From NCBI RefSeq assembly GCF_900095305.1, contig NZ_FMDO01000044.1:62001-126000 (forward strand): a stretch of DNA of 64,000 bases. The letters are read 5' to 3'. Origin of the DNA: Proteiniborus sp. DW1. GTDB lineage: Bacteria; Bacillota; Clostridia; Tissierellales; Proteiniboraceae. Within the stretch, counting starts at the first letter, position 1. Each line of letters begins with the position of its first letter. Position numbers and translations under genes: made by a program. The notes under the pieces were generated by a model, which ran no database searches, was not told the origin of the DNA, and saw only the letters and a list, made by a program, of their open reading frames with translations. This document shows positions 1 to 64,000 of this stretch, piece after piece.

Positions 1-720
1 TATACCACCCTGTGCATATTCTGCTTCGTAACTCACATCTCTTCCATATATATACTTATCATCATAACTAAAGTCCGATATTTCTATATCTAATATTCTT
101 TGATAATCACTACCGTCTATCCTCATCCTAGAAAATGCTGTAGCTAGATAAGAGCCTGGTGAACCATGATATCCAATTCCTTGACCTTTCTTATTCAAAT
201 ATTCATTGAAATATACCCACCCATCTATATAAATAAAATTAAACATTCTATGTTCATCATTTATTTTTCTTCTATCTGTTCCATCTGTTCTTATTTTATA
301 AAAAGTCCTAAAATCTGAGTTATTAATATAATATATCCAATCATCTTTAACAAAAATATTAGATGCAGAATCATTTGACAGCTTTGTCACCCCAGTAGCA
401 TCTTCTTTCATTTTATATAATTCACCTATTTCTAAAGTATCCCCATAGTTCATTTTTTTTCTACGGCTAAAATAAATCCATCCATTATCATAATATGCAA
501 CACCCCCACCATTGCTTAGAAAACTATTAACCTGACTTGTAATTACTTTTTCTTCTTCAACATCCTTTATCTCTATAATAGGATCAACTTCATATGTCTT
601 TAAAGTCTCATTTACAGATTTTGAGCTGTTGCAACTAACAATGCTAAAACTTGGCAAAAATATTAAAATTATCAAAACAAATAATTTATGACCTCTATTT
701 TTAGGATTATTAAAATACAT
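1..720 (-). CDS. Lipoprotein with DUF5050-like repeats (3' end outside window)
   Basis: An open frame runs from an ATG at 720 to the left edge (240 codons), so the C-terminus is missing. The N-terminus has a charged start, a hydrophobic stretch and a lipobox-like SIVSC with Cys at residue 30, which predicts a lipid-anchored surface protein. The mature part carries repeated short motifs of the form GWIYF, DWIYY, GWVYF and KYIYG at regular spacing. These are typical of the DUF5050 beta-propeller-like repeats found in many clostridial lipoproteins. Function is unknown. The next gene on the same strand (M23 peptidase at 823) lies upstream, so the two could be co-transcribed, though about 100 bases separate them. 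The lipobox and repeats are seen; the family name is inferred. Confidence 0.75.
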   Translation of the reverse strand, partial: MYFNNPKNRGHKLFVLIILIFLPSFSIVSCNSSKSVNETLKTYEVDPIIEIKDVEEEKVITSQVNSFLSNGGGVAYYDNGWIYFSRRKKMNYGDTLEIGELYKMKEDATGVTKLSNDSASNIFVKDDWIYYINNSDFRTFYKIRTDGTDRRKINDEHRMFNFIYIDGWVYFNEYLNKKGQGIGYHGSPGSYLATAFSRMRIDGSDYQRILDIEISDFSYDDKYIYGRDVSYEAEYAQGGI

Positions 721-822
721 GTCCATCCTTCCTTCTGATTTCATTTTTTACAGGTATGTCCAAAAACCTAAATTAGATTTTTGGACATACTTATTCTAAT
801 TATTTACAGGTAATTATTTGAT

Positions 823-1674
823 TTATTTCAAGTAATTACTTATAATCCTTAATTTGTTAAGGTCCGACTCGAAAATCATTTCCTTTACATAATCATCTGT
901 AATAAGCACGTTTATATCTTCTTTAGAAATCCCTAATTTAGCAATTTCGATTTGTGTTAGTTTTAAAAGATCCTCAACTCCATAAAAGTTACCTTTTCTA
1001 TCAAAGACACCTAATGATTGGAAACTGATATTAGGGTAATAAATTAACGGGTCACGTGCGGCATTATTACTAGGATTTTTTTCGTCCATGGAACTTATAT
1101 CTCTGATTTCAAAATGTAAATGTACACCTGTAGATCCTCCTGTAGTTCCCATAGTTCCAAGTTTAGCGCCACGATTTACATTAGCTCCAGCTGTTACCGA
1201 AATAGTGTCGAGATGAGCATATCTGGACTGTCTTAGCAAAGTTATTGTTACATCCATTGGCTTAATGCCTTTTGAATTTGTTCCCTTATCATCTTCAGAA
1301 TAACTTTCTGGCTCAATACCAATATAGGTTTTTTCAATCTCTGAATTTAAATATACTACATTCCCATAGGTTCCAATGCTTCTAGCCTCCATTACTTTCC
1401 CTGCTGCAATTGCACTTATCTTGTCCCCTTTAACTTTTGCTTTAACAGGTGCGACATCTACCCCGTAATGCATTGCTCCCCCTCTCATTCCAAAATGCGA
1501 GTTAATTTTTGTCGAAGTAGTAGGCCAAATTATATCATAATAGATACCACCATAATTTTGAGGTTCTACATCATTTAATGTCTCTTGCCCAATCTTAATA
1601 TTTTCTTCAAGTGCAAAAGCCACACTACTAATCGTCATTAAACAGACAAGTATAAAACAAAAGCCTCTTTTCAT
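823..1674 (-). CDS. Secreted M23 family metallopeptidase
   Basis: This 283-residue protein begins with a signal peptide (hydrophobic residues 5-20 ending near AFA). An M23 (LytM/lysostaphin-type) endopeptidase domain follows. Its zinc-binding pattern is visible as HYGVD (His69, Asp73), YAHLD near 152-156 and HLHFE (His185, His187). It should cut peptide cross-bridges in peptidoglycan outside the membrane. Residues about 210-283 form an extra C-terminal part that I do not recognise. The start is supported by AAGGAGG seven bases upstream. The neighbours are a lipoprotein downstream and mobile debris upstream, so its partner genes are not clear. Confidence 0.88.
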   Translation of the reverse strand: MKRGFCFILVCLMTISSVAFALEENIKIGQETLNDVEPQNYGGIYYDIIWPTTSTKINSHFGMRGGAMHYGVDVAPVKAKVKGDKISAIAAGKVMEARSIGTYGNVVYLNSEIEKTYIGIEPESYSEDDKGTNSKGIKPMDVTITLLRQSRYAHLDTISVTAGANVNRGAKLGTMGTTGGSTGVHLHFEIRDISSMDEKNPSNNAARDPLIYYPNISFQSLGVFDRKGNFYGVEDLLKLTQIEIAKLGISKEDINVLITDDYVKEMIFESDLNKLRIISNYLK

Positions 1675-1995
1675 TTTTGCCCCTCCTTAGTTTATTGTTT
1701 TATCAAATTATTAGCAACTTACTAGGTATTGAAATTAAAGCTATTTGATTGTTAGCATAATAGAATATACAACTTGTTTTATGTAGTAATATGAACGATG
1801 CTTCTTAAGCGTTAATAACAATTAAAAATACTTACTTCCATTCCCAACGGAATCACCCTCTTAAAATCCAATTATAAAGTTCAAGAAGCTAAGAAACTGT
1901 GTTATTGCTTAAACTATTTTAAGCCCACCGGTAAGCTTAGTTAAATGGTAACATTTATTCCATCATTTGTTAACGCCTAAAGCAAATGTATTTGG
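1675..1995. other. Intergenic stretch, nothing recognised
   Basis: About 320 bases of AT-rich DNA lie between the M23 peptidase start and the REP array. They must hold the promoter of the peptidase on the minus strand, but no convincing -35/-10 pair stands out. No RNA gene or riboswitch was recognised. Confidence 0.5.
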
Positions 1996-2062
1996 TGAAG
2001 CACGGGGAAGCACGGGGACGGGGGAAGCACGGGGGAAGCACGGGGACGGAGTTATTGCTTCA
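1996..2062. repeat. REP element with internal tandem expansion
   Basis: The 67-bp element opens with TGAAGCA and closes with its reverse complement TGCTTCA. Between them the words GGAAGCACGGGG and GGGGACGG are repeated several times. Read on the minus strand, its first 30 bases match the inverted copy at 2749-2778 at 27 of 30 positions. The transposase remnant ends inside it: the TGA stop at 2060-2062 is part of the outer arm. Flanking of a RAYT gene by inverted REPs is the known arrangement of REP-RAYT units. Confidence 0.8.
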
Positions 2063-2600
2063 CAGTCTCCATATTAAATTAGGTGATACTCCTGTCGCTC
2101 TAGCAAGTTGTCTTGTCGATACTCCCTTAATTTTCAATAGTTCTCTTAAAATTCTTTCTTTTTCTTCTTTTGATTTATTTTGAATCACAATTAACTTTAC
2201 TTTAAACCTTTTTTATACCTGCTTTTATCGGATTTTGATATATGTATCTTAATACAGTGATGAAGTACTTATCATCTTCTACGGGCTCACTTTTAAAGCG
2301 ATCTTGAAAAAGATTGCCCATACGCTGATATTTTCTGTTGTACCAGTAAACATAGCTTCTGCAAATACGTCTCATAGCCTGCTCAAGTAGCTCTGTTTCT
2401 ACTTTGAGCAATAAGTGAAAAAGATTACCCAAGATGCAAAAGGCATATAACTGATATCAACATATTTCTTTATAATTCTCTAATATTTCCATTAGCCTAC
2501 GTTTATCTTCATCATCTAAAAATATATCCTGATGATTTATCCCTCGTAATATTATATGATATATACCACTTTCACTTTTTGTTCTTGCTTTTCTTGGCAC
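2060..2600 (-). pseudogene. Decayed REP-associated tyrosine transposase (RAYT, Y1/IS200-like)
   Basis: Reading from a GTG at 2600, the frame gives the usual RAYT N-terminus (VPRKARTKSESGIYHIILRG), including the HII strand of the Y1 transposase fold. An in-frame TGA at 2457-2459 interrupts it at codon 48. The same frame then continues through RSYVYWYNRKY, FQDRFKSEPVEDD and YIYQNPIKAGI and stops at 2202. The expected middle-to-C-terminal part (about 100 residues) is absent. A second frame at roughly 2060-2185 encodes the RAYT C-terminal helix-turn-helix (LLKIKGVSTRQLARATGVSP). The HUH motif is also degraded: NLFHLLLK stands where N-H-V-H-L-L-I is usual. The gene is therefore broken by a nonsense codon, a frameshift and an internal deletion. 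Confidence 0.85.
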
Positions 2601-2748
2601 AAACACCACCCTTTTCTAGTATAACATGGGAATTGTTGTAAATCAATCCCACGCTCTCTTACTTTTATATATATTGGGTTAAGATGAAAAAGGTATAATT
2701 TTTCGATTAATAATAGTTTGTAAAATCACTAACAACAAAAAATAAAAA

Positions 2749-2778
2749 TGAAGCAGTAACCCCGTCCCCCTGCTTCCC
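2749..2778. repeat. REP element, inverted partner of 1996-2062
   Basis: This single 30-bp copy contains AAGCAGTAACCCCGTCCCC followed by TGCTTCCC. It is inverted relative to the array at 1996 and lies on the other side of the transposase remnant. The inner arms AAGCA and TGCTT can pair into a small hairpin. Confidence 0.8.
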
Positions 2779-2811
2779 ACCTTGTGCCCGTACTAAGAAC
2801 CTATATAACCT

Positions 2812-3456
2812 TTATTGAATCAAGTTTTCTAGGGAAAGTGATTTCAGAAATTTAATCAATTCATATTTATCCTTGTACTTCTCAAATTGCTTAATTGAAA
2901 AATCATCTTCTGTTATTTTAAGAAGCTCTACATGTACGTTATATTTATTACCCCAAAGTTCTTTATCAAAGGTTATAAAATGAATACTATTATCATCATG
3001 GTAGATGTTATAGTTCAACTCTCCTATTGGAATCTTATCTAAGGTGTAGTCCTTCAATTGAGGTATAAAGAGCCTTGATGCATTTTTATAGTGAAGTTTA
3101 ATTATCTCAGAGCTTTCATTCCAATAGGTAATCTGTAGATAATCTATCAAAGATAGATCATGTTGCCATTCTGACTTGTTATCATTAGTTAATTCTTTAT
3201 AAAATTTCGGATCACTAAGTGGATTTTCTGTTACCATTAAATCTTTTAATTCATATTCTAATAATTTATTGACAACTGATGCCTTAGGATATATTGCTTT
3301 AAAATCCTTTATTGATTCAAAAGAACACAGGTTATATAATTTATATTCATTGTCCTGTAGTTGTTTTATAGTCCCAAACAAATCAGAACCTGCTAGTACA
3401 CTTGATGTCAATCCTAAGATTATAATAATGCATGCAATCGTCCAAATTCTTTTCAC
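2812..3456 (-). CDS. Secreted protein of unknown function
   Basis: A 214-residue protein with a clear signal peptide (MKRIWTIACIIIILGLTSSV, cleavage near LAG). I do not recognise the mature domain. It is mixed alpha/beta in character, rich in charged residues, with a Tyr/Leu-rich middle. I prefer the GTG at 3456 to the GTG at 3465, because the GGAGG site is then eight bases away instead of touching the start. The gene stands alone between the REP-RAYT debris and the PFOR terminator. Being an exported orphan beside mobile debris, it may be accessory, but this is inference. Confidence 0.65.
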   Translation of the reverse strand: MKRIWTIACIIIILGLTSSVLAGSDLFGTIKQLQDNEYKLYNLCSFESIKDFKAIYPKASVVNKLLEYELKDLMVTENPLSDPKFYKELTNDNKSEWQHDLSLIDYLQITYWNESSEIIKLHYKNASRLFIPQLKDYTLDKIPIGELNYNIYHDDNSIHFITFDKELWGNKYNVHVELLKITEDDFSIKQFEKYKDKYELIKFLKSLSLENLIQ

Positions 3457-3735
3457 TGTTTTCACCTCCTGTCTAAGTGATTTTAGAAATACGCTCTATT
3501 TTTATGCTTATCTTTGTATTGATTCTGTATACTAGTTCTCTTTTGTTTTTATTATTTGTGTTGCAATTAACTTTGTAATTAGGATTTTGAATTAGTTATC
3601 ATATGTAAATTTATCCTATATTTAGTATATCATTTATGTTATTTTTTGTCAATCTTAACCAAACTCAAATAGACAAAACCCCTAAAACTCCTAAAAAACC
3701 TAAAAAATCCCAGAAAACCCTGCTTTCACTTTGAT
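3457..3735. other. Intergenic, short A/C-rich low-complexity run
   Basis: The stretch contains the promoter region of the secreted protein. Around 3676-3718 there is a low-complexity run of CCTAAAA-type words, repeated imperfectly about five times. I see no gene or RNA in it. Confidence 0.4.
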
Positions 3736-3766
3736 AAAAAAACAAGCAAGAGATTTTCACTCTTGC
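3736..3766 (-). terminator. Intrinsic terminator of PFOR
   Basis: On the minus strand a GCAAGAG/CTCTTGC stem with a 7-base loop is followed within a few bases by seven T. It lies 18 bases after the PFOR stop codon. Confidence 0.85.
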
Positions 3767-3783
3767 CCGTCTTATACATGCTT

Positions 3784-7329
<3,546 letters not shown>

Positions 7330-7340
7330 TTAAATTAAAA

Positions 7341-7356
7341 ATACTGTATACAATAC
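7341..7356. promoter_or_regulatory. Possible operator in the PFOR leader
   Basis: A perfect 8-bp palindrome TGTATACA (7345-7352) has two further matching base pairs on the outside. It lies 13-28 bases downstream of the -10 box, between promoter and start codon. GntR-type repressors often bind palindromes centred on GTATAC, so this is a plausible regulator site. It is short enough to arise by chance in AT-rich DNA. Confidence 0.35.
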
Positions 7357-7368
7357 ATCCCTATTTCT

Positions 7369-7397
7369 AGTATAGTAGACTATGCCTCTAAAGTCAA
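7369..7397 (-). promoter_or_regulatory. Sigma-A type promoter of PFOR
   Basis: On the minus strand TTGACT (7397-7392) and TATACT (7374-7369) are separated by exactly 17 bases, about 50 bases before the PFOR start. Confidence 0.75.
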
Positions 7398-7452
7398 TAA
7401 TTCTCGCATTCTTTAAATCTTACAAAAATGTTTTAATTGTCTAAAAACTTAG

Positions 7453-8196
7453 TTAAACTATAGGAGTTATGCTGGAAAACCTTTTCTTGCCCTTTAACTC
7501 TAAAAATTTCACTAGTCTTTCAGATGAAAAGTTCATAATCAAATGGTCTGGCATATCAATGGTCATTAATACTTCTATTGCTTTATCAAATCTTCCTACA
7601 TCAAAGGCTATGTGAGAGTCACTGCCTACAGTAATCATCACCTCATATTCCTTGCATAGCCTAGCTATCTCAATACAATTATTTAGACTTCCATGTCTAC
7701 TTGATACAAAAGAACTGTTGTTTATCTCAATTAGTGTACCTGTTTCCTTAGCCTTTTTCACAACTCTTTCATAATCTATAGGAAATGCAGGATTTCCGGG
7801 ATGAGCGATGATATCAACATTTTTATTTTCCATTGCTTTTATAATTGCATTAGTGTTCTTTTCTTCCCCTCCTGATTCTATACAGGCTTCATGTAATGAA
7901 GCGATGACAATATCGAGTTTTGCTAGGTGTTCATCTATTATATCTAAATTCCCATCAAAGTCCATTATATTTGCCTCTACGCCTCTAAGTATTTGAACTC
8001 CATATATAGCTTCTGGTATGACCTTTTGATTTAAAATGTGCCAAATATTCGGAGCTCCCTGCATTGCTGGTCCATGGTCTGTTATAGCAACTATTTCTAA
8101 ACCTTTATTATTTGCTTCTCTCGCTATCTCCATGACTGTACTATATGCATGACCGCTTGCAAGAGTATGGCAATGTGTATCAATAACGAATTTCAT
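7453..8196 (-). CDS. PHP domain metal-dependent hydrolase (YcdX type)
   Basis: This 247-residue cytoplasmic protein belongs to the PHP superfamily of metal-dependent phosphoesterases. The metal ligands are visible: DTHCHT at residues 6-11, TDHGP near 39-43, EAN near 74, an H in SLHE, HPGNP in the middle, and GSDSH near 192-196. This set is typical of the YcdX-like group, whose substrates are mostly unknown. It lies 20 bases downstream of hprK in the same direction, so it is probably the last gene of the uvrC-hprK operon. In many Clostridia a PHP gene follows hprK, which supports orthology. The start has AAGGAG upstream. Confidence 0.85.
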   Translation of the reverse strand: MKFVIDTHCHTLASGHAYSTVMEIAREANNKGLEIVAITDHGPAMQGAPNIWHILNQKVIPEAIYGVQILRGVEANIMDFDGNLDIIDEHLAKLDIVIASLHEACIESGGEEKNTNAIIKAMENKNVDIIAHPGNPAFPIDYERVVKKAKETGTLIEINNSSFVSSRHGSLNNCIEIARLCKEYEVMITVGSDSHIAFDVGRFDKAIEVLMTIDMPDHLIMNFSSERLVKFLELKGKKRFSSITPIV

Positions 8197-8216
8197 GTAA
8201 AATACAACTCCTTTAC

Positions 8217-9167
8217 TTAATATTGACCTTGTCTATTTTCAGCTTGTTTTTTCTTTTCATACTCTTCCTTCATCCTTCTATCTAATTCCATAGCTGCATT
8301 GTAGCCAAATTGCTTTTGTCTAGTATTTCTTGTAGCCACCTCAAGTATCATTGCAACATTTCTTCCTGGTCGTACTGGCATTGTTAGCTTAGGTACTTTT
8401 TTACCTAAAATATCAATATACTCATCATCCAATCCTAATCTATCATACTCTTTTTTAGGATCCCAATCCTCCAATTGTACTACTAAATCTATAGCTTCCC
8501 ACTTTTTAACTGCTCCTGTTCCATATAGTCTTTCTATATCTAATATTCCAAGTCCTCTTATTTCTAAAAAATACCTGATAAGATCTGGTGATTCACCAAT
8601 AAGCAAATCTTCTCCTACCTTCTTAACTTGAACAGCATCATCTGCAACAAGTCTATGACCTCTTTTCACCAGTTCAAGTGCAGTTTCACTTTTTCCTACT
8701 CCACTCTCTCCTGTTAATAATATTCCCATTCCATAGACTTCTACTAGTACTCCATGCATAGTTATTTGCGGAGCTAATGCTTCGTCTAAATAATTTACTA
8801 GTCTATTAGTAAATTTTGTAGTTACCATGTCAGTTCTAAGTACGTTTTTATCATACTTTTCCGCTGCCATAAGAATTTCATCAAAAACCTCAAGATTTCT
8901 CGTAAGTACAACTGCTGGTATTGGATACTGAAAAATTGAATCTATTCTTCTTGCTCTAATATCTTTTTCCATGCCTTGTAAAAAGTGCCATTCTGCATTT
9001 CCAATTATCTGAATCCTTTTATATCCAAAATACTTAAAAAAACCAGCAATCTGAAGCCCTAACCTATTTATTTCATTCCTGGTTATTTCAGAAACAGAAT
9101 TTTTCGGTTTATATATAACCTCCAAACCTAAATCCTGTACTAATTTATCAATTGATACTGACCTCAT
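8217..9167 (-). CDS. hprK: HPr kinase/phosphorylase
   Basis: HprK phosphorylates Ser46 of the phosphotransferase protein HPr with ATP or PPi and also removes the phosphate, setting carbon catabolite control in Bacillota. The 316-residue product has the expected length. The Walker A motif GESGVGKSETALELVKRGH is followed by the ADDAV segment, then the family signature GLGILDIERLYGTGAV, and near the C-terminus MPVRPGRNVAMILEVATRN. I chose the ATG at 9167, preceded by AAGGAGG; a longer frame from 9209 would add 14 residues and overlap uvrC. Only one base separates it from the uvrC stop, so translation is probably coupled. No ptsH is in the window. Confidence 0.95.
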   Translation of the reverse strand: MRSVSIDKLVQDLGLEVIYKPKNSVSEITRNEINRLGLQIAGFFKYFGYKRIQIIGNAEWHFLQGMEKDIRARRIDSIFQYPIPAVVLTRNLEVFDEILMAAEKYDKNVLRTDMVTTKFTNRLVNYLDEALAPQITMHGVLVEVYGMGILLTGESGVGKSETALELVKRGHRLVADDAVQVKKVGEDLLIGESPDLIRYFLEIRGLGILDIERLYGTGAVKKWEAIDLVVQLEDWDPKKEYDRLGLDDEYIDILGKKVPKLTMPVRPGRNVAMILEVATRNTRQKQFGYNAAMELDRRMKEEYEKKKQAENRQGQY

Positions 9168-9168
9168 A

Positions 9169-11049
9169 CTATTCCTCCTTTGTTTGCTTATTATTTCTAA
9201 AAAAGTCATATACCTGCTGAGCAGCTAACTTGTTCATCCCTTCAACATCTGCCAGCTCTTCTACAGTTGCTTTTTTTATATTATCTACAGAACCAAAGAC
9301 TCTTAAAAGAGCTTTCTTTCTTTTATCTCCAATCCCTTTAATATCATCAAGTATAGACTTTATCATTTTTTTATCTCTAAGGCTTCTATGGTATGTTATT
9401 GCAAATCTATGAGCCTCATCCTGTATTCTAGTTATTAGCTTAAAACTTTCGCTATTTGGTGGTAAACTTATTTCATCGTCTTCATATGTCAAAGCTCTGG
9501 TTCTATGAAAATCATCCTTTACAAGGCCACAAACAGGTATGTGGATACCTAACTCCTTTAAAACTTTCTTAGCTACATTAACCTGTCCTTTTCCCCCATC
9601 CATCATAATCAGATCTGGAAAAACTGAAAAGCTTTCTACTGTAGATAGGTTTTCTTTAATCATTTCTTTTTCCTTAATTCCTCTACTAAATCTTCTATAT
9701 ATGATTTCCTCCATGCTTCCATAGTCATCTGGACCAATTACTGTCTTTATTTTAAACCGTCTATAATCACTATTTTTTGACTGTCCATTTTCAAAAACTA
9801 CCATGGAGCCAACTGATTCTACTCCTTGAATATTTGAAATGTCAAATGCCTCTATTCTTCTTGGTATATCATCAAGCTGTAAAACTTCTTTCAGCTCATT
9901 TAATGCCTTCTCATTGCCTTCCATCTTTCTTTTTAGCTTATCACTATATTTATCTAGCATGTCTAAGGCATTTTTCCTAACCATTTCAACTAATAAATTC
10001 TTCTCCCCACGTTTCGGAACTCTTATGCTTACCTTTGAGCCTCTCTTGTCACTAAGCCAGCTAGTGACAGTATCAATATCTTCGAATTCCTCTTCTATTA
10101 GTATTTCTTTAGGCACATATGAGGTTCCTATATAAAATTGCTTTACAAAGGAACTGAGTATATCACCTCTACTTTGATATTCAGTGTCTGTAAGTATAAA
10201 ATGCTCTCTGCCTGTAACTTTTCCGCCCCTTACAAAAAATATTTGTACACAAGCCTCATCTATTCCTGTTGCCATTCCTATTATATCCTGATCTACCATA
10301 GTAGTTGTAGATACAATCTTCTGTTTTTCCAGCATTAAATTTAATGAATTTATCTTATCTCTATATTTTGCAGCATTTTCAAAGTCCAAATTCTTGGCAG
10401 CTTCTTTCATTTTATCCTCTATTATCTCTATAAGTTTTTCTTCTTTGCCATTTAAAAACATGATAATTTCATCTATCATTTCCATATATTTTTTCTCGTC
10501 CACATCATGATGACATGGTCCAAAGCATTTCCCTATATAATAGTTAAGACAAGGTCTTTGTCTTTTTTCATTTTTATTAAAATTCATCTTACATGTTCTA
10601 AGAGGATATAGATTATTGATAATATCTAATGTATCATTTACGGCACCTACACTAGTATAAGGGCCAAAATATTTTGCCCCATCTTTAATAATCCTCCTAG
10701 TCTTCATTACCCTTGGAAACATTTCATTTGTAGTGACCTTTATATATGGATACTGCTTATCATCTCTAAGTAAAATATTGTACTTAGGTTTATGTTTTTT
10801 TATTAAATTCGCCTCAAGAATTAAAGCTTCTACTTCTGTATCTGTAATAATATACTCAAACTCCTCTATATTTTTCACCATTGCATTTACTTTTGGTGTA
10901 TGGTTTTTTGACGATTGAAAATATTGCCTAACTCTTTTTTTAAGAGATATAGCTTTGCCAACATATATTATCTGTTCATTCTTATCTTTCATCAAATATA
11001 CACCAGGTTTATCTGGTAGCTTTTTTAACTCTTCTTCTATATTAAACAA
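9169..11049 (-). CDS. uvrC: Excinuclease ABC subunit C
   Basis: UvrC makes both incisions in nucleotide excision repair after UvrA and UvrB have found the damage. The protein has a GIY-YIG nuclease domain at residues 10-90 (PGVYLMKD, IYVGKA), four cysteines near 170-185, a UVR motif near 200-235 (LDFENAAKYRDKI), an RNase H-like nuclease domain (FDISNIQG and MMDGGKGQV) and a C-terminal helix-hairpin-helix pair (IKGIGDKRKKALL, VEGMNKLAAQ). The likely start is the TTG at 11049 (MFNIEEELKKLP), spaced seven bases from AAGGGTG; the GTG at 11058 lies inside that site. It is first in an operon with hprK and the PHP gene. Unlike uvrB-uvrA, I see no LexA box before it. Confidence 0.95.
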   Translation of the reverse strand: MFNIEEELKKLPDKPGVYLMKDKNEQIIYVGKAISLKKRVRQYFQSSKNHTPKVNAMVKNIEEFEYIITDTEVEALILEANLIKKHKPKYNILLRDDKQYPYIKVTTNEMFPRVMKTRRIIKDGAKYFGPYTSVGAVNDTLDIINNLYPLRTCKMNFNKNEKRQRPCLNYYIGKCFGPCHHDVDEKKYMEMIDEIIMFLNGKEEKLIEIIEDKMKEAAKNLDFENAAKYRDKINSLNLMLEKQKIVSTTTMVDQDIIGMATGIDEACVQIFFVRGGKVTGREHFILTDTEYQSRGDILSSFVKQFYIGTSYVPKEILIEEEFEDIDTVTSWLSDKRGSKVSIRVPKRGEKNLLVEMVRKNALDMLDKYSDKLKRKMEGNEKALNELKEVLQLDDIPRRIEAFDISNIQGVESVGSMVVFENGQSKNSDYRRFKIKTVIGPDDYGSMEEIIYRRFSRGIKEKEMIKENLSTVESFSVFPDLIMMDGGKGQVNVAKKVLKELGIHIPVCGLVKDDFHRTRALTYEDDEISLPPNSESFKLITRIQDEAHRFAITYHRSLRDKKMIKSILDDIKGIGDKRKKALLRVFGSVDNIKKATVEELADVEGMNKLAAQQVYDFFRNNKQTKEE

Positions 11050-11102
11050 TGATTTCACCCTTATTTCTTTAATAATATATAATTATAATACCACATTTAG
11101 TG

Positions 11103-11130
11103 TTGTTTAAATTGAAAAAATGTATATAAT
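11103..11130 (+). promoter_or_regulatory. Promoter of the membrane protein gene at 11167
   Basis: TTGTTT (11103-11108) and a perfect TATAAT (11125-11130) are 16 bases apart. AGGAGG (11155-11160) follows and sits six bases before the ATG. Confidence 0.65.
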
Positions 11131-11166
11131 TTAGATAGTAGAAAGTTTTTATTCAGGAGGTAAATC

Positions 11167-11859
11167 ATGTCGCAAACGAAAAAAGCTGTAATATTCTTTT
11201 TATCATTTTTCACTATTATAATATTATTATCTCTATTATTTCAATCCATGAGCGCTCTTTTCGTTAATATGAATGAGAGTTTAATGTTCAATGTTATTTC
11301 TCCCTTGTTTACTACTATAGGACTAGTAATGTTTTTAATATTACAGTCAGTAATAAGATATTTATTTTATAGAAAGACTTTAAACTCCAATACTAATTTG
11401 GTGTATGCTAGTATAACCAAATTTGGTATGAAAGAAAGAATGCTTCCTTATGCATTTCTTATACTAATACATTTAGCGCCCTTTTTGGGTAATATAATAT
11501 TTGATCATACTTTTATGATTCGAATTCTACTTTTTATAGGCTCTATAATCATTATTGAGTTATTGCTAAGAGTATCTAACAAAAAAACTAAGGTATTCTT
11601 TCAGAGAAGTGGAATCCTGATTGCTGGCTTCGATGCTAGGCTGGAGATTCCTTTAGGTGTGAGTATAAATATTAAAAATGATTCAGGCTTTTATAGCTAC
11701 AATGATATTGAAGAATATGCAGTATTACCTGACCGTATTGAGCTTAAACTAGTGAACAGTTATGGCAAAATTGAGTTTATGGCCAATGGAGAATTAAAAA
11801 GACAGATTACTGGGTTAATGGTACAAAATAAAGTTCCTGTTAAGAAGGCAGCTGAATAG
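11167..11859 (+). CDS. Integral membrane protein of unknown function
   Basis: The 230-residue product has four strongly hydrophobic segments (about residues 7-27, 42-62, 93-110 and 118-136). A soluble C-terminal part of about 90 residues follows. That tail is beta-rich (FFQRSGILIAGFD, IPLGVSINI, IELKLVNSYGKIEFMA) and resembles the small PH-like or YcxB-like domains found behind membrane segments in Bacillota. The resemblance is only at the level of secondary structure. It is transcribed alone, divergently from uvrC, with its own promoter. I cannot assign a role. Confidence 0.7.
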   Translation: MSQTKKAVIFFLSFFTIIILLSLLFQSMSALFVNMNESLMFNVISPLFTTIGLVMFLILQSVIRYLFYRKTLNSNTNLVYASITKFGMKERMLPYAFLILIHLAPFLGNIIFDHTFMIRILLFIGSIIIIELLLRVSNKKTKVFFQRSGILIAGFDARLEIPLGVSINIKNDSGFYSYNDIEEYAVLPDRIELKLVNSYGKIEFMANGELKRQITGLMVQNKVPVKKAAE

Positions 11860-11879
11860 AGATATACAATTAAACCAAC

Positions 11880-11909
11880 GGGGTTGCGCTCATTTTTAAG
11901 CGCAACCCC
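11880..11909. terminator. Hairpin between convergent genes
   Basis: A perfect 11-bp stem, GGGGTTGCGCT pairing with AGCGCAACCCC, lies between the stop of the membrane protein gene and the end of the chemotaxis receptor gene. It is well placed as a shared terminator, but neither side has a real T-run, so efficiency is doubtful. Confidence 0.5.
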
Positions 11910-11983
11910 ATTGATTTGCCTAGCTCCCTCAAGCTTACAGTTTTTGTGCATTATGAAGGTTGTCCTACGTTTTATCATTAAAA

Positions 11984-14038
11984 TTATAGCTTAAATTCTG
12001 AAATGCTTCGTTTCATTTCATCTGCTAAGTTACCTAAGTATTCGCTAGAACTTGCAATTTGCTCCATTGAAGCTGTTAATTCCTCAATAGATGCAGACGC
12101 CTCTTCTGTTCCAGCTGCATTTTCCTCTGCTATTGCTGACAGATTTTGTGTAAGGTCTATTAACTTGTTTTTTCTTATATTCATTTCCTTTGCTGAATCA
12201 TTAAGTCTTATAATTATAGTTTTCACAATATCAATGGCTAATGCAATAGTTTCAAACTTAGTCTTAGTTTCCTCAACACTAATTTTTTGTTCATCAGCTA
12301 GCTCTTTTATTTCTAACATTTCCTGCACTGCATTTTCAGAATCTGTTTTTAAATATAAAATTAGTTCTTTTATCTCTTCAGTAAAGCTATTAGACTGATC
12401 TGCTAACTTCCTTATTTCTTCAGCAACTACAGCAAATCCTTTTCCAGCCTCCCCAGCTCTTGCTGCTTCTATAGCTGCATTAAGAGCTAACAAATTAGTT
12501 TGCTCAGATATTTTCTTGATCATCTCGCTTGCAGCTTCTATTTTTTCTGCATTTTCCTTATTATTTATGACGATATTATTTATATGCTCTATTACTTCAT
12601 TGTTTTTCTCTGTTTTTTGGATAAGTCCTCCGAGAACTATAAACCCATCCTCTTTTTGATTGTCTATTTTTTCTATAGCATTGTTAAGTTCTCTAGTACA
12701 ATCATCACATTCATCAAATAGCTTTCCAATATCCTCAATGTATCCTGCAGATATTTCAGTATCTTTGGCTTGTTCACTTGCCCCCTTAGCTATTTCCTCT
12801 ACAGCCTTAGCAACCTCATCTGATGCTATGGCTGTCTGATTTGTGACATCGATAAGTTCAGATGAAGAAGTACCTACATGTTGAGAAACTTCCATAGTTT
12901 TTCCAATAATGTTCCTGAAATTGCTTTGCATTTTTATAAGAGCCTTTGCTATACTACCAATTTCATCATCTCTTTTACTATATAAATTTACCTCTTTATC
13001 TCGCTTAAACGTCAGATTATAATTAGACAATGTCTCAATTTCTTCAGTTAGACTTATTATACTCTTTGCAATACTATTAGAACGTACAAATAGTACTATA
13101 CCTAAAAGAATGCAAGAAAATAGCCCAATTCCTCCAATGAAGTATATATTTCTTTTAATACTTGAATCTATCCTTTCAATAGATAACCCAAGGTTCAGTA
13201 TCCCTACTTTTTGCCCTTCTATAGTAATAGGAGCCATTACATCATATACTGTAACATTTTTACTTTCTAAAAAATATTCACGTATATAATAATCTCCATT
13301 CTCAATAGCATTAACAATGTTCTCATCTGCTAAAAAATCCCCTATCGTAAATAACTCAGCATCACTAGTTGCTTCTATTTCCATATCATTATTAATAAAA
13401 GTAGCATAAATTATCTCTTCATTTTGTGATAACTCTAGTGATAGGTTTTGATATCCATATCTTTGAGTCATTTCATGGACTTTATCGCCTGATATTGCAA
13501 TTTGAACGAATTCCCCATTTGGTGCCTTTACTGCCCCAAATTTATAATATTTTTCTTCTTCTGAAGCCATATCTCTTCTAATATCTTCCATGATTTCTTT
13601 TTCATTACTTCTTGAAAATATAGTTAGTGGATGGTCTTCACCTGGTTGCCAGCCAATGTCACCTCTCACAGTAGAATGTGTCATGACTCTATCAATACCA
13701 TACCAATATATTTCATCAATAGTAGATCTATTAGCTATTTCATCTAGCAACTCATTGCTCAAATTTTCACGATTAGCTATGACATCACGGGCTGCTGTTC
13801 TCATATTTTCTTCTAACATAGCATTAATTTCTTTTAATGCATATCTATTGTCTTCTATTCTCTTGATAACTTGTTGTACTAGCTCTTGGCTATGTGCCTC
13901 CATCTCATTGACTAAGCTTTGTCTTAATAAGACAGAAGATATAACTCCTATAAGCAAAATACCAATACACACAGCTATTAAAGGAAAAACTGTTATCTTA
14001 CTTTTAATTGATCCTCTCTTTTTATCTTTTTTATGCAT
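11984..14038 (-). CDS. Methyl-accepting chemotaxis protein
   Basis: This 684-residue receptor has two transmembrane segments, one near residues 17-38 and one near 298-318. Between them lies an extracytoplasmic sensing region of about 260 residues that looks like a Cache-type ligand domain ([33 protein letters not shown]). A HAMP-like linker follows, then the signalling domain with the conserved hairpin tip [20 protein letters not shown] and [18 protein letters not shown]. It would control CheA at the cell pole. The ligand is unknown. AGGGGGAG precedes the start. It is a single gene with no chemotaxis partners in the window. Confidence 0.93.
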
Positions 14039-14586
14039 TTTAACACTCCCCCTCTAATTCATAATAACTTGATTGTGCTGATACTCTCTAATATTGATAA
14101 TAAATATATACGCACGATTAAATTGTTATGTTCACCATCCTTATGTTATATATTTTTTTGCAATCGTTTTCCCAGACTTCATACAGTACACATATGTCTA
14201 TTACTATACCAAGTTTCATGCCAACTTTTAATTACTAGTAATAATTCTCATATCAATTAAGCAAATAGCTTTACCTTCTTGTTCAGATAGTAGTCTATTA
14301 TTTACTTCTTAAAGTTGAATATAAAGTAAACAAGTATGAAATAATCACATACTATGAAATTATTTCATACTTGCTTGCTTCATTTTCAGATTAATTTACC
14401 GCGTACAAAAATCGTCAGGTATTCATAAAATACATATCTGCCGATTTCATCTAATTTTTATGATTTGCTTAAGAGGATTAAAACTATAATGTATGTTTTC
14501 TATCTATTATACTTCCTTCAGTATATATATAATCATACTCCTATTGTTTTAAAAGTATCAAGGAACTCAAATAAAAAATATATGCA
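14039..14586. other. Intergenic with two hairpins
   Basis: This 548-bp gap lies between the receptor start and the response regulator stop. It holds a perfect 15-bp inverted repeat (14331-14345 against 14359-14373, 13-base loop). A second, imperfect stem of about 14 bp is at roughly 14408-14453 (AAATCGTCAGGTAT against ATATCTGCCGATTT). Either could end transcription of the response regulator, but neither is followed by a clear T-run on the minus strand. I compared the area with the c-di-GMP-I riboswitch consensus and saw no match. Confidence 0.45.
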
Positions 14587-15204
14587 CTACATATTTTTTA
14601 AGTAAAATATAGCTAATTGGGTTCTATCTCTTAATTTCAACTTCTCCAAGAGTCCAGATATATAGTTTCTAACAGTACCATCACTTAACTTAGCCCCTAT
14701 TTCTTTATTAGATAAGCCTTCTGATATGAGTTGTAATATCTCCAGTTCTCGACTTCCTAATTCATAATTAATTTTAGACTTATGAAGCTTATCTTTTAAC
14801 ATTAATGTTAAAGTATTTACCACTTCTTTATCTAGAACAGTATTGCCTCTATATACAGTTCTTAAACTGTCAATTATACTGTCAGAAGATTGATTCTTTA
14901 ATATATAGCCTTCTGCACCATTTTTCACTGCTTCTTTTATGTATTCATCATCCTTAAAGGTTGTTAATATGATAATCTTTATATCATTAAAATGTTCTTT
15001 TATGAGCTTTGTACCTAGTACTCCATCCATTATAGGCATTCTTATATCCATAAGAACTATATCTGGTCTTAGCTTCTGACACAGTTCAAAGGCTTGTTGT
15101 CCATTAGATGCTATTCCTACTACTTCTATATCTGATTCCAAGCTTAAAAGTAATTTAAGACTGTCCCTAATTAACGCGTCATCATCAACTATTAGAACCT
15201 TCAA
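14587..15204 (-). CDS. NarL/FixJ-family response regulator, orphaned
   Basis: The 205-residue protein starts with a receiver domain (VLIVDDD with the acidic pair, phosphoacceptor Asp in VLMDIRMP near residue 54, and a Lys in the ILKNQS strand). It ends in a LuxR-type helix-turn-helix (LGSRELEILQLISEGLSNKEIGAKL). It should bind DNA when phosphorylated by a membrane histidine kinase. The start chosen is the TTG at 15204, six bases after AAGGAGG; the frame upstream of it is the reading frame of another remnant. Only the last codons of the kinase survive (15185-15304), overlapping this start, so the regulator appears to have lost its partner. Confidence 0.88.
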   Translation of the reverse strand: MKVLIVDDDALIRDSLKLLLSLESDIEVVGIASNGQQAFELCQKLRPDIVLMDIRMPIMDGVLGTKLIKEHFNDIKIIILTTFKDDEYIKEAVKNGAEGYILKNQSSDSIIDSLRTVYRGNTVLDKEVVNTLTLMLKDKLHKSKINYELGSRELEILQLISEGLSNKEIGAKLSDGTVRNYISGLLEKLKLRDRTQLAIFYLKNM

Positions 15205-15304
15205 TGCACACACCTCCTTGAACATTTTCTCTTGGAATAATAGCAACTATCATAAACCCATCATTTGAATCTATAGAAATATTTCCACAGCAATATAAAT
15301 AAAT
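15185..15304 (-). pseudogene. 3' remnant of a sensor histidine kinase
   Basis: In the -1 frame relative to the regulator, about 39 codons read CGNISIDSNDGFMIVAIIPRE and end in a stop at 15185-15187, 20 bases inside the regulator gene. This looks like the last strand-loop-strand of a HATPase_c domain (GG-x-I-x-I-x-S then a strand ending in IP). The overlap of a kinase stop with a regulator start is the usual arrangement in such operons. An in-frame stop (15305-15307) lies directly upstream and no other kinase motif is present, so all the rest is gone. Confidence 0.6.
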
Positions 15305-15419
15305 TTAAAGTTAAAAGTCCTAAGCTTAACTTAAGTAGTCGCATTGCTAGAATAAGCACTATGATAATTTGGATACCTATAATTGTTATAAAACTTAGAA
15401 TATTTTGCAGCATATAACT
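15261..15419 (-). pseudogene. Possible C-terminal scrap of a membrane protein
   Basis: Another frame over the same region encodes about 50 mostly hydrophobic residues (NILSFITIIGIQIIIVLILA and on to YFYRFK). It could be the end of an ABC-2 type permease, a common neighbour of kinase-regulator pairs, now joined to the kinase scrap by a deletion. The longer open frame to 15572 is not a real gene, because its first half is the translated repeat array. This call rests on hydrophobicity and context only. Confidence 0.3.
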
Positions 15420-15472
15420 TTTGTTAGTAACAGGTGAGCTAAATACTCTAGTAATTGTTGTGAGTGCAATAG

Positions 15473-15542
15473 AGTGCAATAGGGACAGTGCAATAGGGAC
15501 AGTGCAATAGGGACAGTGCAATAGGGACAGTGCAATAGGGAC
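15473..15542. repeat. Five tandem copies of a 14-bp REP word
   Basis: The unit AGTGCAATAGGGAC occurs five times head to tail without a mismatch (15473-15542), with a partial copy just before. The last copy runs into GGTTC, completing the GGGACGG core shared by the other REP elements of the window. Identical copies point to recent expansion. Confidence 0.9.
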
Positions 15543-15586
15543 GGTTCTTTTTGCATTACTTTCTTGATGCAAAAAGAACCGTCCCT
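15537..15586. repeat. REP hairpin with perfect 20-bp arms
   Basis: Arms 15537-15556 and 15567-15586 are perfect reverse complements around a 10-base loop; the left arm reads AGGGACGGTTCTTTTTGCAT. The left arm is joined to the tandem array and the right arm ends ten bases before the rhomboid stop codon. It could also stop transcription of the rhomboid gene, though it lacks a T-run. Confidence 0.9.
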
Positions 15587-15595
15587 ACTGCATTT

Positions 15596-16675
15596 TTACC
15601 TAATACTATTTATCAAATCATCAATATTTGAATAGGGAGCATTTAAGGTTTTAGCCCGTTGAAGCTCTTGTTTGGCTTGTTCAAACTGCCCCATATCGTA
15701 ATAAACAATTCCTAGCATATAGTGTCCATCTTTAGGGGACAATTTTGCCAAAGTCTTAGCATATTCTACTGCTTTATTATAGTTACCAGTTATTGCTTCC
15801 GCCTTCGTAGTTATCCAAAGTACCTCTATTTTGATATTTTTATTTGTAGGCTTTTGATTTAAAATCTCTTCTCCTAAACTTGCTGCTTCCTTCCAATTTT
15901 GATTGGAATCATATTTATATAGTTCTTCCAGTTTTACAAGTACATTATTGTTTCCATAATTAAAGCCATATACTAATCCAGAAGCTCCAATTACTATAGT
16001 TAATAGAATAAATATTGTCTTACTAAGATACCACTTCCTGTTGTTATCTTTAACCTTTACTATTCCAGAAGCTAGAAATCCACCTAATAAACCACCCATG
16101 TGTCCAAAGTTATCTATACCTGTATTCATAAATCCATAAGCCAAATTTATTGCTAAAGTTATGAGGATACTTCTACCAAAATAAATCTTAAAAAGATTGG
16201 GAAATTCAACACCAAAGTATAAAAGTGTTCCCAACAATCCGAATATAGCTCCTGAAGCACCAACTGAAGGATTTATTGAAAACATAAAGCTTAGGAGACT
16301 TCCCATAAATCCAGCTGTTACATATATAAATAGAAACTTGCCTTTGCCATATATTCTTTCTACTGTTGGTCCAACGGCATATAAAGAATAACAATTGACA
16401 AGCAAATGTGTAAAATCAGCATGTAAAAATATTGGGGTTATAAATCTCCAGTACTGACCATTTATAATATTGATATTGATTTTAGCTCCAAAATCAAATA
16501 ATAATTGACTGTAACTTCTGCCAGTTCTTAATGAAATATAATTCAGCAAAGCCCACATTGCTACATTAACAATGATTAATATATATGTGATTATTGGCCT
16601 CTTAACATTTAGGGTCACTACTTTTCTTACTTGATAATAGTTCCCTTCATTATAATTCATATTATTTTCATCCAT
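15596..16675 (-). CDS. Rhomboid family intramembrane serine protease with TPR tail
   Basis: The first 230 residues form a six-helix rhomboid domain. The catalytic serine is in GASGAIFG and the catalytic histidine in FGHMGGLLGG; the helical loop has HADFTHLLVNCYSL. Rhomboids cut transmembrane substrates inside the membrane. Residues about 240-359 form a soluble part with tetratricopeptide-like repeats (NWKEAASLGEEILNQKP, NYNKAVEYAKTLAKLSP, QFEQAKQELQRA), as in B. subtilis GluP. I prefer the ATG at 16675, nine bases from GAAAGG, over the ATG at 16681, which is three bases away. The gene is divergent from the amidase at 16840. Confidence 0.92.
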   Translation of the reverse strand: MDENNMNYNEGNYYQVRKVVTLNVKRPIITYILIIVNVAMWALLNYISLRTGRSYSQLLFDFGAKININIINGQYWRFITPIFLHADFTHLLVNCYSLYAVGPTVERIYGKGKFLFIYVTAGFMGSLLSFMFSINPSVGASGAIFGLLGTLLYFGVEFPNLFKIYFGRSILITLAINLAYGFMNTGIDNFGHMGGLLGGFLASGIVKVKDNNRKWYLSKTIFILLTIVIGASGLVYGFNYGNNNVLVKLEELYKYDSNQNWKEAASLGEEILNQKPTNKNIKIEVLWITTKAEAITGNYNKAVEYAKTLAKLSPKDGHYMLGIVYYDMGQFEQAKQELQRAKTLNAPYSNIDDLINSIR

Positions 16676-16839
16676 AATCATAATCCTTTCTAGTTTTTAA
16701 TTTGTCTACTACAATCACCTTCATATTAAATATTGTATTGTTATTAATAAAATATTTCAACTTAAACCTTCTACTTATAGGTAATAGCACTAATTTATTA
16801 ATCATATAATCCTAGTAATAAGTCATAGGGAGGGAGATA

Positions 16840-17964
16840 ATGGTTATATTTATTAGAACACAAATGATTAAGGCAGTATTAGTAGTTATGGCCCTCTTAG
16901 TCATACTTCTATTAGGAATGTACTTTTTCAGTCAATATGATAATAACTCTACTGTATTTGTAGATGATAGTATGAAAGAGTTCCTGACTTTAAAGGTTCA
17001 AGATATATTTAATAAAAGGAACCAAGCAATACTTAATAAAAAGTCCGATATTCTAGATAGCTTATATGATAAATCAGTACGAAATGGCCTATGGGCATAT
17101 GAGCATGAGATAAAAAAAATGAAATACCTTCATAGTTGGTCAAATAGGCAATCTGTGGATTTCACAAACATTAACTCACAAATTATAGTTAGAAGTATTA
17201 AAGAAAAAGGAAATGGCTATACCTTAAATATTCTGGCATCAACAGAATATGAGTACTATTATTTAGATAGTCCTGAAATTAAAAATACTTTTAGAATTGG
17301 TACTTATCATTCCCTTGATCTAATGCCGAAGGACGATAAACTTTTAATCACAAAGGAATGGTATACTGATCCCTTTGCTGATTCATTACATTTAGATGAG
17401 TTGAAAAACGAAGAAATAAAAAAGATTATTTCATCTGGAGAGCCTAGGGACCTATCTTCATTAAATGAACGCCGAATAAAAGCAGTAGAATATGCTGATA
17501 AATTCTGTGGTGCGGCAAGCCTTCCTGAGCATGGATTTAAATATAATCCTAAATACAGAAACTATAATTCTCAAGGTGGAGATTGTACTAATTTTGCTTC
17601 TCAGATAATGTATGCAGGGGGCTTTAAAAAAAATGGCACCTGGAATTATTCAAATGGAGCTGGGTCTAAAGCTTGGGTAAATGCACAGGGCTTCAAAGAT
17701 TATATGCTTTATAGTGGAAGAGCATCTTTAATAACCAATGGAAGCTACGATAAGGTTTTGAAGGCTTCCTATAAGTTACTACCTGGTGATATAGTAGCTT
17801 ATGAGAAGAAAGGGAAAATTGCTCATATATCTATTGTAACAGGCATAGATTCTAAAGGATATGCTCTTGTAAACTCTCATAACTCTGACAGATACAGAGT
17901 TCCATGGGATTTGGGCTGGAATGATAAAGGAATTAAGTTTTGGCTCATTCATGTCCATTTTTAA
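16840..17964 (+). CDS. Membrane-anchored putative amidase (Amidase_6)
   Basis: A 374-residue protein with one N-terminal transmembrane or signal segment (residues about 9-31). An alpha/beta region of unknown kind follows, then a putative amidase domain of the NlpC/P60-like fold from about residue 205 to the end. The family motifs AVEYADKF, GGDCTNFASQ with the presumed catalytic Cys, and IAHISIVTG with the presumed His are visible. Such proteins are exported in spore-forming Bacillota, but their substrates are not established. GGGAGGGAGAT precedes the ATG. A terminator follows, so the gene is a single unit. Confidence 0.87.
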   Translation: MVIFIRTQMIKAVLVVMALLVILLLGMYFFSQYDNNSTVFVDDSMKEFLTLKVQDIFNKRNQAILNKKSDILDSLYDKSVRNGLWAYEHEIKKMKYLHSWSNRQSVDFTNINSQIIVRSIKEKGNGYTLNILASTEYEYYYLDSPEIKNTFRIGTYHSLDLMPKDDKLLITKEWYTDPFADSLHLDELKNEEIKKIISSGEPRDLSSLNERRIKAVEYADKFCGAASLPEHGFKYNPKYRNYNSQGGDCTNFASQIMYAGGFKKNGTWNYSNGAGSKAWVNAQGFKDYMLYSGRASLITNGSYDKVLKASYKLLPGDIVAYEKKGKIAHISIVTGIDSKGYALVNSHNSDRYRVPWDLGWNDKGIKFWLIHVHF

Positions 17965-17977
17965 ATATAATTTAAGT

Positions 17978-18010
17978 AGCAAGGGTTATTTAAGTTATCC
18001 CTTGCTTTTA
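17978..18010 (+). terminator. Intrinsic terminator of the amidase gene
   Basis: The stem AGCAAGGG/CCCTTGCT with a 13-base loop is followed by TTTATTTT, 14 bases after the stop codon. Confidence 0.8.
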
Positions 18011-18116
18011 TTTTGTGCTGAATAAGAATATACTAATCGGTTTTATATATAATTAATATTATTAATTATGTAATTAAAATAATTAAGTTTAAGCTTTAAT
18101 ATTTTTATAAAATGTA

Positions 18117-18144
18117 TTGACAATTTTAAAATATCAATTACAAT
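18117..18144 (+). promoter_or_regulatory. Promoter of the ABC transporter pair
   Basis: A perfect TTGACA (18117-18122) and TACAAT (18139-18144) are 16 bases apart. AAGGAGG follows before the ATG at 18193. Confidence 0.65.
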
Positions 18145-18192
18145 AATAATATAACCGGAAAATTAAAAACTGTCATAAGGAGGTTCAGCACC

Positions 18193-19845
18193 ATGAAGGA
18201 TTTGCTATTAAAAAGAAAAAGTAAGTTTATTTTGTACGTCATAGCTTGCTTTCTACCAGTAATAGATACCTTGTTAAGAAATGTCTCCATAGCACTACTA
18301 ATTGGAAGTATAGAAAGAGGAGATATTGATTACTTTTTAAAAGTCCTTGCACTTTCAATCTTTTTTACTATCTTTGGTGTTGTGCTCTATGTTATATCTA
18401 GATTCATGAGAATCAGCTATATGAGAGATACAATCTTAGACGTAAGAATAAATGCTTTCGACAGAATTTTAAAATATTCATATAAGAATTTTAGTAAAAA
18501 ATCTAAAGATGTATACATATCAAATCTTGTAAATGACATCAATATTTTTGAACAAAACTTCTTTCTAAGGCTAATAAATACAATTTTTCAAGGTGGATGG
18601 TATCTTGTATCTTTAATAATACTATTTTTCTTGGATTTTAAGTTCGCATCAGGAATTTTTGCTGTATCTATAATAATGTTTTTCATAAGTAAATCCTTTG
18701 AAAGTAAGACTGTAAGATTGCAGGAAGAAGTTTCTGAAAATAATGAAAATTTTACTACAAATATTTCTAATACTTTTAATGGACTTGAAATATTAAAGCT
18801 AAACAATATAGAAGACAAGTTTCTATATAATACTCTAAAAGCCATAGATAAGGTAGAGAAAAAGAAGCTTTATTATACTGTATTTACTGATGGACAGAGA
18901 AGCTTTACTAACTTTCTTGGCTTTGGAATATTTGTTGGTATAATACTGTATTGTATTAATTTAGTTTTGCAAGGGGCATCTTTTACTAAGATAACATTGA
19001 TGATACAATTATCTAACGGTTGTATATGGCCTATAGTTCAAATCCTTCCTTGGTTTAATGAATTAAAGGCTTCAGCTAAAATATACGATAAGATTACTAG
19101 GGATGATGAAGAAAAGGTTTCAGATATAGTGAAAGAAAAAGAATTTAAGTTTGAATCAAAATTAGAAGTAAGCAATCTAGAGTTTAACTATGACAACAAA
19201 GAAGTTTTTAAGGGGGCATCCTTTACTATTGAGAAGGGAAAAAAATATCTGCTTAAAGGTGCTAGTGGAGCTGGAAAATCAACTTTAATTAACCTTCTTT
19301 CAATGGTCAATGATGACTACAAAGGAAAGATAGCTTTAGACGGCATAGATTATAGAGAGATTAACGAAAAAAGCTTCAACGACAATATAGCTTTTATCTA
19401 TCAAGATGTGTTTTTATTTGAAGATACTATTTACAATAATATTGCATTATTCAAGGAAATACCGGAAGAAAAAATATTAAAGGCTGCTGAAGGAGCTGGA
19501 TTATCAGAGTTTCTTAAAGAAAGAGCAGAAGGATTACAGGAAAAACTAATGGAAAATGGTAAGAATCTCTCCGGTGGTCAAAGACAGAGAATATCTATAG
19601 CTAGAGCATTGGCAAAAGGTGCTAATATTTTATTTGTAGATGAAGCTACATCAAGCTTAAATGAAGAACTAGGTAGAGCCATAGAGAATACACTTTTATC
19701 CTTAGATAGTACAGTTATTGCCATCTCTCATAGATACTATGAAGGGCTTAGTGAAAAATATGATTATGTACTTGAGGTAAAAGACGGTCAAGTATATCAA
19801 CATAATAGTCAGGAGTACTTTAACATGGAGGCGATGGCTATATGA
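18193..19845 (+). CDS. ABC transporter permease/ATPase, first half-transporter
   Basis: This 550-residue half-transporter of the exporter type has six transmembrane helices in residues 1-300 and a nucleotide-binding domain in about 320-540. Walker A GASGAGKST, Q-loop YQDVFLFED, signature LSGGQRQR, Walker B ILFVDEATS with the catalytic Glu, and the H-loop ISHRYY are intact. The D-loop reads SSLNEE, with Asn in place of the usual Asp. Its stop overlaps the start of the next half-transporter by four bases, so the two almost surely form a heterodimer. The cargo is unknown; no peptide precursor gene is seen beside it. Confidence 0.92.
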   Translation: MKDLLLKRKSKFILYVIACFLPVIDTLLRNVSIALLIGSIERGDIDYFLKVLALSIFFTIFGVVLYVISRFMRISYMRDTILDVRINAFDRILKYSYKNFSKKSKDVYISNLVNDINIFEQNFFLRLINTIFQGGWYLVSLIILFFLDFKFASGIFAVSIIMFFISKSFESKTVRLQEEVSENNENFTTNISNTFNGLEILKLNNIEDKFLYNTLKAIDKVEKKKLYYTVFTDGQRSFTNFLGFGIFVGIILYCINLVLQGASFTKITLMIQLSNGCIWPIVQILPWFNELKASAKIYDKITRDDEEKVSDIVKEKEFKFESKLEVSNLEFNYDNKEVFKGASFTIEKGKKYLLKGASGAGKSTLINLLSMVNDDYKGKIALDGIDYREINEKSFNDNIAFIYQDVFLFEDTIYNNIALFKEIPEEKILKAAEGAGLSEFLKERAEGLQEKLMENGKNLSGGQRQRISIARALAKGANILFVDEATSSLNEELGRAIENTLLSLDSTVIAISHRYYEGLSEKYDYVLEVKDGQVYQHNSQEYFNMEAMAI

Positions 19846-21461
19846 AGAAATCAATATTTAAAGCAATTCCATATCTAATATTAGTTACTATTATTGCCTT
19901 AGTATGTGCTGTACTAGAAGGTGCTTTATCTATTTCAATGATGAAGACTATTGATATAGCTGTATCTGGTAATATGGATTCATTTAAAAGTGAAGCAATA
20001 AAGCTCATAATTCTTGCATTGTCAATATTGCCTGCTAGTATTCTATTATCCTTTGGAAAAGGACTTTATAAAAGAAAGGCTATATTGTCAGCAAAAATTA
20101 ATTTTGTTAGTAGAGTATTTAAGAAAAACATCAATGAGTTTCAAAGAGATAATAATGCAAAGTATGTGTCTGCCTTAACTAATGATGTAAATACTATTGA
20201 AACTAATTATATAGATGGAATATATGAGGTTATACTGGGAATTATATACTCCATAGTTAGTGTTGGAGTTATCGCATATGTTAGCCCAGTTGCACTTGGA
20301 ATCGGAACTGGTATAGGTGTTATCAGTACTCTACTTTCTATTTTAATAGGTAGGCCTATGCAAAAGCACCATAATCAGAGAAGCGAGCTTTATGAGGGTT
20401 ATACCTCTTATATTAAAGAGGTTCTAAGCGCCTTTCATATAATCAAATCTAATAACTTAACTGATAAAGTAAAGAGTGATTTTTATAACAAAAGCCATAG
20501 TATTCAACAAAAAGGATATATTATTGACAAAATATATACCTATATCAGTGCCCTACAAAATCTTAATATGATACTTGCTCTTATGGCTCTACTTGGTATA
20601 TCAGCTTATATGGCCATAAAGGGAAGCCTCACTTTAGGAGGAGTTATACTAATTATCAACAATATGGAAAAAATCATTGTACCTATAATGAGGTTTGGAG
20701 AATGGATGCCTAAGATATTTGCAACTAAGAAGTTATTCTCAAAGATTGAGGATACTCTTACAAATCAAGATAATTATGAAGAAACTATTTCTTTAGAAAG
20801 CTTCAATGATTCAATTGAGTTTAGTAACGTAACTTTTGGATATGAAGATGAAGATATCTTACAAAATATTAGTCTATCTCTGAAAAAAGGCGAAAAATAT
20901 TTAGTAATAGGACCTAGTGGTGGTGGAAAATCTACACTATTAAAGCTATTAAGAAAATACTTCTCACCTAAGAGTGGAGAAATATTAATAGACAATCAAA
21001 ATCTTAAGGATATTATTAAAACAAGCTATTTTAGACATATATCAAATATAGAACAAAATGTGTTCCTATTTGAAGATACTTTAAAAAATAATATTACTTT
21101 ATATAAAGATTTTTCAGATGAGGAAATAAATACTGCTATTGAAAACGCAGGATTAAAAAGCTTTATTGAAGCTCTTCCCCAAGGATTAGATACTATAATT
21201 TATGATAATGGTAAGAATATCTCTGGTGGTGAAAAGAGCAGAGTCGCCATAGCTAGAGGGCTTCTTCAAAAAGCAGATATTATCTTTTTAGATGAAGCCT
21301 TCGCAAGCTTAGACTCTAAAATTGCCAAGGAAATAGAAAATACTATTCTCAATCTAGAGGGAATAACAGTAGTAAATGTAAGCCATGTAATATTTGAAGA
21401 GTCAAAGAAAAAGTATGATAATGTGTTTGTTGTTAAAAATAAAGGAGTTTACTCAGTTTAG
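19842..21461 (+). CDS. ABC transporter permease/ATPase, second half-transporter
   Basis: A 539-residue partner of the preceding gene with the same layout: membrane domain up to about residue 300, ATPase domain in 325-530. Walker A is GPSGGGKST, the signature ISGGEKSR, Walker B IIFLDEAFASLD and the H-loop NVSHVIF. Both nucleotide sites therefore look able to hydrolyse ATP, unlike many heterodimeric exporters with one dead site. The start lies in an ATGA overlap behind GGAGGCGAT. Candidate cargoes are lipids, peptides or drugs. Confidence 0.92.
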   Translation: MKKSIFKAIPYLILVTIIALVCAVLEGALSISMMKTIDIAVSGNMDSFKSEAIKLIILALSILPASILLSFGKGLYKRKAILSAKINFVSRVFKKNINEFQRDNNAKYVSALTNDVNTIETNYIDGIYEVILGIIYSIVSVGVIAYVSPVALGIGTGIGVISTLLSILIGRPMQKHHNQRSELYEGYTSYIKEVLSAFHIIKSNNLTDKVKSDFYNKSHSIQQKGYIIDKIYTYISALQNLNMILALMALLGISAYMAIKGSLTLGGVILIINNMEKIIVPIMRFGEWMPKIFATKKLFSKIEDTLTNQDNYEETISLESFNDSIEFSNVTFGYEDEDILQNISLSLKKGEKYLVIGPSGGGKSTLLKLLRKYFSPKSGEILIDNQNLKDIIKTSYFRHISNIEQNVFLFEDTLKNNITLYKDFSDEEINTAIENAGLKSFIEALPQGLDTIIYDNGKNISGGEKSRVAIARGLLQKADIIFLDEAFASLDSKIAKEIENTILNLEGITVVNVSHVIFEESKKKYDNVFVVKNKGVYSV

Positions 21462-21485
21462 AAACATTACTTTTTTCATTCCCCT

Positions 21486-21525
21486 AAAGCAGGACAACGG
21501 ACTTATTGCTTCGTTCTCCTGCTTT
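21486..21525 (+). terminator. Hairpin after the ABC pair, built from REP-like sequence
   Basis: AAAGCAGGA-C-AACG pairs with CGTT-C-TCCTGCTTT (one C/C mismatch) around a 12-base loop, then ATTTAT. It probably ends the ABC transcript. The inner strand ACGGACTTATTGCTTC differs at one position from 16 bases of the REP array at 2047-2061, which suggests that the terminator derives from a REP copy. Confidence 0.6.
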
Positions 21526-21588
21526 ATTTATGCCACTTTATCTGATATAATAAATATACCAAATAGAGGAAAAGCTAAGGTGATTGAA

Positions 21589-22035
21589 ATGAAAATAATT
21601 ATAGATGCTGATGGCTGTCCTGTAGTAGAGTTAACCATTAAAATAGCTAAAGAATATAAGATAGGAGTCACTATAGTAAAAAACTATGCCCACGAAATCT
21701 ACGATGACTATGCCACTGTAATCACTGTAGACCTAGCTCCAGATAGTGTTGATTATTATATAGTCAATATTACTGAAAAAAATGATATAGTAGTGACTCA
21801 AGATTATGGTCTTGCAGCTATGGTTTTGTCAAAGCTTGGAATATGCATCAATCAAAATGGACTTATTATATCTAATGATAATATTGATGAGCTTTTGAGA
21901 AGAAGGCATTTTCACAGCGAGTTACGACGAAAACATAAGTACTATACTAAAGCTAAAAAAAGAGAGTCTGATAATAATATTGAGTTTGAAAGGAATTTAA
22001 GGACTTTAATCGAGAAGAATATGAAAATGTTATAA
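21589..22035 (+). CDS. YaiI/YqxD family protein (DUF188)
   Basis: The 148-residue product starts with IIIDADGCPVVE, the hallmark of the UPF0178/DUF188 family, which adopts a PIN-like nuclease fold. Further family motifs are ITEKNDIVVTQDYGLAAMVL and the RRRHFHSELRRKHKY segment. The acidic residues of the DADGCP and TQDYGL motifs may bind metal, but no substrate is established. The start at 21589 is chosen because the motif begins there and AAGGTGA lies upstream; the open frame extends back into the ABC gene without reason. It is a single gene on the plus strand. Confidence 0.88.
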   Translation: MKIIIDADGCPVVELTIKIAKEYKIGVTIVKNYAHEIYDDYATVITVDLAPDSVDYYIVNITEKNDIVVTQDYGLAAMVLSKLGICINQNGLIISNDNIDELLRRRHFHSELRRKHKYYTKAKKRESDNNIEFERNLRTLIEKNMKML

Positions 22036-22121
22036 TACAACAAAAAATAAAGGGTGGGGACGATGCCAATTTTTATATCCTCAGAGAATGAGCGCAACAG
22101 AAAGCTTCCTAAATAGCATGA

Positions 22122-22144
22122 GGGGTTGGCCTGAAAGCCACCCC
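22122..22144 (-). terminator. Weak hairpin after the copper-amine-oxidase-like gene
   Basis: GGGGTGGC and GCCAACCCC on the minus strand form a stem with one bulge, six bases beyond the stop codon. No T-run follows, so termination is uncertain. Confidence 0.35.
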
Positions 22145-22149
22145 ATATA

Positions 22150-22692
22150 TTATATGAACATTATTATCCCTCTAACCATTCCATTCTTATCAATAACTGC
22201 ACCTAAAACATCTCCACACTTTAAATCCTCAAATTCAATATTCATGACTTTGTCATTTCTTTGAAGAATTATTATTGCATCATCTTTTACAGTTAGTATT
22301 GGAGTGATTTCTATGGAGTTGTCGTCTATGTGCTGCTCTATTTCTATGGTTCTATTTTTATGGTCTATCTTAGTTATCATTCCATATACAAACTTTTCTC
22401 CATTTAAATAATCACACTCTGGAAAATCCTTATACTTATTTATGATAACCTTATTTGCACTATTATCCCATTTAACTTCGCATCCTATGCCTTCTGCTAC
22501 TGCCCTAATTGGTACAAAGGTTCTGTTATTATAAATAAATGGTTCTGTATCTGTTTCAATTATCTCTCCATTTACTTCTATTCTTGTCCCATTAATTAGT
22601 ACGTCAATTCTTTTGAAATATCCTCCTGCAAAGGAGGTAGCTGATAATAGTAGAATTATACCTATGAATAAAATTAATAAAGCCTTTTTCAT
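22150..22692 (-). CDS. Secreted protein with copper amine oxidase N-terminal-like domain
   Basis: A 180-residue exported protein: signal peptide in residues 1-22 (LLLSATSFAGG), then the copper amine oxidase N-terminal-like domain in about 30-90 (ETDTEPFIYNNRTFVPIRAV, GCEVKWDNSANKVII). That domain has no catalytic role. It is a common surface module in Clostridia, probably for wall or protein binding. The C-terminal 90 residues look like a small beta-barrel (YGMITKIDHKNRTIEIEQ, CGDVLGAVIDKNG). It follows uvrA by 64 bases on the same strand and may share the SOS-controlled transcript, although a link to repair is not obvious. Confidence 0.82.
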   Translation of the reverse strand: MKKALLILFIGIILLLSATSFAGGYFKRIDVLINGTRIEVNGEIIETDTEPFIYNNRTFVPIRAVAEGIGCEVKWDNSANKVIINKYKDFPECDYLNGEKFVYGMITKIDHKNRTIEIEQHIDDNSIEITPILTVKDDAIIILQRNDKVMNIEFEDLKCGDVLGAVIDKNGMVRGIIMFI

Positions 22693-22756
22693 AATAAAAC
22701 CCCCTAATCTGTTATAATATGAGTTTTGACAAATTAGAGGGATTTATTCAAATATA

Positions 22757-25582
22757 TTATTTTTCTAGCATTTTTTTAAGAAATTGTCCAGTATAGGACT
22801 CCTCAACACTGCATATCTCCTCAGGTGTTCCTTGAGCTACTATAGTTCCACCCTTGTCTCCTCCTTCAGGTCCTAGGTCAATTATATAGTCAGATGTCTT
22901 TATAACATCTAGATTATGCTCTATAACTAATACAGCATTTCCAGCATCTACTAATTTATTTAACACCTTTATAAGCTTGTGTATATCTGCTATATGAAGT
23001 CCTGTTGTAGGTTCATCAAGAATATATAATGTCTTTCCTGTACTTCTCTTGCTAAGCTCAGTAGCTAACTTTACTCTTTGTGCTTCTCCACCTGAAAGTT
23101 GTGTTGAAGGTTGCCCTAGCTTAATATAGCCTAATCCAACTTCATACATAGTTTCTATTTTTCTCTTTATGCTTGGTATACTATCAAAGAATTCTAAGGC
23201 CTCCTCCACTGTCATATCTAAAATATCAGAGATAGTTTTGCCTTTATATTTAACTTGTAGGGTTTCTCTATTGTATCTCTTGCCCTTGCATACCTCACAA
23301 GGAACATACACATCTGGAAGGAAGTGCATTTCAATTTTTAATATACCGTCTCCCTTACAAGCTTCACATCTTCCTCCTTTTACATTAAAGCTAAACCTTC
23401 CTTTGCTATATCCTCTTGCTTTTGCCTCAGGAGTCATAGCAAATAAGTCTCTAATCTGGTCAAACACTCCTGTATATGTTGCAGGATTCGATCTTGGAGT
23501 TCTTCCTATAGGTGATTGGTCAATTTCAATAATCTTATCTATATGTTCAATTCCAAGAATTTTTTTATGCTTTCCAGGTTTGTCTTTAGATCTATACAAT
23601 TCCTGTGCCAAGCTTTTATAAAGTATTTCATTTACTAAAGTACTTTTCCCTGATCCAGAAACACCAGTAATAGATGTGAATACTCCAAGAGGTATCTTAA
23701 CATCTATATTTTTCAAATTGTTTTCTGAGGCACCTTTTATTTCAATCCATTTACCATTAAGCTTTCTTCTTTCCTTTGGAACCTCTATTTTCTTTTTGCC
23801 GCTTAAATATTGTCCAGTAATAGACTCTTCACATTTTTTAATATCGTCAATAGTTCCTTCTGCTATTATATATCCACCATGAACACCTGCACCTGGTCCT
23901 ATATCTACTATATGATCAGCACAATACATAGTATCCTCGTCATGCTCGACTACTATTAGAGTATTACCTAAGTCAGTTAAATTTCTAAGAGCTTTTAATA
24001 GCTTATCATTGTCTCTTTGATGAAGCCCGATGCTTGGTTCATCTAATACATATAGTACACCTACCAAACTTGAACCTATCTGAGTAGCTAGTCTAATTCT
24101 CTGTGCCTCTCCTCCTGAAAGAGTCCCGGCATTTCTTGACAGTGTAAGATAATCTAGTCCAACATCTACAAGAAAGTTTAGTCTTTCTTTTATCTCTTTA
24201 AGTATCTGATTAGCTATTTTCTCTTGCATTTCAGTAAGCTTTAATTCATTTACAAAATCTATTGCCTGTCTTACTGACATATCTGTAAACTCAGATATGT
24301 TAAGTCCTCCTACAGTAACTGCAAGTATCTCTGGCCTTAATCTATTCCCATTGCAATCAGGACATGGGATGATACTCATATATTCTTCTATTTTATCCTT
24401 CATATAATCAGAGTTTGTTTCGCTATATCTTCTTTCGAAATTAGGTATTACACCTTCAAAAGCCGCCTTAAAGGTTTTCCACCCTCCAAATCTGCTATCA
24501 AATTCAAATTCTAGTTCTCTTTCTCCTGTGCCGTAGAGTATATCATCTATTAATTCTTTTGGTGCCTCTCCAATAGGTGCATCTAAATCAAATTTATAGT
24601 ATTCTGCAATAGCTCTAAACATTTTTATATAATATGTGTCATCAGAAGAATTTGCATAAGGGGCTATGGCACCCTGATTTATAGATATATTTTTGTTAGG
24701 AATAATGAGCTCAGGATCTATTTTCATGTGACTTCCTAGTCCATTACAAGTAGGACACATTCCAAAAGGGCTATTGAATGAAAACATTCTTGGTGCCAAT
24801 TCTTCTATTCCTACACCACAGTCAGGACATGAAAGCTTTTGACTAAATAGTAGTTCTTCTTTTTCCAGTACATCTACTATAACAAGTCCATCTGAAAGCT
24901 TTAAGGCTGTTTCTAAGGAATCTGTTAGTCTCTTCTCTATTCCTTCCTTGACTACTATTCTATCTACTATTACTTCTATTGTGTGTTTTTTAGTTTTTTC
25001 AAGCTTTATGTCATCACTTAACTCCATCATTTCTCCATCTATTCTAACTCTGACAAAGCCCTCTTTTCTAATACTTTCAAGTACTTTTTGATGCTCTCCC
25101 TTACGTCCTCTAATAATCGGAGCAAGTAATTGAAGTTTTGTTCTTTCTTCTAGTGACATTATTTGATCTACCATCTGGTCTATTGATTGGGACGCAATCT
25201 CTTTTCCGCATTTATAACAGTGAGGAGTACCTATTCTAGCATATAGAAGCCTTAGGTAGTCATAAATTTCTGTTACTGTACCAACTGTAGATCTAGGGTT
25301 TTTGCTTGTTGTCTTTTGGTCTATTGATATAGCAGGCGACAGTCCTTCTATATATTCTACATCTGGCTTTTCCATTTGTCCTAAAAACTGTCTTGCATAA
25401 GCAGAAAGACTTTCTACATATCTTCTTTGTCCCTCTGCGTATATGGTATCAAATGCTAAGGAGGACTTTCCTGAACCACTTAAACCTGTTAGTACAATGA
25501 ATTTATTCCTTGGAAGCTCTATATTTATATTTTTTAAGTTGTTTTCTTTAGCTCCTCTTATTATTATTTTATCTTTTAACAT
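22757..25582 (-). CDS. uvrA: Excinuclease ABC subunit A
   Basis: UvrA is the damage-sensing ATPase dimer that loads UvrB. The 941-residue protein has the usual length and two ABC modules: Walker [15 protein letters not shown] near residue 33 and [13 protein letters not shown] near 640; signatures [12 protein letters not shown] and [12 protein letters not shown]. Zinc sites are visible as CPDCGVG with CPTCNGLG, and as CEACKGDG with CEVCKGKR. It lies 60 bases after uvrB, in the same operon, under the LexA-box promoter upstream of uvrB. Confidence 0.98.
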
Positions 25583-25642
25583 ATTGCACCTCGTTTTTCT
25601 TAAATGAGTACTTAGATTCTAGATTCTTCGTTTAAAGCTCTT

Positions 25643-27616
25643 TTACAGTTTACCCTTTAACTCACTGATTTTATCTCTTAATTCAGCTGCTCTTTCAAAT
25701 TGTAAATTCTCTGCTGCCTCAAACATTTCTATCTCTAGGTTTTTAATCAGAGCTATTAGTTCATCCTTATTAATTTCTTTTTCCTTGTCATATCCATATT
25801 TGTCATAGTCTTCTGCAACCTTAGTGGCCTCTATAACATCTCTAATTCCTTTTTTAATAGTTTGAGGGACGATATTATGTTCTTTGTTATACTCGATTTG
25901 TATATGTCTTCTTCTATTAGTTTCATCTATAGCTCTTTTCATTGAATTAGTGATGCTATCAGCATACATTATAACCTTACCATCTGCATTTCTAGCTGCT
26001 CTACCTATTGTCTGTACCATTGATGTTTCAGATCTTAAGAATCCTTCCTTATCAGCATCTAATATGGCCACTAATGAAACCTCAGGTAAGTCTAATCCTT
26101 CTCTTAACAGGTTAATACCTACTAAAACGTCGAACTTACCCATTCTAAGATCCCTGATTATTTCCATTCTTTCAATAGTCTTAATATCTGAATGCAAATA
26201 AGTTACCTTTATCCCTATTTCTTTAAAATAGTTTGTTAAATCTTCAGACATTTTTTTAGTAAGGGTAGTAATTAAAACTCTTTCATTACGCTCTGCTCTA
26301 ATATTTATCTCTTTAACTAGGTCGTCTATTTGATTTCTAGTAGGTCTAACTTCAATCACTGGATCCAATAGTCCTGTAGGTCTGATAATTTGCTCTACAA
26401 CTTGTTGAGAATGCTCCAACTCATAAGAACCAGGAGTAGCACTTACATATATAACCTGATTAATATGCTTTTCAAATTCTTCAAATTGAAGAGGTCTATT
26501 GTCTAGTGCTGATGGAAGTCTAAATCCATAATCAACTAATGTAGTCTTTCGAGATTTATCTCCTGCATACATTCCTCTGATTTGAGGTATAGTTACATGC
26601 GACTCATCTATAAACATTAGAAAATCATCTGGAAAATAGTCTAACAATGTATATGGCTTGCTTCCAGGTGGTCTAGCGCTAATGTGTCTTGAGTAATTTT
26701 CTATACCTTGACAAAATCCCATTTCTCTTAGCATCTCAATATCGTACATTGTTCTTTGCTTTAGTCTCTGAGCTTCTAGAAGCTTATCTTCTGCTATCAA
26801 TTCTTTTACTCTTTCTTCTAACTCCTCTTCTATACTTTTAATTGCTCTCTCTATTTTCTCAGGACTAGTAGCATAGTGTGAAGCAGGAAATATAGAGATA
26901 TGACTTCTTGTCCCGATTATTTCTCCTGTTAGTGCGTTGACCTCAGTTAATCTCTCTACTTCGTCTCCAAATAGTTCAACTCGAATAGCATTTTCGTTAG
27001 AAGATGCGGGAAATATTTCTATGACATCTCCTCTGACTCTAAAGGTCCCCCTTACAAAATTAATATCGTTCCTTTCATACTGTATATCTATAAGCTTTCT
27101 TAGTATCTCATCTCTATCCTTTATCATGCCAGGTCTTAGAGATAAAACTAAGTTTTCATAATCAATAGGGTCTCCTAAACCATATATACAGGAAACACTG
27201 GCTACTATTATAACATCTCTTCTTTCGAATAAAGCAGCAGTAGCTGAGTGTCTTAGCTTATCTATCTCGTCATTTATAGATGCGTCTTTTTCAATATAAG
27301 TATCTGTATGAGGTACATATGCCTCAGGTTGGTAATAATCATAATAGCTTACAAAATATTCTACAGCATTATCTGGGAAAAACTCTTTGAATTCACTGGT
27401 AAGCTGTGCTGCTAATGTTTTATTATGGGCTATCACTAGAGTTGGTTTTTGAGTCTTTTCAATAATATTTGCCATTGTAAAAGTTTTTCCAGAGCCTGTT
27501 ACTCCTAAAAGAGTCTGATGCATAAGCTTGTTGTTTATTCCACAAACTAACTTTTCGATAGCCTTGGGCTGATCTCCCGTTGGCTTAAAATCAGACCTGA
27601 TTTTAAATTTATTCAT
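25643..27616 (-). CDS. uvrB: Excinuclease ABC subunit B
   Basis: UvrB verifies the lesion and recruits UvrC. The 657-residue protein shows helicase motif [14 protein letters not shown], the beta-hairpin region [16 protein letters not shown] in motif II, motif [11 protein letters not shown] and a C-terminal UVR motif ([13 protein letters not shown]) that binds UvrC. GAGGTGAT precedes the ATG. It is the first gene of uvrB-uvrA (and perhaps the gene at 22150). Its promoter and LexA operator are at 27688-27736. Confidence 0.98.
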
Positions 27617-27687
27617 AGTATCACCTCATTTAGTGATGATAAATAATATATACCACAAAGAAAATAAAACTATATTTATAATTATTT

Positions 27688-27701
27688 GGAACATTTGTTC
27701 G
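27688..27701. promoter_or_regulatory. LexA (SOS) operator of uvrB-uvrA
   Basis: The minus strand reads CGAACAAATGTTCC, a full match to the Gram-positive LexA/DinR box GAAC-N4-GTTC. It begins seven bases downstream of the -10 box, at the expected transcription start. LexA bound there would block RNA polymerase, and DNA damage would release it. Confidence 0.85.
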
Positions 27702-27707
27702 TTTCCT

Positions 27708-27736
27708 ATTATATATTTTGTCCCTATATAAGTCAA
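27708..27736 (-). promoter_or_regulatory. Promoter of uvrB-uvrA
   Basis: TTGACT (27736-27731) and a perfect TATAAT (27713-27708) are 17 bases apart on the minus strand, followed at once by the LexA operator. Confidence 0.85.
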
Positions 27737-27837
27737 TATACGAAAAAATATAATTTTAAAAAGATTTTTTTTAACTAGGCAGGGTATTCAGATTTATTGT
27801 TGAATATATAAAAGTAGTGCTAGGAGGGAGTTTTTAG

Positions 27838-29424
27838 ATGAAAAAACAAATACTATACTTATCAATGATATTAACTTTGACAGCTTGCACACCTAAGAAC
27901 AACGCACCCCTAATTGATTCAAGCATATCTGTTTTATCAGAGTCAAATATTGACTATAAGATAGATAAAACTGTTTTATCAAAAGGTTTCCAATCTATTA
28001 TACCAAATGTTAAAGCACTTGAGAAAGAATACGAAAGACTTTTTTTGGTAAATTTGGGAGTTGTTGAATGTTCAATGGCTAACATTGATAGTATATCTAG
28101 AGTAAATAATGAAATAAATATATACACTTCAGTAGAAAAGAAATGGGGAAAAACAGATATAGTAGTTCCACAATTTACAGTTGAAATTAACGGCATAAAG
28201 AAAAGAGAATTAGAGGATATAAAATTCAATATAATACCTACTAACTATTCTCCTATTGCTTTAAAATTTGATAAATCTCAAGCTCTTAGTAAAATACATA
28301 CTCAGCTAAATTACACTGATAATACTATGCCGAACGTAAACCTTATCAAAGACAAAGATGAATACATGTGGGAAATAACCCTAAATAACACTTTTATGAA
28401 AGATAATCCTAGTAGCCCTATATATATGCTCAATGTAAAGGTAAATTCAACTAGTGGTGAGATTATTGAAGCAAAGCCTATATTGCTATCAACTACAATA
28501 GACAAAGGCAAGATACTAGACCTCGCAGGTGACAAGCTATTAGCATATGTTAAAAAAGAAGTTGTGGAAAACTCAAACATGGAAAGCATATGGATATATG
28601 ATATTCATAGTCAAGAAAAGCAAAAGATATATTCCACTCTTAACACCATATATTCTACAAGGTTTAGTCCTGACCTTAGCAAGTTAGCAATTATTGAGCA
28701 TAATGGAACACTTTCAGATTTATATATTGTAGATTTAAAAAATAAGAATACACAAAAAATTACTCCAATGGATTATCAACACACTTGGAGTGTTGAATGG
28801 AAAGATAATAATTTGCTTTATGGTGTAAATAACGATAAAGATAAAATGTCAACTGTACTATTATTTGATACTTCTAAATATAATCCTGAAATTCTTTTTA
28901 ATGTAAGAATGAATGTTACTGGGTTTGATTCGTATAGAGACAATTTTATCTTTATAGAAAAAGATAACTCTAAGGATGTATCAGATGTCTTTATTAAGGA
29001 AAACGAAAAGAGATTGAAAAAGATAGATAGAGGATTTAATGGTGAGTTTTTAAGCAAGGATAAACTATTATACACCAGAAAGCTTGATAAAGAAGATAAG
29101 TTTGAGCTATATATGTATGATATTGAAGAGCATGATGAAAAGATAGTTTTAGACTTAGATGTCAGAAAGTTTACTATAATTGATGATGAAAATATTCTAG
29201 TGATAGCTAAAAATAGCTCTTCCACCGACTTTTCAGTATACTTGTATAGTCTAAAGGATGATGAAGCTAAGTTATTGGGTCAAGTTCTAGATAAAAACAT
29301 TTTCTATAGCCCTAGCTTAAATACAGGATTTTTCAATATTGTTCCGCCTATTGAAAATTCAGATTCAGATTTTATATATGGTATTAACTTTGATATACTT
29401 ACATCAGCTAAAAAGGATAGCTAA
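27838..29424 (+). CDS. Lipoprotein with TolB-like beta-propeller
   Basis: A 528-residue lipoprotein with a lipobox LTAC (Cys17). The first half (residues 20-220) is of unknown fold. From about 220 onward there are repeats of the kind seen in TolB/DPP-like propellers: SIWIYDIHSQEKQKIY, TRFSPDLSKLAIIE, LYIVDLKNKNTQKIT, WSVEWKDNNLLYGV, FELYMYDIEEH. It is probably surface-anchored and non-enzymatic; no catalytic triad is evident. AGGAGGGAG precedes the start. It is transcribed alone, divergent from uvrB, and ends in a shared terminator. Confidence 0.78.
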   Translation: MKKQILYLSMILTLTACTPKNNAPLIDSSISVLSESNIDYKIDKTVLSKGFQSIIPNVKALEKEYERLFLVNLGVVECSMANIDSISRVNNEINIYTSVEKKWGKTDIVVPQFTVEINGIKKRELEDIKFNIIPTNYSPIALKFDKSQALSKIHTQLNYTDNTMPNVNLIKDKDEYMWEITLNNTFMKDNPSSPIYMLNVKVNSTSGEIIEAKPILLSTTIDKGKILDLAGDKLLAYVKKEVVENSNMESIWIYDIHSQEKQKIYSTLNTIYSTRFSPDLSKLAIIEHNGTLSDLYIVDLKNKNTQKITPMDYQHTWSVEWKDNNLLYGVNNDKDKMSTVLLFDTSKYNPEILFNVRMNVTGFDSYRDNFIFIEKDNSKDVSDVFIKENEKRLKKIDRGFNGEFLSKDKLLYTRKLDKEDKFELYMYDIEEHDEKIVLDLDVRKFTIIDDENILVIAKNSSSTDFSVYLYSLKDDEAKLLGQVLDKNIFYSPSLNTGFFNIVPPIENSDSDFIYGINFDILTSAKKDS

Positions 29425-29441
29425 ACTTAGCTATCCTTTTT
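29410..29441. terminator. Bidirectional intrinsic terminator
   Basis: The perfect 14-bp stem AAAAAGGATAGCTA/TAGCTATCCTTTTT with a 4-base loop includes the lipoprotein stop codon. The A-run on the left gives a T-run for the minus-strand peptidase gene that ends at 29486, so it can serve both directions. Confidence 0.9.
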
Positions 29442-29485
29442 GTATTCAAACTATTATATTTGGCTCACAGTCAACACACTATATG

Positions 29486-30709
29486 CTACTTAATTTTATC
29501 TTTTATGATTTCAATTGCCTTCAGTAGCTGCGTATCTTGTTCTAGGTTTTCTACCCCTATTACCTCGACATCTTCAGGTATTTCTACTATAATATCAGGA
29601 GTTATTCCTATGCCCTGAATATTTCTTCCATTAGGAGTAAAATATTCTGACACCGTTATTTTAAAGCCTGAACCATCAGATAATTCTTTTATTCTCTGCA
29701 CTATACCCTTTCCAAATGTTTTAGTTCCAACTATAGTGCCTACCTTAGTATCTTGAATTGCTCCTGATACTACCTCAGATGCACTTGCACTGCCTTCATT
29801 CACTAAAACAACTAATGGCAATCCCAACTTTTTTTTGTCAGATTTTAAATATTCCCTTTCTTTTTTCTTTGTTTCTGTATATACAATTGTCCCCTCTCCC
29901 ATAAGCTCATCTGCTATCTTAGCAGATACATCTAAAAGCCCACCTGGATTATTTCTTAAGTCTATTACTAGGCCCTTCATACCTTTATTTTGTAGGGCTT
30001 TTAAATTAGCTGTAAAATCCTTATGTGTCTGTTCATCAAAGGATGTAATCCTTATATATCCAATATCATTTTCCAGCATGCTAGCTTTAATGGTTTTCAC
30101 TCTAATTTCTTCTCTTGTAATAGTTTTTTCCAAAATTTCTGACTTGCCTTCACTGTCTCTTCTAATAGTTATAGTAACATCCGTACCAGGCTCACCCTTC
30201 ATAAGCTTAACTGCTTCATCCATTTTCTCTGCAGTAAACTCTTTACCATCTACTTTAATTATCTTATCGCCAGACTTTATCCCGGCTCTCTCTCCAGGAG
30301 TACCCTCTATAGGTGATACTACTGTTATCAGATTATCTTCTCCTGCTCCTACATATATTCCTATGCCACCAAATACTCCCATAGTATGCTCCATAAAACT
30401 TTTAAATTCATCCTTTGGCATATAAACTGAATAAGGATCTCCCATGGAAGCAAATAGTCCTCTCAGCTGTCCTTCTAATAATATTTCATCATCTACATCC
30501 CTCAAATAATATTCCTTAATGATATCTTCTAAGAGCATATTTTTTGAATATTTCTTATAAACTCTTGTAAGTTCATTGTATTCATTTTTGGTAATAACAA
30601 CTTTTTCTTTAACAGAAATTTGTATCATATTGCTAGCTACAAATGTTGAAATACTAGTTATTAAAATAAGTAAGATTGCACCAACTGTCGCCTTCTTTTT
30701 AGAAATCAT
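29486..30709 (-). CDS. ctpA: S41 family carboxy-terminal processing peptidase
   Basis: This 407-residue exported protease has an N-terminal membrane anchor (residues 8-28), a PDZ domain near 105-190 (GGIGIYVG, AGIKSGDKIIKVDGK) and the S41 catalytic core. The nucleophile Ser is in NEGSASASE and the general-base Lys in TKTFGKGIVQ. A short C-terminal peptidoglycan-binding-like part may be absent. CtpA/CtpB-type enzymes trim C-termini of secreted proteins. Here it follows the FtsEX-linked M23 hydrolase, which it could process or control, as is known for some Ctp-hydrolase pairs; that link is inference. Confidence 0.93.
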   Translation of the reverse strand: MISKKKATVGAILLILITSISTFVASNMIQISVKEKVVITKNEYNELTRVYKKYSKNMLLEDIIKEYYLRDVDDEILLEGQLRGLFASMGDPYSVYMPKDEFKSFMEHTMGVFGGIGIYVGAGEDNLITVVSPIEGTPGERAGIKSGDKIIKVDGKEFTAEKMDEAVKLMKGEPGTDVTITIRRDSEGKSEILEKTITREEIRVKTIKASMLENDIGYIRITSFDEQTHKDFTANLKALQNKGMKGLVIDLRNNPGGLLDVSAKIADELMGEGTIVYTETKKKEREYLKSDKKKLGLPLVVLVNEGSASASEVVSGAIQDTKVGTIVGTKTFGKGIVQRIKELSDGSGFKITVSEYFTPNGRNIQGIGITPDIIVEIPEDVEVIGVENLEQDTQLLKAIEIIKDKIK

Positions 30710-30913
30710 ATTGTCACCTCTATAAGCATTATGTTATCTATTTTATTAAATTCATGTAAACATTATACCATTATGTGTCTAAATTATCAAAATATACTTA
30801 GTAATTTGCATTTTTATTTTTCAGGCTAGGTTAAAATAAGACTTCTATTGAAACTAATTAACAAAAAGCTCTCTTATGTAAGATTATTCAAGTAGGACTT
30901 TTCTATATGCTAT

Positions 30914-30942
30914 AAAAAAATAAAGGGCCTTGTTGCCCTTAT
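30914..30942 (-). terminator. Terminator of the ftsE-ftsX-M23 unit
   Basis: On the minus strand AAGGGC/GCCCTT is followed by seven T. The stem starts within the M23 stop codon. It separates the S41 peptidase gene, 200 bases further on, into a unit of its own or a read-through unit. Confidence 0.85.
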
Positions 30943-32063
30943 TTTCCTTTAACATATGGTATTGGATCTACATATGTTCCGTTTTTCCTTACTTCAAAAT
31001 GCAAGTGTGGTCCAGTTGACATTCCTGTGTTTCCTATCTTAGCTATGGTATCACCTTTATTTACTTTTTGTCCTTCCTTAACTAATAATGAAGAATTATG
31101 TGCATATAAGGTCGCTATTTGACCACCATGATCTATAATTACACATTTTCCGTAACTACCTAGAGTACCTGAAAACTGTACTGTCCCTTCGCCTGCTGCC
31201 TTTACAGGAACTCCTGAATTTGCTGGGATATCAATACCTGTATGCATTTTCTTAGTCTTTAATATTGGATGTATTCTATAGCCGAAAGGAGAGCTGATTC
31301 GAGTGTTACCTGGTACAGGCCACATCATAACTCCACCTACATATTTCCCGCTGCTCAGCTTCTTTCTAATCTCTGCTTCTAGAGCCTTTGCCTCAGCAAG
31401 AAAAGCATCTTCGGCTTTCTCTAAAGCCTCTTGTTCCTTCTCTAAGTCTTTCATTAGATTTATTTTTGCTCGAGTTGCTACTTCAAGCTCTCTCTTTTTA
31501 ACTTCCATATTCTTCTTTGCCATTTCCACAGAACTTTGTTGTGCCTCAAGCGCTACTTTATTTTGCTCAATTATATCTCTTTGTTCCTTCATATATTTAA
31601 GCATATCCACATCGTGGTTTGCTATGCTTTTTATCATGTCTATTCTTGTCATAAAGTCTCTAATATTTTTAGCCCCAAGTAAAACTTCCAAATATCCTAC
31701 TGTTCCATTTTTATACATTACTCTAAGTCTAGAGTTAAATGTATCACTTCTTTTAGCTAAATTATTCTCTGCCTCTTTTAAGTTATTTTTTGTAATTTCA
31801 ATATTTTCACTCAACTCATTTAGCTGCCTCTGTATTTCCTCAAGCTCGTTGTTAGTTTGTTCAACCTGCTTGTCTAGTCTAGCTATTTCTTTACTAGTGT
31901 TATCAATCTTCTTTTTATTTTCTTGTTTCTCTTTTTTGACTTGATTTATCTTTTTTTGGGTATTACTAAGTTTCTTATTTAGACTATCAACACTAGCATA
32001 TGCTGTAGTGCTGCCTACAAAAATCACAATAGCTAACAAAGCATGTAAAATTCTCTTTTTCAA
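30939..32063 (-). CDS. M23 peptidoglycan hydrolase with coiled coil (EnvC/PcsB-like)
   Basis: After a signal peptide (cut near TAYA) comes a long coiled coil in residues about 25-240, rich in Lys/Glu/Gln heptads, then an M23 endopeptidase domain in about 260-374 with zinc ligands in HTGIDIP, YAHNS and HLHFEV. This is the architecture of murein hydrolase activators and hydrolases that bind FtsX through the coiled coil. The gene follows ftsX with an 18-bp gap, which supports that role. The LytM zinc residues are all present, so it is probably an active hydrolase. I chose the TTG at 32063; the ATG at 32072 touches its GGGGG site. Confidence 0.9.
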   Translation of the reverse strand: MKKRILHALLAIVIFVGSTTAYASVDSLNKKLSNTQKKINQVKKEKQENKKKIDNTSKEIARLDKQVEQTNNELEEIQRQLNELSENIEITKNNLKEAENNLAKRSDTFNSRLRVMYKNGTVGYLEVLLGAKNIRDFMTRIDMIKSIANHDVDMLKYMKEQRDIIEQNKVALEAQQSSVEMAKKNMEVKKRELEVATRAKINLMKDLEKEQEALEKAEDAFLAEAKALEAEIRKKLSSGKYVGGVMMWPVPGNTRISSPFGYRIHPILKTKKMHTGIDIPANSGVPVKAAGEGTVQFSGTLGSYGKCVIIDHGGQIATLYAHNSSLLVKEGQKVNKGDTIAKIGNTGMSTGPHLHFEVRKNGTYVDPIPYVKGK

Positions 32064-32081
32064 GTATGCCATCCCCCTTTG

Positions 32082-32978
32082 CTAAACATTTAGAAACTTT
32101 TTAAGTGAAATAATGCTGCCTAATAAACCTATTCCTACACCTATAGCAACAAAAATAATAGTTATATCATTAATCATTACTTTGGGAGGTATCATGTAAA
32201 CGGTAAATATCACATATAATTTTTCATTTAAGGTACTCACTAAATATTTGTAGCCATAAAATGTTATTAAAATTGACATGCCCGAACCAATTAATCCTAA
32301 AAGCACACCTTCTACCATAAAAGGTCCCCTTATATAACCGTTGGTTGCACCTACATATTTCATAATACCTATTTCTCTTCTTCTGGCTGCAACAGTTATC
32401 TTTACTGTGTTAGATATTATAAACACAGAAATCAGTACTAGAATTCCAATAAGAACCAGTCCACCTATTCTAACAAAATTTGCTACTGCCAATAATTTAT
32501 CTACAATATCCTTGTAATACTTAATTTCTTCTATGTTACTTAGGTGCTTTATTTGATTCACAACCATATCAGCATACTCAATATCTTTCAATTGAATAAT
32601 ATATGAATCTGGTAATGGACTTTCTTCAAGACCTTCTAATAGGTAGCCTTGATCCCCCCATTCTTCCTTCCATATTTCAAGTGCTTGTTCCTTTGACTGG
32701 AATATAACTGAGTTTATGCCCTCACATTCGTTGATGGCTTGTCCGACTTTTTCAATTTCCTCCTGTGAAATGTCTTCTTTTAAATAAACTTGTATCTCAT
32801 CAAATTGCTTCTGTGTTGTATTAGCAGCAGTATTTATATTAAGAATAAGTATAAGTATCATTCCTAATATAGTAAGTGTGGCACCTACAGAACCAATTGA
32901 GGCAATGCCCATTGTTCTGTTCCTCCACATCCCAACAAAACCTTGCTTAATAATATTTTTCAAAATTCTAAACTTCAT
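32082..32978 (-). CDS. ftsX: Cell division protein FtsX
   Basis: FtsX is the membrane half of the FtsEX complex, which passes ATP-driven changes to wall hydrolases outside the cell. The 298-residue protein has the typical plan: one N-terminal transmembrane helix (residues about 22-45), an extracytoplasmic loop of about 110 residues, then three helices at about 170-195, 220-245 and 265-290. The permease signature VAARRREIGIMKYVGATNGYI is clear. I prefer the ATG at 32978 (MKFRILKN) with GAAGGG ten bases upstream. It overlaps the end of ftsE by 11 bases, so translation is coupled. Confidence 0.94.
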   Translation of the reverse strand: MKFRILKNIIKQGFVGMWRNRTMGIASIGSVGATLTILGMILILILNINTAANTTQKQFDEIQVYLKEDISQEEIEKVGQAINECEGINSVIFQSKEQALEIWKEEWGDQGYLLEGLEESPLPDSYIIQLKDIEYADMVVNQIKHLSNIEEIKYYKDIVDKLLAVANFVRIGGLVLIGILVLISVFIISNTVKITVAARRREIGIMKYVGATNGYIRGPFMVEGVLLGLIGSGMSILITFYGYKYLVSTLNEKLYVIFTVYMIPPKVMINDITIIFVAIGVGIGLLGSIISLKKFLNV

Positions 32979-33654
32979 GGTAATACACACCCTTCTGCTC
33001 GTCTCTTACTATTCTTCCTGCTTCAAGTGCTATAACTCTTCTTTTCATGGCATTTACTATTTCCTTAGCGTGTGTAGCCATAACTACTGTTGTTCCTCTT
33101 CTGTTTATTTCCTTAATCAATTTCATGATTTCCCAAGCAGTATCAGGGTCTAAATTTCCTGTAGGCTCATCTGCAATAAGTACAGAAGGATTATTTACTA
33201 TCGCACGAGCAATAGCAACCCTCTGATGCTCTCCACCAGAAAGCTGATTTGGATAATTGTGTGCTTTATCACTGAGCCCCACCATTCCAAGAACCATAGG
33301 AACTTGTCTTCGTATTTCTCTAGCAGATGCTCCTACTATTTCCATGGCAAAAGCTACATTTTCATATACGGTCTTATCTGGCAAAAGCCTAAAGTCCTGA
33401 AAAACTATGCCAAGATTCCTTCTGATATATGGTATTCTTCTATTTTTAACTTTCGTAATATCAACCTTATTAAGAAAAATCTTTCCCTGAGTGGGCTCTA
33501 TCTCCTTTAATAGAAGCTTCATTAAAGTAGATTTACCTGCTCCACTGGAACCAACTATAAAAACAAACTCCCCTTTTTCTATGCTTATATTCACATTTTC
33601 TAAAGCCTTAGAGCCGTTTCCATATTGCTTGCTAACATTTACGTACTTTATCAA
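32968..33654 (-). CDS. ftsE: Cell division ATP-binding protein FtsE
   Basis: The 228-residue ATPase has Walker A GSSGAGKST, the FtsE-type Q-loop VFQDFRLLPDKTVYENVAFA, signature LSGGEHQRVAIARA, Walker B LIADEPTGNLD and the H-loop ATHAKE. It works on the inner membrane face with FtsX. The TTG at 33654 gives the usual start MIKYVNVSK and has GGAG eight bases away; the GTG at 33663 lies on that site. It is the first gene of ftsE-ftsX-M23. Confidence 0.95.
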   Translation of the reverse strand: MIKYVNVSKQYGNGSKALENVNISIEKGEFVFIVGSSGAGKSTLMKLLLKEIEPTQGKIFLNKVDITKVKNRRIPYIRRNLGIVFQDFRLLPDKTVYENVAFAMEIVGASAREIRRQVPMVLGMVGLSDKAHNYPNQLSGGEHQRVAIARAIVNNPSVLIADEPTGNLDPDTAWEIMKLIKEINRRGTTVVMATHAKEIVNAMKRRVIALEAGRIVRDEQKGVYYHEV

Positions 33655-33998
33655 CTGTATCACTCCTGTCTATTCAGCCCTATTAAGTTTCATATTCGAC
33701 ATGTTTTATACAATTCCTTTATTTTATTTAAATTTTTTGTAGTCAAATTATACTATTTTGATTAATTTGTATTTAATTTTTATTTATTAGCATAATAAGC
33801 TATAATATAAGCTATCCTCGACCTTTTTGTCTACCTGCTTATGTATCTATTTTATATTTTATAGTTTACTGTGGTGATATTTCCAGAGGTAATACCTGCC
33901 ATGTTGATTTTTTGTTGATTCTTAGAAAAAATAATTTTATTATATTGTTGCTTCTTGTATAATTAAGCTAGTGAATTATAGAAATTGGAGGAAGTAAA
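33655..33998. other. Divergent intergenic region of ftsE and the cyclo-ligase gene
   Basis: A very AT-rich 344-bp spacer. On the plus strand a TATAAT lies at 33958-33963, about 36 bases before the cyclo-ligase start, but its -35 is poor. The ftsE promoter must be here too and is not clear. I see no RNA gene. Confidence 0.4.
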
Positions 33999-34574
33999 AT
34001 GGATAAAAGAGCTCTAAGAAGTGAAATACTTAGTAAAAGAAAAGCCTTATCAAAGGAAGAGGTAAATAAAAAAAGTTCAGCAATTTCAAATCTATTATTT
34101 TCAACTGAACAGTATAAAAAATCTAAATACATAATGTGCTACATTGATTTTAGAAATGAAGTCAGAACTGAGGAAATTATAAGAATGGCTTTAAATGAAG
34201 ATAAAAATATTATAATACCTATAAGCATTGTAGAAACGAAGCAGTTGGTTTTATCTCAGCTACTAGATTACGACAAGGAACTCGAATCTGGTACATATGG
34301 TATACTTGAGCCTAAAAAGGAATTTATAAGAGAGGTAAATCCTGAACTAATTGACTTAGTTCTAATGCCTGGTGTGGCTTTTGATAGGCGTGGTTATAGA
34401 ATAGGCTATGGCGGAGGATACTACGATAGATTTTTAACTAGAATTGTTGACTCAGTACCTAAAATTGCCTTAGCATTTGATCTTCAGCTGGTACCTCATG
34501 TCAGGAAAGGAAGATATGATATTCCTGTAGATTATATAATTACAGAAAAAGAAATTATAAAAGCTTCCAAGTAA
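33999..34574 (+). CDS. 5-formyltetrahydrofolate cyclo-ligase
   Basis: The enzyme converts 5-formyl-THF and ATP to 5,10-methenyl-THF, returning a storage folate to the one-carbon pool. The 191-residue protein has the family length. The start MDKRALRSEILSKRKAL with conserved Lys/Arg residues, the middle FRNEVRTEEI, and the C-terminal folate/ATP motif PGVAFDRRGYRIGYGGGYYDRFL are all present. GGAGGAAG precedes the ATG. It is a single plus-strand gene between minus-strand units. Confidence 0.95.
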   Translation: MDKRALRSEILSKRKALSKEEVNKKSSAISNLLFSTEQYKKSKYIMCYIDFRNEVRTEEIIRMALNEDKNIIIPISIVETKQLVLSQLLDYDKELESGTYGILEPKKEFIREVNPELIDLVLMPGVAFDRRGYRIGYGGGYYDRFLTRIVDSVPKIALAFDLQLVPHVRKGRYDIPVDYIITEKEIIKASK

Positions 34575-34593
34575 TATGGGGAAATAACTAACA

Positions 34594-34659
34594 AGGGAAA
34601 GCAACAACCCCGTCCCCTTGCTTTCCCCCCGTCCCCTTGCTTTCCCCCTTGCTTTCCCT
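34594..34659. repeat. REP element overlapping the Lon-like gene stop
   Basis: The 66-bp element is bounded by AGGGAAAGC and GCTTTCCCT, reverse complements. Inside, CCGTCCCCTTGCTTTCCC is repeated twice and followed by a shorter copy. Its right arm contains part of the stop codon of the protease gene (34658-34660). The layout equals that of 1996-2062, but the arm word is different. Confidence 0.88.
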
Positions 34660-37042
34660 ATCTTTGTTTTTCCCCTACCTTTGCATATCTATCCAGTTTT
34701 TTTTGCACTAAATAACTAATTGTTCCTTCTTCAAAGTTTCCATTTTCATCTCTTTTACCTAGTTTTATTCCTGTTAGTATTTCTATGCCCTCGTCAATTG
34801 TCTTTATAGCATAAATTGAAAAATTTCCATCATTGACTGCTTCTATTACCTCATCACTAAGCATTAGATTATCTATATTTTGATGTGGAATGATGACTCC
34901 TTGTTCTCCTGTTAGTCCCTTTAGCTTGCATATCTTAAAGTATCCTTCAATTTTTTCGTTTACTCCTCCTATTGGCTGTATCATTCCTTTTTGGTTTACT
35001 GAGCCTGTAACTGCTATTCCTTGATTAATCGGAATATCTGAAAGACTTGATAGGAGAGCATATAGCTCTGTACTAGATGCACTGTCCCCATCAATTATTC
35101 CATAGGATTGTTCAAATGTAATGCTAGCTGATAATGATAGTGGGTGCTTAGTTGCAAATTTCTCTCCTAGATATCCGCTTAGTATCATGACTCCCTTATC
35201 ATGACTGCTTCCACTTATATTTACTTCTCTCTCTATATTAATAATTCCATCCTTTCCTGCATATGTGGTTACAGTTATCTTGTTAGGCCTGCCAAAGGAA
35301 TATTGGCCTGAGCCCATGACTGATAAGCCATTTATTTCTCCAACCTTGTGCCCCAATATGTTTATTAGTATAGTACCTTCTGCAATAAGCTCTTGAATTT
35401 TTTCCTCGAATTTATTATTGCGGTAAACTTTCTCATCTATGGCTTTATCAACATGCTCTCGTAGTACGATACAGCTACCATCCTGATCCGCCCAAGCATC
35501 TGCTTCATACATTATCTCGACTATTTCATTGAATCGTGTAGTCAACTTATTTTGATGCTCTGCTAGCCTAGAGCCATATTCCAGTATTCTTTCTATGGCT
35601 CCTTTGTGAAATGGTTTTAGTCCTTCTTCGCTACAATGCTGAGCAATAAATGAAATAATCTTCTTTATATTCTCTTCACTTCTATCCATTTCTATATCAA
35701 AGTCTGCTCTTATTCTAAACATTTTTTTAAAATCATCATCATAAATATATAGTAGCTGATAAGTATAGCTATCTCCTATTATAATGACCTTTAAATCTAG
35801 AGGTATTGGTTCTGGCATAATTGTCTCTGGAAGTATACTTTCCTTTCCTATATTTTCAATTTTAGCTTCTTCGGTAATAAGAGCTCTTTTTAGCCCTTCC
35901 CAAGCTCCGGGGTTAGTTAGTATATCTTTTGCTTGTATTATTAAATATCCCCCATTTGCTTCATGAATAGCACCTGGTCTTATTTTAGTATGATCTGTTT
36001 TAAGCATTCCAAGTTCATTTACATGCTCTATCTTTCCTAATAGATTATAATAAGTCGGATTTGCTTCTCTGATTACAGGTGCACCACTGTTATTGCTTTT
36101 ATCTATAAATAAATTTACCTCGTACTTTATAAAAAAGTCTTCACTTTTATTTCCTCTATTTAGAATTGCATGGAGTTCCGTAGTTTCTTCCTCATCAATA
36201 AATTCTTCAATATTATCAATAATGCTTTCTTTTACCTCATTTAGATAGTCAACCACTGCCTTATTTTCGCTAAAGTATGTCTCTAAATGAGCAGAATAAA
36301 AATCCACCACTTCACAAGCTGTTTCTTCATTTAGTTTTTCTATTTTACTTTTCAGCTCTTCTTCTATCTGTCTGATTTTTTTGACTACATCAAAGGCCTT
36401 TGATATTAATTGTCGAGAATTTTTCCTGACCTCTCCTATCTCTTCTTCAGATAGGTTCTCCATCTCGCTTTCTTTCATAGGCCTTCCATCTATAAGAGGT
36501 ATACTCAGCAATCCTTTTTCTGTTTGCTTAAAAACAAAGTTATGCTCCTTTGCCATGATATTTAATTCTTCAATTATATCTTCTATTTTTTTCTGATAGT
36601 GATGTAAAACCTCACTCTTTTTATCTTCATGCCCTTTAGAACCAAAGGATTTTGGTATCTCAATTTCTAATTTTTCCATAAGTTCTTTCATCTTTTTCTT
36701 AAATATAGTACCCTCTCCTGGCTTCAGTCTTATAGCTATTGGATTTTCAGGCTTTTTAAAGTTATATACATAGCACCAGTCACTAGGAGTATCTCTTTTA
36801 TCTGCAAAGTTCTTTGCAATAGAATAAGAGTGACTATTTCTACCTGTACCTGTTATTCCTGTAACAAAGACATTGTATCCCTTTTTCTTAATGGATAAAC
36901 CAAATTTTAACGCTTTTATACCACGTTCCTGCCCTATAATATCCTTACACATGCTTATTTGCTCAGTAGTGATAAAATCAAACTTACTTAAATCAGACCT
37001 TCTTTTCAATCTAAATAAAGGTACTTTATAGTTATCTCTCAT
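34658..37042 (-). CDS. Lon-like ATP-dependent protease (S16, AAA_32 type)
   Basis: The 794-residue protein belongs to the Lon-related group with an unusual AAA domain. Its Walker A is GITGTGRNS near residue 55, with Arg in place of Lys, as is seen in this subgroup. A long helical insertion (residues about 130-300) follows, then Walker B and sensor regions (GGYLIIQAKDIL). The C-terminal Lon protease domain (about 550-760) has the catalytic Ser in DGDSASS and the Lys in GGVNEKIEG. It should be a cytoplasmic ATP-dependent protease with unknown clients. CAGGAGGTGA precedes the ATG. Its stop codon is taken from a REP copy, so the natural C-terminus may have been altered. Confidence 0.9.
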   Translation of the reverse strand: MRDNYKVPLFRLKRRSDLSKFDFITTEQISMCKDIIGQERGIKALKFGLSIKKKGYNVFVTGITGTGRNSHSYSIAKNFADKRDTPSDWCYVYNFKKPENPIAIRLKPGEGTIFKKKMKELMEKLEIEIPKSFGSKGHEDKKSEVLHHYQKKIEDIIEELNIMAKEHNFVFKQTEKGLLSIPLIDGRPMKESEMENLSEEEIGEVRKNSRQLISKAFDVVKKIRQIEEELKSKIEKLNEETACEVVDFYSAHLETYFSENKAVVDYLNEVKESIIDNIEEFIDEEETTELHAILNRGNKSEDFFIKYEVNLFIDKSNNSGAPVIREANPTYYNLLGKIEHVNELGMLKTDHTKIRPGAIHEANGGYLIIQAKDILTNPGAWEGLKRALITEEAKIENIGKESILPETIMPEPIPLDLKVIIIGDSYTYQLLYIYDDDFKKMFRIRADFDIEMDRSEENIKKIISFIAQHCSEEGLKPFHKGAIERILEYGSRLAEHQNKLTTRFNEIVEIMYEADAWADQDGSCIVLREHVDKAIDEKVYRNNKFEEKIQELIAEGTILINILGHKVGEINGLSVMGSGQYSFGRPNKITVTTYAGKDGIINIEREVNISGSSHDKGVMILSGYLGEKFATKHPLSLSASITFEQSYGIIDGDSASSTELYALLSSLSDIPINQGIAVTGSVNQKGMIQPIGGVNEKIEGYFKICKLKGLTGEQGVIIPHQNIDNLMLSDEVIEAVNDGNFSIYAIKTIDEGIEILTGIKLGKRDENGNFEEGTISYLVQKKLDRYAKVGEKQR

Positions 37043-37187
37043 TACTTCACCTCCTGGAAATGTCTAAATCTCAAATGCTATTATATAATCTATACCCAAT
37101 TTGCTTTCAGAGAATATTTCCTCTAATTTATTTTCCGTTTAACTTCATTGTATTCAGCCAAAGCTTAATAATTGCTTAAAAAGGATC

Positions 37188-37213
37188 AAAAAATACTGGA
37201 GAAATCTCCAGTA
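37188..37213 (-). terminator. Intrinsic terminator of the LysM gene
   Basis: The minus strand has TACTGGAG/CTCCAGTA with a 4-base loop and then six T, ten bases after the stop codon. Confidence 0.88.
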
Positions 37214-37221
37214 CTCTAGTT

Positions 37222-38103
37222 TTATTTGACCCCAGCTGCTATTTTTACGTTCTTTTGATGCTCTGTATCTACTTTTCCGTCACTATGTCTTGTACTATTT
37301 AGAAAATGTATGTCAAAATGTCCATCTATTCCATTTCCCTTTACATAATCATAGTTTGTTCCTGCTCCATATCCTCCACTTCTCCATGTAGAATAAGCTC
37401 CACCTGGTGCATGTTCATTTCCTGCATGAGGAGCACTTGTCATACTAGCAGCTATTTTTCTCCCATTGTACTCTATAATTACTGGTCTTCTAACCCAGCT
37501 TAAAGTTCCTCCCCATATGCTTTTCATTGTATTAGTATCCTTTAGAGTAAGAGTTTCTGCATCGATGTGACTAGCCCCTACTGTTCTTTTTACCCAAAAG
37601 GATTTCCCAGTATAAAAATCAGTTACTTTAAACTCTGCATTGATTGGAAGCAAATACTGTGCTTCGGTCCACCAATCAAGAAGTTCCCCATATTGTGGTC
37701 CCGGCGTTGATTTTACAGGAACATTATATACTGGAATCTTCAGTACATCTCCAATATATAGTACTTTGTTTGTAGATATATTATTTGCTTTTGCTATGTC
37801 GTTAACAGTTATCCCATATTTGATGCTAAGCTGCCATAGGTCTTCTCCCTTTTGTACCACATGAGTTTTGTAGGTAATTTTTTCTGGAATGTATACCTTC
37901 TGCCCAATATAAAGTATACTTGTATATGTTGCACCATTTGCTTTTAATAAATCTTCTAATGTTACTCCATACCAAGTACTTATTTTCCAGTATGTATCAC
38001 CAGCTTTTGCTGTATGGGTTGCTGCTAATACACTAAGCGATGATGTAGATGCTATAGTAAATGTCAAAGCCCCTATAAGTAGTCTCTTCTTAAGTTTTTT
38101 CAT
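37222..38103 (-). CDS. Secreted double-LysM protein with uncharacterised C-terminal domain
   Basis: A 293-residue exported protein: signal peptide to about residue 27, then two LysM repeats in about 30-73 (AKAGDTYWKISTWYGVTLED) and 80-124 (VQKGEDLWQLSIKYGITVND), which bind peptidoglycan. Residues about 140-293 form one conserved-looking domain containing WWTEAQYLLP, VTDFYTGKSFWVKRT, SHIDAETLTLKDT, HAGNEHAPGG and GHFDIHFLNSTRH. The many His, Asp and Glu residues hint at a metal-dependent hydrolase, but I recognise no active site of known type. The gene is a single unit with a strong terminator. Confidence 0.82.
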   Translation of the reverse strand: MKKLKKRLLIGALTFTIASTSSLSVLAATHTAKAGDTYWKISTWYGVTLEDLLKANGATYTSILYIGQKVYIPEKITYKTHVVQKGEDLWQLSIKYGITVNDIAKANNISTNKVLYIGDVLKIPVYNVPVKSTPGPQYGELLDWWTEAQYLLPINAEFKVTDFYTGKSFWVKRTVGASHIDAETLTLKDTNTMKSIWGGTLSWVRRPVIIEYNGRKIAASMTSAPHAGNEHAPGGAYSTWRSGGYGAGTNYDYVKGNGIDGHFDIHFLNSTRHSDGKVDTEHQKNVKIAAGVK

Positions 38104-38335
38104 ATGCTTTCCTCTCCTTTATTTATTATAAAATATAATGAACTGCGTTGCCTTTTGTCATCTTGAATGTAATGGAGGAGCTCTTTTAAGTTTCCTCGCT
38201 AACGTTAGAAATGATACACATCCCATTATGGTTCTGTAAACAAATATGAAAATTGGTTACAAAATAGTTACAATTACTATTTAATTCTGTCCTCAACACT
38301 GATTTCCTCTATGTAATAATTGGCTATAAAACCAA

Positions 38336-38361
38336 AATCACCAGAATATAAACTGGTGATT
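38336..38361 (-). terminator. Hairpin after the PrcB-like gene
   Basis: AATCACCAG pairs with CTGGTGATT around an 8-base loop. On the minus strand TTTTGGTTTT follows, a broken T-run. The stem overlaps the stop codon of the gene. Confidence 0.7.
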
Positions 38362-38804
38362 TATTGGTCGTATTCAACTTCTAATTTAATTTTATCAGGC
38401 AATCTGTCTAGCTCTGCCTTTGCAACTACTACTGGATAAGTTATTCTCTGACCTACCATTTCATTTGGCTTTGGATCCTTGTATTTCGCATGAGCTATAA
38501 TATCAAAGTTGTTTTCATTTTTGACTTTTATTATTTTATCAAGTGAAACTGAGTATCCCTCTGTTCTTTTTTCACCCCTCGTTACTATGATATATACTTC
38601 ATTATCTACTTTACATGCTAAGGCTCTTTCTTCATATAAGTATTTGGGAACCAATTCTTGTATTTTTTTTGGTGCTTCACTTAAATCAAGGGTCTTAAAT
38701 TTCACTTCACTCTCACCTTCGTTCTTAAGCATTTTGGGAATGAATATTATTCCTAAAACAACTATGACAATTATTGCACAGATTAATATTTTTTTGTTCA
38801 CCAT
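38361..38804 (-). CDS. Membrane-anchored PrcB-like protein
   Basis: A 147-residue protein with an N-terminal transmembrane or signal segment (KKILICAIIVIVVLGIIFI) and a small extracytoplasmic domain. The domain has VYIIVTRGEKRTEGYSVSL and later ITYPVVVAKAELDRLP. The pair RGEKxTxGYS and TYPxxVxK is typical of the PrcB C-terminal domain, first named from a Treponema protease complex. In Bacillota its role is unknown. I chose the ATG at 38804, directly behind GGGGGAG; a longer frame from 38849 has no ribosome site. Confidence 0.65.
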   Translation of the reverse strand: MVNKKILICAIIVIVVLGIIFIPKMLKNEGESEVKFKTLDLSEAPKKIQELVPKYLYEERALACKVDNEVYIIVTRGEKRTEGYSVSLDKIIKVKNENNFDIIAHAKYKDPKPNEMVGQRITYPVVVAKAELDRLPDKIKLEVEYDQ

Positions 38805-38907
38805 ACTCCCCCTTATTAAAAATATCAATATATTCCTAGTGCACTTCAATATATATTATTCGTTAGGTGGCTTATTTATGAATATATTAAGGGATTATAT
38901 TAAATCA

Positions 38908-39040
38908 GGTTAGGTCATTTTCCGCAGTCTCGCAACACAAATTTACTTGCTCGCTGTCGCTCGAGTAAATTTGGTGCTCATTGCGTTTGACCTACCATCG
39001 ATTTTCGAAAAAAAGCATTCGGAAAATCGGGTTAGGTCAT
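38908..39040. repeat. Interspersed repeat, copy A
   Basis: The 133-bp copy starts with GGTTAGGTCAT and ends with GGGTTAGGTCAT. Inside are an AAATTTACT/AGTAAATTT hairpin, the word ATTGCGTTTGACCTACCAT and a CGATTTTC/GGAAAATCG hairpin. It aligns over nearly all its length with 57463-57590 and, inverted, with 52673-52766. The right end touches the A-run that forms the T-run of the transketolase terminator. Confidence 0.85.
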
Positions 39041-39065
39041 AAAAAAACAAACCAGTGTTATTATA

Positions 39066-39431
39066 GGTTCTATAATAGATGAGAATAGGGATGCTGTTGA
39101 TTTAATGCTGCTATATAATGATGATTTACGTGTTGCTCATAAGCTTAAAGAATGGTTTTATGAAATATGTCAAAGTGATAAATACTCTTATCAGCGTACA
39201 GAATTAGTTAAGTGGATTGAAAATGCAGAAAACTCTGGGATACCAGAGTTTGAGAAGTGTGCAGCTACATATAGAAGATGGCTTAAGGAGATTAAGAATG
39301 CCTTTAAATATGGTTATACTAATGGTCCAACTGAAGGGTTTAATAATAAGATCAAGGTGTTAAAACGAGTATCTTTTGGAATTAAGAACTTCCAGAGATT
39401 TCGTAATAGGATTATTCATTGTATGAACTAA
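39066..39431 (+). pseudogene. ISL3-family transposase, C-terminal fragment
   Basis: The frame is open from the element's left end and covers the last 120 or so residues of an ISL3 transposase. The diagnostic tail YTNGPTEGFNNKIKVLKR followed by FGIKNFQRFRNRI contains the final catalytic Glu of the DDE triad. The N-terminal zinc finger, helix-turn-helix and the two Asp residues are missing, so it cannot be active. An ATG at 39105 is internal and has no ribosome site. Confidence 0.88.
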
Positions 39432-39602
39432 ATATAAAGAAGAATTTAATATCTGTAAAAGCCTACATTTTAGATAGGTTTATTAAGTGCACCCTAAAAC
39501 ACGTGTTACTTTGTCTAACTCCATCGCTATATTAAATTTGGTCTAAATGCAGTAATGGAGCGGGATTAAAGAAAATCCCACCCCAACTATTGACAAAGAG
39601 CC
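39066..39602 (+). mobile_element. ISL3-family insertion sequence remnant
   Basis: The 537-bp remnant is flanked by perfect 8-bp direct repeats TTATTATA (39058-39065 and 39603-39610), the target duplication size known for ISL3 elements. The right end, read inward, is GGCTCTTTGTCAATAGTTGG, a typical ISL3-like terminus. The left end begins GGTTCTATAATAG, which resembles it only in part and already lies in the transposase reading frame. About two thirds of a normal element is missing. Confidence 0.85.
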
Positions 39603-39633
39603 TTATTATACTGGTTTGTTTTTATGTAATTCC

Positions 39634-40572
39634 CTATCTTCTTCCAATTGCTCTTCTTGCAGCTTCTACTATTTTATCTGCTGTTAAGCCATATTTCACA
39701 AGGAGCTCATCTCCACTTCCTGATTCTCCAAAAGTATCTCTAACTCCTACTCTTTCCATTGGTATTGGATAGCTTTCCACTAATACCTCTGCTACTGCAC
39801 TACCTAAACCGCCTATTATGTTATGCTCCTCAGCTGTGACTATTGCTCTTGTTTCTCTAGCTGCTTCTATTATTATATCCTTGTCTATAGGCTTAATAGT
39901 ATGAATATTTATTATCCTAGCTTCTATTCCTTCTTTTTTAAGAGCCTCTGCCGCCTCAAGTGCTAGAGAAACCATTATTCCAGTGGCTATTATAGTTACA
40001 TCTGAGCCATCTCTTACCTTTATGCCTTTGCCTATTTCAAATTTATAGTTTTCTTCATCAAATATTACAGGCACTTTACTTCTTCCTAATCTTATATATA
40101 CAGGCCCCTTATGCTCTGCTGCTTTCATAATTGCAGCTTTTGTTTCTACTCCATCAGCAGGATTTAGAACTACCATATTAGGTATGGTTCTCATGATACT
40201 AATATCTTCAAGAGCTTGATGAGATGCTCCGTCCTCTCCAACAGTTAACCCAGCATGTGTAGCAGCTATTTTTACATTTAATTTTGGGTATGCTACCGAA
40301 TTTCTAATAATTTCAAATGCTCTACCTGCTGCAAACATGGCAAATGAGCTTGCAAAGGGTATTTTACCTGTTGTAGCTAGCCCTGCCGCAGTTGCTATTA
40401 GGTTTTGCTCCGCTATACCAACATTTATAAATCTTTCTGGGAACTCTTTAGCAAAAACTGCTGTTTTTGTAGAACCAGAAAGGTCAGCGTCTAATACTAC
40501 TACATCTTTATTTAGTTTGCCTAATTCTTTTAATGCTTCACCATATGCGTCTCTTGTAGCCATCATTGCCAT
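39634..40572 (-). CDS. Transketolase, C-terminal subunit
   Basis: The 312-residue protein holds the pyrimidine-binding and C-terminal domains of a split transketolase. Visible motifs are RFINVGIAEQNLIATAAGLA with the catalytic Glu, PFASSFAMF, HAGLTVGEDGASHQALEDI and the C-terminal GLGSAVAEVL. It moves two-carbon units in the non-oxidative pentose phosphate path with the N-terminal subunit next to it. Its ATG overlaps the stop of that gene by one base behind GGAGGTG. Its terminator has been split by an IS. Confidence 0.95.
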   Translation of the reverse strand: MAMMATRDAYGEALKELGKLNKDVVVLDADLSGSTKTAVFAKEFPERFINVGIAEQNLIATAAGLATTGKIPFASSFAMFAAGRAFEIIRNSVAYPKLNVKIAATHAGLTVGEDGASHQALEDISIMRTIPNMVVLNPADGVETKAAIMKAAEHKGPVYIRLGRSKVPVIFDEENYKFEIGKGIKVRDGSDVTIIATGIMVSLALEAAEALKKEGIEARIINIHTIKPIDKDIIIEAARETRAIVTAEEHNIIGGLGSAVAEVLVESYPIPMERVGVRDTFGESGSGDELLVKYGLTADKIVEAARRAIGRR

Positions 40573-41384
40573 TATAATTCACCTCCAAGTTCAGCAAATG
40601 CTTTTTGTGCTTGTTCTGCATTTGGTGCAGTTCCATGCCAATTAGCTTGATTTTCCATAAATGAAACACCTTTACCTTTAACTGTTTTAGCTATAATCAA
40701 AGTTGGTTTGTCTTTTATAGCTTTACTCTTTTCTAACGCATCAAATATTTGATTAAAATCATGTCCATCTATCTCTAATACATTCCATCCAAAAGCTTCA
40801 AATTTCTTATTTACTGGCTCTACGTTCATTACATCTTCATTATGTCCATCAATTTGTAATCCATTATGATCCATGAATACAGTAAGATTATCCAGCTTAT
40901 AATGTGTAGCAAACATTGCAGCCTCCCAAATAATCCCTTCCTGAATCTCACCATCACCTACTAGAGCATATACCCTGTAGTCTTTATTATCAAGCTTAGC
41001 TGATAATGCCATACCATTGGCTACTGCAAGTCCTTGACCTAGGGAACCAGTGGACATATCTACTCCTGGAGTACCTTTCATGTCTGGATGCCCTTGTAGC
41101 ATTGAATTGATTTTTCTAAATTTCATTAGCTCTTCTTTTGGGAAAAAGCCTCTTTCTGAAAGTGTTGCATATAGAACAGGAGTTGCATGTCCCTTTGATA
41201 ATACAAACCTGTCCCTGTCTTCCCACTTGGGATTACTTGGGTCTATCCTCATTTCTTTAAAATAAAGTGCTGTTAGTATTTCACATGCAGATAATGATCC
41301 TCCAGGATGTCCTGACTTAGCTTCATGTGTCATCATAATAATGTCTTTTCTTAAGGTATTTGCTATTTGTTTATAATCTTTCAC
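40572..41384 (-). CDS. Transketolase, N-terminal subunit
   Basis: The 270-residue subunit binds thiamine diphosphate: AKSGHPGGSLSACEILTALY, the GDGEIQEGIIWEAAMFA metal/ThDP motif and NGLQIDGHN are present. Split transketolases of this kind are common in Clostridia and archaea. The start is a GTG at 41384 behind AGGAGG. It is probably co-transcribed with the YitT gene 10 bases upstream, although a functional link is not evident. Confidence 0.95.
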   Translation of the reverse strand: MKDYKQIANTLRKDIIMMTHEAKSGHPGGSLSACEILTALYFKEMRIDPSNPKWEDRDRFVLSKGHATPVLYATLSERGFFPKEELMKFRKINSMLQGHPDMKGTPGVDMSTGSLGQGLAVANGMALSAKLDNKDYRVYALVGDGEIQEGIIWEAAMFATHYKLDNLTVFMDHNGLQIDGHNEDVMNVEPVNKKFEAFGWNVLEIDGHDFNQIFDALEKSKAIKDKPTLIIAKTVKGKGVSFMENQANWHGTAPNAEQAQKAFAELGGEL

Positions 41385-41394
41385 GTTTATCCTC

Positions 41395-42264
41395 CTATTC
41401 TTTTTCTATTTCTTTAAATCCCTCTCCTAATACTTCATGCATATCTGTAATCATTATGAAAGCTCTTTTATCAATAGAGCTTATTATCTCTTTTACTTTT
41501 ATCATCTGTGCTCTATTTACAACACATAATAGAACATCCTTATCTAGCCCTGAATAGAATCCTTTACCCTTTAATATAGTAACCCCTCTATCAAGCTCCT
41601 CTAATATAGTTTTTCCGATTTTCTCTGGCTCATTAGATATAATGAAGAAAGCTTTCTCATACCCAATACCATCAAGTAATATATCTGTTACTCTTACTAA
41701 TATGTATAAGGCAATAACTGAGTATAACGCTGTGTCTATTCTTTTATTTAAGATACTTGAGCTAGAAACAACTATTAAGTCAATTATCATCATATGTGTT
41801 GCTGTGCTAAGACTCGGAAATAATCTATTCAATATTGCTCCTGCTAAGTCTGTTCCTCCTGTTGTCCCACCTGATTTAAAGACTATACCTAGTCCTATTC
41901 CCATTATGACTCCTCCAAAAACAGAAGATAGAAGCAAGTCTTGAGTAGCACCGATGTCTGGTACAATCATTATGAAAAAAGAAAGTATAAAGGTTCCAAA
42001 TAATGTTTTAGCACCAAAGGATTTACCTAGTATTATAACTCCAGCAATAAATAGTGGTATATTTACAATAAGATTTGTTGCCCAAACCGTAATAAATCCA
42101 TTAGTTAGCTTTTGTATAACTATTCCAAGACCTGTTACTCCTCCAGGTGCAATAGTGTTAGGCTCTAGAAAAATATTAATTGCAATTGCCATTATAAAAG
42201 TTCCTAAAGTAACTCCTGCATACTCTAAGAAATGTCTATACCAGTATTTTTTTATCTTGTTCAA
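41395..42264 (-). CDS. YitT family membrane protein (DUF2179)
   Basis: A 289-residue protein with five to six transmembrane helices in residues 10-200. GVTGLGIVIQK and FKSGGTTGGTDLAGAILNRLFP are family motifs. A soluble C-terminal DUF2179 domain follows (about 215-285: RGVTILKGKGFYSGLDKDVLLCVVNRAQ). The transported substrate, if any, is unknown. The start is a TTG behind AGGAGG. The gene directly precedes the transketolase pair and is likely in the same transcript. Confidence 0.9.
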   Translation of the reverse strand: MNKIKKYWYRHFLEYAGVTLGTFIMAIAINIFLEPNTIAPGGVTGLGIVIQKLTNGFITVWATNLIVNIPLFIAGVIILGKSFGAKTLFGTFILSFFIMIVPDIGATQDLLLSSVFGGVIMGIGLGIVFKSGGTTGGTDLAGAILNRLFPSLSTATHMMIIDLIVVSSSSILNKRIDTALYSVIALYILVRVTDILLDGIGYEKAFFIISNEPEKIGKTILEELDRGVTILKGKGFYSGLDKDVLLCVVNRAQMIKVKEIISSIDKRAFIMITDMHEVLGEGFKEIEKE

Positions 42265-42433
42265 TTAATTTCCTCCTTATAATGCCTAAAAATAATATGT
42301 ATTTTTTAATAGTGGGGCCTCCGTTAATAGTTCCATAAGGCTAATACTGCCTAGCTCAGATTACAATAAGTTAAGTATTGTCAGTACTCACTACTACTTC
42401 ACACATGCACAGACTGATATTCAGCAGTCCTCA

Positions 42434-43195
42434 CTACTTAACGACTTCATCCTTAGAGAAAAGTACTATTAACACAAACAACGGTAGTACCATTTGTCTT
42501 TTTATTCTTTTTGGGTCTTTCATAAGTCTATAAAACCACTCAAGACCTAATCTTTGATAAATCTCTGGTGCTCTTTTTACTGCACCTGCTAAAACATCTA
42601 TAGTTCCTCCATTTCCTATGATAACCTTACAATTTAATCTATCCTTATTCTCATGTATCCACTTTTCTTGCTTTGGTGCACCAAAGCCTACGAAAATAAT
42701 ATCCGGTTTGGATTCATTTATTTTATTCAATACCTGAATTTCTTCCTCATGTTCTTTATACCCTATATGGGTTCCCTTAAAGTACCCATGATGACTTCCT
42801 ACAATGTTAATATTAGGATATTGCTTTTTTATATTTTCCACTGCCCTATCTGCTATGCCTGGCTTTCCTCCAACAAGAAATAGGCTACAGCTCTTGTCGT
42901 TTGCTATCTCTAATATTTTCATTGATAAATCAAATCCAGTAACTCTTTCAGGAAGAGGTCTTTTTTTAATTTTTGATGCATATACTAATCCTATCCCATC
43001 TGGAATGACTAAATCTCCGCTATTTACTATATTTTTTAAATCTGGATTCTTTCTTGTTTCCATTACTACTTCAGTATTAGGCGTATATATTGTATTTATT
43101 TTGTTGCTATTTAAAAAAGATTTTACCCTATCCACTGCATCCTTCAATGTGAGTTTGTCAATATTTACTCCTAATATGCTAATTTTTTCTCTCAT
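42434..43195 (-). CDS. WecG/TagA/CpsF family glycosyltransferase
   Basis: This 253-residue cytoplasmic enzyme is of the GT26 family, which adds a sugar such as N-acetylmannosamine to a lipid-linked GlcNAc, an early step of wall teichoic acid or surface polysaccharide synthesis. The motifs TPNTEVVM, IPDGIGLVYASK, FVGFGAPKQEKWI, NGGTIDVLAGAVKRAPEIYQ and GLEWFYRLMKDPKR are all present. It is the most downstream gene of the surface polymer locus that runs from 48.5 to 42.4 kb. Confidence 0.93.
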   Translation of the reverse strand: MREKISILGVNIDKLTLKDAVDRVKSFLNSNKINTIYTPNTEVVMETRKNPDLKNIVNSGDLVIPDGIGLVYASKIKKRPLPERVTGFDLSMKILEIANDKSCSLFLVGGKPGIADRAVENIKKQYPNINIVGSHHGYFKGTHIGYKEHEEEIQVLNKINESKPDIIFVGFGAPKQEKWIHENKDRLNCKVIIGNGGTIDVLAGAVKRAPEIYQRLGLEWFYRLMKDPKRIKRQMVLPLFVLIVLFSKDEVVK

Positions 43196-43319
43196 ATTTT
43201 CACCTGTTTCTTATTTTAATCAAAATAAAAATTTCTATCGAAACAATTAAATAAAGGAAACTATTATTAAAACCCATTACTTGAAATACTTTAAACACAA
43301 GCTCAAAAGTAAAACTTTC

Positions 43320-44408
43320 CTATTCGCTATAAAGCAATTCTACCGCCATATTTGCAGTTTTTCTCGCCTTCTCTTCAAGAAGTGGTTTTTTACTAATTAA
43401 AACTTTTTTATAGCTTTCTCTATTATGATATACTTTATCAATGCTCAAACATAGGTTAATGGAATCTAACTCTCCAATATCTCCTACACTTTCTTGATTT
43501 ACTAAATCAATAAAACCTTTAACTTTAGGATCATATTCAATTGCTACCATAGGAACGTTTTCGATAGCAGCAAATATCAAAGAATGAAGTCTAATTCCTA
43601 CAAGCATTGTCATTTTACTAATGATTCCTAATATCTCTTCAGGCTTATAGTAGTCCTCTATTATAAAAGGCTTTGTTTTACACATTTCTTTTACTTCAAT
43701 TGAAAAATCCAAATCGTCAGGATATTTCATTGGAATTAGCACAACATTCGCACCAAGTTCAGATATATGATCTATTGCACTAGCAATTGTTTCTTTAATC
43801 TTTTTATCATCTTTCCACCTTCTTATAGAAACCCCAACTAATTCCTTATCAGCTGGAATTTTTTCAATTGAAAAAATCTCATCTAGCCTGTTCGAGTCAC
43901 AAGACTTCATAGTAAACGTAGGATCTGCAGTAACTTCAACATTATCAATTATTCCTAGATTATATAATTCTTCTCTAGATATATCATCTCTAAGTGTTAT
44001 AAGATCCACTTTGCTAACTAGACTTTTTATTAGTAGTTTATTAAATTTCTTATTAACAGGACCATATCCATTTCCATAAAACATGACTTTTTTGCCAAAG
44101 AGCTTTGCCATAAAAATAAGCCCTAAATAAAATATTAGAGACCTGCTGCTGGTTACATCCTGTAGTAGTGATCCTCCTCCACTTATAAGTAAATCACAGT
44201 TCTTAATTGCAGATACTATTTCAAAAATCTTAGATCTACTTATTACACCAACCTTATGTGTAGTCTTCGTATATTTCGCATTATAGGTTAATACTGATAT
44301 ATTAACATCTGACCTTATCTTCTTTATGCTATTTATAATAGATTCAAGCATTGCATCATCGCCAGCATTCTTAAATCCATAATATCCAAAAATAAAGACA
44401 CGCTTCAT
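43320..44408 (-). CDS. csaB: Polysaccharide pyruvyl transferase CsaB
   Basis: CsaB adds a pyruvate ketal to the secondary cell wall polymer. In Gram-positives with SLH-domain proteins this ketal is the anchor for the S-layer. The 362-residue protein has the family N-terminus FIFGYYGFKNAGDDAMLESI, the middle ISGGGSLLQDVTSSRSLIFYLG and a C-terminal GIRLHSLIFAAIENVPMVAIEYDPKV, all typical of CsaB. It lies between a GT26 and a DUF4330 gene. No SLH protein is in this window, so its S-layer role is inferred from family knowledge. Confidence 0.92.
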   Translation of the reverse strand: MKRVFIFGYYGFKNAGDDAMLESIINSIKKIRSDVNISVLTYNAKYTKTTHKVGVISRSKIFEIVSAIKNCDLLISGGGSLLQDVTSSRSLIFYLGLIFMAKLFGKKVMFYGNGYGPVNKKFNKLLIKSLVSKVDLITLRDDISREELYNLGIIDNVEVTADPTFTMKSCDSNRLDEIFSIEKIPADKELVGVSIRRWKDDKKIKETIASAIDHISELGANVVLIPMKYPDDLDFSIEVKEMCKTKPFIIEDYYKPEEILGIISKMTMLVGIRLHSLIFAAIENVPMVAIEYDPKVKGFIDLVNQESVGDIGELDSINLCLSIDKVYHNRESYKKVLISKKPLLEEKARKTANMAVELLYSE

Positions 44409-44447
44409 GCAATTCTTCCTTTCCAGGAACTACTAAGAATTAGAGTA

Positions 44448-44945
44448 TTAATTATATTCAATACCATAAATTATTGCCTCTAATCTGTTCATCCTACTTT
44501 GAATTTGTGAAGTTTTTCCTATCTTAATTTCTTCATTAGCCACCTTTATATCATAATCCGTAACTTGTCCTTTCCCTTTGATAGTCAAATACATATCGAA
44601 TCTATCAGGTATCTCACTATAAACTACTTTCCCTTTTTCATCAGTAGTCATTATAGAGGAAGGCTGTATATCTATATTTGTTACCTCACCAATCACATTA
44701 TTAGTTGTTACATCTCTAAAAACATCCCCAATCTTAACACCTTTTATGGAAACATCCTTAACTCCTTTTACATAATAAAGAATTTCGACTTCTTGAAAAC
44801 CATCTGAATTCAACTCTTTTGGAAATACATCATCTCTTTCTATAAACACAAATCTTCCTAATACTATTATAAATGCTAGTACAATAAACAAGTCAATATA
44901 ATTAATTAATCCAAAGATTCTTCCTTTATCATCTATTATTTTCAT
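44448..44945 (-). CDS. DUF4330 family membrane protein, copy 1
   Basis: The 165-residue protein has one N-terminal transmembrane segment (residues 17-33) just after the family start IDDKGRIFGLINYIDLFIVL. An extracytoplasmic beta-rich domain of about 120 residues follows. It is clearly homologous to the gene at 47982 (shared DKGxIxGLINxxDLxI start and a common EIPDxxDxxxxI segment). The molecular role of DUF4330 is unknown. Its place between csaB and a glycosyltransferase suggests a part in polymer export or assembly. It is two bases from the next gene. Confidence 0.8.
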   Translation of the reverse strand: MKIIDDKGRIFGLINYIDLFIVLAFIIVLGRFVFIERDDVFPKELNSDGFQEVEILYYVKGVKDVSIKGVKIGDVFRDVTTNNVIGEVTNIDIQPSSIMTTDEKGKVVYSEIPDRFDMYLTIKGKGQVTDYDIKVANEEIKIGKTSQIQSRMNRLEAIIYGIEYN

Positions 44946-44946
44946 T

Positions 44947-46074
44947 CTACTTCCTCCTATTTATAAGTTTCTTATAAATCTCTATGGTTTCATCAGTCAT
45001 TGAATCAATGGAGAAATACTCTTTGACAACTTCTCTACCTAGTTTCCCTAACTTCGCTCTTCTAATAGCATTATCTTTACCAATAATTTTTTCAATTTCA
45101 TTTGCGATTTTATCCGTAGTAATCTCTTCCTTCACAGTTCTACCTGTGAAGTTATTTTGCATTGCAACAGATAAGTTTTCATCAGTCAAAAGTCCCATAT
45201 ATCCCTCTCCACCTACTAAAACAACTGCCTTTTCGCATGACATAGCTTCTAGTGCTGATCTAGAAACTGCTACCACAACATCTCCAAAAGCCAGTATTTC
45301 AGGGATATCTGTTCTCTTACCTAATACATGAATGAATTTTTCCCCATACTCCGAATTAATTTTATGGGAGTAGTTTTCAATCCTTGAAAAATCGTCTCCA
45401 TCGCCTACTACTATTAGGTCAATGAGCACTCCCTGTTTTCTTATTTTATATATTGCATCACTGACCATCCTCGCTACGTCAGCCAATGTTCCTGATAACC
45501 TGCTTATATATACTACCTTATTGCTTTCTACAGAAATAGGAACCTCTTGTTGTAGCCTAGATGTATCAATATTGGAGTTAAATCTCTCAGTATCAATTCC
45601 ATTATTTATAACTGTAATCCTATCTTCCTTTACACCAAAGTTTTTAATTAAATGTTCTTTTATATCCTCACTTACAGAGATGGTGACTTCTCCCCAAAAA
45701 GATATAAGCCTATATTTAATACTATCATCAAATTTAGCATGCGCCGTTGTCATGAATGGTGTATGAGTGACTATTGAAATAATTTTACTAATAAACGCAG
45801 GAATCCTTCCATGAGCATGAATCAAATCAATATTTTCACTTTTTACAACATCTCTCATTATCTTAAGTGAATTGATAGTTGCTTTTAACCCTTTTTTATC
45901 TAATTCTGCCTTATAATGAGGAATTTGCTCTGATATGATCTCTTGTTCATAAACTCCCCCTGAAGAAATCACTACTGGATAGTGTCCCTTTCTCTTAAGT
46001 TTTCTTGCTAGATTTACAACATGTGTTTCTGCTCCACCAATATCTAATCCCATAGCAACTAGTAAAATATTCAT
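44947..46074 (-). CDS. Family 4 glycosyltransferase
   Basis: A 375-residue GT-B enzyme. The N-terminal half has the acceptor-site motif MGLDIGGAETHVVNLARKL, the middle VINNGIDTERF, and the C-terminal half the nucleotide-sugar site DVVVAVSRSALEAMSCEKAVV with Glu in the EX7E-like position. It transfers an unknown sugar in the cytoplasm to a lipid-linked intermediate. I prefer the ATG at 46074, nine bases from AAAGG. An alternative ATG at 46083 overlaps the stop of the ligase gene. Confidence 0.9.
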   Translation of the reverse strand: MNILLVAMGLDIGGAETHVVNLARKLKRKGHYPVVISSGGVYEQEIISEQIPHYKAELDKKGLKATINSLKIMRDVVKSENIDLIHAHGRIPAFISKIISIVTHTPFMTTAHAKFDDSIKYRLISFWGEVTISVSEDIKEHLIKNFGVKEDRITVINNGIDTERFNSNIDTSRLQQEVPISVESNKVVYISRLSGTLADVARMVSDAIYKIRKQGVLIDLIVVGDGDDFSRIENYSHKINSEYGEKFIHVLGKRTDIPEILAFGDVVVAVSRSALEAMSCEKAVVLVGGEGYMGLLTDENLSVAMQNNFTGRTVKEEITTDKIANEIEKIIGKDNAIRRAKLGKLGREVVKEYFSIDSMTDETIEIYKKLINRRK

Positions 46075-46079
46075 AAAAA

Positions 46080-47423
46080 TCATCCTTTATTAATTATTCT
46101 AATACGTTCTTCTCCATATAGCTGCAAATAATTTACTAATATCCCAAAAATCAACCAGAAAACTAATATTATCTTGGGATTAAAAAATATATGTTCAGCA
46201 AGACCATGCACTAGGATTCCAGAAATAGAAGCTATATATGCTGCTACAAATAATCTGTAATATTTTTGTCCACTATTTAGTACAACCCCCACTGCAGTCT
46301 TAAAGGATATTAAAATCAGAGCAATAAAAACTAGTAGCCCCGGAATTCCCATCTCTATAGCAATCTGCAAATATGTGTTGTGAGTATGATATGGAGCCAT
46401 ATTTGTTATATATAAATGAGAAACTTGTTGGAATGGTATATATCCTATTCCGATACCTGAAAGCCAAAAATCCTTTATTATATCCATAGACTTTATCCAC
46501 AGATTAAATCTATAAAGATTCGAACTGTCTTGTAGACTCCCAATTGTCTGTATACGTTGCAATATTGATGCTGGTAATACAAATAATCCTGCTATTCCTA
46601 AAGGAATAAGCCCTAAAAGAGCCTTCCAGTTTATAAGCATAAGGAACAGAACAATTCCAAATGCCATACCTAGCCAACTTCCTCTAGAATAGGTAAGTCC
46701 TATAGTAATTAAAATAATAATTGAAGTAAAAGCAAATATCATTTTTCTAATAAAGTCTCTGTTATATAAAAATAATCCTAAGGAAATCGGAAATATCATA
46801 ATTAAATATTCAGCTAATAGATTTGGATTCTCAAAAGTTGCATAGACTCTTGTTTTAATATCTGGATTTTGTGATACGTCTAGCCAACCACTTTCCATAG
46901 GTACTCCATTAAAAAATTGGTAAATACCATAAGCTGCTATCACTGTTGCTGTTAGGACAAGCACAATATTTAAATCGTGAAGATCTTTTTTTGTTTTACT
47001 ACTGTGTAGGAAAACGAATAATATACCGAGTCCTACAAAATGTATCGCAAAATCTCTGAAGCTTCCCCTCGGATTTATTGAAAGCAGTGTACTTATGGTA
47101 ATTATAATCCCAAGCAATAATATGCTCAAATTAACTTTAGAATAGTTATATTTAAAAGTCCCATCTTTTATAAAATTCACACCATAGATACCAATTACTA
47201 ATATTCCTAGATACATTATATGGATATCTTGTAAAAATGGTAAACCTACTACATACAACAAAATGGCATAAAAAGGTTTTTTAAACATCAATGCAATGAT
47301 AATTATTCCTATACCTAGTCCTACAGTGTTAACAGCACCTATAAAAATCATAGCTAAGGCAACTAATACCCCTAACACTAAAGGAAACCATTTATTTTCG
47401 GTTAAAGTGAGGATATTTTTCAC
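46080..47423 (-). CDS. O-antigen ligase/Wzy-like membrane protein
   Basis: The 447-residue protein has about eleven hydrophobic helices and the Wzy_C/WaaL domain in about 200-360, with TYSRGSWLGMAFGIVLFLML and the large outer loop ending in APYHTHNTYLQIAIEMGIPG (conserved His). Members join or polymerise lipid-linked glycans outside the membrane. In this locus it would polymerise the secondary wall polymer or transfer it to the wall. The start is a GTG behind GAGGAG. Confidence 0.88.
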   Translation of the reverse strand: MKNILTLTENKWFPLVLGVLVALAMIFIGAVNTVGLGIGIIIIALMFKKPFYAILLYVVGLPFLQDIHIMYLGILVIGIYGVNFIKDGTFKYNYSKVNLSILLLGIIITISTLLSINPRGSFRDFAIHFVGLGILFVFLHSSKTKKDLHDLNIVLVLTATVIAAYGIYQFFNGVPMESGWLDVSQNPDIKTRVYATFENPNLLAEYLIMIFPISLGLFLYNRDFIRKMIFAFTSIIILITIGLTYSRGSWLGMAFGIVLFLMLINWKALLGLIPLGIAGLFVLPASILQRIQTIGSLQDSSNLYRFNLWIKSMDIIKDFWLSGIGIGYIPFQQVSHLYITNMAPYHTHNTYLQIAIEMGIPGLLVFIALILISFKTAVGVVLNSGQKYYRLFVAAYIASISGILVHGLAEHIFFNPKIILVFWLIFGILVNYLQLYGEERIRIINKG

Positions 47424-47428
47424 TCAAA

Positions 47429-47968
47429 TCACTCCTCAAAATTGAATTCAAATATTTTAGCAATTGATTTTCTAATAAAACTCTCTTTAAAAGCAGTTAA
47501 GATGTCCGTACAGCTATTTAAAATAAATAGAGCAATAACTACAAATGTGAAAATAATCTTATTATAGGTAAAAGTTCCGACAACAATAGAATATATATCA
47601 AATACTAAAGTTGCACTGATTATAACATTCATCACAAAAGAACTCTTACTCTCTTTTATAACCTTGCAAACGGAACTAAACAAGCTAATGATAATACTCC
47701 CTTTTAATCCCCTAGATACAAAAGAATTAACGACTTTAACTATCCAATTGATAATTTTCTCAAAAGTCTGAATGATAAAGCTACTTTTTTTAGGAGTAAA
47801 ATTATTAGCATTCTTAACCAACATTTTATAGATAAAGCTCTCGCTGAAAGCTATTTTTACATTAAGCAAAATAATATTAACTACTTTTTTAGTCACGCTA
47901 TAATTATAGTACTCAATCAACCCATTAATAAACTTCATAATAAATCTATATACTAAGCTATGTTTCAT
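47429..47968 (-). CDS. Membrane protein of unknown function in the polymer locus
   Basis: The 179-residue product has a basic, amphipathic N-terminal half (residues 1-90) and two hydrophobic segments near 118-135 and 138-158. I recognise no family with confidence. It is five bases from the ligase-like gene and overlaps nothing important upstream. I chose the ATG at 47968 behind GGAG, since the GTG at 47989 has no ribosome site. Its place between DUF4330 and the ligase suggests an accessory part in polymer assembly. Confidence 0.6.
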   Translation of the reverse strand: MKHSLVYRFIMKFINGLIEYYNYSVTKKVVNIILLNVKIAFSESFIYKMLVKNANNFTPKKSSFIIQTFEKIINWIVKVVNSFVSRGLKGSIIISLFSSVCKVIKESKSSFVMNVIISATLVFDIYSIVVGTFTYNKIIFTFVVIALFILNSCTDILTAFKESFIRKSIAKIFEFNFEE

Positions 47969-47981
47969 AGACCCACTCCAT

Positions 47982-48467
47982 CTATTCACTAATATTTACT
48001 ATTTTTGAATCAAATACATACAATGACGATTTTAACCTTATTTCAGAGCCAATAAAAACTGAGTTGTTCCCTAATAATACCCCATTGTCAGTAAATGTTC
48101 CTCTTGCAATTATGTCTATAACCACATCATATGAATCCGGTATTTCTAGAAACTCTACTTTCCCGTCTTTACCAATTACCATTTCTTCATGCGGTGTTAT
48201 TTTTTTATCTATAACCCTTCCAAAGTCAGTTCCTCTAACTGAATCCTTCAAAAGATCATCTTTTTTAATTGCATTTGCTAGACCATCACTTATGCCCTCA
48301 ACCTTAATACTCATCTTTATTTCTTGGATGCCTTCTTCTGAAATCTTTCCTAATTTCCCAAACTTTAGTATACCACCTACTATAAAAACTATAATTGTAG
48401 CAATAATTAACAAATCCACTACATTAATTAACCCCAAAATCTTACCTTTCTTATCTATAAAAGCCAT
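47982..48467 (-). CDS. DUF4330 family membrane protein, copy 2
   Basis: The 161-residue paralogue of the gene at 44448 has the same plan: FIDKKGKILGLINVVDLLII with the membrane anchor in about 14-34, then a beta-rich outer domain (KVEGISDGLANAI, GRVIDKKITPH, LEIPDSYDVVIDI). It is the first gene of the cluster, with GGGAGGAG before its ATG. Two DUF4330 genes bracketing a ligase-like and a GT4 gene suggest two similar subunits of one envelope complex. Confidence 0.8.
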   Translation of the reverse strand: MAFIDKKGKILGLINVVDLLIIATIIVFIVGGILKFGKLGKISEEGIQEIKMSIKVEGISDGLANAIKKDDLLKDSVRGTDFGRVIDKKITPHEEMVIGKDGKVEFLEIPDSYDVVIDIIARGTFTDNGVLLGNNSVFIGSEIRLKSSLYVFDSKIVNISE

Positions 48468-48601
48468 GATAGATTTACTCCTCCCTTATCTCCATAAGTA
48501 TAATTATTTTCTTATGACAGTTATCTGCAATTTAACATCTATTAATTATATCATATTATCCTATTATTATTAAGATTAAATTAAATTAATAATACAGCAA
48601 A

Positions 48602-48646
48602 AAGTACCCCTATAAGTTAAATTTGTTGCCTAACTCAGGGGTACTT
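48602..48646 (-). terminator. Terminator of the phosphodiester glycosidase gene
   Basis: On the minus strand AAGTACCCCT and AGGGGTACTT form a perfect 10-bp stem with a smaller AGTTA/TAACT pairing inside. TTTTTGC follows. It separates the glycosidase gene from the DUF4330-led operon. Confidence 0.85.
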
Positions 48647-48723
48647 AAGGAAGGTTTCTTATATTGCAATTTTTCCTTAGTAAGCTGAAGCCATCTTATA
48701 CATAAAGCCCTATCAATACTATC

Positions 48724-51555
48724 CTATTTAACCTTTGGAAATAAGGGTAGTATTTCATAGCTTATATCATTTCCGTTAACTGTGAATAAAACATATTCCA
48801 AATTAAAAATATCTGAAGTATTGTTAGAACTTGATTTATTAAGCTTTATATACCTTATACCAGTTCTAACCTGAACCTCTGTTTTTTGTCCTTCAGTTAT
48901 TACAAAAACATTCTTCCCATTTTCCCTTTGCTCTAATAAAACTTCTTCTAAAAGTTGTGCTTCTAGCTTATCGGTAAATCCATTATCTCCAAAAACTTCT
49001 TTAGGAAGAGATACTACAATGTTTTTCTCTATCGGATTGCTTAGCTTTTGTTTAAGCCAAATCCATTGATTATAATCAGTTGCTCTTATGCCATTTTTAG
49101 TATCGTCTAGCCTAATAAATAAGGTGTTTTTATGACTCACTGCCCCATGTCCTGTATTGACTATCATATTAGGTTTAGTCAAACCAGCATTAAACTTAGC
49201 ATTATAACTACCTAGTATTAGTCCAAAGTCTGTATTATTGATTGTCTTCGTTATTTTGTTTCCTATATGATCCTTAAGAAGAGTATCAGCTTCATTAATT
49301 CCGCTAACTACTGCAAACCTATATCCACCTTCGGCCAGCTCTGATTTCCTCATTAAAGGATCATTTGCTGTTGTCTCTTTTGGGATTTGTAGGTTGTTAT
49401 CCACAGTAACTGAATACAAGGAAGTTAGACCGTCTATTAAAATCTCCCCCATATCCTTTTTGGATGGGTCTGTTTCAACTAAATATACTCTCTCTAGTTT
49501 TATCGGATACGCTATATTTGCAGGAATATCTGCGGTAACCCACTTCCAGTCAGACCAATCAATAGTTTTATCAAAATCTATATTGTATGATGTTCCTTTA
49601 CTATCTACAAGCTTACCTCTTAGCCAATGCTCACTTTTATTTCCATATACCCACATACCAATCTTATTTGGCTTGCCACTTAAGCTTATACCCTGCCCTT
49701 GACTGCCTAACAACACATAAGCCGCCCTTGTTTCTTCAGATTGAGTAAAGTCATAGTTTAAGCGTAGTGAATGGGTTCCTTCTTTAGCATCAGTACTAAG
49801 AGATATACTCCCAGTTACTGCCTGAGGATAAGTAGTAAATCCTAAGTCTTCATAACTATCTAAACCATGTATAGGGGCTTTATTATATCCTACTGTTACA
49901 AGAATACTTTCAATTGCACTTCCTACTGAAGCAGTTATATATCCTGATGTTGCTTTGTTCCCACTGTATATAACATTATTTTCTACTCTCCCAATATCTC
50001 CTACTACACTCCAGCTTATATCCCTAGGCTCTATTTTCGCAGTAAAGCCTTCATCATTCATACCATAAAATTCACCTAGGTTTCTTTGACTATTAGTGTC
50101 TAAATGTATTTTAGCTAAGTCTGCTTCAATATCTTTTACTTCTTCAAGAATGTTGACTTTCATCTCAGCAGTTTTTCCGTTATAATTAGCCTTAACTGTA
50201 GCTACCCCTGGTGTTTTCGCTCTCAATATATTCCCTGTAAATTCACCATATTGGCTCTCTATTTCAAAATACACGTCTTCAATATCAATATTTGTTGGAT
50301 TGTGATATTTATCAAATCCCTTAATAGTAAATTCTCTTGAAGTCCCTTCAAATACATTAGTGTCATCAGCGTAAATCTTGATATAATCTATTGGATAAAC
50401 AGGAGCATTGCTAAATACTCCTAAGCCATTAACAACTGACCTTTCTCCTCCATCTGAAGGATTGTTTACAATAGTTGGCTTGCCACCAATTGGACTTACT
50501 ACCATTGTTGTGGAACCACCGCCATCTAGATTAAGAGCTTCATAAGCACCTAATTCAATCATTATATTAGCAAGAGCTGCCTGTGACATTCCTTTATACG
50601 AAGTATGTCTGCCGTCTAAAGTAACTAGTAAAAGCTGGCTTCTATCTTGTGTAACTCCAATAGCAGTTCTAGGCTGTTCTCCTGTAATATTTATATCATT
50701 AGAATTATTAAAAACTTTTCCTTCTCTAACTATTATGGCCCCTCCACCTAGAGCTGCTTTAATGTTCTCATAGTCTGGATAACTTACAATCTCTAACTTT
50801 ACTTTATCTCCAACTTTAAAATTATCCAATAAAGTTTTCCCTGCATTACCTGCTCCTGCTAATATGTAACCATCTAATGGCATATCCGTAGCAGGTTGTC
50901 CATTTCTAACTTCCATAACTTGGTCGTTAACAATGATTACTTCTACCATATCGTTGAACAAAGTATTTCCAAAAGTCTTTTTGTTCCAATTTATATCATA
51001 TAATCTAATATCACTATAGTTTGAGCTAGCTTTATTTTTCGACTTAATATTAATGACATTATTTTGCTCTGTAATCACTTTAATTGAAGTAGTCCAATAA
51101 TTTAATAAAACTTGGTTATTCATATCAATTGCTATAGTAGGAAGATTGTATTCTCTCTCTGTAACGGTTGAAACAATTTCACCATCTGTAACTACTATGC
51201 CTAAAGGGGAAGAGTAGTTAAATGATGCAAAAAAATCACCATTTATTCCTGCTACAGCATTCTTATCTTGAACCATTTTGGATATTCTTTCTCTCTTGCT
51301 TATTCCATCACTACTAAATATAGGCCTTACCTCAGTGTATTCATCATTTAAGTTCACTCTAAGAACGTTTATATTCCACCATCCATTACTGGTGAATTTT
51401 TGGATATGTTCATGAAGTACACCACTTGAAATAGTTTCAGTGGTTTTTCTTTCATGAATTATAACATTTTGCGCAAAGCTGATACTAAAAGTTGATACAG
51501 CTATAGAGAATGCCACAATTAGTGAAAATATTCTCTTATTCCTATTAAAAATCAT
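48724..51555 (-). CDS. Secreted phosphodiester glycosidase (NAGPA domain) with Ig-like region
   Basis: A 943-residue exported protein. After the signal peptide (to about residue 29) comes a NAGPA-type phosphodiester glycosidase domain in about 90-380, with the motifs AGINGDFF, LGGGAIIVREGKV, PRTAIGVTQDRSQLLLVTLDGR and ALNLDGGGSTTMV. In Bacillota such enzymes cleave N-acetylglucosamine from phosphodiester-linked glycans such as teichoic acid. Then follow Ig-like or Big_2-like segments (about 390-560), a jelly-roll carbohydrate-binding-like part (about 570-720), and a C-terminal metallophosphoesterase-like part (TGHGAVSHKNTLFIRLDD). Its position beside a surface polymer locus fits polymer remodelling. 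Confidence 0.88.
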   Translation of the reverse strand: MIFNRNKRIFSLIVAFSIAVSTFSISFAQNVIIHERKTTETISSGVLHEHIQKFTSNGWWNINVLRVNLNDEYTEVRPIFSSDGISKRERISKMVQDKNAVAGINGDFFASFNYSSPLGIVVTDGEIVSTVTEREYNLPTIAIDMNNQVLLNYWTTSIKVITEQNNVINIKSKNKASSNYSDIRLYDINWNKKTFGNTLFNDMVEVIIVNDQVMEVRNGQPATDMPLDGYILAGAGNAGKTLLDNFKVGDKVKLEIVSYPDYENIKAALGGGAIIVREGKVFNNSNDINITGEQPRTAIGVTQDRSQLLLVTLDGRHTSYKGMSQAALANIMIELGAYEALNLDGGGSTTMVVSPIGGKPTIVNNPSDGGERSVVNGLGVFSNAPVYPIDYIKIYADDTNVFEGTSREFTIKGFDKYHNPTNIDIEDVYFEIESQYGEFTGNILRAKTPGVATVKANYNGKTAEMKVNILEEVKDIEADLAKIHLDTNSQRNLGEFYGMNDEGFTAKIEPRDISWSVVGDIGRVENNVIYSGNKATSGYITASVGSAIESILVTVGYNKAPIHGLDSYEDLGFTTYPQAVTGSISLSTDAKEGTHSLRLNYDFTQSEETRAAYVLLGSQGQGISLSGKPNKIGMWVYGNKSEHWLRGKLVDSKGTSYNIDFDKTIDWSDWKWVTADIPANIAYPIKLERVYLVETDPSKKDMGEILIDGLTSLYSVTVDNNLQIPKETTANDPLMRKSELAEGGYRFAVVSGINEADTLLKDHIGNKITKTINNTDFGLILGSYNAKFNAGLTKPNMIVNTGHGAVSHKNTLFIRLDDTKNGIRATDYNQWIWLKQKLSNPIEKNIVVSLPKEVFGDNGFTDKLEAQLLEEVLLEQRENGKNVFVITEGQKTEVQVRTGIRYIKLNKSSSNNTSDIFNLEYVLFTVNGNDISYEILPLFPKVK

Positions 51556-51816
51556 TATTTCACCCCATCCTTAGTATTTTTGCTAAATTAGTTACTAGTT
51601 TTTCTTGTATGTATCCATTGTTTAGACTAAAATAGTCAAATATTGTTCCATACCACACATTATATACTAGATATATTAAAACCCAGTTACAAAAAAGTTA
51701 CATTAATATTAAAAAGCTTGTATCGAATAATATTAAGACCAAGGTAGCTTTTCTTAAAGTTAATTGACAGAAAATTCTTCAAATATAAACAGTAAGTAGG
51801 ACCTTCTTATTCATTT

Positions 51817-51850
51817 AAAAAAGAACCTAGAATAATCTAAGTTCTTTTTT
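51817..51850 (-). terminator. Intrinsic terminator of the gene at 51863
   Basis: AAAAAAGAACCTAGA and TCTAAGTTCTTTTTT pair with one mismatched position on each side around a 4-base loop. T6 follows on the minus strand. Confidence 0.88.
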
Positions 51851-51862
51851 AGAAGCTTGCTA

Positions 51863-52414
51863 TTATCTTATCTCGTAAGCTCCCTTTACCATAAATATGG
51901 CAAACCTTTCTACATAAGCTCCTCTTCCATCATCCCTTGGTATTACAATAAGATGATTTAGTGAAATTGGCTCATTGCTAGCTAAATCTTTTCCTCCAGT
52001 CAAATCTGATAGTCCACCTAATTCTGACACTATGGCTTTAGCTGAACCACTTCTCAATATAATCTCTGTTCCAGCACCACATATTAATCTTTGTCCATCT
52101 TTAAGTTCTACTATTTCCAGTCCACTTCCTGGGGAATTAGCCGCTATTTGAGCTAATTGTTTTTTTATTGCTTCATTTTCTTCTTTAAGTCTTTGAATTT
52201 CTGAATTATCACTATTGGTGTTACCGCCACTTAACTTTTCATCTATGTAATATTTTAATTGTTCAATTCTCTTTTCTACAAAGCTATAAGTAACTAAAGG
52301 GTCCTCTGAGCCACCAGGTTGCCCAAAGCTAACACTAGAAGCATCTACTATTATGACTGCTATTAATAGTGTAAAAAAAATAAAAACAAAATTACTCCTA
52401 ATTTTTTGCCACAT
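51863..52414 (-). CDS. Exported coiled-coil protein of unknown function
   Basis: A 183-residue protein with an N-terminal signal or anchor (SNFVFIFFTLLIAVIIVDAS), a short coiled coil in about 45-92 (EIQRLKEENEAIKKQLAQIA) and a compact C-terminal domain of about 80 residues. The domain contains CGAGTEIILRSGSAKAIVSE, GGLSDLTGGKDL, PISLNHLIVIPRDDGRG and FAIFMVKGAYEI. It looks like a conserved clostridial module, but I know no function. It follows the NAGPA gene in the locus with a separate terminator. Confidence 0.7.
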   Translation of the reverse strand: MWQKIRSNFVFIFFTLLIAVIIVDASSVSFGQPGGSEDPLVTYSFVEKRIEQLKYYIDEKLSGGNTNSDNSEIQRLKEENEAIKKQLAQIAANSPGSGLEIVELKDGQRLICGAGTEIILRSGSAKAIVSELGGLSDLTGGKDLASNEPISLNHLIVIPRDDGRGAYVERFAIFMVKGAYEIR

Positions 52415-52672
52415 TTACATCCCTCCATTATAAACATTCAACTCACATTAAAATCAAATAAAATACTAAAAAAATTTCGGATTTAGTACTATACTTCTTA
52501 GTAAATAAGGATAAAAAAACCGTTAGGTAATTAGATTAAGGTAAGGTCAACATATGCTTATATAATGAGTCGCGAAAAAATCAGAGATTTCTATAACCTC
52601 ATTAACCGATGCAAGTTTGTAAAGTATGAGATTTTTTATCGGAATAAGCTATAGAATTATTTATGTCTGATT
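52415..52672. other. Intergenic with inverted GGTCA words
   Basis: AAGGTCAAC near 52552 and ATGACCTAACC near 52673 are inverted copies of the boundary word of the 130-bp repeat family. The DNA between contains an imperfect stem (AAAAAATCAGAG with ATGAGATTTTTT). It may be an eroded copy of the same repeat. No gene is visible. Confidence 0.4.
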
Positions 52673-52766
52673 ATGACCTAACCTGATTCATAAAACAAGT
52701 CAAATGTAACTCTTACCAAATTTATATGAGCGTAGCGAACAAATAAATTTATGTAAAAAGGCTGCT
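52673..52766. repeat. Interspersed repeat, copy C (inverted, diverged)
   Basis: Read on the minus strand it gives GCAGCC, AAATTTATTTGTTCGCT, CGCTCATATAAATTTGGT, then CATTTGAC and AATCAGGTTAGGTCAT. These blocks occur in the same order in copies A (38908) and B (57463). AATCAGGTTAGGTCAT is also identical to the left border of copy A. Confidence 0.7.
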
Positions 52767-52879
52767 ACTCATAAGTGTGTATTTTATTTGTTCTTACTTC
52801 TGTATAATATAATTCGACTAAAAAATTAAATATCCTGTATTTTTCTAAATAAATTTCATATTTCCGGGGAAATAGTGAC

Positions 52880-52907
52880 AAAAAAGATTGAAGCGCTTAA
52901 ATGCGCT
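52880..52907 (-). terminator. Terminator of the endoAI-endoA unit
   Basis: AGCGC/GCGCT with a 6-base loop on the minus strand, then a short spacer and six T, 20 bases after the endoA stop. Confidence 0.7.
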
Positions 52908-52926
52908 CCATAATATGTAATATACA

Positions 52927-53280
52927 TTAGTAATCCGCTAACCCTATGCTTATTTTTAAACACTCATTAACTTTATTCATCATTTCATCATCAAAATGTC
53001 CTATTTTTTCTCTTAGCCTTTTTTTGTCGATAGTTCTTATTTGCTCCAGTAACACTACTGAGTCCTTTGGTAATCCATACTCTGGAGCACTTATTTCAAT
53101 ATGTGTTGGCAACTTTGCTTTATTAATTTGTGATGTAATAGCAGAAACTATTACAGTTGGACTATATTTATTCCCAATATCGTTTTGGATTACTAATACT
53201 GGCCTAACTCCTCCCTGCTCAGAGCCTATGACAGGACTTAGGTCAGCATAAAGTATGTCTCCTCTTTTCACTATCACCAT
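52927..53280 (-). CDS. ndoA: mRNA interferase EndoA (MazF family)
   Basis: The 117-residue endoribonuclease cuts single-stranded RNA at specific short sites. The family features [21 protein letters not shown] with the conserved basic and Gly residues, [20 protein letters not shown] and LPTHIEI are present. It overlaps the antitoxin gene by seven bases, so the two are coupled. This toxin-antitoxin pair next to alr is a core arrangement in Bacillota, not a mobile one. The upstream GGACGTGA site is modest. Confidence 0.95.
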
Positions 53281-53555
53281 TCTTCACGTCCTGTCAGTCT
53301 GTTTTCATAATTTATTAGCTCCTTATAATCTTCCTCTATGCCCATTTCTGCAAAATACAAGTTGATTTGACTCATCTCTCTGTAGCCGTTTTTCATTACC
53401 TCTTTTAGCTGTATCTTTTTTCGTTCTCTTAGATAGAGCTTCATGGCCTCCCTAATAAATTCGCTTCTATTCTTGCTTTCCATAGATACAATATTATCTA
53501 CCTCTTCTAGTAGACTATTAGGTAAACTAATCATGATTCTTTTTGTTTCGGCCAT
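53274..53555 (-). CDS. ndoAI: Antitoxin EndoAI (CopG/RHH family)
   Basis: A 93-residue ribbon-helix-helix protein. The N-terminal strand [19 protein letters not shown] and helix [19 protein letters not shown] form the DNA-binding fold, and the C-terminal part ([15 protein letters not shown]) wraps the EndoA toxin. It neutralises EndoA and probably represses its own operon. GGGGGTG precedes the ATG. A TATAAT lies upstream (53591-53586) with a weak -35, so toxin and antitoxin may have a promoter apart from alr. Confidence 0.92.
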
Positions 53556-53711
53556 TATAGCACCCCCGGATTATCTGATGAAATAATTATAGCACATATT
53601 TCATAATTATTTAATAATAGTTTTTAAACATAATATGGTATATTTTGCTTTTCATATTATTATTATATTATATTCTATTATTTCACAGTATATACTCGAA
53701 TATATACTAGA

Positions 53712-54884
53712 TTAAAAAAGGTAGTCCTTTACACTGACAATCTCATTATTCTTTATATATACTCTAGGAACTCTTTTGCTTACCATACATACTACTTCAT
53801 AGTTTATAGTTCCAATAATGCTTCCTATTTCATCTGCACTTGGTTCGCCCATACTTCCATCTCCAAATAATACAACTTCATCTCCTATTTTCACATCTTT
53901 AATATTTGAAACATTTGCCATACATTGGTCCATACATATATTACCTACTATAGGAACCCTTTCACCTTTTATACTCACTTCAACCTTATGGTTTAGTAGC
54001 CTAGTAAAACCATCAGCATATCCAATTGGTATAGTGGCTATTCTCGTAGTCATATTTGTTACAAATTTATGGCCATAGCTTATCCCTTCACCAGGTTTTA
54101 CAGTTTTGACGTTTGAAATAGATGCCTTTAAGGTCATTACTGGTTTTAAGTTGACATTTTCTTTTTTTACTTGATCAGAAGGATATAGTCCATATAGCAT
54201 TATCCCAGCCCTTACCATATCCAAATGATACTCTGGCAAATCTATTATAGCTGCACTATTTGCAATATGCTTGATAGGTATTTCTATGCCTCTTTTCTCA
54301 AGCTCCTTTACTACATAGTTAAATCTCTCAAACTGTGCCTTTGTAGGTTCTTTATCAGCTTCGTCAGCCCTTGCAAAGTGGGAGAATATTCCTTCAATAT
54401 AAAGATTGGGTAATCTAAATATATTAACTATCTCTTCTATTGATTCCGATTCAGGTAAAAAGCCTAGTCTTCCCATACCAGTATCTATCTTAAGATGTAT
54501 CTTAGCAATCTTACCAAAATTCTTCGCTGCTTCTGATATTGACCTTGCATCTTCAACATTATATATGGTTTGGGTAATATGGTTTTCTAAAATTAATTTG
54601 TCCTGACAACTGGGAGTATAGCCTAATATGAGTATATCCTCTTTTATACCTGATTTTCTTAAGGCAATAGCTTCAGATAATGTGGCAACCGCAAACCTAT
54701 CTGTACCGTTTTCTAGAAGAGTCTGAGCAATTGTGGCAGCTCCATGTCCATATCCATCTGCCTTAATTACTGAAGTAATAATAACTTTATCACCTACAAG
54801 TCTTCTTACTTCTCTAAGATTATGGACCAAATTATCTAAATTTATTTCAGCCCATACCGGTCTAAAATTCTTTAAAGAAATCAA
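53712..54884 (-). CDS. alr: Alanine racemase
   Basis: The enzyme makes D-alanine for peptidoglycan. The 390-residue protein has the PLP lysine in VIKADGYGHG (Lys42), the catalytic Tyr in GISYGHKF, and the phosphate-binding HIANSAA segment. The start is a TTG at 54884 behind AAGGGGGAG, giving MISLKNFRPVWAEINLDN. It sits between the YdcC-like lipoprotein and endoAI, exactly as in B. subtilis and many Clostridia. Confidence 0.97.
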   Translation of the reverse strand: MISLKNFRPVWAEINLDNLVHNLREVRRLVGDKVIITSVIKADGYGHGAATIAQTLLENGTDRFAVATLSEAIALRKSGIKEDILILGYTPSCQDKLILENHITQTIYNVEDARSISEAAKNFGKIAKIHLKIDTGMGRLGFLPESESIEEIVNIFRLPNLYIEGIFSHFARADEADKEPTKAQFERFNYVVKELEKRGIEIPIKHIANSAAIIDLPEYHLDMVRAGIMLYGLYPSDQVKKENVNLKPVMTLKASISNVKTVKPGEGISYGHKFVTNMTTRIATIPIGYADGFTRLLNHKVEVSIKGERVPIVGNICMDQCMANVSNIKDVKIGDEVVLFGDGSMGEPSADEIGSIIGTINYEVVCMVSKRVPRVYIKNNEIVSVKDYLF

Positions 54885-55066
54885 TTCTACTCCCCCTTAA
54901 AAACCTAAGCTATGGAAATATTCTAAATTCATAATATTCCAATTAAGGGCTCAAGTCAATAAACAAAGATTCTATTTATGTGACATTTATAACCAGCTAC
55001 ATAAAATTACATAAAGATTAACTATAAGAGGAGAACACTAGTGTTTTTTCCGCAGCCTGCTAAATA

Positions 55067-55720
55067 TTATAATTTACGAATATAGTGTAATCCTGTTTCT
55101 ATATTAAAATCTTCATCATTTACTTTTACATTAGCTTTAAATTCTGAATAAATGACTTCAACAGATACTTCACCATCTTTATCTAATATATTCAATTTAT
55201 AAGGGTGATAATTTTTTCTATCAATCCACAACCTTTCTTTATTTCTGTATTTATTATTACCTGGGATATCAGTTTCTAAAATTATATATCCTTTACCATC
55301 TATTTCATCAAAACTCAAGATGTTTTCTTCATTTGTTAAAATATTTTTCAAGAAATGCCCAACAAAAAGATTCTTATCTACTTCATACTCAAGATCCTTG
55401 ATTACAAAGGATTCATCTATCTGTTTATTATATAACCAGGCTTGCTTGCCATCGTATAAAACAATATTTCCTTGATTTTCAGCAGGTTCTAAAAACTCTA
55501 TAACATATTTGTCTGGCTTTTTATAAACATGCTTTGATTTGTAAATTTCAGTGTCTTTGTTTCCCTTCACCGTAACATCTGCAATACATCTATAGGTCTC
55601 TATTTCATTAAAATACTTCTGTACTTCATAGAAAACATCTTCTTCCTTTTCTAGAGGTTTTGAACAACCATAAGTAAAAATAATTATCAAAATCAGAAAA
55701 AATGATAAAGAGTACTTCAT
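55067..55720 (-). CDS. YdcC-like outer-surface lipoprotein (LolA-like fold)
   Basis: A 217-residue lipoprotein with lipobox TYGC (Cys19). The mature part reads like the LolA/LppX barrel: EIETYRCIADVTVKGNKDTEIY, KPDKYVIEFLEPAENQG, IVLYDGKQAWLYNKQ, RLWIDRKNYHPYKLNILDKDG. B. subtilis YdcC, a sporulation-linked lipoprotein, stands at the same place between acpS and alr. The equivalence is by position and fold type. It is 27 bases after the AcpS-NnrD gene and probably in its transcript. Confidence 0.82.
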   Translation of the reverse strand: MKYSLSFFLILIIIFTYGCSKPLEKEEDVFYEVQKYFNEIETYRCIADVTVKGNKDTEIYKSKHVYKKPDKYVIEFLEPAENQGNIVLYDGKQAWLYNKQIDESFVIKDLEYEVDKNLFVGHFLKNILTNEENILSFDEIDGKGYIILETDIPGNNKYRNKERLWIDRKNYHPYKLNILDKDGEVSVEVIYSEFKANVKVNDEDFNIETGLHYIRKL

Positions 55721-55747
55721 AAACTGCTGAAACCTCCCAAAAATTAT

Positions 55748-57046
55748 TTAATTAGATTTTACATACTTTATAGTATAGGGTATATTTTCTACAATATCTC
55801 CTGCTGTAAGTCCATATTCACCCTTTTCCATAGCACCTATATCTCCTGCTAATCCATGTAAAAACACTGATGCAATTGTTGCCTTTAAAGGCTCTATTTT
55901 CTGACCGATTAGGCTAGCTATCATCCCACTTAATACATCTCCACTGCCAGCAGTAGCCATACCTGGGTTTCCTGTAGTATTTATATAAATATCACCTTCT
56001 GGACTTGCAATCACTGTATTAGAGCCTTTAAGTACAGTTATTGCATTGTATGTTTTTGCAGTATTTCTGCAATACTGGATTCTGTTTGATTGGATTTCAT
56101 CCACAGTAACATCAAGCAGTCTTGACAGCTCCGCAGGGTGGGGAGTAAGCACTGTGGGATATTGCCTTGATAATAGACCTTTTTTATTTTTTGAAACGCA
56201 ATTTATCCCATCTGCGTCTAGTACTATAGGTTTTGCTGTAGAAAGTAAAATATCATTAATTAGCCCTACCCTATCATTGTCTACGCCCATTCCTGGACCT
56301 AAAACTAAGCAATCCATCTTATTAATCCATTCTTTAATATTCTCTGTTGAACTTGAATCAAAACATCCGCTTCCAGTATCTTTTATAGGTATGGCTATGG
56401 ATTCAGTTACTGAGAGTTCTATAATATGGATTATTGATTCAGGTGCCATAGAATAAACTAATCCACTTCCACTCCTAAGACAGGCTCTTAGTGCTAGAAT
56501 CACAGCACCTGTCATTCCTTTGCTTCCTCCTATTACTCCTACTCTTCCATATGTTCCTTTATGAGTATTCTTCTCTCTTTTTGGAATAATATTATTTACC
56601 ATTTCCTTATCTATAATAGTATAGTCTCCATTTATACATGGTATATTATAATTTTCCCTGTAAAAGTTTTTTTCATCTTCTTCAGCTACGGCAAAAGCTA
56701 CAGCATTGTCTTTGCTATGACTAATTGAAATATGTATATGTCCTATGTTTCTTTTATTTGCTAGCTCTTTTGCTTTTCCTAACAATCTTACATTAGGCTT
56801 TCCTGATAATTCAGAAAAAATCTCAATATCAGTCCATTTAAAGCCACTGATTCCACTTCCAAGTGCTTTGCTTACAGCCTCCTTTGCTGCAAAAATTCCC
56901 GATATGGTATTCATATTGTTGTTCTTGGATTCTATATACTTGATTTCATTTTGTGTGAAAATCCTCTCAATAAATTTGCTATTATTACTTATAGCTTTAC
57001 GTATTCTGTCTATTTCTATTATATCTATTCCAGTACCACTAATCAT
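55748..57046 (-). CDS. acpS-nnrD: AcpS-NnrD fusion: holo-ACP synthase plus NAD(P)H-hydrate dehydratase
   Basis: One uninterrupted 432-residue frame joins two enzymes. Residues 1-125 are AcpS, which loads 4'-phosphopantetheine on acyl carrier protein: GTGIDIIEIDRI with the metal-binding Asp, FAAKEAVSKALGSG with Glu and Lys, and HISISHSKDNAVAFA. Residues about 140-430 are the ADP/ATP-dependent NAD(P)H-hydrate dehydratase NnrD: HKGTYGRVGVIGGSKGMTGA, VLDADGIN, LTPHPAELSRLL and GNPGMATAGSGDVLSGMIA. The NnrE epimerase domain, which normally precedes NnrD, is missing. The usual order is acpS then nnrE-nnrD, so an in-frame deletion of NnrE is the simplest origin. AGGTGTAAT precedes the ATG. Confidence 0.93.
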   Translation of the reverse strand: MISGTGIDIIEIDRIRKAISNNSKFIERIFTQNEIKYIESKNNNMNTISGIFAAKEAVSKALGSGISGFKWTDIEIFSELSGKPNVRLLGKAKELANKRNIGHIHISISHSKDNAVAFAVAEEDEKNFYRENYNIPCINGDYTIIDKEMVNNIIPKREKNTHKGTYGRVGVIGGSKGMTGAVILALRACLRSGSGLVYSMAPESIIHIIELSVTESIAIPIKDTGSGCFDSSSTENIKEWINKMDCLVLGPGMGVDNDRVGLINDILLSTAKPIVLDADGINCVSKNKKGLLSRQYPTVLTPHPAELSRLLDVTVDEIQSNRIQYCRNTAKTYNAITVLKGSNTVIASPEGDIYINTTGNPGMATAGSGDVLSGMIASLIGQKIEPLKATIASVFLHGLAGDIGAMEKGEYGLTAGDIVENIPYTIKYVKSN

Positions 57047-57137
57047 TATTACACCTCATTTTGAAATCTAATAAATACTAAGTCACAGCTATACAGAACT
57101 ATCTAGCTCAATGAATAAATTGTATTCTCAATTAGTT

Positions 57138-57404
57138 TTACTTAAAAATGTCTAAAATACTATTATCAAGTGATATTCCAAATAGTGCTGCTAGAACCCT
57201 TACGAATTCTGTTAAAAAGAATATCACTGAGACCATAAAAATGATTACAAAGATAAGCTTTAATATCCCTGCTGTCTTCTCTTTGAATTGAAAGTTTTCA
57301 TTGAATAATCCAATAATTTTTTGCAACAAGTTAGAGATTATATTAAAGAATATTTCCAAAACTCCTATAATTAGCAATATAAGCATGATTACTTTTGTAG
57401 ACAA
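57138..57404 (-). CDS. Small two-helix membrane protein
   Basis: An 88-residue protein with two hydrophobic segments (about 4-24 and 47-68) and a short polar region between. No family is recognised. The start is a TTG behind AAAGGA, so the N-terminus is not certain. It lies upstream of acpS-nnrD on the same strand, separated by 91 bases. Confidence 0.5.
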   Translation of the reverse strand: MSTKVIMLILLIIGVLEIFFNIISNLLQKIIGLFNENFQFKEKTAGILKLIFVIIFMVSVIFFLTEFVRVLAALFGISLDNSILDIFK

Positions 57405-57462
57405 TTAATCTCATTCCTTTCTAAACATATACTAAAATTATATCACAATAATTAACAAAATA

Positions 57463-57590
57463 TAGGTAGTAAGCAGTTTCAAAACACAAATTTATTTGCT
57501 TGTTATCGCTCACATAAATTTGGTTCTTATTGCGTTTGATCTACCATCAATTTTCTGATAAAAACACTCAAAAAGTCGGGTTAGATCATA
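57463..57590. repeat. Interspersed repeat, copy B
   Basis: The 128-bp copy aligns with copy A (38908-39040) along its length: ACACAAATTTA, CGCTC, TAAATTTGGT, ATTGCGTTTGA, CTACCATC, GTCGGGTTAG and ATCATAAAAAAA are shared in order. It has drifted toward A/T. As in copy A, its right end touches the run of A that is the T-run of a minus-strand terminator. Confidence 0.85.
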
Positions 57591-57616
57591 AAAAAAGGAA
57601 TGCCCTAAAGCATTCC
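57590..57616 (-). terminator. Intrinsic terminator of the coiled-coil gene
   Basis: GGAATGC/GCATTCC with a 6-base loop on the minus strand, followed by seven T. It abuts the stop codon of the gene at 57616 and, on the other side, repeat copy B. Confidence 0.88.
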
Positions 57617-58224
57617 TAGTCTAGCATATCTTTATCAAGTTTTTCCATCTCTTTGCTTCCCAACATTCCATGTAAAAAACTATAAGTTGTATTTATCTTT
57701 TCTTCATAGTCATTCTTTCTATCTATTAATTCTCTTAGTTTGTTTCTTAACTCTTCTATTTCTGCGCTAAGTGGTTCGAGGCTTCCTTCCCATTCTGCTA
57801 ATTTCTTATATGCAAGCTTAATAGTCGCTTTTATCAGATTAAGATTTGCTTCCCTTATTTCCTTAGGAAGCATTTCAAGTTCAAATGTTAAATTATCTAT
57901 TTCATCATTTAGCGTATATATATCCTGCTGGTACTCTCCTAACAACTCTGTACCTTCTTTTAATTGATTATTGTTTAATTCATCAGAAAGCATTATTATT
58001 TTATTCATTACTCTCTTTTTATCTCTATTCTTTTCTTTAAGCTGTGCTTCTGCTAGTCTTTGCTTTTCAAGTAGAGCTTCTAGTTCTTTTCTGGCATTAT
58101 TAATAAGCTTGTCTCCAGCATCTCCAAAAAGCTTTAACCAAGTAGCATCCTTTATTAAAATAGGAATTCTGTTTTTAGCAATTATATCCTTTTCAATATC
58201 TATCTGAAAGTTCTTTGAAAACAT
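57616..58224 (-). CDS. Cytoplasmic coiled-coil protein of unknown function
   Basis: A 202-residue protein without signal or membrane segment. Residues about 38-175 are a nearly continuous coiled coil (ARKELEALLEKQRLAEAQLK, LSAEIEELRNKLRELIDRKN). The N-terminus has a short globular part with DATWLKLFGDAGD. I recognise no family. GAGGATT precedes the ATG. It is a single unit with its own terminator. Confidence 0.65.
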   Translation of the reverse strand: MFSKNFQIDIEKDIIAKNRIPILIKDATWLKLFGDAGDKLINNARKELEALLEKQRLAEAQLKEKNRDKKRVMNKIIMLSDELNNNQLKEGTELLGEYQQDIYTLNDEIDNLTFELEMLPKEIREANLNLIKATIKLAYKKLAEWEGSLEPLSAEIEELRNKLRELIDRKNDYEEKINTTYSFLHGMLGSKEMEKLDKDMLD

Positions 58225-58333
58225 AAAATCCTCTCCCCAATATATATCTTACGCAAAATACAATATATTTTGTATAGGTTTTTATTACTAACTTAGTTAA
58301 TAGTTCTATAATTTATTATATCATTTAAAATGC

Positions 58334-58368
58334 AAAAAAAATAGGCATCTAGTTACTAGACACCTATT
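58334..58368 (-). terminator. Terminator of the oxidoreductase gene
   Basis: AATAGG-TCTAG arms pair around a small internal loop, and eight T follow on the minus strand, about nine bases after the stop codon. Confidence 0.75.
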
Positions 58369-58376
58369 CAAAAATT

Positions 58377-59333
58377 CTATTCTCTATGAAGAAGCTTTTC
58401 AATTACCTTTTGAGCTTCATATCCTTCTTTAAAAGTAACTAAATTAGCCTTCTCCCCATTCATTGCCTTGAAAAATTCATCAAGCAGCTCTACTAAATGA
58501 TCATTGTCCACTAATTCTAGCTTTTCCTTTTTACTATCTTTGTTTGATATCCATAGTTCTCTCCAGTTAACAAGAGAAATAGTTCCCTCTGTTCCGTAAA
58601 TAGTAAATGATAAGTCTTCCTTCATTCCGACACTGCTTAAGCCATTAAATAATACAGGAATATTGTTTTTTAGATTAGCTCTAGCTATAATTCCTATTTC
58701 GGACATAGTAGGATCTTCAGGGTACTCTATAAAGGAAGTTATATCAGACATTTCTCCAAATAATCTGTTTATCATTTGAACAAAATGTGTAAAGACCTCT
58801 CTAACAAAGCCGCCTTGCTCTCTAGATGCTATCCAATTATTTTGCTGCCATAACCTTGGCCAATATGTAAAATACCCATGGAGTTCAACTCTTAATAAAT
58901 CTCCAATAGCCCCTTCTTCAAGTAGAGAATTCATTTTTTTGAATGCTGAAGTGTAGACAGTCGGAAAATTCATTGCATTAATTACCTTATTTTTTTCTAC
59001 TCCCTCATACATTTCTCTAGCTTCTTCTGATGAGTTTGCTAAGGGCTTTTCACATAGAAAATGTTTATTGGATTTAATTATGTCCATAGCTATTGGATGG
59101 TGATACTTAGGCGGTACTGCTAAGTATATAATGTCAATATCCTTGTCCTCTAATAGTTCATTATAAGATTTTACAGTAATTAAATTATATTTACTAGACA
59201 TTTCTTCAAGTCGCTCAGTGTTAACATCATAAATTCCTTTAATAACTCCTTGAGGATGTCTTTTTATTGCATTTATTAATCTTTCACCTACTACTCCTGC
59301 ACCAATTATTCCAATATTCATTGTTTTGTTCAT
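58377..59333 (-). CDS. Gfo/Idh/MocA family oxidoreductase
   Basis: The 318-residue NAD(P)-dependent dehydrogenase has the Rossmann motif IGIIGAGVVGERLINAI near residue 8, the family motif CEKPLANSSEEA with Lys near residue 95, and the C-terminal alpha/beta substrate domain with FTHFVQMINRLFG, where the His is expected at the active site. Substrates in this family are mostly sugars or inositols; this one cannot be told. It stands alone with no sugar genes beside it. Confidence 0.88.
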   Translation of the reverse strand: MNKTMNIGIIGAGVVGERLINAIKRHPQGVIKGIYDVNTERLEEMSSKYNLITVKSYNELLEDKDIDIIYLAVPPKYHHPIAMDIIKSNKHFLCEKPLANSSEEAREMYEGVEKNKVINAMNFPTVYTSAFKKMNSLLEEGAIGDLLRVELHGYFTYWPRLWQQNNWIASREQGGFVREVFTHFVQMINRLFGEMSDITSFIEYPEDPTMSEIGIIARANLKNNIPVLFNGLSSVGMKEDLSFTIYGTEGTISLVNWRELWISNKDSKKEKLELVDNDHLVELLDEFFKAMNGEKANLVTFKEGYEAQKVIEKLLHRE

Positions 59334-59598
59334 TTGCTCACGCTCCCTTTATTTCAATAGATGGCTCAACGCTATTTCAAATGTATCACTATGAAATTAG
59401 GGTGTCAAGAAAATCAATGGGTCATATCTAAGTTTTTTTATGAAAAAAATTAGATATACTCTTCCCAATAAGTCCAATTATAGAACTGATTCCAATTGAG
59501 ATCAAAAAAATTAAAAAATATCTTTTGAACTCACCTGTGTATATTTTAGTGTGCACTTCACTTCTAAAATATTCAGCTACATGGATATTATGCCTTTT

Positions 59599-60147
59599 CT
59601 ATTTATTTCTAAACTCATTATCGATCTGCTGCTTTAATATTTTGAAATCTAATTCTGGTAATTTTTTTTCAACTGATATTTCAAAATTACTTAAACCTGG
59701 ATACGCATGATTTACTATTTTCCAACTTCCCTCATGTTTGTTTAGCTCAAAAGTATTTTCTCCATAGCTAACAAAAGGAGGATAGGCTTGATGTTCATCT
59801 ATTTCTATTTTAACTATCACTTTAGCACTTTCACCATTAATATCAACCGTTTTATAGCTGAAAGTTAATGGAAAAGCCTTCTTTTCTACATAAGCATATC
59901 CTTTCTCATCAATGTATTTTCTTCGAATAGTTAGTGCTTTTAGTGCTACTACTTTGTTCTGATTTTGTATTTTTGTCATATCTAAATATGGTGTTATATC
60001 TTTATATTCCATTTCTAAATATGATTTATATTGAGTGTTATAAAATGATTCAATTGTATTTTTTATTAGAACAACATCTGATTTCATTTGATAATTGCAC
60101 GAAGGTAAGAGTAGTAAAGCAACTAAAAGTGTTAGAAGTTTTTTCAT
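59599..60147 (-). CDS. Putative lipoprotein of unknown function
   Basis: A 182-residue protein with signal peptide and lipobox LPSC (Cys16 from the ATG at 60147). GGGGGA lies eight bases before this ATG; a GTG at 60162 falls on that site. The mature part looks like an NTF2-like or similar alpha+beta domain (NTIESFYNTQYKSYLEMEY, AKVIVKIEIDEHQ, GSWKIVNHAYPG). Just upstream is the remnant of an amidase gene. Amidase_6 proteins often carry a similar N-terminal domain, so the two may be related, but that is inference. Confidence 0.65.
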   Translation of the reverse strand: MKKLLTLLVALLLLPSCNYQMKSDVVLIKNTIESFYNTQYKSYLEMEYKDITPYLDMTKIQNQNKVVALKALTIRRKYIDEKGYAYVEKKAFPLTFSYKTVDINGESAKVIVKIEIDEHQAYPPFVSYGENTFELNKHEGSWKIVNHAYPGLSNFEISVEKKLPELDFKILKQQIDNEFRNK

Positions 60148-60171
60148 AAACTTTTCCCCCACATCTTCTTA

Positions 60172-60777
60172 CTACAGTATTTCCCTAAAATAACTTGGGT
60201 TAAAATACCTTTTAGAACCAATATAACCCGAAAAATAACGATATCCATTCGAACTATGCTGAGCAAACTTTAATGCACCCTTATCTACCAATATAACTGT
60301 ATGATCATAATCTCCATCAGTATCAAAATCTATTTGCATAATCCCACCTCCATTTAAGGAGTTTACACTACTAACTATAAAAGATTTAGTTTTTTTATCC
60401 TCTTCTTTTTTTAGCAATTTATCTGCCTTTATTAAAACTTCCTCTGCTTCGCTATATTCTCCGTTTAATATAAGTGTTGATGCATATTTTAGCAGGCTTT
60501 AAGCATATCTTTTTGTTTCACTTAACTGCCTGTCTATTTCACAGACTGCTTCTGCATACTTTTTTGCATTTTCTTTATCTTTTAAAATGAAGATATTCTA
60601 AATCTACATCTAGTTTTTGAGATAGGTATTTTAATAAATCAATACTTGGACTTGCTTTGCCATTTTCAATATAACTTAACTGTGCCTTTGAAACATATTC
60701 TCCACCTAGCTCACTAAGAAACATGCTTCTCTCTTTTCTTAGTTTCTGTATTTTTCCCCTATTGTTAATACTTCCAT
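60172..60777 (-). pseudogene. Chimeric pseudogene: XRE/TPR regulator fused to an amidase tail
   Basis: From an ATG at 60777 the frame gives MEVLTIGEK. A one-base frameshift near 60750 is needed to continue into the XRE helix-turn-helix (IQKLRKERSMFLSELGGEYV, then SKAQLSYIENGKASPSIDLL). A second shift near 60590 leads into TPR-like sequence (NAKKYAEAVCEIDRQLSE), an in-frame TAA lies at 60499-60501, and the frame continues through GEYSEAEEVLIKADKLL. Near 60350 it changes without interruption into the end of an Amidase_6 domain (DYDHTVILVDKGALKFAQHS, then KRYFNPSYF). Two genes have thus been joined by a deletion and then decayed. Confidence 0.75.
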
Positions 60778-61017
60778 GTCTTTTCTTCGTTCATTATTTG
60801 TTTTTTATATTTAACATTCTATTTAACTATATTGTAATGCTACTGCCGTTACTTGTCAATATTGTTTAAATAATACTATTATACCATTCTAGCCCAAATT
60901 CACACTTCTGCCATATCACTTAACTCTGATTATTAAAGGTTTTTACAAATAGCCTTTTTGGAATTAACTAGAGGAATAGTTCTGGTTAGAAATTCATTAA
61001 TTAAGACTTTAGGTACA

Positions 61018-61065
61018 GAAAAGGCTACTCACTATAAAAATAAATCTACAGTAAGTAGCCTTTTT
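61018..61065 (-). terminator. Terminator of the class II aldolase gene
   Basis: AAAAGGCTACT pairs with AGTAGCCTTTT, with further pairing inside (CACT/AGTA region), five bases beyond the stop codon; CTTTTCTG follows on the minus strand. Confidence 0.78.
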
Positions 61066-61070
61066 CTTTT

Positions 61071-61715
61071 TTATTTCTTCTGCCCGTAAGTCTTAAATTT
61101 CTCTAACATTAAAGTCATTTCTTCTTCGGGAAGTATAACAGGTTCTCCTATACATTTTGTTCTATAGTATAATTCTGCACAATACTCTATTTCTTCTGTT
61201 ATATTAAATGCATTTAGTAAATCATTGGCGCCTGCTAAAAGTCCATGGTTTGCAAGTAATACAGCCTTTCTGTTCTTCATAGCTTCAAAAGCATTTTCAG
61301 CTAAATCTTTGGTTCCATAAGTAGCATATTTGGCACATCTGACATCTAATCCTGCCAAGGCTACCATATAGTGAACTGGTGGCAATGCCCAATTTAGACA
61401 CGCAAGTGTAGTAGCGTACATAGTGTGAGTATGTATGATAGCATCTATATCAGTTCTTCTTTCATAAAAAACTCTGTGCATCTCAACTTCACTTGAAGGC
61501 TCTTTATCTCCGTCTACCCGTTCTCCCTTTATATTCAACACAACTACATCCTCAGGCTTTATCTGGAAATAGTCTATACCTGATGGGCTTATGGCAAATA
61601 GTCCTTCTTTTCTATTAAATATACTTAGATTGCCCCCAGTACCCTTTGTAAGTCCACTTGTAACAAGCTTTTTACCGTATTCAACTATTTGCTCTCTTTC
61701 TGTCTTCATTAACAT
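61071..61715 (-). CDS. fucA: Class II aldolase, L-fuculose-phosphate aldolase type
   Basis: The 214-residue zinc aldolase has SGLTKGTGGNLSIF, the phosphate-site ISPSGIDY, the acidic SSEVEMHRVFYERR with the catalytic Glu, and the zinc ligands HTHT and ANHGLLA. Members split sugar 1-phosphates to DHAP and an aldehyde. No other fucose gene is near. Instead it lies 36 bases after a methionine-gamma-lyase-like gene, so its substrate may be another one, such as methylthioribulose phosphate or a similar salvage intermediate. That is inference. Confidence 0.85.
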   Translation of the reverse strand: MLMKTEREQIVEYGKKLVTSGLTKGTGGNLSIFNRKEGLFAISPSGIDYFQIKPEDVVVLNIKGERVDGDKEPSSEVEMHRVFYERRTDIDAIIHTHTMYATTLACLNWALPPVHYMVALAGLDVRCAKYATYGTKDLAENAFEAMKNRKAVLLANHGLLAGANDLLNAFNITEEIEYCAELYYRTKCIGEPVILPEEEMTLMLEKFKTYGQKK

Positions 61716-61750
61716 GTAAACATCAGTCCTCTCCTTTGTAAAATCATATT

Positions 61751-62935
61751 CTAAAAACTCAATGCACTGTCCAAATCTTCAATTATATCTTGAACACCTT
61801 CTAGTCCTACAGATATTCTTATCATGCTTTCAGTTAGTCCAAACTTAGCTAATTCTTCCTTTGGATATCCTCTATGTGTCATTGCCGCAGGAAGTTCTAT
61901 TAGAGTCTCACAGTCCCCAAGACTAACTGCAAGTTGTGCTAGTTTTACTGAGTTAACAACCTTTTTAGCATCTTCTAAGTTGCCTTTTACCTCAAAGCTT
62001 ATCATAGCACCGAATCCACTCATTTGCTCTTTAGCTATTTCATGCCCCTTGAAATCCTCAAGACCAGGGTAGTAGACTTCTTTTACATTTGGATGACTTT
62101 TTAAAAATTTAGCTACTGCCATTGCATTTTTTTCGTGTTCTTTCATTCTTACTCCAAGTGTTTTAAGACCTCTAAGCAGAAGCCAAGCATTAAAAGGACT
62201 CATAACACCGCCAAATTCACACATATAATCAAATTTGAGGGATTGGATATAATCTTCATCCTTAGAAACTGCAACTCCCCCAACTACATCTCCATGACCA
62301 CAAATGTATTTAGTAGCACTATGAACTACTACATCTGCTCCCAGTGTTAATGGTCTTTGGAAGTATGGTGTTGCAAAAGTGTTATCAATAACTACTTTTA
62401 CTCCCTTTTCCTTTGCTATACTTGCAATTTTCTTGATATCTAAAATCATAAGGTTTGGATTAGAAGGAGTTTCGAAATAAATAACCTTTGTATTCTCATC
62501 AATTAACTCAGATAATTTATCAGTATCACTTAAATCAGCAATTTTATAGCTTACATTGTACTGCGGGAGAACATGGGTGACCACATTGTAACTAGAACCA
62601 TAAAGTGTCTTATTTACTATAACATTGTCGCCTGGCTTAAGAAGTGAAAATAATACTGAACTTATAGCTGCCATACCAGAAGCAAAAGCAACTGCACCTT
62701 TTCCTTCTTCTAATGCTGTCATTCTATTCTCAAAAAGTCTTAGAGTAGGATTATTTCCTCTAGTATATACATAGTCATCACTTTCAAAGGACATAACCTT
62801 TTCAACATGTTCAATATTATCAAATACAAAGGTAGACGTCTGATAAATAGGTGGATTTAATGCGTTATTTGCATTTTTCCCTCCTCCTGCATGTATTGCC
62901 ATAGTTTCAAAACTGTGTTTTTTATTTTTGTCCAT
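61751..62935 (-). CDS. Trans-sulfuration PLP enzyme, methionine gamma-lyase-like
   Basis: The 394-residue protein is of the Cys/Met metabolism PLP family. The PLP lysine is in HSATKY, the cofactor is held by YTRGNNPT and ASGMAAISSV, and the active-site Tyr is in TLYGSSYN. Well-known methionine gamma-lyases have Cys after this Tyr-Gly; here it is Ser, and the Lys-Asp pair before VMSP is also not conserved (MCEFGGVMSP). Cystathionine gamma-lyase or homocysteine/cysteine lyase activity is thus possible. I chose the ATG at 62935 behind GAGGAG. The aldolase gene follows at 36 bases. Confidence 0.83.
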   Translation of the reverse strand: MDKNKKHSFETMAIHAGGGKNANNALNPPIYQTSTFVFDNIEHVEKVMSFESDDYVYTRGNNPTLRLFENRMTALEEGKGAVAFASGMAAISSVLFSLLKPGDNVIVNKTLYGSSYNVVTHVLPQYNVSYKIADLSDTDKLSELIDENTKVIYFETPSNPNLMILDIKKIASIAKEKGVKVVIDNTFATPYFQRPLTLGADVVVHSATKYICGHGDVVGGVAVSKDEDYIQSLKFDYMCEFGGVMSPFNAWLLLRGLKTLGVRMKEHEKNAMAVAKFLKSHPNVKEVYYPGLEDFKGHEIAKEQMSGFGAMISFEVKGNLEDAKKVVNSVKLAQLAVSLGDCETLIELPAAMTHRGYPKEELAKFGLTESMIRISVGLEGVQDIIEDLDSALSF

Positions 62936-63130
62936 TAACTGCACTCCTCTCTTTTTCTTATATTTTATGAAAACATGAACTTATGAATCTAAGCTCTATA
63001 TCTTCTAGCGCCCTGATATTTTTTTCACTGCCAATAATAGTCACCAACAGTTTGATACTAAATACTAAACTTAAGACATTGGTATTATTTTATCTTATGT
63101 TTACTATTCAGTATCTCTTGTTTAATAAGC

Positions 63131-63147
63131 CGGGGGAAAATCCCCCG
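63131..63147 (-). terminator. Hairpin after the S-component gene
   Basis: CGGGGGA and TCCCCCG pair around a 3-base loop, nine bases beyond the stop codon. No long T-run follows on the minus strand (GCTTATT), so it may stop transcription only in part. Confidence 0.6.
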
Positions 63148-63156
63148 ACTATGTTA

Positions 63157-63951
63157 TTATTGCATAAAGCTACCAATGAATGTTGCTACTACGCCTATTC
63201 CTGCTACAAGAACCACACTCATTCCCTCTGCTACACTACTAGCAAAACTGAAAGCTTCTTGTCCAGCTCCTAGAGCTACTACAAATCCGCCTATCATCCC
63301 AAATCCTATTCCTAATACCATAATTATTGAACCGATTCTAGCTCTTCCACCAGTTTGTGGTAAATCTTCTTCTGGCATAATATCTGTCCATAGAAGATCC
63401 CATTTTTTAATTCTAGGATATAATACTAATAATAAAGGTATCCCAAGAATAATTGATGGCACTAAGTTATTCATAGATATTATTGCACCTAGTGCTGCAA
63501 ATGGAACCATACCAAGTAGTTCAAGTCCCCAACCTATTACTAGTGCACATGATAATGCTCCTCCTAATGCTGCTACTATAAATGCTACAACTTTTCTACC
63601 TGATTTAAGATTTGGTTCTGCATCCTCTTTGTCAACTATCCCAAGATTCTGCCATATCTTATATGGCACATATGCAAACATAAAGTTACCAAAGAATCCA
63701 AAAATACTTCCTACTCCTAGTGAGCCAAAGAAATCTCCTATTAGATTTCCAATAGCTGAGCCCCATGCTCCTGCAGGTCCAAATAATAGACCAAATACTA
63801 TAGGAAGCGCACTTGCAGGTCTAACCTCTGTAATCCCGGGAATTAAAACAATTGCTTTAAAAGGTATTAACAATGCTGCATAAAGTCCAGCACATAACGC
63901 TACTAAAACTACCATTTTAGTTGACTTCCACATTTTAAATACTTCTTTCAC
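63157..63951 (-). CDS. ECF-type/QueT-like transporter membrane protein
   Basis: The 264-residue protein has six to seven hydrophobic helices and the segment ITEVRPASALPIVFGLLFGP followed by GNLIGDFFG. This resembles substrate-binding (S) components of energy-coupling factor transporters, the QueT group in particular. No ATPase or T component is in the window, which is usual for group II ECF systems. The substrate is not known. The start is a GTG at 63951 behind GGGGG; the upstream leader is cut by the window edge. It is transcribed toward the PLP enzyme, with a hairpin between. Confidence 0.75.
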   Translation of the reverse strand: MKEVFKMWKSTKMVVLVALCAGLYAALLIPFKAIVLIPGITEVRPASALPIVFGLLFGPAGAWGSAIGNLIGDFFGSLGVGSIFGFFGNFMFAYVPYKIWQNLGIVDKEDAEPNLKSGRKVVAFIVAALGGALSCALVIGWGLELLGMVPFAALGAIISMNNLVPSIILGIPLLLVLYPRIKKWDLLWTDIMPEEDLPQTGGRARIGSIIMVLGIGFGMIGGFVVALGAGQEAFSFASSVAEGMSVVLVAGIGVVATFIGSFMQ

Positions 63952-64000
63952 AACAAAATCCCCCTTTTTTTATTAAAGTTCAATAATTGCATTTTTGCAG

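Follow-up and report, generated by a model that had tools for sequence, protein, structure and literature searches.

An ISL3-family relic within the terminator hairpin of a transketolase gene pair, and enrichment of related insertions at intrinsic terminators in clostridia

In the genome of Proteiniborus sp. DW1, a relic of an ISL3-family insertion sequence (IS) splits the hairpin of the transcription terminator that follows a pair of transketolase genes, and ISL3 relatives in other clostridia are found at terminators two to seven times above chance. The site lies in a stretch of 64,000 nucleotides of contig NZ_FMDO01000044.1 (hereafter the window, with all coordinates counted from its first base). 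We think it probable that the IS entered the AT-rich terminator loop as one case of a general bias of its subgroup toward AT-rich octamers and terminators. On this reading, an ISL3-family element entered the loop of the terminator downstream of the two transketolase genes, giving an 8-bp target duplication, and a segment of about 945 bp lying between the left end and the midpoint of the transposase gene is now gone; we infer that the deletion came after the insertion.

The insert occupies positions 39066–39602 (plus strand, 537 bp), and its assignment in a preliminary description of this DNA to the ISL3 type was borne out by a profile search, with a match to DDE_Tnp_ISL3 (PF01610) at E = 6.5e-34 covering profile positions 129–240. 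Equally, the claimed 8-bp duplication is exact: TTATTATA stands at both 39058–39065 and 39603–39610, with 537 bp between the two copies. Related inverted repeats are present at the two ends as in complete relatives (IRR GGCTCTTTGTCAA, IRL GGTTCTATAATA). The left one (IRL, 39066–39077, plus strand) matches the outermost 12 bases of complete relatives exactly and is truncated by the internal deletion; the right one (IRR, GGCTCTTTGTCAATAGTTGGGGTGG on the minus strand) is at 39578–39602. A complete relative in genome G008 (locus L159) measures 1482 bp, has the left end GGTTCTATAATAAATGTTGGGG and the right end GGCTCTTTGTCAATAGTTGGGG, encodes a 391-aa transposase with the ISL3 zinc ribbon, a helix-turn-helix and the full DDE domain, and is flanked by an exact 8-bp duplicate (TTTTTTAT); exact 8-bp duplicates also flank most complete relatives. 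In the alignment of the two, bases 1–16 of the complete element match first, and bases 960–1482 follow from base 13 of the window element onward, the two segments sharing a short ATG where the deletion joins them. As these two matching segments reach both termini, the window element has two genuine ends and lacks about 945 bp internally. What remains of the transposase gene is its C-terminal half (39078–39431, plus strand, stop codon at 39429–39431), and no complete ISL3 transposase (PF01610 protein) was found in the Proteiniborus sp. DW1 genome. Judged by this gene content, the window copy is a relic unable to move by itself. A small hairpin is located just inside its right end (39560–39580) and also in the IRR-proximal part of four other copies (L124, L129, L131, and L148), with stems that differ by copy (GGGATT/AATCCC, GGTATT/AATACC, and GGTAATATC/GATATTACC); it seems to have been kept despite these different sequences and, if so, would point to a subterminal structure that is conserved.

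The transketolase genes are both encoded on the minus strand, the N-terminal subunit at 40572–41384 (PF00456) and the C-terminal subunit at 39634–40572 (PF02779, PF02780), the latter directly upstream of the terminator. When the IS is excised and one duplicate is kept, the minus strand reads AAAAACAAACCAGT-ATAATAAC-ACTGGTTTGTTTTTTT, i.e., 14 pairs, an 8-nt loop, and a run of seven T, and the stem begins about 10 nt past the stop codon of the C-terminal subunit gene; the rebuilt stretch of 65 nt folds at -21.3 kcal/mol. The terminator hairpin that the preliminary description had rebuilt after the transketolase genes, with the insert at the centre of the palindrome, was thus recovered. Its 5' arm (AAAAACAAACCAG on the minus strand) is now at 39611–39623 and its 3' arm with the T-run (ACTGGTTTGTTTTTTT on the minus strand) at 39041–39056. 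The further claim that the duplicate is the loop itself holds for seven of the eight loop bases, but the remaining base of TTATTATA belongs to the stem.

According to the same description, an empty site lacking the hairpin would refute its reading. In genome G002, from one of two other species of the genus that were compared, the empty site carries the hairpin: an uninterrupted AAAAACAAACCAGTGTTGATTCAACACTGGTTTGTTTTT stands without the IS right after the orthologous gene, the protein of which is 94% identical. Here as well as in G002, a GC-containing stem and then a T-run follow the gene, as in intrinsic terminators, and a different hairpin with a T-run was seen at the corresponding position in a further genome of the genus (G001). 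Since the hairpin exists free of the IS in G002, the terminator is in all likelihood older than the insertion. That the inverted arms were instead part of the mobile element, or arose together with it, can practically be dismissed: no point in favor of such an origin was found, the flanks of other ISL3 copies are unrelated, and the identical stem, unbroken after the G002 orthologue, refutes it. Termination after the transketolase genes is plausibly weakened by the insertion, as we infer from the hairpin arms being now about 550 nt apart. The relic also contains a terminator-like hairpin of its own (minus strand, 39251–39230), which might partly replace the split terminator.

A survey was performed on 150 distinct ends of the ISL3 subgroup of the window element, collected from the order and the class. 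Ends were located by exact patterns, and diverged copies therefore escaped detection; both the scoring of hairpins and the thresholds applied were devised for this analysis, genes were masked via long open reading frames, and many of the surveyed genomes are drafts that show an element by a single end. An IS256 control family was left out because the number of credible ends located automatically was too small. At 40 of the 150 ends (27%), a hairpin directly abutted the 8-bp duplicate, compared with 17.7 expected from intergenic positions with an identical or nearly identical octamer (2.3-fold); none of 100,000 simulations produced as many as 40. The other copies are enriched at hairpins, and the random targets that would have refuted the preliminary description were not what was seen. 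Among the ends outside reading frames, 31% were at hairpins, as opposed to 4.3% of the AT-rich octamers in the same flanks (approximately 7-fold). Each insertion has two ends, normally only one of which is able to face a hairpin, and hence roughly half of the surviving insertions of this ISL3 subgroup are situated at intrinsic terminators. A possible orientation bias, with IRR facing the hairpin more often than IRL, fell short of significance (29 of 89 vs. 11 of 61, P = 0.06). Within the Proteiniborus sp. DW1 genome, four of the eight other right ends (C4, C13, C14, and C25) adjoin a terminator T-run.

These counts could also arise without any structural targeting, if the transposase prefers AT-rich octamers and purifying selection spares the harmless sites, which in low-GC genomes are often the T-runs of terminators; we give this explanation somewhat less than an even chance. 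The duplicates consist of 90% A+T (69% in the flanks), which agrees with it. In genome G164, assembled in few contigs and containing many 1350-bp copies, 8 of 17 insertions scored as terminator insertions (2.3 expected genome-wide), while matched intergenic octamers were already near hairpins in 13–35% of cases and gave an expectation of 4.2, leaving a modest excess (P = 0.036). Furthermore, the elements of a more distant ISL3 subgroup in G692 sit on octamers made up almost entirely of A and T, and about 2 of 15 lie at terminators. This low terminator bias indicates that the preference differs between ISL3 subgroups, and it does not support a family-wide property of ISL3. On the other hand, neither AT content nor non-coding location accounts for the whole effect in the surveyed subgroup, as the 2.3-fold excess survives matching for both octamer and non-coding position, rises to 3.3-fold for the strongest hairpins, and reaches 3.6-fold in a paired, end-by-end local control (16 vs. 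4.4 expected, of 73). Under the general bias that we favor, several causes would act together: selection would clear insertions from genes and promoters and so produce part of the terminator excess, T-runs would offer good AT-rich targets in places where an insertion is harmless, and the remaining bias would come from the hairpin, or from RNA polymerase pausing there, easing attack or strand transfer. It is the 2- to 3-fold excess left over matched intergenic octamers that suggests this last contribution. Targeting proper, as opposed to survival in harmless places, appears to be about an even bet.

The position of the junctions within terminators bears on what is being hit. The end of the hairpin 3' arm peaks 5–9 nt outside the element junction, the background past 55 nt being about 1%, and at terminators the duplicate is typically the T-run itself. 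Accordingly, this ISL3 subgroup usually hits the T-run on the 3' side of the stem rather than the loop. The preliminary description had proposed to survey ISL3 copies for 8-bp duplications within terminator loops: such duplications do recur at terminators, but those within loops are rare. A transposase that specifically picks hairpin loops, as the preliminary description read the window case, would also fit an insertion in Enterococcus faecium about halfway through a terminator (PMC11702846) and locus L315, yet the other complete copies with an exact duplicate have a stem on one side only, flush with the duplicate, which speaks against loop targeting as a rule, and 3.6% of background octamers are themselves placed in loops at a hairpin score of at least 20. 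We therefore hold this explanation to be very improbable. Within the window's subgroup, the other complete copies flanked by exact duplicates all lack a strong hairpin across the duplicate. L315 (genome G711) belongs to another ISL3 subgroup and is a second, independent loop case, its duplicate TTTATTAC being placed where loop and stem of a terminator-like hairpin meet. For the set of complete copies that was examined, two such cases do not clearly exceed chance. For hairpins with a score of at least 35, about 0.5% of the AT-rich intergenic background octamers are in the loop, and the window hit is unusual for a random AT-rich insertion, although the case was chosen for being striking.

A stronger version of targeting, which we regard as rather unlikely, is that this ISL3 subgroup actively recognises terminators. 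The T-run flush with the stem would be attacked and, because RNA polymerase pauses and releases the RNA at precisely this run, the duplicate would coincide with the U-tract of the terminating transcript; an unrelated palindromic repeat would use the 3' end of the same T-runs.

Such a dispersed palindromic repeat (38908–39039, minus strand, 48 matches in its own genome) begins directly after the T-run of the transketolase terminator (TTTTTTTA/TGACCTAACC, the slash marking the junction) and is not present after the orthologous gene in G002. Its unit of approximately 120–130 bp (TGACCTAACCCGATTTTC...GGTAGGTCAAACGCAATGAGCACC...GAGACTGCGG; loci L406–L443 in the same genome) has a fixed 5' end and a variable 3' end, and units are sometimes in tandem. 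Of about 26 copies at the head of an array, about 22 follow immediately on a hairpin and T-run, with the junction TTTTA/TGACC (18 by score and four by eye, one of the latter being the window copy, whose hairpin the IS split). Of the 198 genomes searched in the order, 50 gave matches to the repeat (loci L445–L473). Besides terminators, some copies there follow what by eye look like 23S 3' ends (L454, L460, and L472), 5S ends (L462 and L469), and a tRNA end (L464), as if the 3' ends of structured transcripts were the shared target. Three copies in the Proteiniborus sp. DW1 genome (L408, L413, and L422) lie between an apparent T-box leader terminator and the controlled gene. A search of Rfam returned no match at E ≤ 1 for the transketolase terminator site or the palindromic repeat. 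With regard to Y1/RAYT-like transposases as possible movers of the repeat, there were six matches in the genome, and in the stretches inspected around them none had the repeat at its flanks. Y1 transposase genes of 200–264 aa (C44:56463, C44:60266, C44:186448, C58:23967, and the window copy) resemble REP-associated transposases; the one in the window, at about 2235–2567 (G000:C44:64235–64567), has an internal stop and is near repeats of the type GAAGCACGGGGACGGGG. The palindromic repeat may merit more attention than the IS.

If terminators are indeed preferred by a widespread DDE insertion sequence, they would offer a refuge in which damage to the host is limited, and insertions could turn transcription stops into read-through, as has been reported once, in E. 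faecium (PMC11702846). Such a preference would also provide a concrete link between transcription termination and DNA transposition.

The window element shares with the ISL3 family the DDE_Tnp_ISL3 domain, inverted repeats starting with GG, and AT-rich 8-bp duplicates, and differs in being an internally deleted relic. No report of a terminator preference of ISL3 elements was found in open papers, subscription papers and ISfinder notes being outside the scope of this search. Among other mobile elements, group IIC introns and Tn7 also use terminators, inserting at them or immediately downstream; the former, however, are retroelement ribozymes and the latter uses a dedicated target-selecting protein and one site, whereas the ISL3 element is a simple DDE IS without such parts. 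A close experimental case is an ISL3-associated insertion in E. faecium, which has an 8-bp duplicate, is located about halfway through the intrinsic terminator of an rRNA operon, and is reported with read-through and co-transcription of the inserted genes (PMC11702846). Both the duplicate and the position resemble those in the window, but there the inserted DNA is a plasmid-borne segment bounded on one side by an ISL3 element, and it was recovered under selection at a single site. Other insertion sequences target REP palindromes (PMC1525189) or, in the IS1202 family, dif/pdif sites (PMC10132070), and, like the present elements, hit non-coding DNA at targets that are structural or site-specific. 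The REP, dif, and pdif targets, however, share sequence, whereas the terminators hit by the ISL3 elements described here share architecture only (a stem and a T-run), each with a sequence of its own.
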